A DNA stretch of 40,682 nucleotides from Desulfocapsa sp. Lineage in GTDB: Bacteria > Desulfobacterota > Desulfobulbia > Desulfobulbales > Desulfocapsaceae. The DNA lies in contig JAFLJS010000012.1 of NCBI GenBank assembly GCA_022712895.1, positions 1-40,682 of the forward strand. Reading direction: 5' to 3'. This document shows, piece after piece, positions 1 through 40,682 of this stretch. How positions within the stretch are numbered: position 1 is the first letter of the stretch; each line of letters starts with the position of its first letter. The notes below the pieces were generated by a model, which was not told the DNA's origin, searched no databases, and saw only the letters and a program-made list of their open reading frames with translations. Position numbers and translations under genes: made by a program.

Positions 1-67
1 CAACTGTTGGTAATGTTGGGAGTTCGTCGGAACAGAGTACTGCGGCAAGGGTCTTTTCCTGGTTCAT
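1..67 (-). CDS. N-terminal fragment of an unidentified protein (runs off the window)
   Basis: An ATG at 67-65 on the minus strand opens a frame with no stop up to the window edge, giving 22 residues that begin MNQEKTLAAVLCSDELPTLP. An AGAGG stretch lies about 6 nt upstream and could be the ribosome binding site. The 'LPTLPTV' end resembles the opening of HDOD signalling domains, but this is too short to identify. Frame and start are seen; the family is a guess. Confidence 0.4.
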   Translation of the reverse strand, partial: MNQEKTLAAVLCSDELPTLPTV

Positions 68-118
68 AGACAGCCTCTTGGTAGAGTGTGGTAGTGCAAA
101 AGGATTAAAGAAACGTTT

Positions 119-209
119 TCAATCATTACGCCTCGGATATGAAGTTTTTCATCCGAACAAAGGGTATAAATACTTAACCATCTAAATTCTGGGTTTTTAC
201 GAGTTTATC
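119..209. repeat. Truncated copy (right half) of the dispersed palindromic repeat
   Basis: The stretch from 'CCTCGGATATGAAGTTTTTC' through 'TTAACCATCTAAATTCTGGG' to 'TTTTTACGAGTTTATC' is nearly identical to the right half of the element at 31071-31275 and similar to that at 38634-38787. The left arm and central hairpin are missing; only 'ATCATTACG' of the core remains. It therefore looks like a deletion derivative. Confidence 0.75.
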
Positions 210-323
210 ATTGTTGAAAAAGTATATCGTTTTCTTTCTAATAATAGCAAGGAAAGCTGGAAAAAAGAAAGTGCATATCCTCCGGCGGGAACATGCTGAA
301 TACCTTATCGTATGCACATCAAA

Positions 324-674
324 TCAGGGTTTTATGTAGGCAAACCCATCGTTTTGAAGGTCGATCAGACCTATTATGCCAGCAGGGATGATCTCGACAC
401 CCTCAGCAACGTCAGCGGCATTTATATTAAATTTCTGTAACGCATTGTTACAGACCTGGAATCGAACCCCGGCAGTTAAGAGCGTTTTGATCTGCTCAAG
501 GTTTTCTTTTACTTTTTCTCCTGCCAGCATGGCAACGCCGGGGCCATTTGCCAGAAGAATAAAGTCTCCCCCTGTGCCATCGATTGCTGCAAGTGTATTT
601 GCAATATTGCCAAGACCAAGTTTGAAAAGGTGGTCGTCTTTAAGATCAATGTGAAAAACGGCTTTGTAGGCCAT
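324..674 (-). CDS. DsrE-family protein
   Basis: This 116-residue cytoplasmic protein has the layout of the DsrE/YchN-like fold: an N-terminal strand (AVFHID), 'LGNIANTLAA', a hydrophobic strand 'DFILLANGPGVAML', then 'LLTAGVRFQVCNNAL', where the single cysteine sits at the position of the usual DsrE-family 'C.NAL' motif. Family members take part in sulfur relay or are of unknown function; a role in sulfur metabolism is inference. AAGGAA lies 6 nt before the ATG. It is 56 nt downstream of the aminomutase-like gene on the same strand and may share its transcript. Confidence 0.8.
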   Translation of the reverse strand: MAYKAVFHIDLKDDHLFKLGLGNIANTLAAIDGTGGDFILLANGPGVAMLAGEKVKENLEQIKTLLTAGVRFQVCNNALQKFNINAADVAEGVEIIPAGIIGLIDLQNDGFAYIKP

Positions 675-730
675 AATGGTTTCCTTAAGTTATGGTTAAT
701 TGACGCAGTATCAGCAGTTACGTTGAAATG

Positions 731-1780
731 TTATAGTGGTGTTCCGTTTTCAGGGTAGGTACAAATTTCACCACAATAATTCCTGAATATGAGATTTGTC
801 CCGGTGGAGATAATATAATCCGGGGTAAGGGGGATTTTTCCTTTACCGCCTGGTGCATCAAGGGCCAGAGTCGGGATTGCCATCCCAGAAACAGAGCCTA
901 TCAACTGCTTCATAATATCCACACCACAGCTACTATGGGTTCTGAAATGATTCGTTCCAAGGGTAAGATCCCCTTGGAACAGGTAGTAAGGCTTTACCCT
1001 GACTTTGAGTAGACCTGTAAAAAGTTTCTTCAGGGTTTGGGCATCATCGTTAATACCTTTTAAGAGCACGGTCTGACAGCCTAATGGAATCCCGGCACCG
1101 GCGAGACGGGCACAGGCTTTAGCTGCCTCTGCTGTCAACTCTCGTGGGTGGTTAAAATGGGTGTTTATGTACAGCGGATGGTATTTTCCAAGAATTGTTG
1201 CCAGGCTTTTTGTTATACGCATGGGGAGTGTGCAAGGGATACGACTGCCAATTCTGATCACTTCAAGGTGAGGTATGGAATGGAGTTTACCAAGGATAGA
1301 ATTCAATCTTTTATCGGAGAGTAAAAGAGGGTCCCCACCGGATAGCAATACCTCCCGGACTGAGCTGGTTTCTTGAATGTATTTAATGCCCTCTTCAATG
1401 GACTTTTCGTTAACACACATTGCACTTGAACCAACCATTCTTTTGCGGGTGCAAAAACGACAATACATGGCACATTCTGAAGCAACAAAAAGGAGCACTC
1501 GGTCAGGGTACTTGTGGACTATTGCAGGCACCGGACTTAAGCGCTCTTCGCCTAATGGGTCGGGAATACAGACCTTATCTTCAAGCTCAAGGGGGTCGGG
1601 GACAGCCTGCTTCCAGAGAGGGTCGTCAACCTCTTTAATAAGGTCAAAATAATAACGATTAATTCGCATGGGAAACCTTGCACAAGCGTTATCCAATACA
1701 GTATAATCAAACTTAAAATGGCGTGCAAGAGTGGCGGGTTTAGTCACGCTGTCTTGCAGTGTTTCTTTCCAGTGTGTCAT
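731..1780 (-). CDS. Lysine 2,3-aminomutase family radical SAM/PLP enzyme (KamA/Eam/EpmB superfamily)
   Basis: A 349-residue radical SAM protein. The [4Fe-4S] motif is C103-x3-C107-x2-C110 ('SECAMYCRFCTRKR'), followed by 'LLSGGDPLLLSD', the SAM-binding glycine-rich segment. Late motifs 'PYYLFQGDLTLGTNHFRT' and 'TLALDAPGGKGKIPL' resemble true lysine 2,3-aminomutases, including the two Asp residues that bind the substrate amino group there, rather than EpmB, which lacks the DAPGG motif. It is shorter than classical KamA (about 415 aa), mainly at the N-terminus. The substrate could be lysine or glutamate. No ablB-like acetyltransferase is adjacent. The start is divergent from the malic enzyme and no strong Shine-Dalgarno is seen. 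Confidence 0.82.
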   Translation of the reverse strand: MTHWKETLQDSVTKPATLARHFKFDYTVLDNACARFPMRINRYYFDLIKEVDDPLWKQAVPDPLELEDKVCIPDPLGEERLSPVPAIVHKYPDRVLLFVASECAMYCRFCTRKRMVGSSAMCVNEKSIEEGIKYIQETSSVREVLLSGGDPLLLSDKRLNSILGKLHSIPHLEVIRIGSRIPCTLPMRITKSLATILGKYHPLYINTHFNHPRELTAEAAKACARLAGAGIPLGCQTVLLKGINDDAQTLKKLFTGLLKVRVKPYYLFQGDLTLGTNHFRTHSSCGVDIMKQLIGSVSGMAIPTLALDAPGGKGKIPLTPDYIISTGTNLIFRNYCGEICTYPENGTPL

Positions 1781-1854
1781 GGTGGCATATTATGGAGGAT
1801 AGCCAGCGAAAAGTCAATTGTCGAGTACAGGCTGTAGCGGCCTTGGGAGATGAC

Positions 1855-3591
1855 ATGGCAGAGAATCAGTTCGGTTTTAAGTATGATGAGTATGGCAATA
1901 CCAGGGAAATTCTTGTGTATGCCAGCGGGCCAACCATTCACAATATCAGTTTTGTGAATAAGGGAACAGCATTCAGTCTTCCGGAAAGGAAACGGCTGGG
2001 GCTGGAGGCGGCGCTCCCACCTGCGGTAAGAACGTTGGAACATCAGGTAGAAAACTCCATCATCAAGGTTAATTCAAAAAACGCACCCATCGAGAAATTT
2101 ATCTATATTCGATCCCTCTTTGATCGCAATGTGGCTCTTGCCCATGCTCTAATTAAAAGCGATATCGAAAACCTGATGGGAATAATATACACTCCAACTG
2201 TTGGGCTTGCTGTACAACAGTATTCCTCAATGTTTCGTCAGGCCAATGGGCTGCATTTTTATCCGGGCAATATCGATCAGGCGGAAGATATTCTGCGCAG
2301 GTATATTCACAGGGATATTCGTGTTGCAGTGGTCACCGATAACCAGGGAATCCTGGGGATTGGAGATCAGGGGGCTGGAGGAATAGCAATATGTCTTGGT
2401 AAACTCATGCTCTATACGCAGGGTGCAGGCGTGGCTCCCTGGCACTGTTTACCCATCTCTCTGGATGTCGGAACGAACAACGAAAGACTGCTGGAGGATA
2501 ATGATTATCTTGGTTGGCGTCATCGCAGAATTACCGGTGATGAGTATCTCGATTTTATCAGACGTTTTGCCATGGCTTTTAGAAATGTTTTCCCGAATGC
2601 CCTCTGTCAGTGGGAAGATTTTTCCAAGCAGAATGCTTTCGCCATCCGTGACAGCTATCTGCACGACCTAATATCTTTCAATGACGATATTCAGGGTACC
2701 GGATCTGTGACCTTGGCTGGAATCCTTACTGCCATGAAGATTAAACTTGAGAAGTTAAAAGATCAGATTTTTCTTGTTCATGGTGCCGGTGCTGGCGGAG
2801 TTGGTGTTGCTGAACAGATTGGTGTTGCTCTTGTTGAAGAGGGTTTAACTGAGGAAGAGGCAAAGGACAGAATCTTTACCCTCGATTCACGTGGCGTGGT
2901 GACAACAGATCGTGATATTGAAGACTATAAGATGAAGTTTGCAAAAGATAAGAGTAAAATAACATGGTTGCAGGATGAGCAGAATCGCGATTTGCTGGGT
3001 GCTGTAACGAAGGCCAAGGTCACGGTACTGATCGGAACATCAGGTGTTGGCGGATGTTTTACGCAGGAAGTTGTTGAGGCGGTACATAAAAACACAGAAC
3101 GTCCTGTGATCATGCCATTGTCGAATCCCACGATTATGGCTGAAGCTTTGCCGGAAGATATCTATCGCTGGACGGATGGCAAAGCTCTCGTGGCGACAGG
3201 AAGTCCATTTGATCCCGTTGAGCACAATGGAATCACTCACCGTATAGGGCAGTGCAATAACGTTTTTGTCTTCCCCGGAGTGGGGCTTGGTGTGCTTGGT
3301 TCCGGTGCCCGAGAAGTGTTGCCGCAGTTTTTCACAGCTGCTGCACATGCGGTCTCATCCTGTGTTTCCAAGGCTGAAATGGAAGAAGGGCTGTTGGTTC
3401 CTGCCGTTGGTTCACTGAAAGATGTTAGCGGAAAAGTGGCACTTGCTGTTGGAATGTCTGCAGTTGAGCATGGGGTCAGCAGGCCATGTGTGTTTTCAAC
3501 TTTTCAGCATGAGGGGGATGAAGCTCGAATGAATGAACTCCTTCGAAAGATGCGGTGGGATCCTGAGTATCTGCCCATTGTGGCGATGTAA
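1855..3591 (+). CDS. maeA: NAD(P)-dependent malic enzyme
   Basis: A 578-residue protein of the long malic enzyme type, oxidative decarboxylation of malate to pyruvate. Visible motifs are 'YTPTVGLAVQQYSS', 'VVTDNQGILGIGDQGAGGIA', 'LDVGTNNERLL', the signature 'FNDDIQGTGSVT' and the dinucleotide-binding 'VHGAGAGGVGVAEQIG'. The frame is open upstream to 1759, but the ATG at 1855 is preferred because GGGAG lies 5 nt before it and the encoded start matches family length (about 565 aa). Cofactor preference (NAD or NADP) cannot be read with confidence. It is divergent from the aminomutase-like gene and convergent with the MORN gene; it probably has an anaplerotic role or supplies reducing power. Confidence 0.93.
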   Translation: MAENQFGFKYDEYGNTREILVYASGPTIHNISFVNKGTAFSLPERKRLGLEAALPPAVRTLEHQVENSIIKVNSKNAPIEKFIYIRSLFDRNVALAHALIKSDIENLMGIIYTPTVGLAVQQYSSMFRQANGLHFYPGNIDQAEDILRRYIHRDIRVAVVTDNQGILGIGDQGAGGIAICLGKLMLYTQGAGVAPWHCLPISLDVGTNNERLLEDNDYLGWRHRRITGDEYLDFIRRFAMAFRNVFPNALCQWEDFSKQNAFAIRDSYLHDLISFNDDIQGTGSVTLAGILTAMKIKLEKLKDQIFLVHGAGAGGVGVAEQIGVALVEEGLTEEEAKDRIFTLDSRGVVTTDRDIEDYKMKFAKDKSKITWLQDEQNRDLLGAVTKAKVTVLIGTSGVGGCFTQEVVEAVHKNTERPVIMPLSNPTIMAEALPEDIYRWTDGKALVATGSPFDPVEHNGITHRIGQCNNVFVFPGVGLGVLGSGAREVLPQFFTAAAHAVSSCVSKAEMEEGLLVPAVGSLKDVSGKVALAVGMSAVEHGVSRPCVFSTFQHEGDEARMNELLRKMRWDPEYLPIVAM

Positions 3592-3611
3592 AGCTGTGAG
3601 GTAATTCTGGT

Positions 3612-3651
3612 GGCATACTAAGGAAGAACGTAAGTTGTTTTTTAGTATGCC
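3612..3651. terminator. Bidirectional terminator-like hairpin between convergent genes
   Basis: GGCATACTAA (3612-3621) pairs perfectly with TTAGTATGCC (3642-3651) around a 20-nt loop containing a T run. It sits between maeA and the convergent MORN gene, and the right arm contains the MORN gene's stop codon (3642-3644). Position and symmetry support a shared terminator; the long loop lowers confidence. Confidence 0.5.
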
Positions 3652-4598
3652 CTAACCATCTTGTCATCTCTCCATTCTCCGGAGTATTTGAACCCACCGG
3701 GGAATATCATTATGCCACGGCCATGTTTCATGCCGTTTTTCCAGGCTCCTATATAACGGCGTCCATTGGGATATCTCAATGTGCCGCTTCCGTCCATTTT
3801 CCCATTTTTCCATTCACCGACAAAACGTGTGCCAGTGGTGGCATTATAGGTGCCATGGCCGTTCCAGATATCGTCTGTCCAGTTACCAATGTAGCTGCTT
3901 CCGGTGCTGGTTTGTAGGGTGCCATACCCGGTCTTGTGGCCTTGAACCCATTCTCCGATGTACTGGTCGCCGTTGGCTGATTGCAATGTACCATGTCCAT
4001 TTCGCTGTCCGTTTATCCATTCCCCCGAATAGTATTCACCGTTAATACTGGTTGCCACACCGTAGCCTGCCAGGCAATTTCCACTGATACATTCATCGGT
4101 ATAATGTTTGCCTTCAACGGTTGTGAATATTCCTTTCCCGGACTCTTTGCCATTGATCCAAATATCTTTATAGGTGTTACCACTGACATAAATAATTTTG
4201 CCTTTGCCATGCTTGGTGCCGTTATTCCATAATCCTTCAAAACGATCTCCACCAACCAGTGTCATGCAACCTTTGCCATGGGCTTTGTCGTTTTTCCAGG
4301 AGCCTTCGTACAAGTCTCCAGCAGCATTGGTGGTGCTGCCTGTGCCATGTTTCATCCCCTGGAACCATTGTCCGGAATACATATCGCCATCTGCTGATGT
4401 CGCTTTTCCAAGGCCGTGGCGTTTCCCTTTCTTCCATCCCCCGTCATAACGTTCACCGCTATCAAATAAGCGTGTGCCAATACCGTTGTAGCAATTCCCT
4501 TCGATGCAGGAAGATGCACAGCCACTCAATAAGATGAGAGTAGTGGCAAGGATTAAATAACATTGCCATGATGGAAAAAATCGTGGTGAGTTTGTCAA
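3642..4598 (-). CDS. MORN-repeat lipoprotein
   Basis: A 318-residue predicted lipoprotein: hydrophobic signal 'LILATTLILLSGC' with the lipobox cysteine at C27. About eleven MORN units follow (Y-x-G-x-W ... HGxG pattern, e.g. 'YSGEWINGQRNGHGTL'). The array is split by two similar cysteine motifs, C31-IEGN-C36 and C170-ISGN-C175, each starting a new MORN block, which suggests internal duplication of a block of about 139 residues. The start is TTG at 4598: the frame closes upstream with a stop, and no in-frame ATG precedes the signal peptide. MORN proteins bind membranes or act as scaffolds; the specific role is unknown. Confidence 0.8.
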   Translation of the reverse strand: MTNSPRFFPSWQCYLILATTLILLSGCASSCIEGNCYNGIGTRLFDSGERYDGGWKKGKRHGLGKATSADGDMYSGQWFQGMKHGTGSTTNAAGDLYEGSWKNDKAHGKGCMTLVGGDRFEGLWNNGTKHGKGKIIYVSGNTYKDIWINGKESGKGIFTTVEGKHYTDECISGNCLAGYGVATSINGEYYSGEWINGQRNGHGTLQSANGDQYIGEWVQGHKTGYGTLQTSTGSSYIGNWTDDIWNGHGTYNATTGTRFVGEWKNGKMDGSGTLRYPNGRRYIGAWKNGMKHGRGIMIFPGGFKYSGEWRDDKMVRAY

Positions 4599-5260
4599 GG
4601 GTGTGAGTCCGTAAAGAGGCGTTTGTCACATCGTAATTGAAACTTGATAAAGAGACAGTGGAATAGAATAATTTTTGTACAATACTTTTGTGAGCTTGTC
4701 AAAAAATAAACCTCAGTACTACGGTTGTGGAATTTTATAATGGAAACAATTCAGAGAACCAATACGACTATCCCAGTGGATGTATAGTTGCATGGAAAAA
4801 GAGTGAAATGGTAAGGGAAAAGTACCATTTTTTATTACTTTGGATTGTTTGAGGGGGGGGGAGGTGATTGAGAAAATGATTCTCGGAAGGGCGGTGTGAG
4901 TGTAACTTAACAATCTTATATTACATGGTAAAAGCATGTCCTAAAGTGTTTAGTTGATCTCTGTTGTACGTACCACGAAGGGTATATATCTATTTTTTTG
5001 AACAATAAAGCAAAAAAAGTTGATAATTGTTAAAAAAAATTGATATGTCACTTGAATAAAATTGAAAACTACGTTAATTTAACTTCCTCATAATCACTGA
5101 TATCCTTACATCGTAAGGGGTTTTGGTGAAGATTCTTCCTGGGTTTTCCCACTTTTTGTTCTGCTTTACAAAGTAATGGGGTACTCAATTTACTATGCAA
5201 CTAAATGATGTGCCGGGCTTTCTTGGTCGCTGGTCATCAGACTTACTTTGAGGGTATGGA
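4599..5260. other. 662-bp intergenic region upstream of the acetyl-CoA pathway operon
   Basis: No convincing gene is seen. It holds a hairpin with T run at 4806-4833, a G9 run at 4853-4861, a very A/T-rich tract (about 4980-5095) and a small palindrome CCTTAC-atc-GTAAGG at 5104-5118. It must carry the folD promoter; one weak candidate is TTGAAT / 17 nt / TAATTT in the A/T-rich part. The ribosome binding site GAGGG lies 6 nt before the folD ATG. Confidence 0.5.
4806..4833 (+). terminator. Terminator-like hairpin in the long intergenic region
   Basis: AAATGGTA (4806-4813) pairs with TACCATTT (4823-4830) and is followed by further T's (TTTATT). There is no plus-strand gene directly upstream to terminate, so it could end a short untranslated transcript or be a chance structure. 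Confidence 0.35.
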
Positions 5261-6148
5261 ATGACAGCAAAACTTATCAGCGGAATTGAGATAGCAAAAG
5301 AAATTCGTGAAGAATTGAAAGTTGAAGTGACCGAATTAAAAGAGAAGCATGATATTGTACCAGGCCTTGTCACTGTTTTGGTTGGCGAAGACCCAGCCTC
5401 TCAATCCTATGTAGCTGCCAAAAACAAAACTGCCAAGACCCTTGGTATTAATTCAGAGCAGGTTACACTTGATGTTGATACCAGTGAAGACGATCTTCTG
5501 AAATTGGTTGCTAAATATAATGAGGACCCTGCTGTTAACGGAATCCTTGTTCAGCTGCCATTACCCAAACATATCAATGAAGCAAATGTACTTCTTGCCA
5601 TTGATCCCGATAAAGATGTTGATGGATTCCATCCAATAAACGTAGGAAAGATGGTTCTTGGTGAAGAGTGTTTCCTCCCCTGTACCCCCCACGGAATCCT
5701 TGAGATGCTGACCCGTTCAGGTGTTGAAACCAGTGGTGCTGAAGTTGTGGTCATCGGCCGTTCAAATATCGTTGGCAAACCAATCGCTAACCTTATGCTG
5801 CAAAAACGTGATGGTGGTAATGCAACCGTTACCCTTTGTCATACCAGAACCAAAGATATGGCAGAACACTGTAGACGTGCTGATATCATCATTGCAGCGG
5901 TTGGTGTACCTAAAATGGTTACTGCCGATATGGTAAAACCTGGCGCTGCAATTATTGATGTTGGTGTTAATCGCATTGGACAGGCAGCCAGTGGTAAGGC
6001 AATTCTTGCCGGTGATGTTGATTTTGATGCTGTGAAAGAGGTCGCGTCGTGTATTACCCCAGTTCCCGGTGGCGTTGGTCCCATGACTATCACTATGCTG
6101 ATGAAAAATACAGTTCAGGCCGCCAAAATGGCTGCGAACTTAACCTGA
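5261..6148 (+). CDS. folD: Bifunctional methylene-THF dehydrogenase / methenyl-THF cyclohydrolase
   Basis: FolD (295 aa, normal family length) interconverts methylene-, methenyl- and 10-formyl-tetrahydrofolate in the cytoplasm, the middle of the methyl branch of the Wood-Ljungdahl pathway. Motifs include 'SYVAAKNKTAKTLGI' with the catalytic lysine, 'GILVQLPLPKHI', 'DKDVDGFHPINVGKM', 'CTPHGILEML', the NADP-binding 'VVIGRSNIVGKPIANLML' and 'TPVPGGVGPMTITMLMKNT'. The ATG is preceded by GAGGG. It is the first gene of the long co-directional block, 74 bp before the CO dehydrogenase gene, so it probably serves C1 flux as well as biosynthesis. Confidence 0.96.
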   Translation: MTAKLISGIEIAKEIREELKVEVTELKEKHDIVPGLVTVLVGEDPASQSYVAAKNKTAKTLGINSEQVTLDVDTSEDDLLKLVAKYNEDPAVNGILVQLPLPKHINEANVLLAIDPDKDVDGFHPINVGKMVLGEECFLPCTPHGILEMLTRSGVETSGAEVVVIGRSNIVGKPIANLMLQKRDGGNATVTLCHTRTKDMAEHCRRADIIIAAVGVPKMVTADMVKPGAAIIDVGVNRIGQAASGKAILAGDVDFDAVKEVASCITPVPGGVGPMTITMLMKNTVQAAKMAANLT

Positions 6149-6173
6149 TATACAAAATAATTAGAGTGTATGG

Positions 6174-6195
6174 CGGTCTGCTTGAGTAAAGACCG
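6174..6195 (+). other. Small hairpin between folD and cooS
   Basis: CGGTCT (6174-6179) pairs with AGACCG (6190-6195), followed by TTTAT, 27 nt before the cooS start. It could attenuate transcription or act as an RNA-processing site; only the short stem is seen. Confidence 0.25.
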
Positions 6196-6222
6196 TTTAT
6201 CATTGTTTCCTGGAGGATAACT

Positions 6223-8211
6223 ATGAGCAGTAGCAAAGGTGGATGCACATCCTGTAACGAGATTACCCTTGCTTCAACCAAAGATCTGTTAAATCAGGAT
6301 TTGGCGAAGCAGGTACGTACCGCCTATGATCGCATAGAAGATCGTGGCGTTTCGGCGTGTCTCTTTGGTTCTGGTGGTACCTGTTGTCGTATTTGTAATA
6401 TGGGTCCCTGTCAGATTATTGATGGTGTTGAACAGATGCTTGGTGTTTGTGGCGCAACCGCTGCAACCGTAGTTGCCAGAAACTTTGCTCGTATTGTTGC
6501 CGCAGGAACTGCTGCTCATACGGACCATGCCCGTGAAATGGTAATGGGTTTTATTGAGACTGCCAAGGGAAACACTCCCCACGGAATCAAAGACGAAGAA
6601 AAACTGCATACGCTGGCAGAGGTCTTCGAAATTGAAATTGAGGGACGAACCAAAGAAGAGATCGCCCTTGAACTTGGTGAAAAGGCTCTTGCTGAATTTG
6701 GACAGCAGAGCGGTACCTTGACCATGCTTAAACGTGCTCCGAAAAAGACGCAGCAAATGTGGAAAGAGAAGGGTGTAGAACCTCGTGGAATTGACCGTGA
6801 AGTTGTTGAAACCATGCATCGTACCCATATGGGTGTTGATCAGGAATACAAAAATATAATGAAGCAGGCTGCACGCTGCTCACTGGCAGATGGCTGGGGC
6901 GCTTCAATGCTCTCCACTGAGCTGACTGATATTATGTTTGGAACACCAGTTCCAAGACGTGCTCTTATTGATCTTGGTGTACTCAAAGCTGATCAGGTTA
7001 ATATAACAGTGCATGGCCATGAGCCACTGCTGGCCGAATCTCTTTGTCTGGCAGCAGAAGATCCTGAAATACTTGCCCTGGCCAAAAAAGTGGGTGCCAA
7101 AGGAATCAACCTTGCCGGCGTTTGTTGTACCGGAAATGAGATCCTTATGCGCCGTGGAATTCCAGTTGCAGGTTCCTTTATTCAGCAGGAAATGGTTCTG
7201 GCCACAGGTGCAGTTGAAGCCATGGTTGTTGATGTACAGTGTGTCATGCAGTCAGTTGCCCAGGTGGTAAAAGGTAAGCATACCGATATCATCACTACCA
7301 ACTACCGTGCAAAAATGCCCGATGCGATTCATATGCAGTTTGAAGAGAAGGATGCCATGGGATCGGCTAAGGCTATTCTCACCCATGCTATTAACAATTT
7401 CAAGAAACGTGGTGAGTTCTACATTCCAACAGATCAGAAATTTGATGTTGTTGTCGGTTTCAGTCATGAAACCATCAACTACATGCTTGGTGGACGCTTT
7501 CGTCAGAGTTACCGTCCATTAAATGACAATATTATCAACGGCCGTATTAAAGGTATTGGTGCCTTGGTAGGTTGTGAGCATTTTAAATATAGTGATGATG
7601 TACATTTCAAGATTGCTGTGGAGCTTTTGAAAAACAATGTTCTGATACTGGCTACAGGTTGTGCGGCACAGGCCCTCGGCCGTATGGGACTGATGCGTCC
7701 TGAAGCTGCTGCCGAATATTGCGGTGAGGGACTTGCAAGTGTCTGCGAAACGGTTGGTATGCCACCGGTTCTGCATGTCGGTTCCTGTGTTGATAACAGT
7801 CGTCTTCTTATTGCTCTTACTGCAATGGTAGAAGAAGGTGGTCTTGGAGATGATATCTCAGAGCTTCCTGCTTGCGGAACTGCACCATTATGGATGAGTG
7901 AAAAAGCTGTTGCCATTGGTCAGTATTTCGTCACCTCAGGCGCTCACGTTATCTTTCAGAATTTGCCTGTAACCGGAAGCAAGGAGATGAATGACTTTAT
8001 CCTTGACGGTATGAAGGAGGAGTACGGTGCCTGTTGGGATTACGAAGAAGATCCCATTAAACTTGCACAGAAGATGATCAAAGCCATTGATGGAAAACGC
8101 GAAGCTCTTGGTATTAACAAGAAGCAGGATCGTGTTCTCTTTGATATGGAGATGCGTCGTGATATCGGTTCCGGTGAAGGTCTTGCCGGAGTGGGTTGTG
8201 GAAGAAAGTAA
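6223..8211 (+). CDS. acsA: Anaerobic Ni-Fe carbon monoxide dehydrogenase catalytic subunit (CODH of CODH/ACS)
   Basis: This 662-residue protein has the CooS/AcsA layout: cysteine-rich N-terminus 'CLFGSGGTCCRICNMGPC' for the B and D clusters, then C-cluster ligands in 'VHGHEPLLAES' (His), 'GVCCTGNEI' (about C301/C302), 'VDVQCVMQS' (C340), 'ATGCAAQALG' and 'HVGSCVDNSR'. It reduces CO2 to CO, or the reverse. With AcsB downstream it should be the CODH half of the bifunctional complex, with CO passing to the A cluster. The start has GGAGG 6 nt upstream. No cooC nickel-insertion gene is in the window. Confidence 0.95.
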   Translation: MSSSKGGCTSCNEITLASTKDLLNQDLAKQVRTAYDRIEDRGVSACLFGSGGTCCRICNMGPCQIIDGVEQMLGVCGATAATVVARNFARIVAAGTAAHTDHAREMVMGFIETAKGNTPHGIKDEEKLHTLAEVFEIEIEGRTKEEIALELGEKALAEFGQQSGTLTMLKRAPKKTQQMWKEKGVEPRGIDREVVETMHRTHMGVDQEYKNIMKQAARCSLADGWGASMLSTELTDIMFGTPVPRRALIDLGVLKADQVNITVHGHEPLLAESLCLAAEDPEILALAKKVGAKGINLAGVCCTGNEILMRRGIPVAGSFIQQEMVLATGAVEAMVVDVQCVMQSVAQVVKGKHTDIITTNYRAKMPDAIHMQFEEKDAMGSAKAILTHAINNFKKRGEFYIPTDQKFDVVVGFSHETINYMLGGRFRQSYRPLNDNIINGRIKGIGALVGCEHFKYSDDVHFKIAVELLKNNVLILATGCAAQALGRMGLMRPEAAAEYCGEGLASVCETVGMPPVLHVGSCVDNSRLLIALTAMVEEGGLGDDISELPACGTAPLWMSEKAVAIGQYFVTSGAHVIFQNLPVTGSKEMNDFILDGMKEEYGACWDYEEDPIKLAQKMIKAIDGKREALGINKKQDRVLFDMEMRRDIGSGEGLAGVGCGRK

Positions 8212-8252
8212 GCCCATAGCTTATCAAAAATATTTTCTAAGGAGTCCAGCCG

Positions 8253-10913
8253 ATGAAGTCTGGTAGTAACCTTGAAACACTATTAAGAGAAGGAACATTC
8301 GTCGTAACCGGCGAACTTGGTCCTCCTAAAAACGGAAACCCTGAAGTGGTTCGCGAGAAAGCGAAATTGCTGAAAGGAAACGTAGATGCAGTCAATATAA
8401 CAGACTGCCAGACAGCAATTGTCCGCATGTCTTCTATAGCTGCAGGGCTTATTGCCAAAGAAGAAGGAATAGAGCCGGTCATTCAGATGACCTGTCGTGA
8501 TCGTAACCGTATTGGTATGCAGTCTGATATTCTTGGCGCTCAGGCGCTGGGACTCAAAAACCTGCTCTGTCTTACCGGTGATCATCAGAAGTTTGGTAAC
8601 CATCCCGGTTCGAAAGGCGTCTTTGATATGGATTCCATTCAGATGCTCGGCATGATGAAAGCCATGCGTGATGATAAAAAGTTTCAGTGTGGTGAAGAGA
8701 TTAAAAGTCACCAGCCGAAACTGTTTCTTGGTGCAGCTGCTAACCCATTTGCCCATCCCTTTGAGTATCGTGCTGTTCGACTTGGGAAGAAGGTGGCTGC
8801 AGGTGCTGATTTTGTGCAGACCCAGATTATCTATAACGTAGAAAAATTCAAAAAATTCATGGAGATGGTTCGCGATCTCGGTCTCCATGAAAAATGTTAT
8901 ATTCTTGCCGGAGTGACTCCTCCAAAATCACTTGGCATGGCACGGTACATGCAAAAATTTGTGCCAGGTATGGATGTAACCGATGAAGTTCTCCAGCGTA
9001 TGAAGGATGCCAAGGATAAACAGGATGAAGGAATGCAGATCTGTGCAGACATCATCAATGAAGTAAAAGAGATTGAAGGCGTGGCCGGGATTCATTGCAT
9101 GGCCATTGAGTGGGAGGAGGCGGTTCCTGAGATATTAAGCAGAGCTAAACTTCTTCCTCGTCCGGGTATCACCGAAACAGCAGCAGAAGTAGTAGAAGAG
9201 AAAACAACTGAACAGATCACCGTTCAGTCTGTTGATACGGATGCGCTGCTCGAAAAAGCCAAAACTGAGGCCGCTGCTATTATAAAGGCTGCAAGAGTTG
9301 AAGCTGATGAACTGAAAAAACAAGCTGGAGCAGCAACAGCTGCTGCTTCCACAGAGACTATAACTGTCGTGCCACAAGGTGCGGATGATTCAGGAGAGCA
9401 TGAAATGAATGAAAAAGAACGGATCATGGCCCTTGATTCTGTAAATCAGGGTCTTGCCGCATTGAAAAAGGCCTATGGATTGACTGATGATCAGTTTGAA
9501 GCCCTCTCCAGTTTTGCAGGAGCACATGCAATTCTAGGTAAGGTTCCTGAAACATCTCCAGCACCTGCTGCTGCGCCAATTGCTCCAGTAGCACCAGCTG
9601 CTCCGGCAGTTGATGATAGTGCAGAAAAAGCAAAAGCTGATGCTGAAGCAAAGGTCAAAGCCGATGCAGATGCAAAAGCCAAGGCAGATGCGGATGCCAA
9701 AGTGAAAGCTGACGCAGACGCTAAATTGAAAGCTGATGCAGATGCAAAAACAGCCGATGAGGCTAAAGCTAAAGCTGATACAGAAGCAAAAAGCAAAGCA
9801 GATGCTGATGCTAAAGCTAAGGCGGATGCGGATGCAAAAGCTGTAGCAGATGATAAAGCCAAAGAAGAAGCTGATACAAAAGCCAAAGAAACTACAGCAC
9901 CTGCTGCCAGTGATGATTTTGCTGTTGCCAAGCTTGCTCTTGAGCCTACATCACTTGCAGACAGGACTACAAAAGTCGATCCTAAAATCTACACCACCAA
10001 CTACTCCGGCAAGGTTCGTCCCGTAAAAATGGGTAATGGTGATCATATAGTAGAAGTTGGCGGAGCGACTTCCATGCCATTCCAGTTGTTTGAAGGAGAG
10101 CATCCAAATAAGCAACTCATCGCCATGGAAGTTACAGATGTAAAGCCTGACGAGTGGCCAGAACCCCTTGCGCGGCATTTTGCAGATGTTCTTGATAACC
10201 CGGTTGCCTGGGCTCAGAAATGTGTGAAAACTTATGGTGCTGATGCAATTGCCATAACACTTGGCTCCACTGATCCAAATGGCATGAATCGATCTTCCGC
10301 CGATGCTGCAAAAGTTGCAGCAGAAGTTATCAGCGCAGTCGATGTTCCGGTAATTGTCTGGGGTTGTGGAAACTCTGATAAAGATACCGAGACGCTTCGA
10401 GATCTCACATCTGTCATTGGTGACAAGAAAGTATGTCTTGCTCCACTTGAAGATTCCAACTACAAGACCATCGGCGCAACAGCCATGGCCTTCCAGCATC
10501 CAATTGTTGCTGCTTCTCCAATCGATGTAAACCTCGCCAAGCAGTTGAACATTCTTCTTGAGAATCTCGGTGTCTCCCTTGATACAGTGCTGATGGATCC
10601 ATCCGTTGGCGCCCTCGGCTACGGTATTGAATACACATACTCCGTAATGGAGCGTATCAGGATTGCAGCACTCACTCAGAATGATGAGAAACTGATGGTT
10701 CCAATCATCTGTAACCTTGGTTGTGAAGTATGGAAAGCCAAGGAAACAAAACTTCCAAGTGATGATATGATTGGTGATCAAGAAACACGCGGTATTATGA
10801 TGGAAGCACTCACCGCAAGCTGTATGCTTATGGCTGGTGGCGAAGTGATGATCATGCGTCATCCTAAAGCCATTGCCCTTACAAGAGAATTGATTAACGG
10901 TCTGATGGACTGA
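8253..10913 (+). CDS. Fusion: methylenetetrahydrofolate reductase (MetF) - Ala/Lys/Asp linker - corrinoid Fe-S protein small subunit (AcsD)
   Basis: An 886-residue fusion. Residues 1 to about 304 are a full-length MetF ('GTFVVTGELGPPKNG', 'MTCRDRNRIGMQSDILGA', 'LLCLTGDH', 'GADFVQTQIIYNVEKF'), which reduces methylene-THF to methyl-THF. Residues 305-553 form a linker: a charged helical stretch, a small segment from M385 ('MNEKERIMALDSVNQGL'), a Pro/Ala stretch, then about 90 residues (457-546) of imperfect KADADA-type repeats. Residues 554-886 are AcsD/CdhD ('MEVTDVKPDEWPEPLARHF', 'DSNYKTIGATAMAF', 'LMDPSVGALGYGIEYTYSVM'), partner of AcsC in methyl transfer. AAGGAG lies 8 nt before the start. 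An in-frame ATG at 9405 also has AGGAG 8 nt upstream. The reading frame is continuous; the functional meaning of the fusion is inference. Confidence 0.93.
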   Translation: MKSGSNLETLLREGTFVVTGELGPPKNGNPEVVREKAKLLKGNVDAVNITDCQTAIVRMSSIAAGLIAKEEGIEPVIQMTCRDRNRIGMQSDILGAQALGLKNLLCLTGDHQKFGNHPGSKGVFDMDSIQMLGMMKAMRDDKKFQCGEEIKSHQPKLFLGAAANPFAHPFEYRAVRLGKKVAAGADFVQTQIIYNVEKFKKFMEMVRDLGLHEKCYILAGVTPPKSLGMARYMQKFVPGMDVTDEVLQRMKDAKDKQDEGMQICADIINEVKEIEGVAGIHCMAIEWEEAVPEILSRAKLLPRPGITETAAEVVEEKTTEQITVQSVDTDALLEKAKTEAAAIIKAARVEADELKKQAGAATAAASTETITVVPQGADDSGEHEMNEKERIMALDSVNQGLAALKKAYGLTDDQFEALSSFAGAHAILGKVPETSPAPAAAPIAPVAPAAPAVDDSAEKAKADAEAKVKADADAKAKADADAKVKADADAKLKADADAKTADEAKAKADTEAKSKADADAKAKADADAKAVADDKAKEEADTKAKETTAPAASDDFAVAKLALEPTSLADRTTKVDPKIYTTNYSGKVRPVKMGNGDHIVEVGGATSMPFQLFEGEHPNKQLIAMEVTDVKPDEWPEPLARHFADVLDNPVAWAQKCVKTYGADAIAITLGSTDPNGMNRSSADAAKVAAEVISAVDVPVIVWGCGNSDKDTETLRDLTSVIGDKKVCLAPLEDSNYKTIGATAMAFQHPIVAASPIDVNLAKQLNILLENLGVSLDTVLMDPSVGALGYGIEYTYSVMERIRIAALTQNDEKLMVPIICNLGCEVWKAKETKLPSDDMIGDQETRGIMMEALTASCMLMAGGEVMIMRHPKAIALTRELINGLMD

Positions 10914-10980
10914 TTATTTTAACTAAGCTAACCCGCAAAAAAGAGAATTTTGTTTTTCGTATAAAACAGGAGTTTACAAC

Positions 10981-13185
10981 ATGTCAAAAATAATTTGTTC
11001 AGCAGCCATTCGTGGCGCACAAAAGATCATCGATATGGCTGAGAGCAGCTATGAGGATGCTGTTAAAAAATTCGGAGAGGACAAGGACGTTTCTTTTCCT
11101 AATACCGCATATTATCTGCCTATTATTTACAGTATGCTTGGTGCAAAGGTTGAAAAACTAGGCGATATGAAAGACATTTTCAAGGAATGTCGTAAGTTAA
11201 TGCCTCCCGTAGTGACTGGGGATATCTGGCTTCCCTATCTAGCTCCTGCACTCGATGCTGGTATGGCCACCTTCTTTGCAGAAGAGATGTATGAGTCTAT
11301 TCGCTACCTGAATGATTCAACACTCTATACAGCAACTGAAGATCCAACAGCTGATAACTACTGGCTCGGCGCTGCCGATGATGTGATCTTCCGTAAACGT
11401 GGAGTTGAATTTGTTGATGGTTCTGCTCCTGGTTTTGCTGCAATTTTAGGAACTCCAAAAGATCCTGAAATGGCCGCTAAAATTGCTATCGAATTGCAGG
11501 AGAAAAACCTCTATATCTTTATGCACGATCAGACAGAGGGGATCAGCCTGCCAGAGCAACTTATAAAACAGAATGTTCAGGTCGGCTGGAACACCCGTCT
11601 GGTTCCATTTGGACGTGAATATACCACAGCCGTTTTTGCAATCGGTTTTGCCTGTCGTGTGGCCCTTGCCTTCGGTGGTGTGAAGCCAGGCGATTATGCT
11701 GCAAACCTTAAATATAATAAAGATCGTACATTTGCTTTTGTTATGGCTTTTGGAGAGGTGAGTGACGAGTGGTACGCAAATGCCGCTGGTGCTATCAACT
11801 GGGGTTTCCCAACCATCTCTGATTATGATATCCCAGAGATTCTACCAACAGGTGTTTGTACATACGAACATGTTGTTGCCAATGTTCCCCATGAGGAAAT
11901 CGTTCAGAAAGCCATTGAGGTTCGCGGACTGAAAGTAAATATCACCAAAATCGATATTCCAATGTCTTTTGGCCCCGCCTTTGAAGGTGAGCGTGTTAGA
12001 AAAGATGATCTCTTTATGGAATGTGGTGGTGGTCGTACACCTGGTGTTGAAGTGCTTATCTCCAAAGAGATGGATGAGATCGAAGACGGTGTCGTTACCC
12101 TTGAAGGAAAAGATATTAGTGATCTTGAGCAGGGCGAAAATGTGCCTCTTGGGATTCTGGTCGAGGTCGCAGGCCGCGAAATGCAATCAGATTTTGAGCC
12201 TATCCTTGAGCGTCAGTTCCATCATTTGATCAACTATATTCAAGGTATTATGCATATGGGACAGCGTAATATCATGTGGGTACGAATCGGTAAAGCCGCT
12301 GTCGAAAAAGGATTCTCCTTTAAACATATTGGTAAAGTGCTGCATGGCAAACTGCATCAGGAGTTTGGTGCCATCGTTGATAAAATCCAGGTGAAACTCT
12401 ACACCACTGAAGAAGGTGTACAGCATATCACGGATCTTGCCAAATCAGTATATCATGAACGTGACCTTCGCCTTGGTGCCATGACCGATGAGACTGAGGA
12501 TGTGTTCTACTCATGTACTCTCTGTCAGTCATTTGCTCCCAGCCATGTATGCGTAATTACACCTGAGCGTATCGGAATGTGTGGTGCCTATAACTGGCTT
12601 GATGGAAAGGCCTCTTATAATATCAACCCCACTGGGCCCAACCAGCCAATTGCTAAGGGTGAGTGTATTGATACTGACAATGGCTATTACGAAGGTATTA
12701 CAGAATTTGTTAATCAGGCATCGCGAGGAGCTGTTCCTCAGGTAAGTTGTTACTCCCTGATGAACAATCCCATGACCGCCTGTGGCTGTTTTGAGGCCAT
12801 TGCTGCCATGCTTCCACAAGCAAATGGTATCATGGTTGTTAACCGAGACTTTCTTGGCATGACTCCATCTGGAATGAAGTTTACCTCCCTTGCCGGTATG
12901 GCTGGTGGTGGTATGCAGACTCCAGGCTTTATGGGTGTCAGTAAACATTATATGACTTCTAAGAAGCTCTTTAAGGCTGAGGGTGGACTCAAACGTGTTT
13001 GCTGGCTGCCGAAGATGCTGAAAGATGAACTTGCTGACAAGTTGAAGGCAGTTTGTGAAGATATCGGAATGCCTGAACTGTTCGACATGATTGCGACTGA
13101 AGAGCAGGGGACTACTGAGGAAGAGATCCTCGAGTTCTTAAAAGAAAAAGGTCACCCATGTTTAGAGATGGAAGCAGCTGTATAG
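10981..13185 (+). CDS. acsB: Acetyl-CoA synthase (A-cluster subunit of CODH/ACS)
   Basis: This 734-residue protein joins CO, a methyl group from the corrinoid protein and CoA into acetyl-CoA, or the reverse. The A-cluster ligands are clear: C512, C515, C524 and C534 in 'SCTLCQSFAPSHVC...MC' bind the [4Fe-4S] cluster, with C601-G602-C603 ('MTACGCFEA') for the distal nickel. The spacing matches bacterial AcsB with a shift of about six residues from the Moorella numbering. The long N-terminal region, absent from archaeal CdhC, is present. AGGAG lies 8 nt before ATG. It follows the MetF-AcsD gene by 67 bp. Confidence 0.97.
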   Translation: MSKIICSAAIRGAQKIIDMAESSYEDAVKKFGEDKDVSFPNTAYYLPIIYSMLGAKVEKLGDMKDIFKECRKLMPPVVTGDIWLPYLAPALDAGMATFFAEEMYESIRYLNDSTLYTATEDPTADNYWLGAADDVIFRKRGVEFVDGSAPGFAAILGTPKDPEMAAKIAIELQEKNLYIFMHDQTEGISLPEQLIKQNVQVGWNTRLVPFGREYTTAVFAIGFACRVALAFGGVKPGDYAANLKYNKDRTFAFVMAFGEVSDEWYANAAGAINWGFPTISDYDIPEILPTGVCTYEHVVANVPHEEIVQKAIEVRGLKVNITKIDIPMSFGPAFEGERVRKDDLFMECGGGRTPGVEVLISKEMDEIEDGVVTLEGKDISDLEQGENVPLGILVEVAGREMQSDFEPILERQFHHLINYIQGIMHMGQRNIMWVRIGKAAVEKGFSFKHIGKVLHGKLHQEFGAIVDKIQVKLYTTEEGVQHITDLAKSVYHERDLRLGAMTDETEDVFYSCTLCQSFAPSHVCVITPERIGMCGAYNWLDGKASYNINPTGPNQPIAKGECIDTDNGYYEGITEFVNQASRGAVPQVSCYSLMNNPMTACGCFEAIAAMLPQANGIMVVNRDFLGMTPSGMKFTSLAGMAGGGMQTPGFMGVSKHYMTSKKLFKAEGGLKRVCWLPKMLKDELADKLKAVCEDIGMPELFDMIATEEQGTTEEEILEFLKEKGHPCLEMEAAV

Positions 13186-13191
13186 CGCTGT

Positions 13192-13293
13192 AACTGTCCA
13201 GAAGCACTCATCTCTGTACGGTCAGGCTGGCTCACATAGTTTTACTATGCTTCGCCTGCCCGCCTGTACAGATATGAGCACTTCTGAACAGTT
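13192..13293. repeat. 102-bp near-perfect inverted repeat between acsB and acsC
   Basis: The left arm begins AACTGTCCAGAAGCACTCAT and the right arm ends with its imperfect complement finishing CTTCTGAACAGTT. The centre is CATAGT-ttt-ACTATG. Most of the element could fold as one long hairpin with a few mismatches. It is different in sequence from the dispersed repeat family elsewhere in the window. It starts 7 nt after the acsB stop, so it could protect or process the mRNA between acsB and acsC, reduce read-through, or be a small mobile palindrome. Confidence 0.85.
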
Positions 13294-13332
13294 ACTTGAT
13301 CGAGTAAAATTTTAAAAATTAAAAATATATAT

Positions 13333-13348
13333 AGTAAATTCATTTACT
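13333..13348. promoter_or_regulatory. Short palindrome upstream of acsC (possible operator)
   Basis: AGTAAAT-TC-ATTTACT is a symmetrical 7-2-7 site 25 bp before the acsC ATG, in an A/T-rich stretch following the long inverted repeat. It could be a regulator site or part of an internal promoter; only symmetry supports this. Confidence 0.25.
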
Positions 13349-13373
13349 GTTTCGTTTAACCGGAGGAATAACC

Positions 13374-14729
13374 ATGGCCTTAACAGGTATTCAAATCCTT
13401 AAAATGCTGCCCAAAAAGAATTGTGGCGAATGCAGCATTCCAACATGTCTCGCTTTTGCCATGAAAGTGGCAGCAGGTCAGGTGGAAATTGGAGAGTGTC
13501 CCTATGCAACTGAAGAGGCCATAGCCACAATTGGTGAAGCTTCTGCTCCACCGATTCGTACCGTTAAAGTGGGTACTGGTGATGATACTTTCACAGCTGG
13601 CGGTGAAACCTGCATGTATCGTCATGATAAGCGCTTTGAGAATCAGACCGGTATTGCGGTTTTGGTGACAACTGAGCAGAGTGATGCAGATGTGGAAGGT
13701 CGTATTGAACGCTTTAATAAGCTTGAGTATGAGCGTGTTGGTGTGATCATGAAAGCTGATCTTATCGCTGTTAAGGATGCCAAAAATGATGAGGCTTCTT
13801 TCACTGCACTCACCCAGAAGGTACTCGATGGGTCTGCTCGTGCTGCCATCATCCTTATTAGTGAATCTGCTGCAAATCTTGCTGCTGCTGCTAAAGTATG
13901 TGGTGCTCGGACTCCGATTCTTCATGGTGCGACTCTTGATAACGCCGATGAGATGGTGAAATTAGGCGAAGAATTCAAAACTGCAGTTGGTGTTGCCGGT
14001 AGCAATCTTGATAACTGCGTAGAAGTGTCTGAAAAGCTTCTTGCTGCAGGTCTCAAAGATCTCGTTATCGATACTGGAGCCAGAACGCTGCGTGCTGCGT
14101 TTGAAGATAATGTTGTGGCCCGTCGCGCAGCCGTAACTTCAAAGTTCAAACCACTTGGTTTTCCTACCATTACCTTCCCCTGTGAGATCTCAGATGATCC
14201 GATGATGGAAGCCATGGTTGCCTCTGTTCTGATTGCCAAATATGCTGGTATTATTGTTCTTTCAGATATTCAAGGTGATCTTATCTTTCCGCTTTTTCTT
14301 GAGCGAATGAATATTTTCACAGATCCGCAGCGTCCAATGGTTGTAACAGAGGATATTTATCCTCTTACCGGACCTGATGAAAATTCTCCTGTTATTATCA
14401 CCTGTAACTTCTCCCTTACCTACTTTATTGTTTCCGGTGAGATTGAAGGATCTAAGGTTCCAAGCTGGTTGCTCATTAAAGACACTGAAGGTCTTTCTGT
14501 TCTTACTGCATGGGCAGCTGGAAAATTTGGTGCTGATCTTATTGCTCAGTTTATCAATAAGAATGGAATCCTCGATAAAGTGAAACATCGTGATCTGATT
14601 ATTCCTGGCTACCTTGCCTCCATGAAAGGTGAGCTTGAAGAAGAGCTTCCAGACTGGACTATAATCATCGGACCTCGTGAAGCCGGGCATCTGCCGGCCT
14701 TTTTAAAAGAATGGAAACCATCTGCGTAA
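13374..14729 (+). CDS. acsC: Corrinoid iron-sulfur protein large subunit
   Basis: This 451-residue AcsC/CdhE binds the cobamide and one low-potential [4Fe-4S] cluster. The N-terminal ligands are visible in 'KKNCGECSIPTCLAFAMKV' with a further Cys in 'GECPYA'. The middle is a TIM-barrel region ('GETCMYRHDKRFENQTGIAV') and the C-terminal 'GPREAGHLPAFLKEW' is typical of the cobamide-binding region. It partners with the AcsD part of the upstream fusion. CGGAGG lies just before ATG at 13374. The next gene starts 13 nt after the stop, so the two are probably translated together. Confidence 0.95.
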   Translation: MALTGIQILKMLPKKNCGECSIPTCLAFAMKVAAGQVEIGECPYATEEAIATIGEASAPPIRTVKVGTGDDTFTAGGETCMYRHDKRFENQTGIAVLVTTEQSDADVEGRIERFNKLEYERVGVIMKADLIAVKDAKNDEASFTALTQKVLDGSARAAIILISESAANLAAAAKVCGARTPILHGATLDNADEMVKLGEEFKTAVGVAGSNLDNCVEVSEKLLAAGLKDLVIDTGARTLRAAFEDNVVARRAAVTSKFKPLGFPTITFPCEISDDPMMEAMVASVLIAKYAGIIVLSDIQGDLIFPLFLERMNIFTDPQRPMVVTEDIYPLTGPDENSPVIITCNFSLTYFIVSGEIEGSKVPSWLLIKDTEGLSVLTAWAAGKFGADLIAQFINKNGILDKVKHRDLIIPGYLASMKGELEEELPDWTIIIGPREAGHLPAFLKEWKPSA

Positions 14730-14742
14730 GCAGTAGTATTTT

Positions 14743-17700
14743 ATGAGCACTGTAACTCTGAACATAAATGGCGATCAAATTGTAGCTGAAGAGGGGATTA
14801 CCATCCTTGAAGTTGCCAAACGATCAGAAATAACCATTCCCACCCTTTGTCATGTAAAAGGTAAGCCTGCTGATTCCCCATGTAGCGTTTGTGTGGTTGA
14901 AGTGGAGGGTCAAGATGAATTAATGCGATCCTGCGTAACCCTTGCCAAAGAAGGAATGGTTATCCAGACAGAATCTGACGATGTTATTAAACATCGTCAA
15001 GAACGTCTTGCTGTGATCTCAGAAAACCATTTTGGAGATTGTAAGGCGCCATGTAATCTTACCTGTCCAGGTCAGATTAATGTTCAAGGCTATATAGCAC
15101 ATGTTGCCAAGGGCGAATACGAAGAGGCATTGCGTGTGGTAATGGATCGAAATCCTCTTCCATTTTCAGTGGGACGTGTCTGTCCACGTTTCTGCGAAAC
15201 CAGATGCCGTCGTATACTGATTGATGAACCTGTCTCTATCAACCACCTGAAACGTTTCGTTGCAGACTGGTGTATGAAAAAGGAGATAAATCTTAAGATT
15301 CCAAAGGATAAACCAACAGGTAAACGCATTGCTGTTATTGGTGGTGGACCTGCTGGATTGACAGCGGCATGGTTCCTTGCCAAGAAAGGTCATGAGGTAA
15401 CTATATTTGAGGCGGCCCCAAAACTTGGTGGTAACCTGCGATATGGCTTACCGGATTATAAGATACCTAAAGATATAGTTGACTATGAAGTGAACGCTAT
15501 TATGCGCATGGGCATAAACGTTCGTCTCTCTCAGCGGTGGGGCACTGATTTCACTCTGAAGGATTTGAAAGATTTTGGTTTTGATGCCACCTTTATTGGT
15601 GTTGGCGCAACTGTCGATGTTCCTTTTGATGTGCCTTGTACCGATAAGGCCAACGTTTATACTGCTGCCAATTTCCTGCGTCAGATTAACGAAAGAAGGG
15701 AGCTTGATCTTGGCAAGAAAGCTGCTGTTATTGGTGGAAATAATATCGCCATGGAAGTTGCCCGGTCACTTTTGCGTCAGGGAGTTGAACAGGTAACCGT
15801 TATTTATCCTCGTGCTCGTCTTGAGATGCCTGCGAATCAGCGTAATGTTAAGGAAGCCCAAAATGAAGGAATCCAGTTTCTGCTTATGGCCTCTCCCAGT
15901 GGCTTGTGCGCCGTACCAGATAAAAACCATCGTTTAAAACTTGATCTTATCAGGATGAAACTTGGTGAGCCCGACAAAAAGGGTAAACGTGATATCCTGC
16001 CAATTACAGATTCAATGAACACTCTGGGTGTTGATACCGTTATCTCTTCACTCGGCCAAAGGGCAGTGATTGGAGAGACTATGCTTGGCGGTGAGCTGGA
16101 AGCGCAGTTAAAAATAAAGCCAAATGGAATGTTCGACGCCAATGCTCGTAGTGCACAGACCAGTGTTGAAGGCGTTTTTGCAGGAGGAGATGCCTCCACT
16201 GGTACAAAATCGGTTATTCAGGCAGTTGTTTCCGCACGGCGTGCTGCAAACAGTATCAATGCCTTTGTCATGGGTTGTGAAAAAGAGCCTGCTGATGATC
16301 GTTTTAACTTTACCCGTGGTAAAGGTTTTGATGACGTATCCTTAGCCAATTTTGAAGGCATCGGTATTAATCTTCGTGAGAAGATGCCCACCAGGCCTCC
16401 TGAGGTTTCCACACAGGATTATGATGAGGTGAAGCTCGGTTTTACCGAAAATATGGCTAAGCGTGAGGCCGAACGCTGTTTGAAGTGTGGGTGCACCGCC
16501 TTTGAACGCTGTGATCTCAAACGTCTCGATATTGACAACAAGATCAATATCAACAAAACGGGAATGGGTAAAGTACCTGTTTATCCAATTGATGAAAGTC
16601 ACCGGGCCATAACTGTTGATCCTAATAAATGCATTTTTTGTGGCCGTTGCGAACGATCCTGTGAATACGATGCCTTGGAAGTTCGTGCCACTTCTCTTGA
16701 TGAGAAAGGACGACCTGTAGGCCTCGTCATTGATTTCAAGGAAAACTGTGTTTCATGTGGCAAATGTGTTGATAATTGCTCAACAGGTGCATTGAACAAG
16801 AAAAATCGCATAGTTCCAATCCAATCTGAAGAGGTTCGAGAAGTCCGAACAACCTGCCCCTATTGCGGCACAGGCTGTCAGATGATTTTGAAAATCAAAG
16901 GGCAGACTTTGATGGAAGTCACTGCTGATCCTGAAGTTGGACCTAATTACGGTGATCTTTGTGTGAAAGGCCGTTTTGGACATAATTTTATCCAGCATCC
17001 AGACCGCTTAACTACACCGCTGATAAGGCGTCAGAAGGGTATGCCCCTCGAACCTGTAAAGTGGGATGAAGCATTGGATTTTATGGGACAGGCATTTTCC
17101 AAGATTCTTGGTGAGAATGGACCGGATGCGCTGGCTGGACTCTCTTCAGCCCGCTGTACAACTGAAGAGAATTATGCCTTTCAAAAATTCTTCAGGGCTG
17201 GGATAGGAACAAATAACATTGACCACTGTGCCAGATACTGACACAGCCCAACGGTGACCGGTCTGGTCACGGTACTTGGTTCAGGCGCTATGACAAACAC
17301 CATCAACGGCATTCTCGAAAGTGATGTAATGCTGGTGATTGGTTCGAACACTACAGAGACCCATCCTATTATCGGTTTGCGAATGCTTGAGGCCGTTAAA
17401 AAAGGATCAAAATTGCTGGTTGCTGATCCTCGCAAAATTCAGCTTTGTGATTCTGCCGTCCAGTGGATGCAACAGCGTCCCGGAACAGATGGTGCACTTA
17501 TCAATGCCCTTTGTCATGTTATCATGAGCGAAGGCCTTGAAGACAAAGAGTATATTGCTGAACGTACTGAAAACCTTGACGCATTCAACGAATCCATTGA
17601 AAAGTGTAGCCCTGAATGGGCCGAAGAAATAACAGGTGTCAGTGCAGATACCATAAGAGATGTTGCCCGTATATTTGCTGCAGGTGAACGAGCAGGTATC

Positions 17701-18927
17701 TATTACACCATGGGTATCACTCAGCACACCTCAGGAACAGACAATGTGTGTGCTCTTGCCAACCTTGCCATGATTACCGGTAACCTCGGGAAAATTGGTG
17801 CTGGACTCAATCCGCTACGTGGTCAGAATAACGTGCAGGGTGCCAGTGATATGGGTTGTAACCCGAGCTTTTTTCCTGGTTATCAGAAGACAAACGATAA
17901 GGCGGCATGTGACAAATTTTCTGAAATATGGGGAGTTACCGTTTCAGATAAACCAGGTCTTATGGCCACTGAAATGCCTAACGCCATTACTGATGGTAAG
18001 TTGAAGGGATTATGGATCATGGGTGAAAATCCTGTAATCAGTGACCCCAACAGTGATCATGCAAAGCATGCTTTTGAACAGCTTGACTGCTTGGTTGTAC
18101 AGGATATCTTCCTTACTGAAACTGCAGAAATTGCAGACGTTGTATTGCCGGCTGCTGTATTTGCAGAAAAGAATGGAACATTTGCCAATACCGAAAGAAA
18201 GGTGCAACGTGTTCGTCGGGCACTTATCCCACCAGGAGATTCACGAGACGATCTTTCCATAATCAATATGGTCAGTAATCGAATTCTTGGGAACAGTAAT
18301 AGTGGCTATAACGGATATTCTGATCCCATTTATCATACCGTCGCTCCCCTGGCCTCAGAAGTTTTTGATGAGATGACAACGTGCTGGACTGCAATGGCAG
18401 GTATGAGCTATGAGCGCATTGAAGATGAAGGTCTTGTCTGGCCCTGTCCCGATAAGGATCACCCCGGAACTCCAGTTCTGCATATAGATGGTTTCCCTAG
18501 GGGAAAAGGATATCTCTCTGCCATTACCTGGTCAGGACCTGCAGAATTACCAGATGCGGATTTTCCACTGGTACTAACCACCGGTAGAGTATTGTATCAG
18601 TATCACACAGGAACTATGACACGTCGATCTGAGGTTCTTGAGGGAGCAGCGCCTTCTGCCTATGTTGAAATGCATCCTGAAGATGCCGCTCAGTTGAATG
18701 TTGCAGATAAAGAGATTGTTCGCGCAAGTTCAAGACGTGGTCAAATAAAACTTGCAATACGGATTACTGACAGAGTGAACAAAGGACTGGTTTTTATTCC
18801 ATTCCACTACAAAGAAGCTTCTGTCAACCTGTTAACAAACGACGCACTTGATCCTCATAGTAAAATACCCGAGGCCAAGGTGTGTGCCATAAAGATTGAA
18901 AAGATTAGCGAAGCTGTTGCAGTATAA
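14743..18927 (+). CDS. fdhA: Selenocysteine formate dehydrogenase fused to a GltD-like flavoprotein and ferredoxin domains
   Basis: One 1394-residue frame if UGA at 17239-17241 is read as Sec833. Domains in order: [2Fe-2S] ferredoxin (C36, C47, C50, C64); a GltD/NfnB-type cysteine-rich domain ('DCKAPCNLTCPG', 'GRVCPRFCETRC'); FAD-binding 'RIAVIGGGPAGLTAAWFLA' (from about 195) and a second Rossmann 'KKAAVIGGNNIAMEVARSL' for NAD(P)H; two [4Fe-4S] clusters (from C630 and C669); then a molybdopterin/tungsten formate dehydrogenase opening with C705-P-Y-C-G-T-G-C712. The context 'DHCARYU-HSPTVTG' matches the Sec site of formate dehydrogenases. It should interconvert formate and CO2, passing electrons to NAD(P)H, ferredoxin or the adjacent HdrA. 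No signal peptide. Only a weak ribosome site is seen, so coupling to acsC is likely. Confidence 0.92.
17254..17270 (+). promoter_or_regulatory. Bacterial SECIS hairpin of fdhA
   Basis: GTGACC (17254-17259) pairs perfectly with GGTCAC (17265-17270) around the loop GGTCT, 12 nt after the in-frame UGA. A GGUCU apical loop is also that of the E. coli fdhF SECIS bound by SelB. Confidence 0.85.
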
Positions 18928-18956
18928 ATAAATTAATAATTACCCGGAGATTTTAG

Positions 18957-21900
18957 ATGGGAAAAGCAATGATACACAGGGAAGGCGCTGTGATGATACT
19001 AGGCGGAGGAATCGCCGGTATACAAGCCGCCCTGGATATGACTGACCTTGGGTATTACGTCTATCTGGTCGAGAAGTCACCAGCTGTTGGTGGCGTAATG
19101 GCTCAGCTGGACAAGACATTTCCGACAAATGATTGTTCTCTCTGAATCCTGGCGCCAAAGCTGGTAGAGGCCGGTCGGTCTCCAAATATTGAGATGATTA
19201 CCAATGCGGATTTCCTCGCATTGGAAGGTGAAGCAGGCGATTACACTGCAAAGCTGAATATTCGTCCCCGTTATATCGATGCAGATGCATGTACAGCCTG
19301 TGGGCTCTGTACTCAGTATTGTCCAAAGCATCACTCAGATTCATACAATGAAGGGCTATCCATCACCCGTCCTATTCATATAGATTATGCCCAGGCAGTT
19401 CCTGCCACATACTATATTGACCCTTCATCCTGCATGTTTCTGCAGCATGACACTTGTCAGATTTGTGTCCCCGTTTGTCAGAGTCATGCTATTAACTTCA
19501 GTCAGAAACCGGAAGCCAGAGATCTGAAGATCGGTGCAGTTATTCTGTCACCCGGTTTTGGGAAGATCGCGGAAAGCACCCTTGAGAAGTTCTCTTACGG
19601 GAAACATCCCGATGTAGTAACTGCTTATGAGTATGAGCGCATGACAACTGCTTCAGGTCCGTTTCTAGGAGAGATCAAATGCTTCTCCGATGGACGGCAT
19701 CCAAAATCAATGGCTTTTATTCAGTGTGTCGGCTCCCGTGATCTTGGTTGTGACAACGGTTACTGTTCATCTGTCTGCTGTATGTATGCAATCAAAGAAG
19801 CACTGGTTACCAAGGAACATGATCCTGAAGTGGACATCACTATCTACTACATGGACATCCGTACTCAGGGCAAAGATTTTGATGCAGCTCGTGAACGCGC
19901 CGAAAATATTGGTATCAAATTTGTTCGCGCAAAAGTTGCTGATGTAACACCATGGGATAATCATCTGAAACTGACCTACTCAACCCTTGATGGTCAGCAT
20001 AAGTTTGATGCCCATGATATGGTTGTACTCTCTGTTGGGCTTGAGTCTCCAAAAGATGCACAGAAAATTGCCGATATTACAAAAATTGATCTCAATAAAT
20101 ACGACTTTTGTAAAACCGGAACCTTTACGCCCCTTGAAACCAGTAAGAAAGGAATTGTTGTGGCCGGTGCTTTCCAGGGACCCAAAGATATTCCTGAGTC
20201 AGCAACTCAAGCTTCTGGTGCCGCAGCCCTTGCAGCTGTAACACTCAAAAAACAGCGGGGTAAAGGTACAGTTTTAAAGGAGTATCCAGAAGAACTTTCC
20301 GTTACCGATGAAGACGAAGTTCGTATTGGAGTTTTTGTCTGCCATTGCGGTATCAATATCAGCTCTGTTGTTGATTGTCCTGATGTAGCCAACGAAGCTG
20401 GTGGCATGGAAAATGTTGCCTACTACACAGAAAATCTGTACTCCTGTTCACAGGATGCTCAGGAACAGATCAAGCAGACAATTATAGATAAAAAACTGAA
20501 CAGAGTTGTTATTGCCGCCTGTTCACCTCGAACCCACGAACCTCTTTTTCAGGAGACCCTGAAAGATGCAGGACTCAATAGAAACCTTTTTGAGATGGTG
20601 AATATCCGGGACCAATGTTCCTGGGTACATGCCAACGAGCCTGAAGAAGCCACCCAAAAATCGAAAGATCTGGTTCGGATGGCTGTGCATAAGGCCGCCC
20701 ATATTCAGCCTCTGCCTGAGCAGACAGTGCCAGTAACACCAAAGGCTCTTGTACTTGGTGCTGGTGTTGCCGGAATGACCGCAGCACTCTCTCTTGCTGA
20801 TCAGGGATTCCCTTCCATAATTGTGGAAAAGGGTGACAAGGTTGGTGGGCAAATGCTTAATTTGAAAAATACCCTCAATGGTGAATCCATTGCTGCGCAT
20901 TTAAAGTCTCTCACTACAAAAGTGGAAAAGGCTAATAATATTGAAGTAATGCTTAACTCAGAACTTGTTGAAACGGCAGGTTTTGTCGGTAACTTCAGCT
21001 CTGTTATTGCAACCGGTAAGACCAAGAAAAAGAAAGAGACCACCTATGATCATGGTGTAGTGGTAGTTGCCACTGGTGGCCATGAGTATCGTCCTAAAAT
21101 GTACGAATTAGGTAAGTCCAAGAAGGTCTGCACGCAGCAGGAGCTTGAAACAAAACTTGAAGGCCGTGCCAAGAATCGTGCACCTAATTCAATTGTTATG
21201 ATTCAGTGTGCAGGTTCCCGTGGCGATGATTTGGGATACTGCTCTAAGGTCTGCTGTAATCACGCAATGAAAAATGTTTTAAAAATCAAGGAGATCAACC
21301 CTGATTCTCAAGTCATTGTGCTCTATAGAGATATTCGTACCTACGGTTTTGCAGAAGATGCATACCTTGAAGCACGCAAAAAAGGCGTGATATTTATCCC
21401 ATATGAAGTGGATAGAAAGCCTGTGGTCAGCTCCAAAGGCACAAAAGTTCAGGTGGATTTCTTTGATTCCATTATGCAGGAAGATGTGAGCATGACACCT
21501 GATCTCGTTGCCTTGTCAGTTGGTCTGGTACCGAACAGTACCGATGAACTTTCTAAATTGTTGAAATTACCCGTTACAGCCAATAAGTTCTTTCTGGAAG
21601 CACATGTCAAACTTCGTCCAATAGAGATGGCGGTAGAAGGTGTGTATGTTTGCGGACTGGCCCACGGTCCAAAACCAATTGACGAAACCATCGTTCAGGC
21701 ACAGGCCGCTGCAGCAAAAGCTGCCATGCCGCTTGTTAACGGAAAGGTAAAAGTAGATCCAATTGTATCCACCGTTGATCAGGAAGATTGTATTGGCTGT
21801 GGAATTTGTACCAGTCTCTGTCCGTATGGTGCAATCACCATGGTAAAGATAGAAAAGAAACGTAAAGCCTTTACCATTGCAGCATCTTGCAAAGCTTGCG

Positions 21901-22016
21901 GTATCTGTGCTGCACACTGCCCGACATTTGCCATATCCATGGGTGGCTTTACCAACGAACAGCTGATTTCACAAATTGAAGCGTTTGGAAATAAAAAAGA
22001 AAAAGTAGAGGCTTAA
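18957..22016 (+). CDS. hdrA: Selenocysteine HdrA-like protein (heterodisulfide reductase subunit A) with duplicated FAD domain
   Basis: One 1019-residue frame if UGA at 19143-19145 is Sec63. It begins directly with the HdrA FAD domain ('[20 protein letters not shown]', '[29 protein letters not shown]'), where Sec occupies the conserved cysteine of the DCSxC motif. Ferredoxin ligands follow ('[12 protein letters not shown]' from C112; 'CQICVPVC'). A second half repeats the HdrA N-terminal module ('[16 protein letters not shown]', '[11 protein letters not shown]') and a second FAD domain ('[21 protein letters not shown]') lacking the DCSxC site, then two C-terminal [4Fe-4S] motifs ('[12 protein letters not shown]', '[12 protein letters not shown]'). 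HdrA is the flavin-based bifurcating hub of Hdr complexes. GGAG lies 8 nt before ATG. No hdrB or hdrC follows. Confidence 0.92.
19167..19182 (+). promoter_or_regulatory. Bacterial SECIS hairpin of hdrA
   Basis: GAGGCC (19167-19172) pairs with GGTCTC (19177-19182, one G-U) around the loop GGTC, 21 nt after the in-frame UGA. The loop has the conserved G in its first two positions. Confidence 0.75.
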
Positions 22017-22052
22017 TCAGAAGTCTACACTAATAGATTTTCGGAGAACATA

Positions 22053-22655
22053 ATGTCAGATAATGAATTCAGCCCAAAAATTCTTGGGTTCCTCTGTAAC
22101 TGGTGCTGTTATGCAGCAGCTGATGCTGCCGGGGTATCGCGTTTTCAATACCCGCCAAATATGCGGACTATACGGGTAATGTGCACAGGAAGAGTAGACC
22201 CTTCTTTTATTCTGAAAGGATTTCTTGAAGGAGCTGACGCAATTTTTACCGGCGGCTGACAACTTGGCGAATGCCATTACCAGGTTGGTAATTATGATGC
22301 GATGGGCGTGGATGCACTGGTTAAAAAAGTGCTTCGTGATGTGGGAATTAAAGAAGAGCGATACAGCTTACAGTGGGCTTCCGCCGCTGAAGCCCCTCGT
22401 TTTGTAAAGTTGATCACTGACTTTACAGAAGAGATGAAAGCGCTTGGTCCCATTGGAGAAGCTGAAGGTTTCTCTAAAGAAGAAGTTCAGGATCGGATTC
22501 AGCAGGCATTAGATGCTTTGTCCAGCCAGAAAGTACGTATTGGCTTTGGTAACGCTTCTAAAGCAGTACGTAAAGATGCAATCTGGACCGATGAGCATAT
22601 CAGTGGTATCATCAATAAAAAGATGGAAAAATCACTGGCATCTCTTAGTAAATAG
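22053..22655 (+). CDS. mvhD: Selenocysteine MvhD-type [2Fe-2S] electron-transfer protein
   Basis: One 200-residue frame if UGA at 22257-22259 is Sec69. MvhD/FrhD-like motifs are visible: 'LGFLCNWCCYAAADAAG', 'MRTIRVMCTGRVDP', and 'GADAIFTGGU-QLGECHYQVGNYDAM', where Sec replaces a conserved cysteine thought to bind the cluster. In methanogens and acetogens MvhD links HdrA to hydrogenase or formate dehydrogenase. Here it should link HdrA to the upstream FdhA fusion or another dehydrogenase. The region from about residue 85 on is a helical tail usual in longer MvhD proteins. CGGAGAA precedes the ATG by 6-7 nt. It ends the operon, just before a strong terminator. Confidence 0.92.
22276..22292 (+). 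promoter_or_regulatory. Bacterial SECIS hairpin of mvhD
   Basis: ATTACC (22276-22281) pairs perfectly with GGTAAT (22287-22292) around AGGTT; a seventh A-T pair would leave the loop GGT. It begins 16 nt after the in-frame UGA. Confidence 0.75.
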
Positions 22656-22682
22656 ATTTACGGCTTTAAGTTTAGCTATTAG

Positions 22683-22718
22683 GCCCTGTTTTTCTTTGTG
22701 AAGAACAGGGCTTTTTTT
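22683..22718 (+). terminator. Rho-independent terminator of the acetyl-CoA pathway operon
   Basis: GCCCTGTT (22683-22690) pairs with AACAGGGC (22704-22711), followed by seven T's (22712-22718). It lies 27 nt after the mvhD stop. Confidence 0.92.
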
Positions 22719-22746
22719 AACTGAAAATGGTGGCGTGGGAACAGTA

Positions 22747-22772
22747 CAGCAAGTAGATCTGGTCGCTTGCTG
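22747..22772. terminator. Hairpin just after the transglycosylase gene (weak)
   Basis: CAGCAAG (22747-22753) pairs with CTTGCTG (22766-22772) next to the minus-strand stop codon at 22775. There is no T run on the minus side, so a terminator role is uncertain. Confidence 0.3.
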
Positions 22773-22774
22773 CT

Positions 22775-23419
22775 TTATCTTCTGTTAGACGCAAGACGGG
22801 ATCGTTTCCGTAATAAATCGATATAGTAGGAATTGACTTTGCCGATCAGGTCCTGTGTCTCACGGTAGGGGGCTACCCTGCCTTTTTTTAATTCTTTCTG
22901 ATTTTCTCCAGCATTCCATGCCGTGAGTACAAGCTCAAGCTTTCCTTTGAATTTATAATTATATTTAGAAATTAGATAACAGGTGAGTAGGATATTTATC
23001 TCAGGGTTAAACAGATCATTTTTTTTCAGGTTTGCCAGTTTGTTTCTGGATACGTTCGGAAAACGAAACCGGGATCGTGAGAGCTCAAGCGCTGCCTGTT
23101 TTCCTGTGCTGTAAATAATCTGCCCAAGTCCCATTGCTTCCTTACTCGATATGGCTCGTGGATCAGCATCTGACTCTGCAAGGATCAAGGCCCTGATAAA
23201 ATCAGGGTTGACCTTGTGCCGGGCCCTGAAGAAGGTAAACTGTGCATAGTAGTTTATGTATCTGTTAAAGGGCTTGAGACGCTGTAAAGCGCCCTTGCTG
23301 ACCTGTGTACCTTTATATTTTGCAAGGGATTGTTGTAGCTGTGCACTGTCAGCAAGTGTAGGTGCCAGAAAGAACAGGCAGCTAATAAGGCTCAGGGTAA
23401 TGAGATAAAATTTCTGCAT
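22775..23419 (-). CDS. Secreted lytic transglycosylase (SLT domain)
   Basis: A 214-residue exported protein. The signal peptide is 'FYLITLSLISCLFFLAPTLA'. The SLT/goose-lysozyme core is seen as 'RALILAESDADPRAISSKEA' with catalytic Glu82, 'MGLGQI', 'NPEINILLTCYLISKYN' and 'VLTAWNAGE'. It cleaves peptidoglycan between MurNAc and GlcNAc, forming anhydro ends. The ATG directly follows the stop codon of the M18 aminopeptidase (TAG-ATG), so the two are probably translationally coupled. Its role in turnover or in opening the wall for a secretion machine cannot be told from the context. Confidence 0.88.
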   Translation of the reverse strand: MQKFYLITLSLISCLFFLAPTLADSAQLQQSLAKYKGTQVSKGALQRLKPFNRYINYYAQFTFFRARHKVNPDFIRALILAESDADPRAISSKEAMGLGQIIYSTGKQAALELSRSRFRFPNVSRNKLANLKKNDLFNPEINILLTCYLISKYNYKFKGKLELVLTAWNAGENQKELKKGRVAPYRETQDLIGKVNSYYIDLLRKRSRLASNRR

Positions 23420-24709
23420 CTATAGAGGGCGTGAGAGGAAGAGATCAATAACTTTTGAAAGCATATAGGGATCTTTCGCTCCTGTGCTTTCACGTATGGA
23501 GTGCATGGCAAGACTTGGGATTCCAACATCAACAGTTTGGATACCAAGGGATGTGGCGACAATGGGCCCTATTGTAGATCCACAGGCGAGATCATTCTGC
23601 ATTACAAATTCCTGTACCGGGACATTTGCTGCGATGCAAAGACTCTTGAAAAGAGCAGCAGATCTGCTGGTTGTTGCGTAGCGCTGATTTGCGTTGTATT
23701 TTATGACCGGTCCATGGTTCAGAAGTGGCAGATGTTGCGGGTCATACTTTTCAATAAAATTAGGATGAAGAGCATGTGCATTGTCCATGGAAATAAAATG
23801 GGAACAACTGAACATTCGAGCACGTTTTGTGGCATCTGGAATAAGGCGGGTGAGTACAGAGTGTAGAAAGTTTCCCTGAGCTCCGGAAACACTTGATGAG
23901 CCAATCTCTTCGTGGTTGCTACAGAGCAGGAGGCAATTCCCCTCAGTAGCGTCCTGCAACATACTCTTAATACCAATAAAGCAGCTGACCAGATTGTCCA
24001 GCCTGCTTGCTGCAATAAACTCCCTGTTCAATCCGGTCAGCTCAGGCTCTTGGGTGTCGTAGCAAAAGAGGTCAAAACCAAGGACTATTTTTGTGGAGAT
24101 TTCAGGGTACTCTTCTTCAATCTGCTGCTGTAAAACATCGTGAAAGGAGAATGTTTCATCAGCTATCTGGCAGAATAAAGGGTGCAGATGCTTTTGGCGT
24201 TTGATACTGTATTTCTCATTCACTTCACGGTTCAGGTGGATGGCAAGGTTGGGAAGCATGGCCACGGCACGTTTAAAATCAATGGTTTTGACACGAATAG
24301 TGTTTTCCTGGTCAAGCAGAGTAACACGTCCGGCAATTCCAAGATCCCTGTCAAACCAAGTGGCTAATATTGGACCACCGTATACCTCAACACCCAGTTG
24401 AGTATAACTGTTACTCGTATTTGCTGGCTGCGGTTTGATCTGCAAGGACGGAGAATCTGTATGGGCGGCAAGCATTTTCCAGCCTGTTTCACACTTCCTG
24501 GCTGATGCTATTTTAAAAATAAGAATAGTTCCATTATCACGAATACAATAATATCCTTTACCAGGTTTTGTTTGCCATGCATCTTTCTCGTGAAGTTCAG
24601 AGTAACCGGCCTGGACAAGGAGTTTCGTCAAATATTGTACTGCGTGAAATGGAGTAGTGGCAGATTTGAGGAAATCAAAAAGTTCGTGGTTGAATTGTGT
24701 TAGCGACAT
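23420..24709 (-). CDS. apeB: M18 family aminopeptidase
   Basis: This 429-residue cytoplasmic zinc aminopeptidase has the M18 pattern: 'MLAAHTDSPSLQIKPQ' (metal His and Asp), 'ASRLDNLVSCFIG', 'SNHEEIGSSSVSGAQG' (catalytic and metal Glu), 'SMDNAHALHPNF', and C-terminal 'GSTIGPIVATSLGIQTVDVG' with 'SLAMHSIRES' (metal His). The family removes N-terminal acidic or neutral residues and typically forms large tetrahedral particles. AGGA precedes the ATG. It sits 27 nt after the SprA-like gene and abuts the transglycosylase gene. Confidence 0.93.
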   Translation of the reverse strand: MSLTQFNHELFDFLKSATTPFHAVQYLTKLLVQAGYSELHEKDAWQTKPGKGYYCIRDNGTILIFKIASARKCETGWKMLAAHTDSPSLQIKPQPANTSNSYTQLGVEVYGGPILATWFDRDLGIAGRVTLLDQENTIRVKTIDFKRAVAMLPNLAIHLNREVNEKYSIKRQKHLHPLFCQIADETFSFHDVLQQQIEEEYPEISTKIVLGFDLFCYDTQEPELTGLNREFIAASRLDNLVSCFIGIKSMLQDATEGNCLLLCSNHEEIGSSSVSGAQGNFLHSVLTRLIPDATKRARMFSCSHFISMDNAHALHPNFIEKYDPQHLPLLNHGPVIKYNANQRYATTSRSAALFKSLCIAANVPVQEFVMQNDLACGSTIGPIVATSLGIQTVDVGIPSLAMHSIRESTGAKDPYMLSKVIDLFLSRPL

Positions 24710-24736
24710 GGAATCCTATGGATGGTTTTGAGAGGG

Positions 24737-25483
24737 TCAGTGAGCAAGTGCTGCCATGGTCTGATATGCAGATGTCATGCTTGTACGGCTGTAATCTGAT
24801 ATTTCAGGCGATGCCTGAGGTTCTTGTTTAATTGCTTTGTCTTCAGTGCCAGTGTCAGCGTCAGTGTTTTGTGAAATGTCTGGTTGCATGGACGTGCTTT
24901 CCTGGGCTTGTAATTCGCTCTTTGCCTCCAATTCCCTAGAACTTGCCTGGGCAGCAATTGCCCGATCAGCAGAAGACGGATTTGCCGGGGCCAAGGCAGC
25001 ACGGCGAACAGTCTGCATCTTTAGAATAGTAGCCGCAGGGGAATCTTCTTTCGTCATATCAATAGGGACCTCCCCACCAGTGGCATAGCGTTTACCGTTG
25101 GGGCCTGTGGTGTATGAAAAAGAAGCCCCTCCAGCCGCGTATGCGCCAGCTGCCGAAAGGTGAGCCTGTTCATGGACTCTGACTTCAGTATCTCGCTGTT
25201 TCAACACCGTGAGTTTTACAAGTTCTTCATCTGTTAGCAGTTTCTGGTCTGTTCCTTTCTCCTGGCTGCTGGATGAGTTTTTTTGTTGCCTGGCAATTTC
25301 TTTTGCGGCAGGGGAGAGGGAAAGCGAATCCTGAGAGGGTTTGGAGCGGGACTCTTCAGGAGAGTAAGGATTAGCGGCAGGGGCCTTAGCCGAAGGATTG
25401 GCCTTGTTTGCAGGGTGCAAAGAAGCGCCCTGTTGAACCTGCGAATACATCTGAACACCATATGGTTGTGCGGCACTTTGCAT
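24737..25483 (-). CDS. SprA-related putative metalloprotease-like protein
   Basis: A 248-residue protein with low-complexity N- and C-terminal regions rich in Ala, Ser, Pro and Gln and a central conserved block of the SprA-related family: 'TEVRVHEQAHLSAAGAYAAG' then 'ASFSYTTGPNGKRYATGGEV' and 'PIDM'. HEQAH (H104, E105, H108) matches an HExxH zinc-binding motif, but enzymatic activity is not established from sequence. No signal peptide is seen. I chose ATG at 25483; a TTG two codons upstream is also possible, with AGGA 5 nt before it. It is upstream of the M18 gene on the same strand. Confidence 0.75.
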   Translation of the reverse strand: MQSAAQPYGVQMYSQVQQGASLHPANKANPSAKAPAANPYSPEESRSKPSQDSLSLSPAAKEIARQQKNSSSSQEKGTDQKLLTDEELVKLTVLKQRDTEVRVHEQAHLSAAGAYAAGGASFSYTTGPNGKRYATGGEVPIDMTKEDSPAATILKMQTVRRAALAPANPSSADRAIAAQASSRELEAKSELQAQESTSMQPDISQNTDADTGTEDKAIKQEPQASPEISDYSRTSMTSAYQTMAALAH

Positions 25484-25553
25484 AGTCAAATCTATCCTGA
25501 ATAATAGAATTCCCTAATTCATATGATATGACAGTGTGACTGCAAAAGCAAAT

Positions 25554-26597
25554 CTACTGATAGGCTTCTTTCAGGTCATAGAGCATGTCCAGGTAGTCTT
25601 CAGAACCTTTCATGCTTGATCCGCCAGTTTCCATTTCTGAAATTAACATATCAATGGCAGGTTTCAGTGCAATGCCATGTCTGTTATTTTGCTGCCGGTT
25701 GGCAAGATCCACAAGGAGAATGGCGTAGTAGGTCACAACCATACGTGACTGGGAGTCACGACGGAAGAGGTAAAGCCTACCCCCCATGGTATTTAGAAAA
25801 AAACCAGCATATTCGTAGAGTGCATCGCCATTAATGTTTTTAACGTACTTGTTCTGAACACATTCAGGGGTGTTAATGAGAAAATAGTAATCTGCCAGAA
25901 TCTGTTCAAGAGATTCTTTTTCACGGTTCAAAATGCCTTTCAATAACAGGATATTATCTTTACCGGAAATTCTAAAGAAATGGGCTGTGTTACGTAAAAT
26001 GGTATACAGGTCATCAGATTCTCGTGTCACTTTGGGTGGATTATCAAGTAATTTTCCAATTAGTTTATCGAAGTGGATTTCACTGTTCTTCTGGAGATTA
26101 TACGCTTGTACGTATGGCTGTTTGTCGAGGTGGGCATAAAAGGCATCAAGTTGTTTTTCAGGTTCAGTGCAAATGGAGTCGATTTTCTCAAATTGTGGCG
26201 TTTTGGCAGGCTCAACAGTTGGTATTCTTTCAGCACCTGTTTCAGGTTCTTTTTGATCCGAAGATTCCTGTGTACCAGCATTTGTATCCACGCTCTCCAC
26301 GCCTGGTACTATAAGAGTTGTATTGATTGCAGCAATCTCTTCTGGCGTGGCAACTAATATCTCTTCAGTATTCCCTGGGATTACAGTGAGCTTCGGGACA
26401 GGTCTTGACGACTCAGGGAGAGGTTTTTCTATAACAGGTTCGGGAACAACAAGGGGGGGGGGAGAACTGGAATTTAAAAAGGCATAAATGCCACCAATAA
26501 CAAAGAGCAGAAGGAATAGAAGAACAGCAGGTAAAACATAAGAACGTTTTTTGGCTACCGGCGGTTTTTTCTTTTGTTTTGCTTCAGAAGGATTCAT
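25554..26597 (-). CDS. Unknown membrane-anchored protein with a Pro-rich stalk
   Basis: I do not recognise this 347-residue protein. A basic N-terminus ('KQKKKPPVAKKRS') precedes one membrane segment, 'YVLPAVLLFLLLFVIGGIYAFL', then a Pro/Glu-rich stalk, then a helical C-terminal region of about 190 residues outside the membrane. The stalk begins SSPPP, encoded by a run of ten C's on the coding strand (G10 at 26453-26462), a likely slippage site. The ATG has no clear ribosome site. It heads the minus-strand run, 64 nt before the next gene, across from the ppaC promoter region. Confidence 0.65.
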   Translation of the reverse strand: MNPSEAKQKKKPPVAKKRSYVLPAVLLFLLLFVIGGIYAFLNSSSPPPLVVPEPVIEKPLPESSRPVPKLTVIPGNTEEILVATPEEIAAINTTLIVPGVESVDTNAGTQESSDQKEPETGAERIPTVEPAKTPQFEKIDSICTEPEKQLDAFYAHLDKQPYVQAYNLQKNSEIHFDKLIGKLLDNPPKVTRESDDLYTILRNTAHFFRISGKDNILLLKGILNREKESLEQILADYYFLINTPECVQNKYVKNINGDALYEYAGFFLNTMGGRLYLFRRDSQSRMVVTYYAILLVDLANRQQNNRHGIALKPAIDMLISEMETGGSSMKGSEDYLDMLYDLKEAYQ

Positions 26598-26724
26598 TGA
26601 GTGTATATATGTGATGAAATTAGCGTCAATTGAAGCTTGCAGCCTACAATAGAATCAAGCGAAAGTCACGTTCAATAAGGCTGAACCATGATTCATTAGT
26701 TTTGTGTGAAGAGGCGTTTTCTAC

Positions 26725-26753
26725 TTGACTCACTACAGCTAAAGCACTATTGT
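26725..26753 (+). promoter_or_regulatory. Sigma-70-type promoter of ppaC
   Basis: TTGACT (26725-26730), a 17-nt spacer and TATTGT (26748-26753) fit a housekeeping promoter, with transcription expected near 26760, about 75 nt before the ppaC start. Confidence 0.6.
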
Positions 26754-26833
26754 TCCCAACAATTTCGCATTAGTTAATTAAAGCCCGAACTTGGGCATAT
26801 GTAAATACTTTAAATTGTACGGAGAAAAACACA

Positions 26834-27769
26834 ATGACAATTTACGTAACTGGTCACTCTAATCCTGATACCGATTCAGTAACCGCAGCTATTGGCCTTG
26901 CCGCTTTGTTAAATGCTCAGGGACAGGACGCCAAGGCTTGTATGCAATCTACTCTTGCTGATCTTAATCCAGAGTCCACTGTAGTTCTTGAAAAATTCGG
27001 TCTTACTGCTCCTGAAGAGATGATGGACTGTTCCGGTAAAACTGTTGCACTTGTTGATTTCAGTGATATCGCTCAGGGTCCTGCTGGTCTTGGAGATGCG
27101 GATGTTGTCAGCATCGTTGATCATCATAAGCTTGGTGATGTAACCACAAACCAACCGATTCTTGTTCGTTGCGAGCCTGTTGGTTGTAGCGGCACTGTTC
27201 TCAATAAAATGTACAAAGATGCTGGTGTTACAATTGCTAAGGATGTTGCTGGTGGAATGCTTTCCGCTATCCTTTCCGATACTGTTAACTTTAAGTCCCC
27301 CACCTGTACCGATGATGACAAAGCAGCTGTTGCTGAATTGAAAGTTACTGCTGGTGTTGATGATACAGACTCATTGTTCATGTCTATGCTTGAAGCCAAG
27401 TCTTCTGTTGCTGGGGTTCCTGCAAAAGATCTCGTTTTCCGTGATTACAAAGATTTCGATATGAATGGAAACAAAGTAGGTTGTGGACAGCTTGAGCTTG
27501 CCAATCTTGATCAGGTTGCTGATATTCGCGAAGACCTTCTCAATGCTTGTAAAGAAGTTAAGGCTGACGGACGTCACACTGTTCTTCTTATGCTCACCGA
27601 TGTGGTAAAAGAAGGAACTCAGCTTGTAGTTGTTTCTGACGATGTTGCCCTTATTGAAGGTGCTTTCGACGGAAAACTTGATGCTGCTACTGAATCCATG
27701 TGGATTGACGGTATGATGAGCCGTAAGAAGCAGACTGTTCCAAATATGCAGAAAGCATTTGGCTGCTAA
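26834..27769 (+). CDS. ppaC: Manganese-dependent inorganic pyrophosphatase (family II)
   Basis: This 311-residue DHH-family enzyme hydrolyses pyrophosphate to phosphate in the cytoplasm. Motifs: 'VTGHSNPDTDSVTAAIG', 'VALVDFSD', 'VSIVDHHK' (the DHH motif), 'GCSGTVLNKMYKDAG', 'LSAILSDTVNFKSPT' and C-terminal 'SRKKQ' for substrate binding. It is a single-unit gene with its own promoter and terminator, and GGAG 9 nt before the ATG. In sulfate reducers it would pull forward the sulfate adenylyltransferase reaction, which makes pyrophosphate; that role is inferred. There is no regulatory CBS insert. Confidence 0.95.
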   Translation: MTIYVTGHSNPDTDSVTAAIGLAALLNAQGQDAKACMQSTLADLNPESTVVLEKFGLTAPEEMMDCSGKTVALVDFSDIAQGPAGLGDADVVSIVDHHKLGDVTTNQPILVRCEPVGCSGTVLNKMYKDAGVTIAKDVAGGMLSAILSDTVNFKSPTCTDDDKAAVAELKVTAGVDDTDSLFMSMLEAKSSVAGVPAKDLVFRDYKDFDMNGNKVGCGQLELANLDQVADIREDLLNACKEVKADGRHTVLLMLTDVVKEGTQLVVVSDDVALIEGAFDGKLDAATESMWIDGMMSRKKQTVPNMQKAFGC

Positions 27770-27850
27770 TTAGTACTCTATACGAGGTACTGAAAAGAGT
27801 GCCGGCTTGCAATTTAATAGCTGGTGCTTGCTAGTCAGATTGAGATTTGT

Positions 27851-27888
27851 AAAAGGTGTTTCCGTTTTTCGGAAGCACCTTTTTTTTT
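27851..27888. terminator. Rho-independent terminator of ppaC (probably bidirectional)
   Basis: AGGTGTTTCCG and CGGAAGCACCT form an 11-bp stem (one G-U) with a TTTT loop, followed by a T run on the plus strand. The complementary strand also ends in T's, so it can serve the convergent cytochrome gene. Confidence 0.9.
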
Positions 27889-27964
27889 GTTTTGGGGTAT
27901 CCTGTGTCGGCCAGGGAGCAGACTTCTCAAGCTCTATTGCTATACCTTAATTAGGTGCAGGTTA

Positions 27965-29575
27965 TTATCCTGCTGGACAGGCAATCTTTTCTAATTTGGG
28001 TTGGTACTGGAAGTTGTCATCATGCGCATCAGTGTGGCAGGTGAGGCAGATATTGATTCCGGGGGTTCGAACCAGTTTGAAATGTTCTGGGTCTTGCAGA
28101 TGCTTCTGTCCGTTTCCGTGACAGGTTTCACAACCTACGGATTGTAACGCTTCAGGAAAGGAAAGAAGTGACTCAGTGATCAAAGATTCAAATTTCCCTC
28201 CGGGAACATCAATGGTCATATGGCAAGGCAAACATTCAAGGTCAAGATGCTTTTGTTTTTTGACTAAGGTATCGTAGGCTGTTCCATGCTGTGTTGTTTT
28301 CCAGAAGTCACCCTGTAGTTCATGACAGGAAGAACAGGTGTTTGAGCCTATGAGTGATTGGGGTAATCGAATAACCGCAGCCTGTCCGATGGGCTTATTG
28401 GTCTCTTTTTTCTTTTTGTTCAACACCCGTATATCATTATTTAGCTTTTTGAGACGCTCCTCGGTGGGCTGATCATTCGGCATATTTTTTTTCAGTGGTA
28501 GAAAACGGTAAGTGAAGGTGTCTTTGGCCGTACCATCTAGTTGTTCTTCAAGTACCTGCTGTTTCATCTCTGTGATTTCTGTAGTGAGCGCTTCTTTTTC
28601 ATTCTCAAGCCTTGTGATGGTGGCTGCGTATTTTTCCGTAAATCCTGTTGACTTTGATTTTTTCAGGAGCCTTTGTAATTGCCAGTTAAGAGAACCGAGT
28701 TTGTTTTGCAGATCGGCTAATATTTTTTGGCTGTCTTGGCCCCATTGACGACTGTTTCCTAGGGAAATTTGTAGTAATCCTTGAGATTTGCCTTGTCTTT
28801 CGGTCTGGATAAGTAAACTCTTATTTACCAGAGTCGGTGATACATTTCCCTGACGACTATCGGCGGTAATAAGAAGTGAAATCTCCGGAAATATTTGTGC
28901 AATTTTCCGGTTTTCGCTATTGTTCAGTGAAGAAAGTAGAATGATGAAAATGTCGGAATGTTCGGTCGTTATCTGCTTGAGTATAGAAGGTAATACCTCC
29001 TCCCATGATTGCATTTCGACACCCGGAATGGCCCGCTCAGGCGCATTGCTCACAGCTGTTATGGCAATGTTCCGTCCTTGGATCTGTTTTTTGATGATAC
29101 TCTTAAAAAGCAACTGTCCATTCTTTCCAACAATATTTGCAGAAAGCCAGGGGAAGCCACTTGCTTTGGATTCCTGGAGCAGTGTCAGGCCTCCAGCCAG
29201 GTCATGAGGGCCAACAGCCACAGCGTCATAGCCAATGTCAGTATAAACATCAAGAATAGTGGCAGCTGTTAGTCTTTCCTGGTTAATGCCTTTGGCAACG
29301 ATTTTGCGTTTGAAGAGGAGATTGCCACTGTCTACTAATAATCTGTTTGTAGACTTTTCTTCAGTGAGGTTCTTGATCTGGAACAGTTTTTTGGACAGCC
29401 CGCCCAATTGATTGGATTTTCAGCCACAAGGTTCTGTTTCACCCTGAACATTTCCAGAAAAGAAGAGTTGAAGCGGTTTTGGAGCAGCCGTCGCAGAAGT
29501 TTGCAGAGAAACAATAAAAAACGTACAAAGCAGCAAAGGTATGAACAAGGGGGAGAGATTATTTTTTCGTATCAT
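27965..29575 (-). CDS. Candidate selenoprotein: exported metallophosphatase-like protein fused to a tetraheme cytochrome c
   Basis: Read through UGA at 29422-29420, the frame gives 536 residues. The signal peptide is 'LFIPLLLCTFFIVSL...ATA'. Next comes 'LFFSGNVQGETEPCGU-KSN' with Sec52, then 'QLGGLSKKL'. Relatives in this UshA-like family normally read PCGC here, as I recall the family. A degenerate metallophosphatase region follows ('LLVDSGNLLF', 'AVGPHDLAGGL'), then a coiled-coil-like stretch (about 280-390), then four haem motifs: CSSCH (C414), CLPCH (C448), CETCH (C482) and CLTCH (C510). Without the UGA codon the remaining frame would have no signal peptide, impossible for a c-type cytochrome. 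The ATG overlaps the end of rarA by 17 bp. It is periplasmic; substrate unknown. Confidence 0.82.
29391..29407 (-). promoter_or_regulatory. Candidate SECIS hairpin in the tetraheme protein gene
   Basis: On the minus strand TTGGGC (29407-29402) pairs with GTCCAA (29396-29391, one G-U) around loop GGGCT. It begins 12 nt after the UGA, the same distance as in fdhA, and has G in both first loop positions. Confidence 0.65.
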
Positions 29576-30902
29576 GTCGTCGTTTTTGAAGAATTACCCG
29601 CCATTTTTGCAGGCGGTCTTTTACCAGAGCTTCGTAGCCCCGATTCGTCGGTGAGTAAAAATGTGATCCTGTAATCTGCTCCGGTAAGTGCTCCTGAGCG
29701 ACCAGTGCGTCGCCAGCATTATGAGCATATTGATAGCCTTTGCCATAGTCAAGATCTTTCATTAATTTAGTTGGTGCATTTCGAAGATGCAAGGGAACTG
29801 CGAGAGTGCCGGATTTTCGGATGCATTTACGCACATCACTCTCAGCGTTGTATAAAGCATTGCTCTTTGATGTTGTTGCCAGATACACAACAGCCTGGGC
29901 AATGGCCAGTTTTCCTTCGGGTATACCAAGGGTATGATATGCATCACGGCAGGAGAGGGTATGTGCTAAAGCCTGTGGATCGGAGAGCCCCACATCTTCT
30001 GACGCAAATCGGATAAGACGCCTACATATATATAAGGGGTCTTCCCCTGACTCCAGCATGCGGTAGAGCCAGTAAAGGCTGCCGTCCGGATCTGAGTCCC
30101 TAAGGCTTTTGTGCAGTGCTGAAATAAGGTTGTAATGTTCTTCTCCATCCTTATCATACCGGAGTGAGAATTGTTGGGCTGCTTCCTGTACATCAACCAG
30201 AGTTATCAGGCGCTCTGTGTGTGCTTTTTTGTCTTTGAGCCGATGTAAGGCAAGGGTTGCGGCAATGTCCAGGCTATTTAATCCTTTTCGGGCGTCTCCA
30301 TCAGCCTGTGCGATTAACACTTCGAGACTATCTTTGCCAAAAGAGAGTTGGTGTGTGCCCAGCCCACTGTCTACGTCAGTCAAAGCCCTGGTGAACACCA
30401 TTTCCAGGTTCTCGTCGCTGAGAGGTTGCAAGACAAGCACTTTGCATCGCGATAGCAGGGGAGCGATAACCATAAATGATGGATTCTCAGTGGTTGCCCC
30501 TATTAACGTGAAGAGGCCACTTTCAACATGGGGCAGGAAGGCGTCCTGCTGGCTTTTGTTAAAGCGATGGATTTCATCAATAAAAAAAATAGTGCCTCGG
30601 TTTTCCTTCTCTTTGAGCGCTTTTGCCTGGATTACTATTTTACGAACCTCTTTCACTCCTGAGAGGACTGCAGAAAAAAAGACAAAATCAGCAGATGTTG
30701 ATTGTGCAAGAATTTTGGCAAGAGTTGTTTTGCCGGTGCCGGGTGGTCCCCAGAGAATTAGAGATGGCAGGGTATCTGCGGCAAGTACCCCCTGCAATAG
30801 TTTGCCCTTACCGACGAGTGATTCCTGGCCTGCGAAATCACTAAGGGTTTGGGGGCGCATGCGCTCTGCAAGGGGTGTATGTGAGAGGGTGTTTTGGCTC
30901 AT
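29559..30902 (-). CDS. rarA: Replication-associated recombination protein RarA (AAA+ ATPase)
   Basis: RarA/MgsA (447 aa, family length) is a clamp-loader-like AAA+ ATPase acting at stalled replication forks. Motifs: N-terminal 'LAERMRPQTLSDFAGQESLV', Walker A 'LWGPPGTGKTTLA', Walker B 'IFFIDEIHRFNKSQQDAFLP', sensor 1 'TLIGATTENPSF', and the C-terminal tetramerisation region 'SLRDSDPDGSLYWLYRMLE'. The tail 'HFYSPTNRGYEALVKDRL' is conserved in the family. Its 3' end overlaps the start of the cytochrome gene. Confidence 0.95.
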   Translation of the reverse strand: MSQNTLSHTPLAERMRPQTLSDFAGQESLVGKGKLLQGVLAADTLPSLILWGPPGTGKTTLAKILAQSTSADFVFFSAVLSGVKEVRKIVIQAKALKEKENRGTIFFIDEIHRFNKSQQDAFLPHVESGLFTLIGATTENPSFMVIAPLLSRCKVLVLQPLSDENLEMVFTRALTDVDSGLGTHQLSFGKDSLEVLIAQADGDARKGLNSLDIAATLALHRLKDKKAHTERLITLVDVQEAAQQFSLRYDKDGEEHYNLISALHKSLRDSDPDGSLYWLYRMLESGEDPLYICRRLIRFASEDVGLSDPQALAHTLSCRDAYHTLGIPEGKLAIAQAVVYLATTSKSNALYNAESDVRKCIRKSGTLAVPLHLRNAPTKLMKDLDYGKGYQYAHNAGDALVAQEHLPEQITGSHFYSPTNRGYEALVKDRLQKWRVILQKRRHDTKK

Positions 30903-31325
30903 ACCGATAGTAACTGGTTTATTAAATAGTCAGTGCTTGTTGTTGTGTACATGGCAGAAGAGGAATTTACCTGCTTTTTTTCTTCGTGGCAAATAGTAAT
31001 GTCAAATAACAGCTAATCCCTTGCAGTGAGGAATTGGAGATGATATTGTTTATTTAAGAATTCTGTTTATGATGGCGTCGTATTTATGCTCGTAGTTAGG
31101 GTGAAAACGCTCAATCTCCTTCGTTGCTGCACATTTTCTATCATTACGACGTACCTTAGTACGCCGAAATGATAGAAGATATTTGCGCCTCGGATATGAA
31201 GTTTTTCACCCGAACAAAGGGCGTAAATACTTAACCATCTAAATTCTGGGTTTATACGAGTTTATCATTTATGATACCTTTTACTAAATGTTGTTTTTTC
31301 TTTCACTATTAGAGCAAATACTTCC
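30903..31325. other. 423-bp divergent intergenic region holding a repeat element
   Basis: Between divergent rarA and the cyclase gene. About half is the palindromic repeat at 31071-31275. The remaining 30903-31065 and 31276-31325 must hold the two promoters; I see no convincing promoter boxes or other genes. Confidence 0.6.
31066..31275. repeat. Palindromic dispersed repeat, longest copy, with flanking 8-bp direct repeats
   Basis: The core hairpin is CTATCATT...AATGATAG with inner CGTAC-ctta-GTACG. Outside lie arms 'CTCCTTCGTTGC' / 'GCGCCTCGGATATGAAG', then a further complementary pair (GTATTTATGC...GGGTGAAAA with TTTTTCACCC...GCGTAAATAC). The outer ends are GATGGCGTCGTA and TACGAGTTTATC. 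TTTATGAT flanks it directly at 31066-31073 and 31268-31275, like a target-site duplication. No coding capacity; resembles a MITE. Confidence 0.8.
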
Positions 31326-32888
31326 ATGGTTTCACAGAAAATCCTTATCATTGATGATGAAGCATTTATTGCTGATATGAGTCGAATGGCCCTTGGTGAT
31401 GTAGGGCACGAAGTGTCGTGTGCCTACAGTGGGGAACAGGCCATAGAAATGTCCATGGGGATTCAGTTTGATCTCGCCATCATCGATGCCATGCTTCCCG
31501 GTATGTCCGGTATTGATACCTTTGAACATATCAGGCAATCAAATCCAGGGATAGTTGGTATACTTGTATCTGGTCATGCCAATATGGATATGGTCATTGA
31601 TGCCATGAATAAGGGTTTTAGTGGGGTCCTTGAAAAACCACTGGACGGCACTCAAATTGTAAAGGCTGTTCAGGAAGCCTTAGCAATTGCAAGTTTACGT
31701 GAAGAGAATACTCGTCTGAAAACCATGCTTCCCCTTTACAAACTTGGGGAAAAGTTTGTTGAAGCTGATACACGCGATGAGGTCTATGAACTTTTACTGG
31801 AAGCGGTATCTTTACAAATCGATGTGCCGACCATTTCCCTGATGATGTTTGTGGAGGAAGATGAACGGTTGCATATTGTGGCATCACGCGGCATTGATAA
31901 GACTGTGGCAAAACAGGTTGCCGTCAAATCAGGTGAAAAAATTGCCGGCTGGGTCTACGCCCATGGAGAACCTGTCATTCTCAACAAACATAGCCAGGAA
32001 AAATCTCCTCTTGCGCACTATTTAAAGCGAAAAGAGATTTCAGCTTCCATCTCCTTTCCTCTTTCTGGTAGAGATAAAATTTTGGGTGTCTTGAATATCA
32101 GCCAGACAGATCGTGATGTTGAATACAGTCAGGCTGATTTGGAGATGCTGTCTGTGATTTGCGGACAGGCGGTGATGGCTCTTGAAAATGTCGCATCCAT
32201 GCAGGCCCGTGAAGAGAATGCCAGGACAAAGGCGCTCTTTGAGCAGTATGTGGCACCAGAAGTAGCTGAAATTCTACTTAGTTCCGGTGAAGATTTAATG
32301 AGTCTTGGTGAGGTGAGGACAATAACGGTACTCTTTGCAGATATCAGAAATTTCACACTGGCAGTTCAGCACTTGTCTCATGAGGAAATGCACCATTTTC
32401 TTACCAGTTTTTTCGACATCTTTTCAGAGGTTGCTTTTTTCTGGAAAGGGACCCTCGACAAGTTTATGGGAGACGCAGCACTGGTTTCTTTTGGTGCGCC
32501 TGTTCACCTTGAAGATCCATCTGATGCTGCCCTCTGTACCGCGGTGGAGCTTGCCCAGAAGTTCGAAAGGTTACGAGAAAAATGGTTAGAAAAATCTGAT
32601 GTGTTCCATCAGTTGGGGCTGGGAATCGGGATCAGTCGTGGTGATCTGTTTCACGGGAATGTTGGCTCTTCAAGGAGACTTGATTACACCGTAATCGGAA
32701 CAGATGTAAATATTGCACAGCGACTTGCCTCATCAACCGAGTCGGGATTGATTCTAATCACTGAAACTGTGAAGGATGATCTGAAAAAAACATATCCAAT
32801 ACAGAAGGAATACGCCAGGCAGTTACGTGGGCTTGAACGGGAGATAGAACTCTATTCAATTGCACCTGCCAATATGACACTTCCCTGA
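31326..32888 (+). CDS. Response regulator - GAF - class III adenylate/guanylate cyclase
   Basis: A 520-residue cytoplasmic signalling protein. Receiver domain 1-120: acidic D10/D11, phosphoacceptor D54 in 'LAIIDAMLPGMSG', lysine in 'GVLEKPLDG'. GAF domain about 140-290 ('EKIAGWVYAHGEPVILN', 'SISFPLSGRDKILGVLNIS'). Cyclase domain about 330-510: metal aspartates in 'VLFADIRNFT' and 'LDKFMGDAALVSFG', then 'LDYTVIGTDVNIAQRLASST'. The Asp in GTD favours ATP, i.e. adenylate cyclase. No histidine kinase is adjacent, so its partner is elsewhere. It probably makes cAMP on phosphorylation and GAF-ligand binding. No strong ribosome site is visible. Confidence 0.9.
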   Translation: MVSQKILIIDDEAFIADMSRMALGDVGHEVSCAYSGEQAIEMSMGIQFDLAIIDAMLPGMSGIDTFEHIRQSNPGIVGILVSGHANMDMVIDAMNKGFSGVLEKPLDGTQIVKAVQEALAIASLREENTRLKTMLPLYKLGEKFVEADTRDEVYELLLEAVSLQIDVPTISLMMFVEEDERLHIVASRGIDKTVAKQVAVKSGEKIAGWVYAHGEPVILNKHSQEKSPLAHYLKRKEISASISFPLSGRDKILGVLNISQTDRDVEYSQADLEMLSVICGQAVMALENVASMQAREENARTKALFEQYVAPEVAEILLSSGEDLMSLGEVRTITVLFADIRNFTLAVQHLSHEEMHHFLTSFFDIFSEVAFFWKGTLDKFMGDAALVSFGAPVHLEDPSDAALCTAVELAQKFERLREKWLEKSDVFHQLGLGIGISRGDLFHGNVGSSRRLDYTVIGTDVNIAQRLASSTESGLILITETVKDDLKKTYPIQKEYARQLRGLEREIELYSIAPANMTLP

Positions 32889-32896
32889 GTCTTTCC

Positions 32897-33124
32897 CTAT
32901 TGTTTTAGAACCTCAAACGTATCGTTACCAAAGCGAACAAGATCTTTGTCATACAATTTTCTACCGCGACGCGTCTCGAGTTCGTCATTGACTAGGATCT
33001 CTCCATCAAGTATCCGTATTTTGGCCTCTACTCCATCCTGCACGACATTCGCAAGTTTCAAGAATTGACTGAGTCTGATTGGTTCTTTTTGTATTGTGAT
33101 CTGTGTTGCTTCGGGAGTTGACAT
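32897..33124 (-). CDS. Small S4-domain RNA-binding protein (YbcJ/RlbA-like)
   Basis: A 75-residue S4 domain protein: 'IRLSQFLKLANVVQDGVEAK', 'ILDGEILVNDELETRRGRKL', 'DLVRFGNDTFEVL'. Family members are small cytoplasmic RNA-binding proteins linked to ribosome function. I chose ATG at 33124, giving the usual length, over an upstream TTG at 33163 that would add 13 unconserved residues. It is convergent with the cyclase gene (8 bp between stops) and divergent from gabD. Confidence 0.85.
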   Translation of the reverse strand: MSTPEATQITIQKEPIRLSQFLKLANVVQDGVEAKIRILDGEILVNDELETRRGRKLYDKDLVRFGNDTFEVLKQ

Positions 33125-33259
33125 ACTAGTGACCGTTTTGCATTGGAATGAGGATCTGAACAAATTATAGTTTCCCTTGGGTACTGGATAGTTACATGGT
33201 AGTATAGTTTGATAAAATTAGCATATTAATAAATAAAATAGCCTTTTTTGAGGTATACA

Positions 33260-34708
33260 ATGAAGTTAGAAGATCCCGCACTTCTCCGACAGAAGTGTTA
33301 TATTGACGGTGACTGGGTTGACTCAAGTGACAAAATAGAAGTCTTTAATCCAGCAGATAACAGTTTGTTGGGGACAGTCCCATCCCTTGGCGCAGTTGAA
33401 GCAAAGAGAGCCATTAAAGCTGCTGCAAAGTCCTATAAACCATGGAAAGAGTTAACGGCTAAAGAACGCTCTGTAATACTGCGGAGATGGTATGACCTGA
33501 TTGTTGCCAATAAACATGATCTTGCCATTATTATGACCAGCGAGCAGGGAAAACCTCTTGCTGAGGCTGAAGGTGAAGTACTGTATGGGGCGTCATATGT
33601 TGAGTGGTTTGCGGAAGAGGCAAAACGCGTATATGGCGATACCATTCCCATGGCACAAAAAGGAAAACGAATAATTGTGCTTAAGGAGCCGATTGGAGTC
33701 TGTGCTGCAATCACTCCCTGGAATTTTCCTTCAGCGATGATAACCAGAAAAGCTGCACCAGCCTTGGCTGCAGGGTGTACAGTGATTGTTAAACCTGCCG
33801 CTCAGACACCATTCTCTGCCATGGCTTTGGCTGAGCTTGCGCACAGAGCTGGAATTCCTAAAGGTGTTTTTAACGTTATAACTGGACCAGCCCGTGAAAT
33901 TGGCGCAGAATTCACCAAAAGCGCTATCGTCCGCAAGTTGAGTTTTACCGGGTCCACACCTGTTGGAAAAAAACTCATGGCTGCCTGCAGTGAAACCGTG
34001 AAGAAAGTATCCCTTGAACTTGGCGGACATGCTCCTTTTATTGTTTTCAATGATGCTGATATTGATGTTGCTGTCACTGAGGCTGTTGCATCGAAATATA
34101 GAAATGCCGGACAAACCTGCGTCTGTGCAAATCGTTTTATTATTCAGGATGGTGTGTACGAAGAGTTTGCCCGGAAGTTAAGTGTTGCCGTTAAAGAACA
34201 ACTACGAGTAGGAACGGGATTTAAAAGTGAAAACAACCAGGGACCTTTGATTGATCTCAATGCTGTGTTAAAGGTGGAAGAGCAAATCAAAGACGCTTGT
34301 GACAAAGGAGCAGTGCTTCTTGCTGGTGGGAAAAGAACTGGAGATAATGGTTTCTTTTTTGAACCGACCATCCTTGGAAATGTTACTACCAAAATGAAGA
34401 TTGCCACAGAAGAAACATTTGGTCCGGTTGCCCCTCTTTTTGTTTTTAGCGATGAAGCTGAGGGGGTCGCCATGGCAAATGATTCTGACTATGGGTTGGC
34501 TTCCTATTTTTTCAGCCGTGATATGGCTCGTTGCTTTCGGGTCACCGAGGCACTTGAGTATGGTATGGTTGGTGTCAATACCGGAGTACTGTCATCAGAG
34601 GCAGCACCTTTTGGTGGCACGAAAGAGTCAGGAATTGGCCGTGAAGGATCTAAGTATGGTATTGAAGAATATCTTGAGATCAAATATATGTGTGTTGGTG
34701 GCCTTTAA
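33260..34708 (+). CDS. gabD: Succinate-semialdehyde dehydrogenase (NAD(P)+)
   Basis: This 482-residue aldehyde dehydrogenase is the same length as E. coli GabD and closely similar to it: 'AAITPWNFPSAMITRKAAPA' (cofactor), 'KLSFTGSTPVGKKLM', catalytic Glu in 'VSLELGGHAPFIVF', catalytic Cys in 'NAGQTCVCANRF', and the GabD-type tail 'GIGREGSKYGIEEYLEIKYM'. It oxidises succinate semialdehyde to succinate. The frame opens upstream at a TTG (33248), but ATG 33260 has GAGGT 5 nt before it. No gabT neighbour is seen, so the source of semialdehyde is unknown. It stands alone. Confidence 0.92.
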   Translation: MKLEDPALLRQKCYIDGDWVDSSDKIEVFNPADNSLLGTVPSLGAVEAKRAIKAAAKSYKPWKELTAKERSVILRRWYDLIVANKHDLAIIMTSEQGKPLAEAEGEVLYGASYVEWFAEEAKRVYGDTIPMAQKGKRIIVLKEPIGVCAAITPWNFPSAMITRKAAPALAAGCTVIVKPAAQTPFSAMALAELAHRAGIPKGVFNVITGPAREIGAEFTKSAIVRKLSFTGSTPVGKKLMAACSETVKKVSLELGGHAPFIVFNDADIDVAVTEAVASKYRNAGQTCVCANRFIIQDGVYEEFARKLSVAVKEQLRVGTGFKSENNQGPLIDLNAVLKVEEQIKDACDKGAVLLAGGKRTGDNGFFFEPTILGNVTTKMKIATEETFGPVAPLFVFSDEAEGVAMANDSDYGLASYFFSRDMARCFRVTEALEYGMVGVNTGVLSSEAAPFGGTKESGIGREGSKYGIEEYLEIKYMCVGGL

Positions 34709-34745
34709 AATCAGCGTATTGTTAAGCGTTTGTTGAAGATAGATT

Positions 34746-34913
34746 ATCAATCATGAGGAATTTGTAAAAACTCTCCATTTTCTTCGTTGTTGCAAAAATA
34801 AAATAATTATGATGTGTTTAGCATGCCGAAATTATTTTAATTTAAGGCACCTCGATTATGAAGTTTTTACAAATCCATTTTCAGTTTTGACTTTTTACGA
34901 AGTCATCAATCAT
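34746..34913. repeat. Divergent copy of the palindromic repeat with 9-bp flanking direct repeats
   Basis: The outer arms (GTAAAAACTCTCCATTTTCT at 34764 and GAAGTTTTTAC ending 34870) match the other copies, but the central stem differs: AAATAAAATAATT pairs with AATTATTTTAATTT instead of the CTATCATT/AATGATAG core. ATCAATCAT occurs as a direct repeat at 34746-34754 and 34905-34913. This keeps the fold while changing the sequence. Confidence 0.7.
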
Positions 34914-34931
34914 AACAAAGGACGAAATTTT

Positions 34932-35423
34932 ATGAAAAGCAATAAAACACTTGGCCTTGGAAATATTTTTGCTGCACTTGTGCTATTGTTCAGCCTTACC
35001 GCATGTATGACAAGCAATACAGATACAGCAGAGCTGCCTGGAAGTGGAGTTGGTGGTGCCATGATGGGGAGTACGATCGGGAATTATGAAGATATTGAGA
35101 TCCCTGTTGATATGAAATATATTAACGCAAACTCCATGTCTATTCGTACGGAGTCCTTTCGCGGTGGCATTATTCATTATAAAGGACGTATTGAAGCCAA
35201 TTCCCTGAAGGAATACATTGTTACTTCCATGAAGAAAAATAAATGGAAGCTTGCTGGTGAGGTATCCAGCCAGGATATTATCTTGGCATTCACAAAACCC
35301 CATAGAACATGCATGATACAGATCAAGCCTAACTCATCCTTGTCTGATACCACACTGACCATGTATGTGACTGTGGATCTTGCAGCTTCACGTACATTAA
35401 ACGCATTTGGTGAACCAATGTAG
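34932..35423 (+). CDS. Unknown lipoprotein
   Basis: A 163-residue predicted lipoprotein: signal 'IFAALVLLFSLTAC' with lipobox cysteine after LTA. The mature part has a Gly/Met-rich stretch ('GSGVGGAMMGSTIGN'), then an alpha/beta domain with 'GRIEANSLKEYIVTSMKKNK' and 'WKLAGEVSSQDIILAFTKPH', a pattern common in small outer-membrane lipoproteins of sulfate reducers that I cannot name. The frame is open upstream into the repeat (34809), but ATG 34932 has AAAGGACG upstream and starts the signal peptide. Confidence 0.75.
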   Translation: MKSNKTLGLGNIFAALVLLFSLTACMTSNTDTAELPGSGVGGAMMGSTIGNYEDIEIPVDMKYINANSMSIRTESFRGGIIHYKGRIEANSLKEYIVTSMKKNKWKLAGEVSSQDIILAFTKPHRTCMIQIKPNSSLSDTTLTMYVTVDLAASRTLNAFGEPM

Positions 35424-35554
35424 AGGTTTTTAAATCCCTTTTCTCTCTCCTTATTGAAAAAGAACAGGATGAAGGTATTTTCACCACTTATGGCTTCTCA
35501 TTGGAAATTTAATATTTAGTGGACCAGCGTATCATATTTAAAAAGCTAGCCAGC

Positions 35555-36142
35555 ATGTTTTGCCAAGCCGTTATCTCCGGACATCTCCGGGGTAACGGCT
35601 TTTTTTATGTTTTTTTTCTGGTTGTATTCCTGATTACCCCCATTGTTGTAGAAGCAGCTTATGAGGATGATATTATCCTAGGCGCAAAACAAGGTGATGC
35701 ACAGGCGCAATATGCCCTTGCATTACTCTACGAATATGGTGGCGAAACTGTGGCCAGAGATCATAAAAAATCGCTTCAATTTTTCAGGAAGTCAGCTGAT
35801 AAACAGGTTGCTGGAGCCTGTCTTTACTTAGGCCTTAAGTATGAACATGGCAATGGAGTTGGCCAGGATTATAAAAAGGCAATTTGCTATTATTTGTGTG
35901 CGGCGAGACAGGATTGGCCGATGGCACAATTTTTTCTGGCTGATTTTTATGCACAGGGAAAAGGAGTGAAAACGTCTGTACTAACAGCTCTTGCATGGTT
36001 GGGACTCGCACGTGAACATGGCTACCCAAAGGCTGATATTGAATTTTTACAGCTGCAAGAACAATCAGCAATGAGTGATTTTACAGTACTCGCCACAATG
36101 CAGAAGAGACTCATGGAAAAGGTTACGGAAAGCTGTAACTAA
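35555..36142 (+). CDS. Exported Sel1-repeat protein
   Basis: A 195-residue protein with signal 'FFYVFFLVVFLITPIVVEA' followed by Sel1 units: 'AQYALALLYEYGGETVARDH', 'ACLYLGLKYEHGNGVGQDYK', 'AQFFLADFYAQGKGVKTSVL'. Sel1 repeats form helical protein-binding solenoids; the partner is unknown. The start is uncertain: the frame opens at GTG 35519 and ATG 35555, neither with a good ribosome site. A terminator-like hairpin (35567-35606) lies within the first 18 codons, which is unusual. Confidence 0.72.
   Translation: MFCQAVISGHLRGNGFFYVFFLVVFLITPIVVEAAYEDDIILGAKQGDAQAQYALALLYEYGGETVARDHKKSLQFFRKSADKQVAGACLYLGLKYEHGNGVGQDYKKAICYYLCAARQDWPMAQFFLADFYAQGKGVKTSVLTALAWLGLAREHGYPKADIEFLQLQEQSAMSDFTVLATMQKRLMEKVTESCN
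35567..35606 (+). terminator. Terminator-like hairpin inside the start of the Sel1 gene
   Basis: GCCGTTA (35567-35573) pairs with TAACGGC (35593-35599), with inner TCCGG/CCGG pairing, followed by seven T's (35600-35606). It looks like a Rho-independent terminator for the upstream lipoprotein transcript but overlaps the predicted signal-peptide codons of the next gene. Confidence 0.65.
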
Positions 36143-36253
36143 AAATGTTTTTTGCTTCTGTGGTATAGTAAAATTTGAAATAATTACTATTTTTCTATCT
36201 CCAGAAGATAGTTCACGGATATATCCACAATGCTTTTTAGGGTTTTATAATAG

Positions 36254-38635
36254 ATGGAAATCGATATAGACCGACAGAAAGAAGCTCAGGTAAAAGCTAA
36301 AACACTCCTTGCGAAAGAAGAGCAGAAACGTGCCGAGCGCCGTTTGATACAGCTCCTTGCAAATCTTGAAGAAGGTAATGTTGATGTTCTCTTAAATGAT
36401 GAACTCATGGAGAAATTGCCCTCAATTATCAGTGATTACTGTCAGGTTGGTGATCGTGATAAGGCGCGAATTCTTTTTGAAAAACTTGGCGAAAGCGCAT
36501 GCAACGAAAATAAAAACATACGTGAACGTGCTGTTATGGCGCTCAGTTTTTGCTACAGTGGTCTTAATAAAAAGCAACATGCTGATTTACTGGAAGACGT
36601 GAGTACTATCCTTTTACGTTGGTTGCGGATTGAAACAGAGTTTCTTTCAGCTTGTGATATTGTCTGCAGACAATTACAGGAAAGTGGTATTCGTATGCTG
36701 GAAGAAGGCTTGTGGAAGCAGTGTTACGGTCTTTTGGAAGTTTTTTTTCAGATCCAGTCTGGAACCCTGAAAAAAAGTAATGCTATTCGCAGTGTTGTAT
36801 GTAGGGCTCAGGATGGAATAGCTGCGGATTACATTCTCGAGGAATTAACTCTGGTCAGCCTGCGTGGGCGTGGTGACAGGCGTCAGCAGGCCGAATTGCT
36901 AATAACTCATCTTGGCCGGAAGGCTGCGATCCACCTGCTTAATACATTGCTGAACTGTAAGGAAAAGGAGGATCGGTTACGTCTTGTTGGTCTTATTCCA
37001 GCCACCGGGAATGTCTCTGTTTCTGTTCTTAAAAAATACCTGCAAAAAAAGCTTCCCTGGTACGGGATTCGTAATATCATTCTAATGATAACCGCCATGG
37101 ATGATCAGGAACTCGTTCCTCTGATTATGCCATTTTTAAGTCATGAAGATATTCGGATTCAGCAGCAGGTTCTGGATTGTATAACAGAAGTTGTTACTTC
37201 CAATATGGGAGGGTATCTTCTTGCCGCCTTACCAATTGTTGATGATGTGCTGAAAGTTGAATTAGTTTCCTATCTTGGCCAACTTGGAGAAATCGAGGCG
37301 ATTGATGCTTTTCTAGATCTTCTTGGGCAGCGTGATTCTTTTGCTGATGAAGTGCGTGATGAGTTATTGCAAAAACTTGTCATTCAGGTGCGACTAAGTG
37401 ATTCAATCAGGGCAGTTAATCTTCTGAGCATGCTAGTAGAAGAACGAAGTTCTGAATATGACCCGAAAACAGATCCGGTTCTTCTGGCAGCCAACCAGTC
37501 GTTACAGATTCTGAGACCACGTTTTAATTTGGATAAAAAGGATGCAGTAAAAGAAGATCCTGTAGTAGGAAGTGAGACCCAAGAAGCTCCTCTGGATATA
37601 GATGTTTCCTTTGATGGTGATCCGTCTCAAAAAAACGCAGCGTATCAAAAAGTCCATACAATTAATGATAAGGTTACAGAGTTATTAGGAAATAAGAAGA
37701 TTGAAGAAGCTGGCAAGTTTCTCTATGAAAAGTGTATAGCCGCCGCAGAAGAAAAAGATTTTGAAACAGCAGTGATGTTGCGTGATCGAATACTTGAAGT
37801 TGATCCAAACGCTCTTGCTGAAGTTATTCAGGCGGGTGAAAAAATTGAGGAAGAACGCTCATCTTCAGTTACCTCGAGTCATATAACAATCTGGCAGGAT
37901 ATATATGATTCGTTAACCACAGATGAATTTAACGCTCTGTATTACGCATTACAGTCACGAGAATATGAGACAGGTGCAGTGATCGTTGAGCAGGGAATCA
38001 GCAGTCCTCAACTTTATTTTATTAATTCAGGAGAGGTACGTCTGAGTTGCTGGCGTGGCAAAGATGAAATATTCCTCAAACGAATAGGAGCTGGAGAAAT
38101 TATAGGCGCTGGCCCCTTTTTTGATGTTTCCGTCTGGACAGTTTCGCTCACTGCTCTCAGTAAAACGACAATTCATATGCTTGAGCGAGAGAATTTTCTT
38201 GAGCTCATTGAGCAATACCCTGCAATTGAACGCTGCTTGCTTGATTATTGTCGTAAATCAGAAACCGTCCCGGAATTGCTAAGAATGTCAGGAGAGGATC
38301 GTAGACTTTCAGTTCGGTATCCATTATCACTTATAGTTAAACACGCGCTTCTTGATAAATTTGGGAATGCCAGCATGAAGAGTTTTAAAGGCGAAATTGC
38401 AGACATCTCCAGTTCAGGACTCTCTTTTTATATTCGTATTTCCAGAAAAGAAAATGCACGGCTGATGCTTGGACGTGGTATAAAAACGCAGTTGCCGATC
38501 CCAGGCAAAGGATCTATTACCATTGTAGGGCAGGTCGTGGCTGTCAGGTTTCAGCAGTATGGAGAGAGTGATTATTCTGTCCATGTGCAGTTTAATGAAC
38601 CGATTGCAGACGACGTTGTAAAGCGTGTTGTTTGA
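36254..38635 (+). CDS. Large cytoplasmic HEAT-like / cyclic-nucleotide-binding / PilZ protein
   Basis: 793 residues, no signal peptide. About 1-420 is helical repeats of HEAT character ('LVPLIMPFLSHEDIRIQQQV', 'DVLKVELVSYLGQLGEIEAI'); 430-560 is a linker and a TPR-like part. A CNBD-like jelly roll (about 565-675: 'IVEQGISSPQLYFINSGEVR', 'GAGEIIGAGPFF') follows. The C-terminal PilZ domain has the c-di-GMP motif R684-x3-R688 and D717-x-S719-x2-G722 ('ADISSSGLSF'). In the CNBD the arginine that usually holds the cyclic phosphate is missing ('VWTVSLTALS'), so cAMP binding is doubtful. It is predicted to be a c-di-GMP-responsive scaffold; no target is visible. Confidence 0.82.
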   Translation: MEIDIDRQKEAQVKAKTLLAKEEQKRAERRLIQLLANLEEGNVDVLLNDELMEKLPSIISDYCQVGDRDKARILFEKLGESACNENKNIRERAVMALSFCYSGLNKKQHADLLEDVSTILLRWLRIETEFLSACDIVCRQLQESGIRMLEEGLWKQCYGLLEVFFQIQSGTLKKSNAIRSVVCRAQDGIAADYILEELTLVSLRGRGDRRQQAELLITHLGRKAAIHLLNTLLNCKEKEDRLRLVGLIPATGNVSVSVLKKYLQKKLPWYGIRNIILMITAMDDQELVPLIMPFLSHEDIRIQQQVLDCITEVVTSNMGGYLLAALPIVDDVLKVELVSYLGQLGEIEAIDAFLDLLGQRDSFADEVRDELLQKLVIQVRLSDSIRAVNLLSMLVEERSSEYDPKTDPVLLAANQSLQILRPRFNLDKKDAVKEDPVVGSETQEAPLDIDVSFDGDPSQKNAAYQKVHTINDKVTELLGNKKIEEAGKFLYEKCIAAAEEKDFETAVMLRDRILEVDPNALAEVIQAGEKIEEERSSSVTSSHITIWQDIYDSLTTDEFNALYYALQSREYETGAVIVEQGISSPQLYFINSGEVRLSCWRGKDEIFLKRIGAGEIIGAGPFFDVSVWTVSLTALSKTTIHMLERENFLELIEQYPAIERCLLDYCRKSETVPELLRMSGEDRRLSVRYPLSLIVKHALLDKFGNASMKSFKGEIADISSSGLSFYIRISRKENARLMLGRGIKTQLPIPGKGSITIVGQVVAVRFQQYGESDYSVHVQFNEPIADDVVKRVV

Positions 38636-38787
38636 TGGCGTCGTAAAAACTCTCCATCTCCTTCGTTGCTGCACATTTTCTATCATTACGACGTACCTTA
38701 GTACGCCGAAATGATAGAAAATATTTGCGCCTCGGATATGAAGTTTTTTACTTAACCATCTAAATGCTGGGTTTTTACGAGTTTATC
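38634..38787. repeat. Palindromic dispersed repeat, compact copy
   Basis: Runs from GATGGCGTCGTAAAAAC to GTTTTTACGAGTTTATC with the same central hairpin (CTATCATT / AATGATAG) as 31066-31275 but lacking that copy's extra arm pair. Its left end coincides with the stop codon of the CNBD-PilZ gene (TGA at 38633-38635), so insertion may have set the end of that protein. Confidence 0.85.
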
Positions 38788-38820
38788 GTTTAGTAAATTT
38801 ATAAATGTTCTGGTGGGGCT

Positions 38821-39804
38821 ATGACAGTAAAACTTGATAGGAACAGACTTGTTCTCAGATCATGCACCATTGATCCACCCCTGGCCCTTGCTCCAATGGT
38901 TGGATTATCCCATTCTGCCCTCCGACTGCTTATTGTTGAACTTGGGGGGGCTGGGCTTTTTTTCAGTGAGATGCTTTCTGTTGGGAGACTTCCCTCTGAG
39001 AATGAAAACATCTCTCCCTACCTCTCAAGAACTCCTGCCGAAAGTCCGCTTTTTTATCAGATATTTGCTGGGGCTGGTCAGGATGTGTTACCTGCTATTG
39101 ATCGTTTACATGCATTGAATGCCCAGGGAATAGATTTAAATCTTGGCTGCCCTGCACCTGCCTTGCGTAAACTAGGTGCAGGATCATTTATGGGTGATAA
39201 ATTGATTGCAGCGACTGTGCGAACAATACGTTCAGCAACTAGCCTGCCTCTCAGTGCTAAAATTCGGCTTGGAAAAACGTTGGATGAGAAAAGTCTGGTA
39301 TCTTTCTGTAAAATGCTAGAAGATGAGGGGATAGATCTGCTGACGGTTCATGGACGTTTGCATGGTGAGAAATTTTGTCGAAAAGTTCGCTGGGATTGGA
39401 TTGCCAAGGTCAAAAAATCTGTAGCGGTTCCCGTAATTGCAAACGGCGGAATCTTTTCAGTGGCCGACGCCAGGAAATGCTTGCATGAGTCCTGTGCTGA
39501 TGGGTTGATGATTGGTCGAGGTGCTGCTGTTCGCCCTTGGATTTTTGCTGAAATTGCTCAAGATCTCTATGGCCTGGAAATTTCGAAAAGGCCATCGTTA
39601 ACTGAGATTTATTTTCGTTTTATAGCATTACTTGAAGCTCGTTTTCAACCAGAACGAAGACTTGGGCGTTTGAAGCAATTTACCCATTATTACGCTGAAA
39701 ACTTTGCTTTTGGTCACCACCTTGCCACTGGTGTACAAAATGCAGATAGTATAGAAGAGGCGAGTGACACTGCCGGAAAGTTTTTTGAAAAGTCAGACAA
39801 ATAG
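38821..39804 (+). CDS. tRNA-dihydrouridine synthase (Dus family)
   Basis: A 327-residue FMN enzyme reducing uridine to dihydrouridine in tRNA. Motifs: 'LALAPMVGLSHSALR', 'FYQIFAGAGQDVL', catalytic Cys110 in 'IDLNLGCPAPALRKLGAG', 'LLTVHGRLHGEKF', 'PVIANGGIFSVADA', 'GLMIGRGAAVRPWIF'. The C-terminal helical domain is complete. It cannot be assigned to DusA, B or C subfamily with confidence. ATG 38821 has GGTGGGG immediately upstream. It probably forms an operon with the phasin-like gene 17 nt downstream. Confidence 0.92.
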   Translation: MTVKLDRNRLVLRSCTIDPPLALAPMVGLSHSALRLLIVELGGAGLFFSEMLSVGRLPSENENISPYLSRTPAESPLFYQIFAGAGQDVLPAIDRLHALNAQGIDLNLGCPAPALRKLGAGSFMGDKLIAATVRTIRSATSLPLSAKIRLGKTLDEKSLVSFCKMLEDEGIDLLTVHGRLHGEKFCRKVRWDWIAKVKKSVAVPVIANGGIFSVADARKCLHESCADGLMIGRGAAVRPWIFAEIAQDLYGLEISKRPSLTEIYFRFIALLEARFQPERRLGRLKQFTHYYAENFAFGHHLATGVQNADSIEEASDTAGKFFEKSDK

Positions 39805-39821
39805 CCAGTGGAGGACGGAAA

Positions 39822-40133
39822 ATGATAGATTTAGTGAAAAAGGTTCTGTTAACAGGAGTAGGGGTTGCGGCCCTTAGCAAAGAAAAAATAGAAGAGCTGG
39901 CCAAAGATCTTGCCGACAAAGGGAAGATGACAGAGAAGGAAGGGAAGGCACTCGTTGATCAGCTTATGCAAAGTTCTGATGAGGCACGTCAGGCGCTACA
40001 AAAACAGGTTGAAGCAAAAGTGCAGACTGTCCTTGAAAAAATGGATCTTGCTAAAAAGAGCGATCTTGATGCCTTGAAACTTGAGATTGAAACACTTAAA
40101 AATCCGGAAGAAAAGGGTGATAGTGAAGTTTAA
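39822..40133 (+). CDS. Phasin-like coiled-coil protein
   Basis: A 103-residue helical protein: N-terminal 'MIDLVKKVLLTGVGVAALSK', then charged heptad-like helices 'KIEELAKDLADKGKMTEKEG' and C-terminal 'DLDALKLEIETLK'. This pattern is that of short proteins annotated as phasin family; granule binding is not shown by sequence and the protein may have another role. GGAGG lies 7 nt before ATG. It follows dus by 17 nt. Confidence 0.75.
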   Translation: MIDLVKKVLLTGVGVAALSKEKIEELAKDLADKGKMTEKEGKALVDQLMQSSDEARQALQKQVEAKVQTVLEKMDLAKKSDLDALKLEIETLKNPEEKGDSEV

Positions 40134-40144
40134 AAGAGGACGTC

Positions 40145-40204
40145 AGAACAATGAATTCGAAATGTTGAACCGATAAGGTAAAACACTCCGATATTCAATG
40201 TTCT
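40145..40204. terminator. Terminator-like inverted repeat between convergent genes
   Basis: AGAACAATGAAT (40145-40156) and ATTCAATGTTCT (40193-40204) pair with one mismatch around a long loop, followed by CTTTT on the plus strand. It sits between the phasin-like gene and the convergent helicase end. Confidence 0.4.
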
Positions 40205-40223
40205 CTTTTGCAGGTTTCTGCTA

Positions 40224-40682
40224 TTAGTACTGTTTAGGTCTGCGGGATTTACGATGCGTAAAAGGTTTCTTTTTCCCGCCATACTCCTTTTTACTTGCAG
40301 GTATTGCTTGGGTAACTTCAATTGCGACCTGTTTCCCGTTAATCTCAGACTGTTGAAACGCTTTTAAAATCTGCGCGGTATATCTACTGTCTGCCTCAAG
40401 GCGAGCGGAGTTCCTGAGGATTTCTATCTGGCCGATTTTGATACGGCCAACATTCTCGATTTCGTTAATTTTCCCTATAATTCCCTGGGGCATAATGCCT
40501 TGCCGTCTCCCTACGTTAAGCTGAAATGTCGTGAATTTCTGATTGGGATGTATTGATTTTCGTGGATCAGTATGATTACGGTCTCTACTATTCTGCTTTA
40601 AGTCTCTTGTTGAGACATTCAGGTCAGGTGCGTCCTTATAATAATCGAGGAATTTGTTAAACTGTAGAGAAACAAAATGTTT
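40224..40682 (-). CDS. C-terminal part of a DEAD-box RNA helicase with a DbpA-type RNA-binding domain (partial)
   Basis: The minus-strand frame is open from the window edge to the stop at 40224, giving 152 residues. The pattern 'FQLNVGRRQGIMPQGIIGKI', 'VGRIKIGQIEILRNSARLEA', 'GKQVAIEV' matches the DbpA/DeaD C-terminal RNA-binding domain, followed by a basic tail 'KKKPFTHRKSRRPKQY'. The helicase core must lie beyond 40682. The family fit is good; which helicase cannot be told. Confidence 0.75.
   Translation of the reverse strand, partial: KHFVSLQFNKFLDYYKDAPDLNVSTRDLKQNSRDRNHTDPRKSIHPNQKFTTFQLNVGRRQGIMPQGIIGKINEIENVGRIKIGQIEILRNSARLEADSRYTAQILKAFQQSEINGKQVAIEVTQAIPASKKEYGGKKKPFTHRKSRRPKQY

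Follow-up and report, generated by a model that had tools for sequence, protein, structure and literature searches.

A Probable UshA-Like Tetrahaem Selenoprotein in Desulfocapsa: Selenocysteine at Codon 52 and a Possible Redox Role for a Former Metallophosphatase Fold

Introduction

Does the in-frame UGA at positions 29420..29422 of this Desulfocapsa contig, read on the reverse strand, end a gene or encode selenocysteine, and what might a selenol do in a protein that resembles both a metallophosphatase and a multihaem cytochrome? An earlier note on the window (the whole stretch of 40,682 nucleotides analysed here) had proposed, from the letters alone, a candidate fourth selenoprotein beside three other selenoprotein genes. 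That proposal is followed here through the reading frame, the homologous codons, the RNA downstream of the UGA, the predicted fold and the gene neighbourhood.

Results

Reading frame and family

Translated with UGA as selenocysteine (Sec), the reverse-strand coding sequence at 27965..29575 is a single frame of 536 residues, running from 29575 to 27965, with one UGA, at residue 52, in the context E-P-C-G-U; the motif P49-C50-G51-U52 occupies 29420..29431 (reverse strand). On the 5′ side of the UGA lie the start codon, a leader that is hydrophobic by eye and FFSGNVQGETEPCG; from the translation, again by eye, residues 1 to about 31 (29483..29575, reverse strand) form a probable signal peptide, and residues 1-30 have block-mean pLDDT values of 46-65 in the AlphaFold2 (AF2) model. 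On the 3′ side KSNQLGGLSKK is followed by a long globular region, then by a helical hairpin and the four CxxCH motifs. The layout described in the earlier note, with one frame, a single UGA at residue 52, P-C-G-U and four CxxCH, is thus borne out by translation.

The protein matches NF041198 (UshA_like_PCGU, ‘UshA-like (seleno)protein’) at 483.6 bits (cut-off 275) over positions 5-519 of the 519 in the profile, and carries the P-C-G-U/C motif of that family with Sec at the same position; no difference from it was found. Matches to the same family over the cut-off occur in 68 of 394 genomes of the phylum. The 2008 Global Ocean Sampling selenoproteome already lists ‘COG0737, UshA-like’ with the motif CxU (PMC2398784), and the same family appears in a 2022 review (PMC9312934) and a 2026 review (PMC13188914). 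Because of the NF041198 match and this record, the gene does not represent a new family: judged by its sequence, it belongs to one already catalogued, so that the selenoprotein reading stands while novelty at the family level falls, NF041198 naming the family and these papers placing it in print since at least 2008. The second UshA-like (seleno)protein family, NF049981, with the motif CxxU according to the 2026 review (PMC13188914), has a related domain but is matched weakly (28.9 bits, below the cut-off of 140), and the gene has CxU, not CxxU. The nearest named relatives among the best 80 contig loci are records of Desulfocapsa, Desulfobulbaceae and Desulfurivibrio, after which the group is labelled here ‘Desulfobulbales-type’; Cys forms occur in Myxococcota, Planctomycetota and Verrucomicrobiota.

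The Sec column and the Sec machinery

The homologous column was read from 140 loci scanned with a profile, the best 80 from the genome-contig scan and the 30 best-scoring from each of two further match lists; four near-full-length matches without any stop (e.g., G085 and G093) were left out, and the match tally of 87/96 also counts matches to the cytochrome part only. The column is covered in 130 rows, where its codons are TGA (77), TGC (35), TGT (17) and CGA (1), and the 118 distinct rows divide into 65 with UGA, 52 with a Cys codon and one with Arg. Two checks suggested in the earlier note, for Cys opposite the UGA in homologues and for UGA and Cys variants among relatives, therefore both gave positive results. 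Within the 57 aligned sequences, Cys50, the Sec/Cys column 52 and Gly58 are invariant and Pro49 and Gly51 are at least 90% conserved, and in nearly all UGA rows the frame stays open far 3′ of the UGA. The only Arg row (L054, from G196) reads P-S-G-R, having lost both motif residues, and its genome has SelB above the cut-off.

The genome of the window has a tRNA-Sec of 77.3 bits (gathering score 47) and matches to SelB (384.3 bits), SelA (613.5) and SelD (372.8), each above its own cut-off; an in-frame TGA is also present within the SelD match. SelB is above the cut-off in 12 of the 13 genomes chosen because they hold a Sec copy (the miss being the MAG of L069), in 11 of the 18 chosen for a Cys copy, and also in G076, which holds both Sec and Cys copies, and G196, 25 of 33 genomes in total. 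Row L074, from the cable bacterium Candidatus Electronema, is a Cys form, and a search of that genome for SelB returned nothing over the cut-off.

The three fellow selenoproteins (FdhA, HdrA-like and FlpD) also hold up, as known-family frames with one in-frame UGA each, all on the forward strand: the formate dehydrogenase alpha gene fdhA (14743-18924, TGA at 17239; TIGR01591, 795.7 bits against a cut-off of 666), an HdrA-like gene with its UGA in CSLU (18957-22013, TGA at 19143; HdrA2 NF040770, 955.6 bits, below the cut-off of 1100) and, adjoining the latter, a FlpD-family subunit (22017-22652, TGA at 22257; PF02662, 161 bits). The N-terminal half of FdhA is glutamate-synthase-small-subunit-like.

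The SECIS hairpin

Folding places a hairpin, UUGGGC-GGGCU-GUCCAA, at 29391..29407 (reverse strand), with a 6-bp stem, the loop GGGCU and its first nucleotide 12 nt past the UGA. The fdhA-like spacing claimed for it is confirmed, and stem and loop lengths agree as well, the fdhA hairpin of the window having a 12-nt spacer, a 6-bp stem and the 5-nt loop GGUCU. The core hairpin has an energy of −6.4 kcal/mol (ViennaRNA) and, taken singly, is unremarkable against dinucleotide shuffles (z from −0.66 to +1.46, depending on the stretch folded), its significance emerging only through comparison among relatives. The published bacterial SECIS model has G in the first two loop positions, a small apical loop, a distance of 16-37 nt from the UGA, a stem of 4-16 bp and an MFE limit of −7.5 kcal/mol (PMC13188914). 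The loop GGGCU, the distance of 18 nt and the 6-bp stem agree with this model, while −6.4 kcal/mol is weaker than its limit, the folding settings behind which may differ; the selenoprotein assignment is retained since the limit is taken as a search threshold rather than a defining property, and since the relatives show selection on the hairpin.

This selection appears against synonymous shuffles, in which the protein sequence is preserved and codons follow the usage of the gene concerned. The 65 UGA genes have a 20-nt hairpin of higher stability than predicted (mean z −2.16 ± 0.12) and the 52 Cys genes do not (mean z +0.07 ± 0.13), with a Mann-Whitney p of 5e-18 that is optimistic because the rows are related; p falls below 0.05 in 33/65 UGA genes and below 0.2 in 61/65, against 2/52 and 5/52 Cys genes. 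Over a 42-nt stretch the effect is much weaker (mean z −0.35 in UGA genes and 0.00 in Cys genes), and the 20-nt stretch was picked after the 42-nt folds were known. Codon choice points the same way: among UGA genes, Gly58 is GGC in 64/65 and Gly59 is GGT in 56/65, against 25.2 and 12.9 expected from their own codon usage, and among the Cys genes with Gly at these sites the counts are 23/45 and 6/49. The Arg row is left out of these hairpin figures and of the ligand figures given below, which leaves 117 rows. A signal present in the UGA genes and absent from the Cys genes tells selection on the RNA apart from conservation of the protein.

With Cys opposite the UGA, a SECIS hairpin under selection and the Sec machinery in the genome, the candidate selenoprotein is upheld, and selenocysteine is very probably the residue inserted at the in-frame UGA. 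The comparison strongly supports, almost to certainty, a route in which SelB would direct Sec to the UGA of codon 52, aided by the hairpin 12 nt downstream.

Gene neighbourhood and Sec/Cys exchange

Directly upstream lies the AAA+ ATPase gene rarA/mgsA (29559..30902, reverse strand), whose 3′ end contains the start codon of the selenoprotein gene in a 17-nt overlap, and convergent downstream lies ppaC (26834..27769, forward strand), for a Mn-dependent inorganic pyrophosphatase of the DHH type (NF003877, 370 bits, cut-off 283). Both neighbours recur. In 43 distinct rows, among them that of the window, the gene is preceded by a co-directional rarA, followed by a ppaC on the other strand, or both, and every one of these rows is Sec; neither neighbour is seen in the remaining 22 Sec rows or in any of the 52 Cys rows. 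Where at least 1 kb of flank is present, rarA lies beside the gene in 38/60 Sec rows and 0/51 Cys rows, and ppaC in 34/61 and 0/47, and in the scan for the two genes the orientation was consistent in 50/50 (rarA) and 45/45 (ppaC) raw best matches. The four Cys rows that fall within the Desulfobulbales-type clade (L027, L072, L074 and L075) were not seen at the rarA/ppaC place. As rarA and ppaC, the neighbours that recur, are not redox genes, the neighbourhood gives no hint of a pathway.

A quick tree of the 107 of 118 distinct rows with at least 300 columns requires at least six Sec/Cys changes, five of them forced by well-supported branches. Rows L075 (Cys) and L106 (Sec) are sisters with an SH-aLRT of 100 in one MAG (JAHIVT01), probably through a duplication with a change from Sec to Cys; the L075 copy is not beside rarA or ppaC.

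Outside the Desulfobulbales-type loci, the most frequent neighbour family, DUF1573 with an overlapping Ig-like model, accounts for seven of 109 proteins at 27 loci. These DUF1573-like neighbours (L104, L105, L115, L119, L126, L129 and L133, assigned from the Pfam table for L115 and L129 and by count and eye for the remaining five) lie upstream on the same strand, with one ORF between in L133, and they contain C-G-C-T in six cases and C-K-C-T in L126. All belong to the planctomycete/verrucomicrobial Cys branch, and in these planctomycete/anammox-type Cys forms the neighbouring DUF1573-like CxCT protein hints at a partnership of two CxC proteins. At the Electronema locus, the Cys form is preceded, at a distance of about 0.5 kb, by a thioredoxin-like gene (PF13098, L074:3665-4483).

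Predicted fold and the metal site

The AF2 model was built with an alignment of the window protein and 56 relatives, namely those of the 80 contig loci that include the Sec column and span 340 or more columns, and reached a pLDDT of 89.6 and a pTM of 0.88. In it, together with Foldseek, VIA-align and ligand mapping, residues about 33-275 (28751..29479, reverse strand) are predicted as a domain of the 5′-nucleotidase/SoxB type in which the metal ligands are not kept, followed by a helical hairpin at residues 282-347 (28535..28732, reverse strand; helices 282-310 and 313-347). Foldseek ranks E. coli UshA first (E 1.8e-15), profile matches to UshA and SoxB are weak, and the model aligns with UshA, CD73 and SoxB at Z 30-31 and rmsd 2.4-4.0 over 271-308 residues (for UshA 4wwl, VIA-align Z 31.2, rmsd 2.4, 272 aligned), although the aligned residues span 31-467 in many rows and the match may therefore extend in part past the N-terminal domain.

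The seven metal ligands of UshA, D41, H43, D84, N116, H217, H252 and Q254, face N42, Q44, N85, P123, S216, D239 and R241, respectively, so that none of the seven is kept; the pairing of Q254 with R241 comes from hhalign, whereas Q254 faces a gap in MAFFT. The position of the UshA catalytic His117 is retained as H124, as it is in 3/65 Sec rows and 2/52 Cys rows. Among the 117 rows with Sec or Cys, N116 is never kept, four of the seven ligands is the most that any row retains, and 53/65 Sec rows and 34/52 Cys rows keep none or one; the columns of the final three ligands are unaligned in one Sec row and in 14-15 of the Cys rows. Some rows keep D/H/D or D/D/H/H residues. With up to four of the seven ligands left in some rows, a portion of the family may still bind metal. 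In both hhalign and MAFFT the PCGU stretch is opposite a UshA gap directly after metal motif I, which would place it beside the former metal site.

The description ‘metallophosphatase-like’ therefore holds for the fold of the predicted model and fails for the metal ligands. The protein has its N-terminal fold in common with UshA, CD73 and SoxB and differs from all three in its missing ligands, in the PCGU insertion and in a second half made of the helical hairpin and the haems. From the alignments and the model, it is highly likely that a 5′-nucleotidase/SoxB-type scaffold has lost its two-metal site and now bears a Cys-Gly-Sec pair in the motif-I loop.

The tetrahaem domain

Residues 410-517 (28025..28348, reverse strand), with the four CxxCH motifs, match Pfam PF13435 (Cytochrome_C554; 4.3e-10, over the cut-off) and the profile of the solved cytochrome c554 1bvb (8.6e-14). 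The haem-binding pattern and local sequence are common to this domain and the Nitrosomonas cytochrome c554 of PF13435, from which it differs in being fused C-terminally to a nucleotidase-like domain. Four in-frame haem motifs are present in 70/77 UGA rows (none in six, one in one) and in 49/52 Cys rows (three in the other three). Five of the six haemless UGA rows are short forms of 330-340 residues past the Sec, and a frameshift interrupts the sixth (L015). Within the 0.4-2 kb examined downstream, L025 has one CxxCH in the next ORF, L015 has an out-of-frame ORF with four haem motifs, probably owing to the frameshift, and the other four have no separate haem gene. Many further matches of the same family end near residue 370-405, and haemless forms are under-represented in these counts because loci were taken best match first.

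Discussion

The best overall explanation, to which a probability of roughly 0.6 is given, is that the gene encodes a periplasmic NF041198 selenoprotein acting as a selenol/thiol-haem oxidoreductase. The protein would be exported to the periplasm and loaded with haems, Cys50 and Sec52 would cycle between the selenol/thiol and selenenylsulfide states against a periplasmic substrate, and electrons would pass to or from the fused c554-like tetrahaem domain; for the cycle itself and its exchange of electrons with the haems, the odds appear about even. Since the literature search returned no functional study of UshA-like PCGU selenoproteins, the redox activity is one that we infer, and since SoxB is among the best fold matches, a sulfur compound may be guessed as the substrate.

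The pair Cys50-Sec52 might alternatively bind a metal or metalloid such as Cu or Hg, as the site of a chaperone or a resistance protein, with the haems as an unrelated electron carrier. Pairs of the CxU and CxC types are common soft-metal ligands, and the DUF1573-like proteins upstream on the same strand (7/109 neighbours, 27 loci) would supply a second CxC pair; however, neither a copper nor a mercury family is found among the 25 commonest neighbour families at 17 Desulfobulbales-type loci (205 matched) or at the 27 other loci (155 matched), and the presence of Sec in 43/43 rows at the rarA/ppaC place would favour redox catalysis over simple binding. This alternative is rather unlikely. Less probable still is a phosphoesterase or thioesterase that remains metal-dependent, with Sec and Cys as new ligands. 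The fold and the weak profile matches to UshA and SoxB, the D/H/D or D/D/H/H residues of some rows and the alignment of His117 with H124 speak for such an enzyme, but it would have to work with none of the seven UshA ligands, in a family where none of the 117 rows keeps N116 or exceeds four of seven. Moreover, the second domain of UshA carries substrate-binding arginines, and by prediction and Pfam a hairpin and a haem domain replace it here; a working hydrolase was accordingly rejected as the main reading for its ligand loss. Finally, a true stop or a missequenced Cys codon, with the downstream frame untranslated or restarted at the TTG at 29407, where a 480-aa ORF does begin, is hardly credible and was rejected on comparative grounds, given that 65 distinct rows share the UGA at this codon and that nearly all of them keep the frame open well beyond it, and given a hairpin under selection and Sec machinery in the genome.

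Within the preferred oxidoreductase reading, a more specific history can be put forward tentatively, in which a dinuclear metallophosphatase scaffold may have become a metal-free oxidoreductase of the selenol/thiol type, connected to the tetrahaem domain of the same chain, the copy linked to rarA/ppaC in Desulfobulbales-type bacteria being Sec in 43/43 distinct rows.

Conclusions

For a family already named, the analysis adds new details on NF041198, namely its neighbours, its ligand loss and the selection on its SECIS hairpin, and it provides a further case in which sequence comparison by itself makes a strong argument for UGA recoding, the Cys genes acting as the internal SECIS control. It also draws attention to what is apparently an unstudied periplasmic redox protein, common in Desulfobulbales-type bacteria. 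If the proposed history is true, the protein would represent a new enzyme class on an old hydrolase fold, and the history itself is a testable account of the passage from a hydrolase fold to a redox protein.
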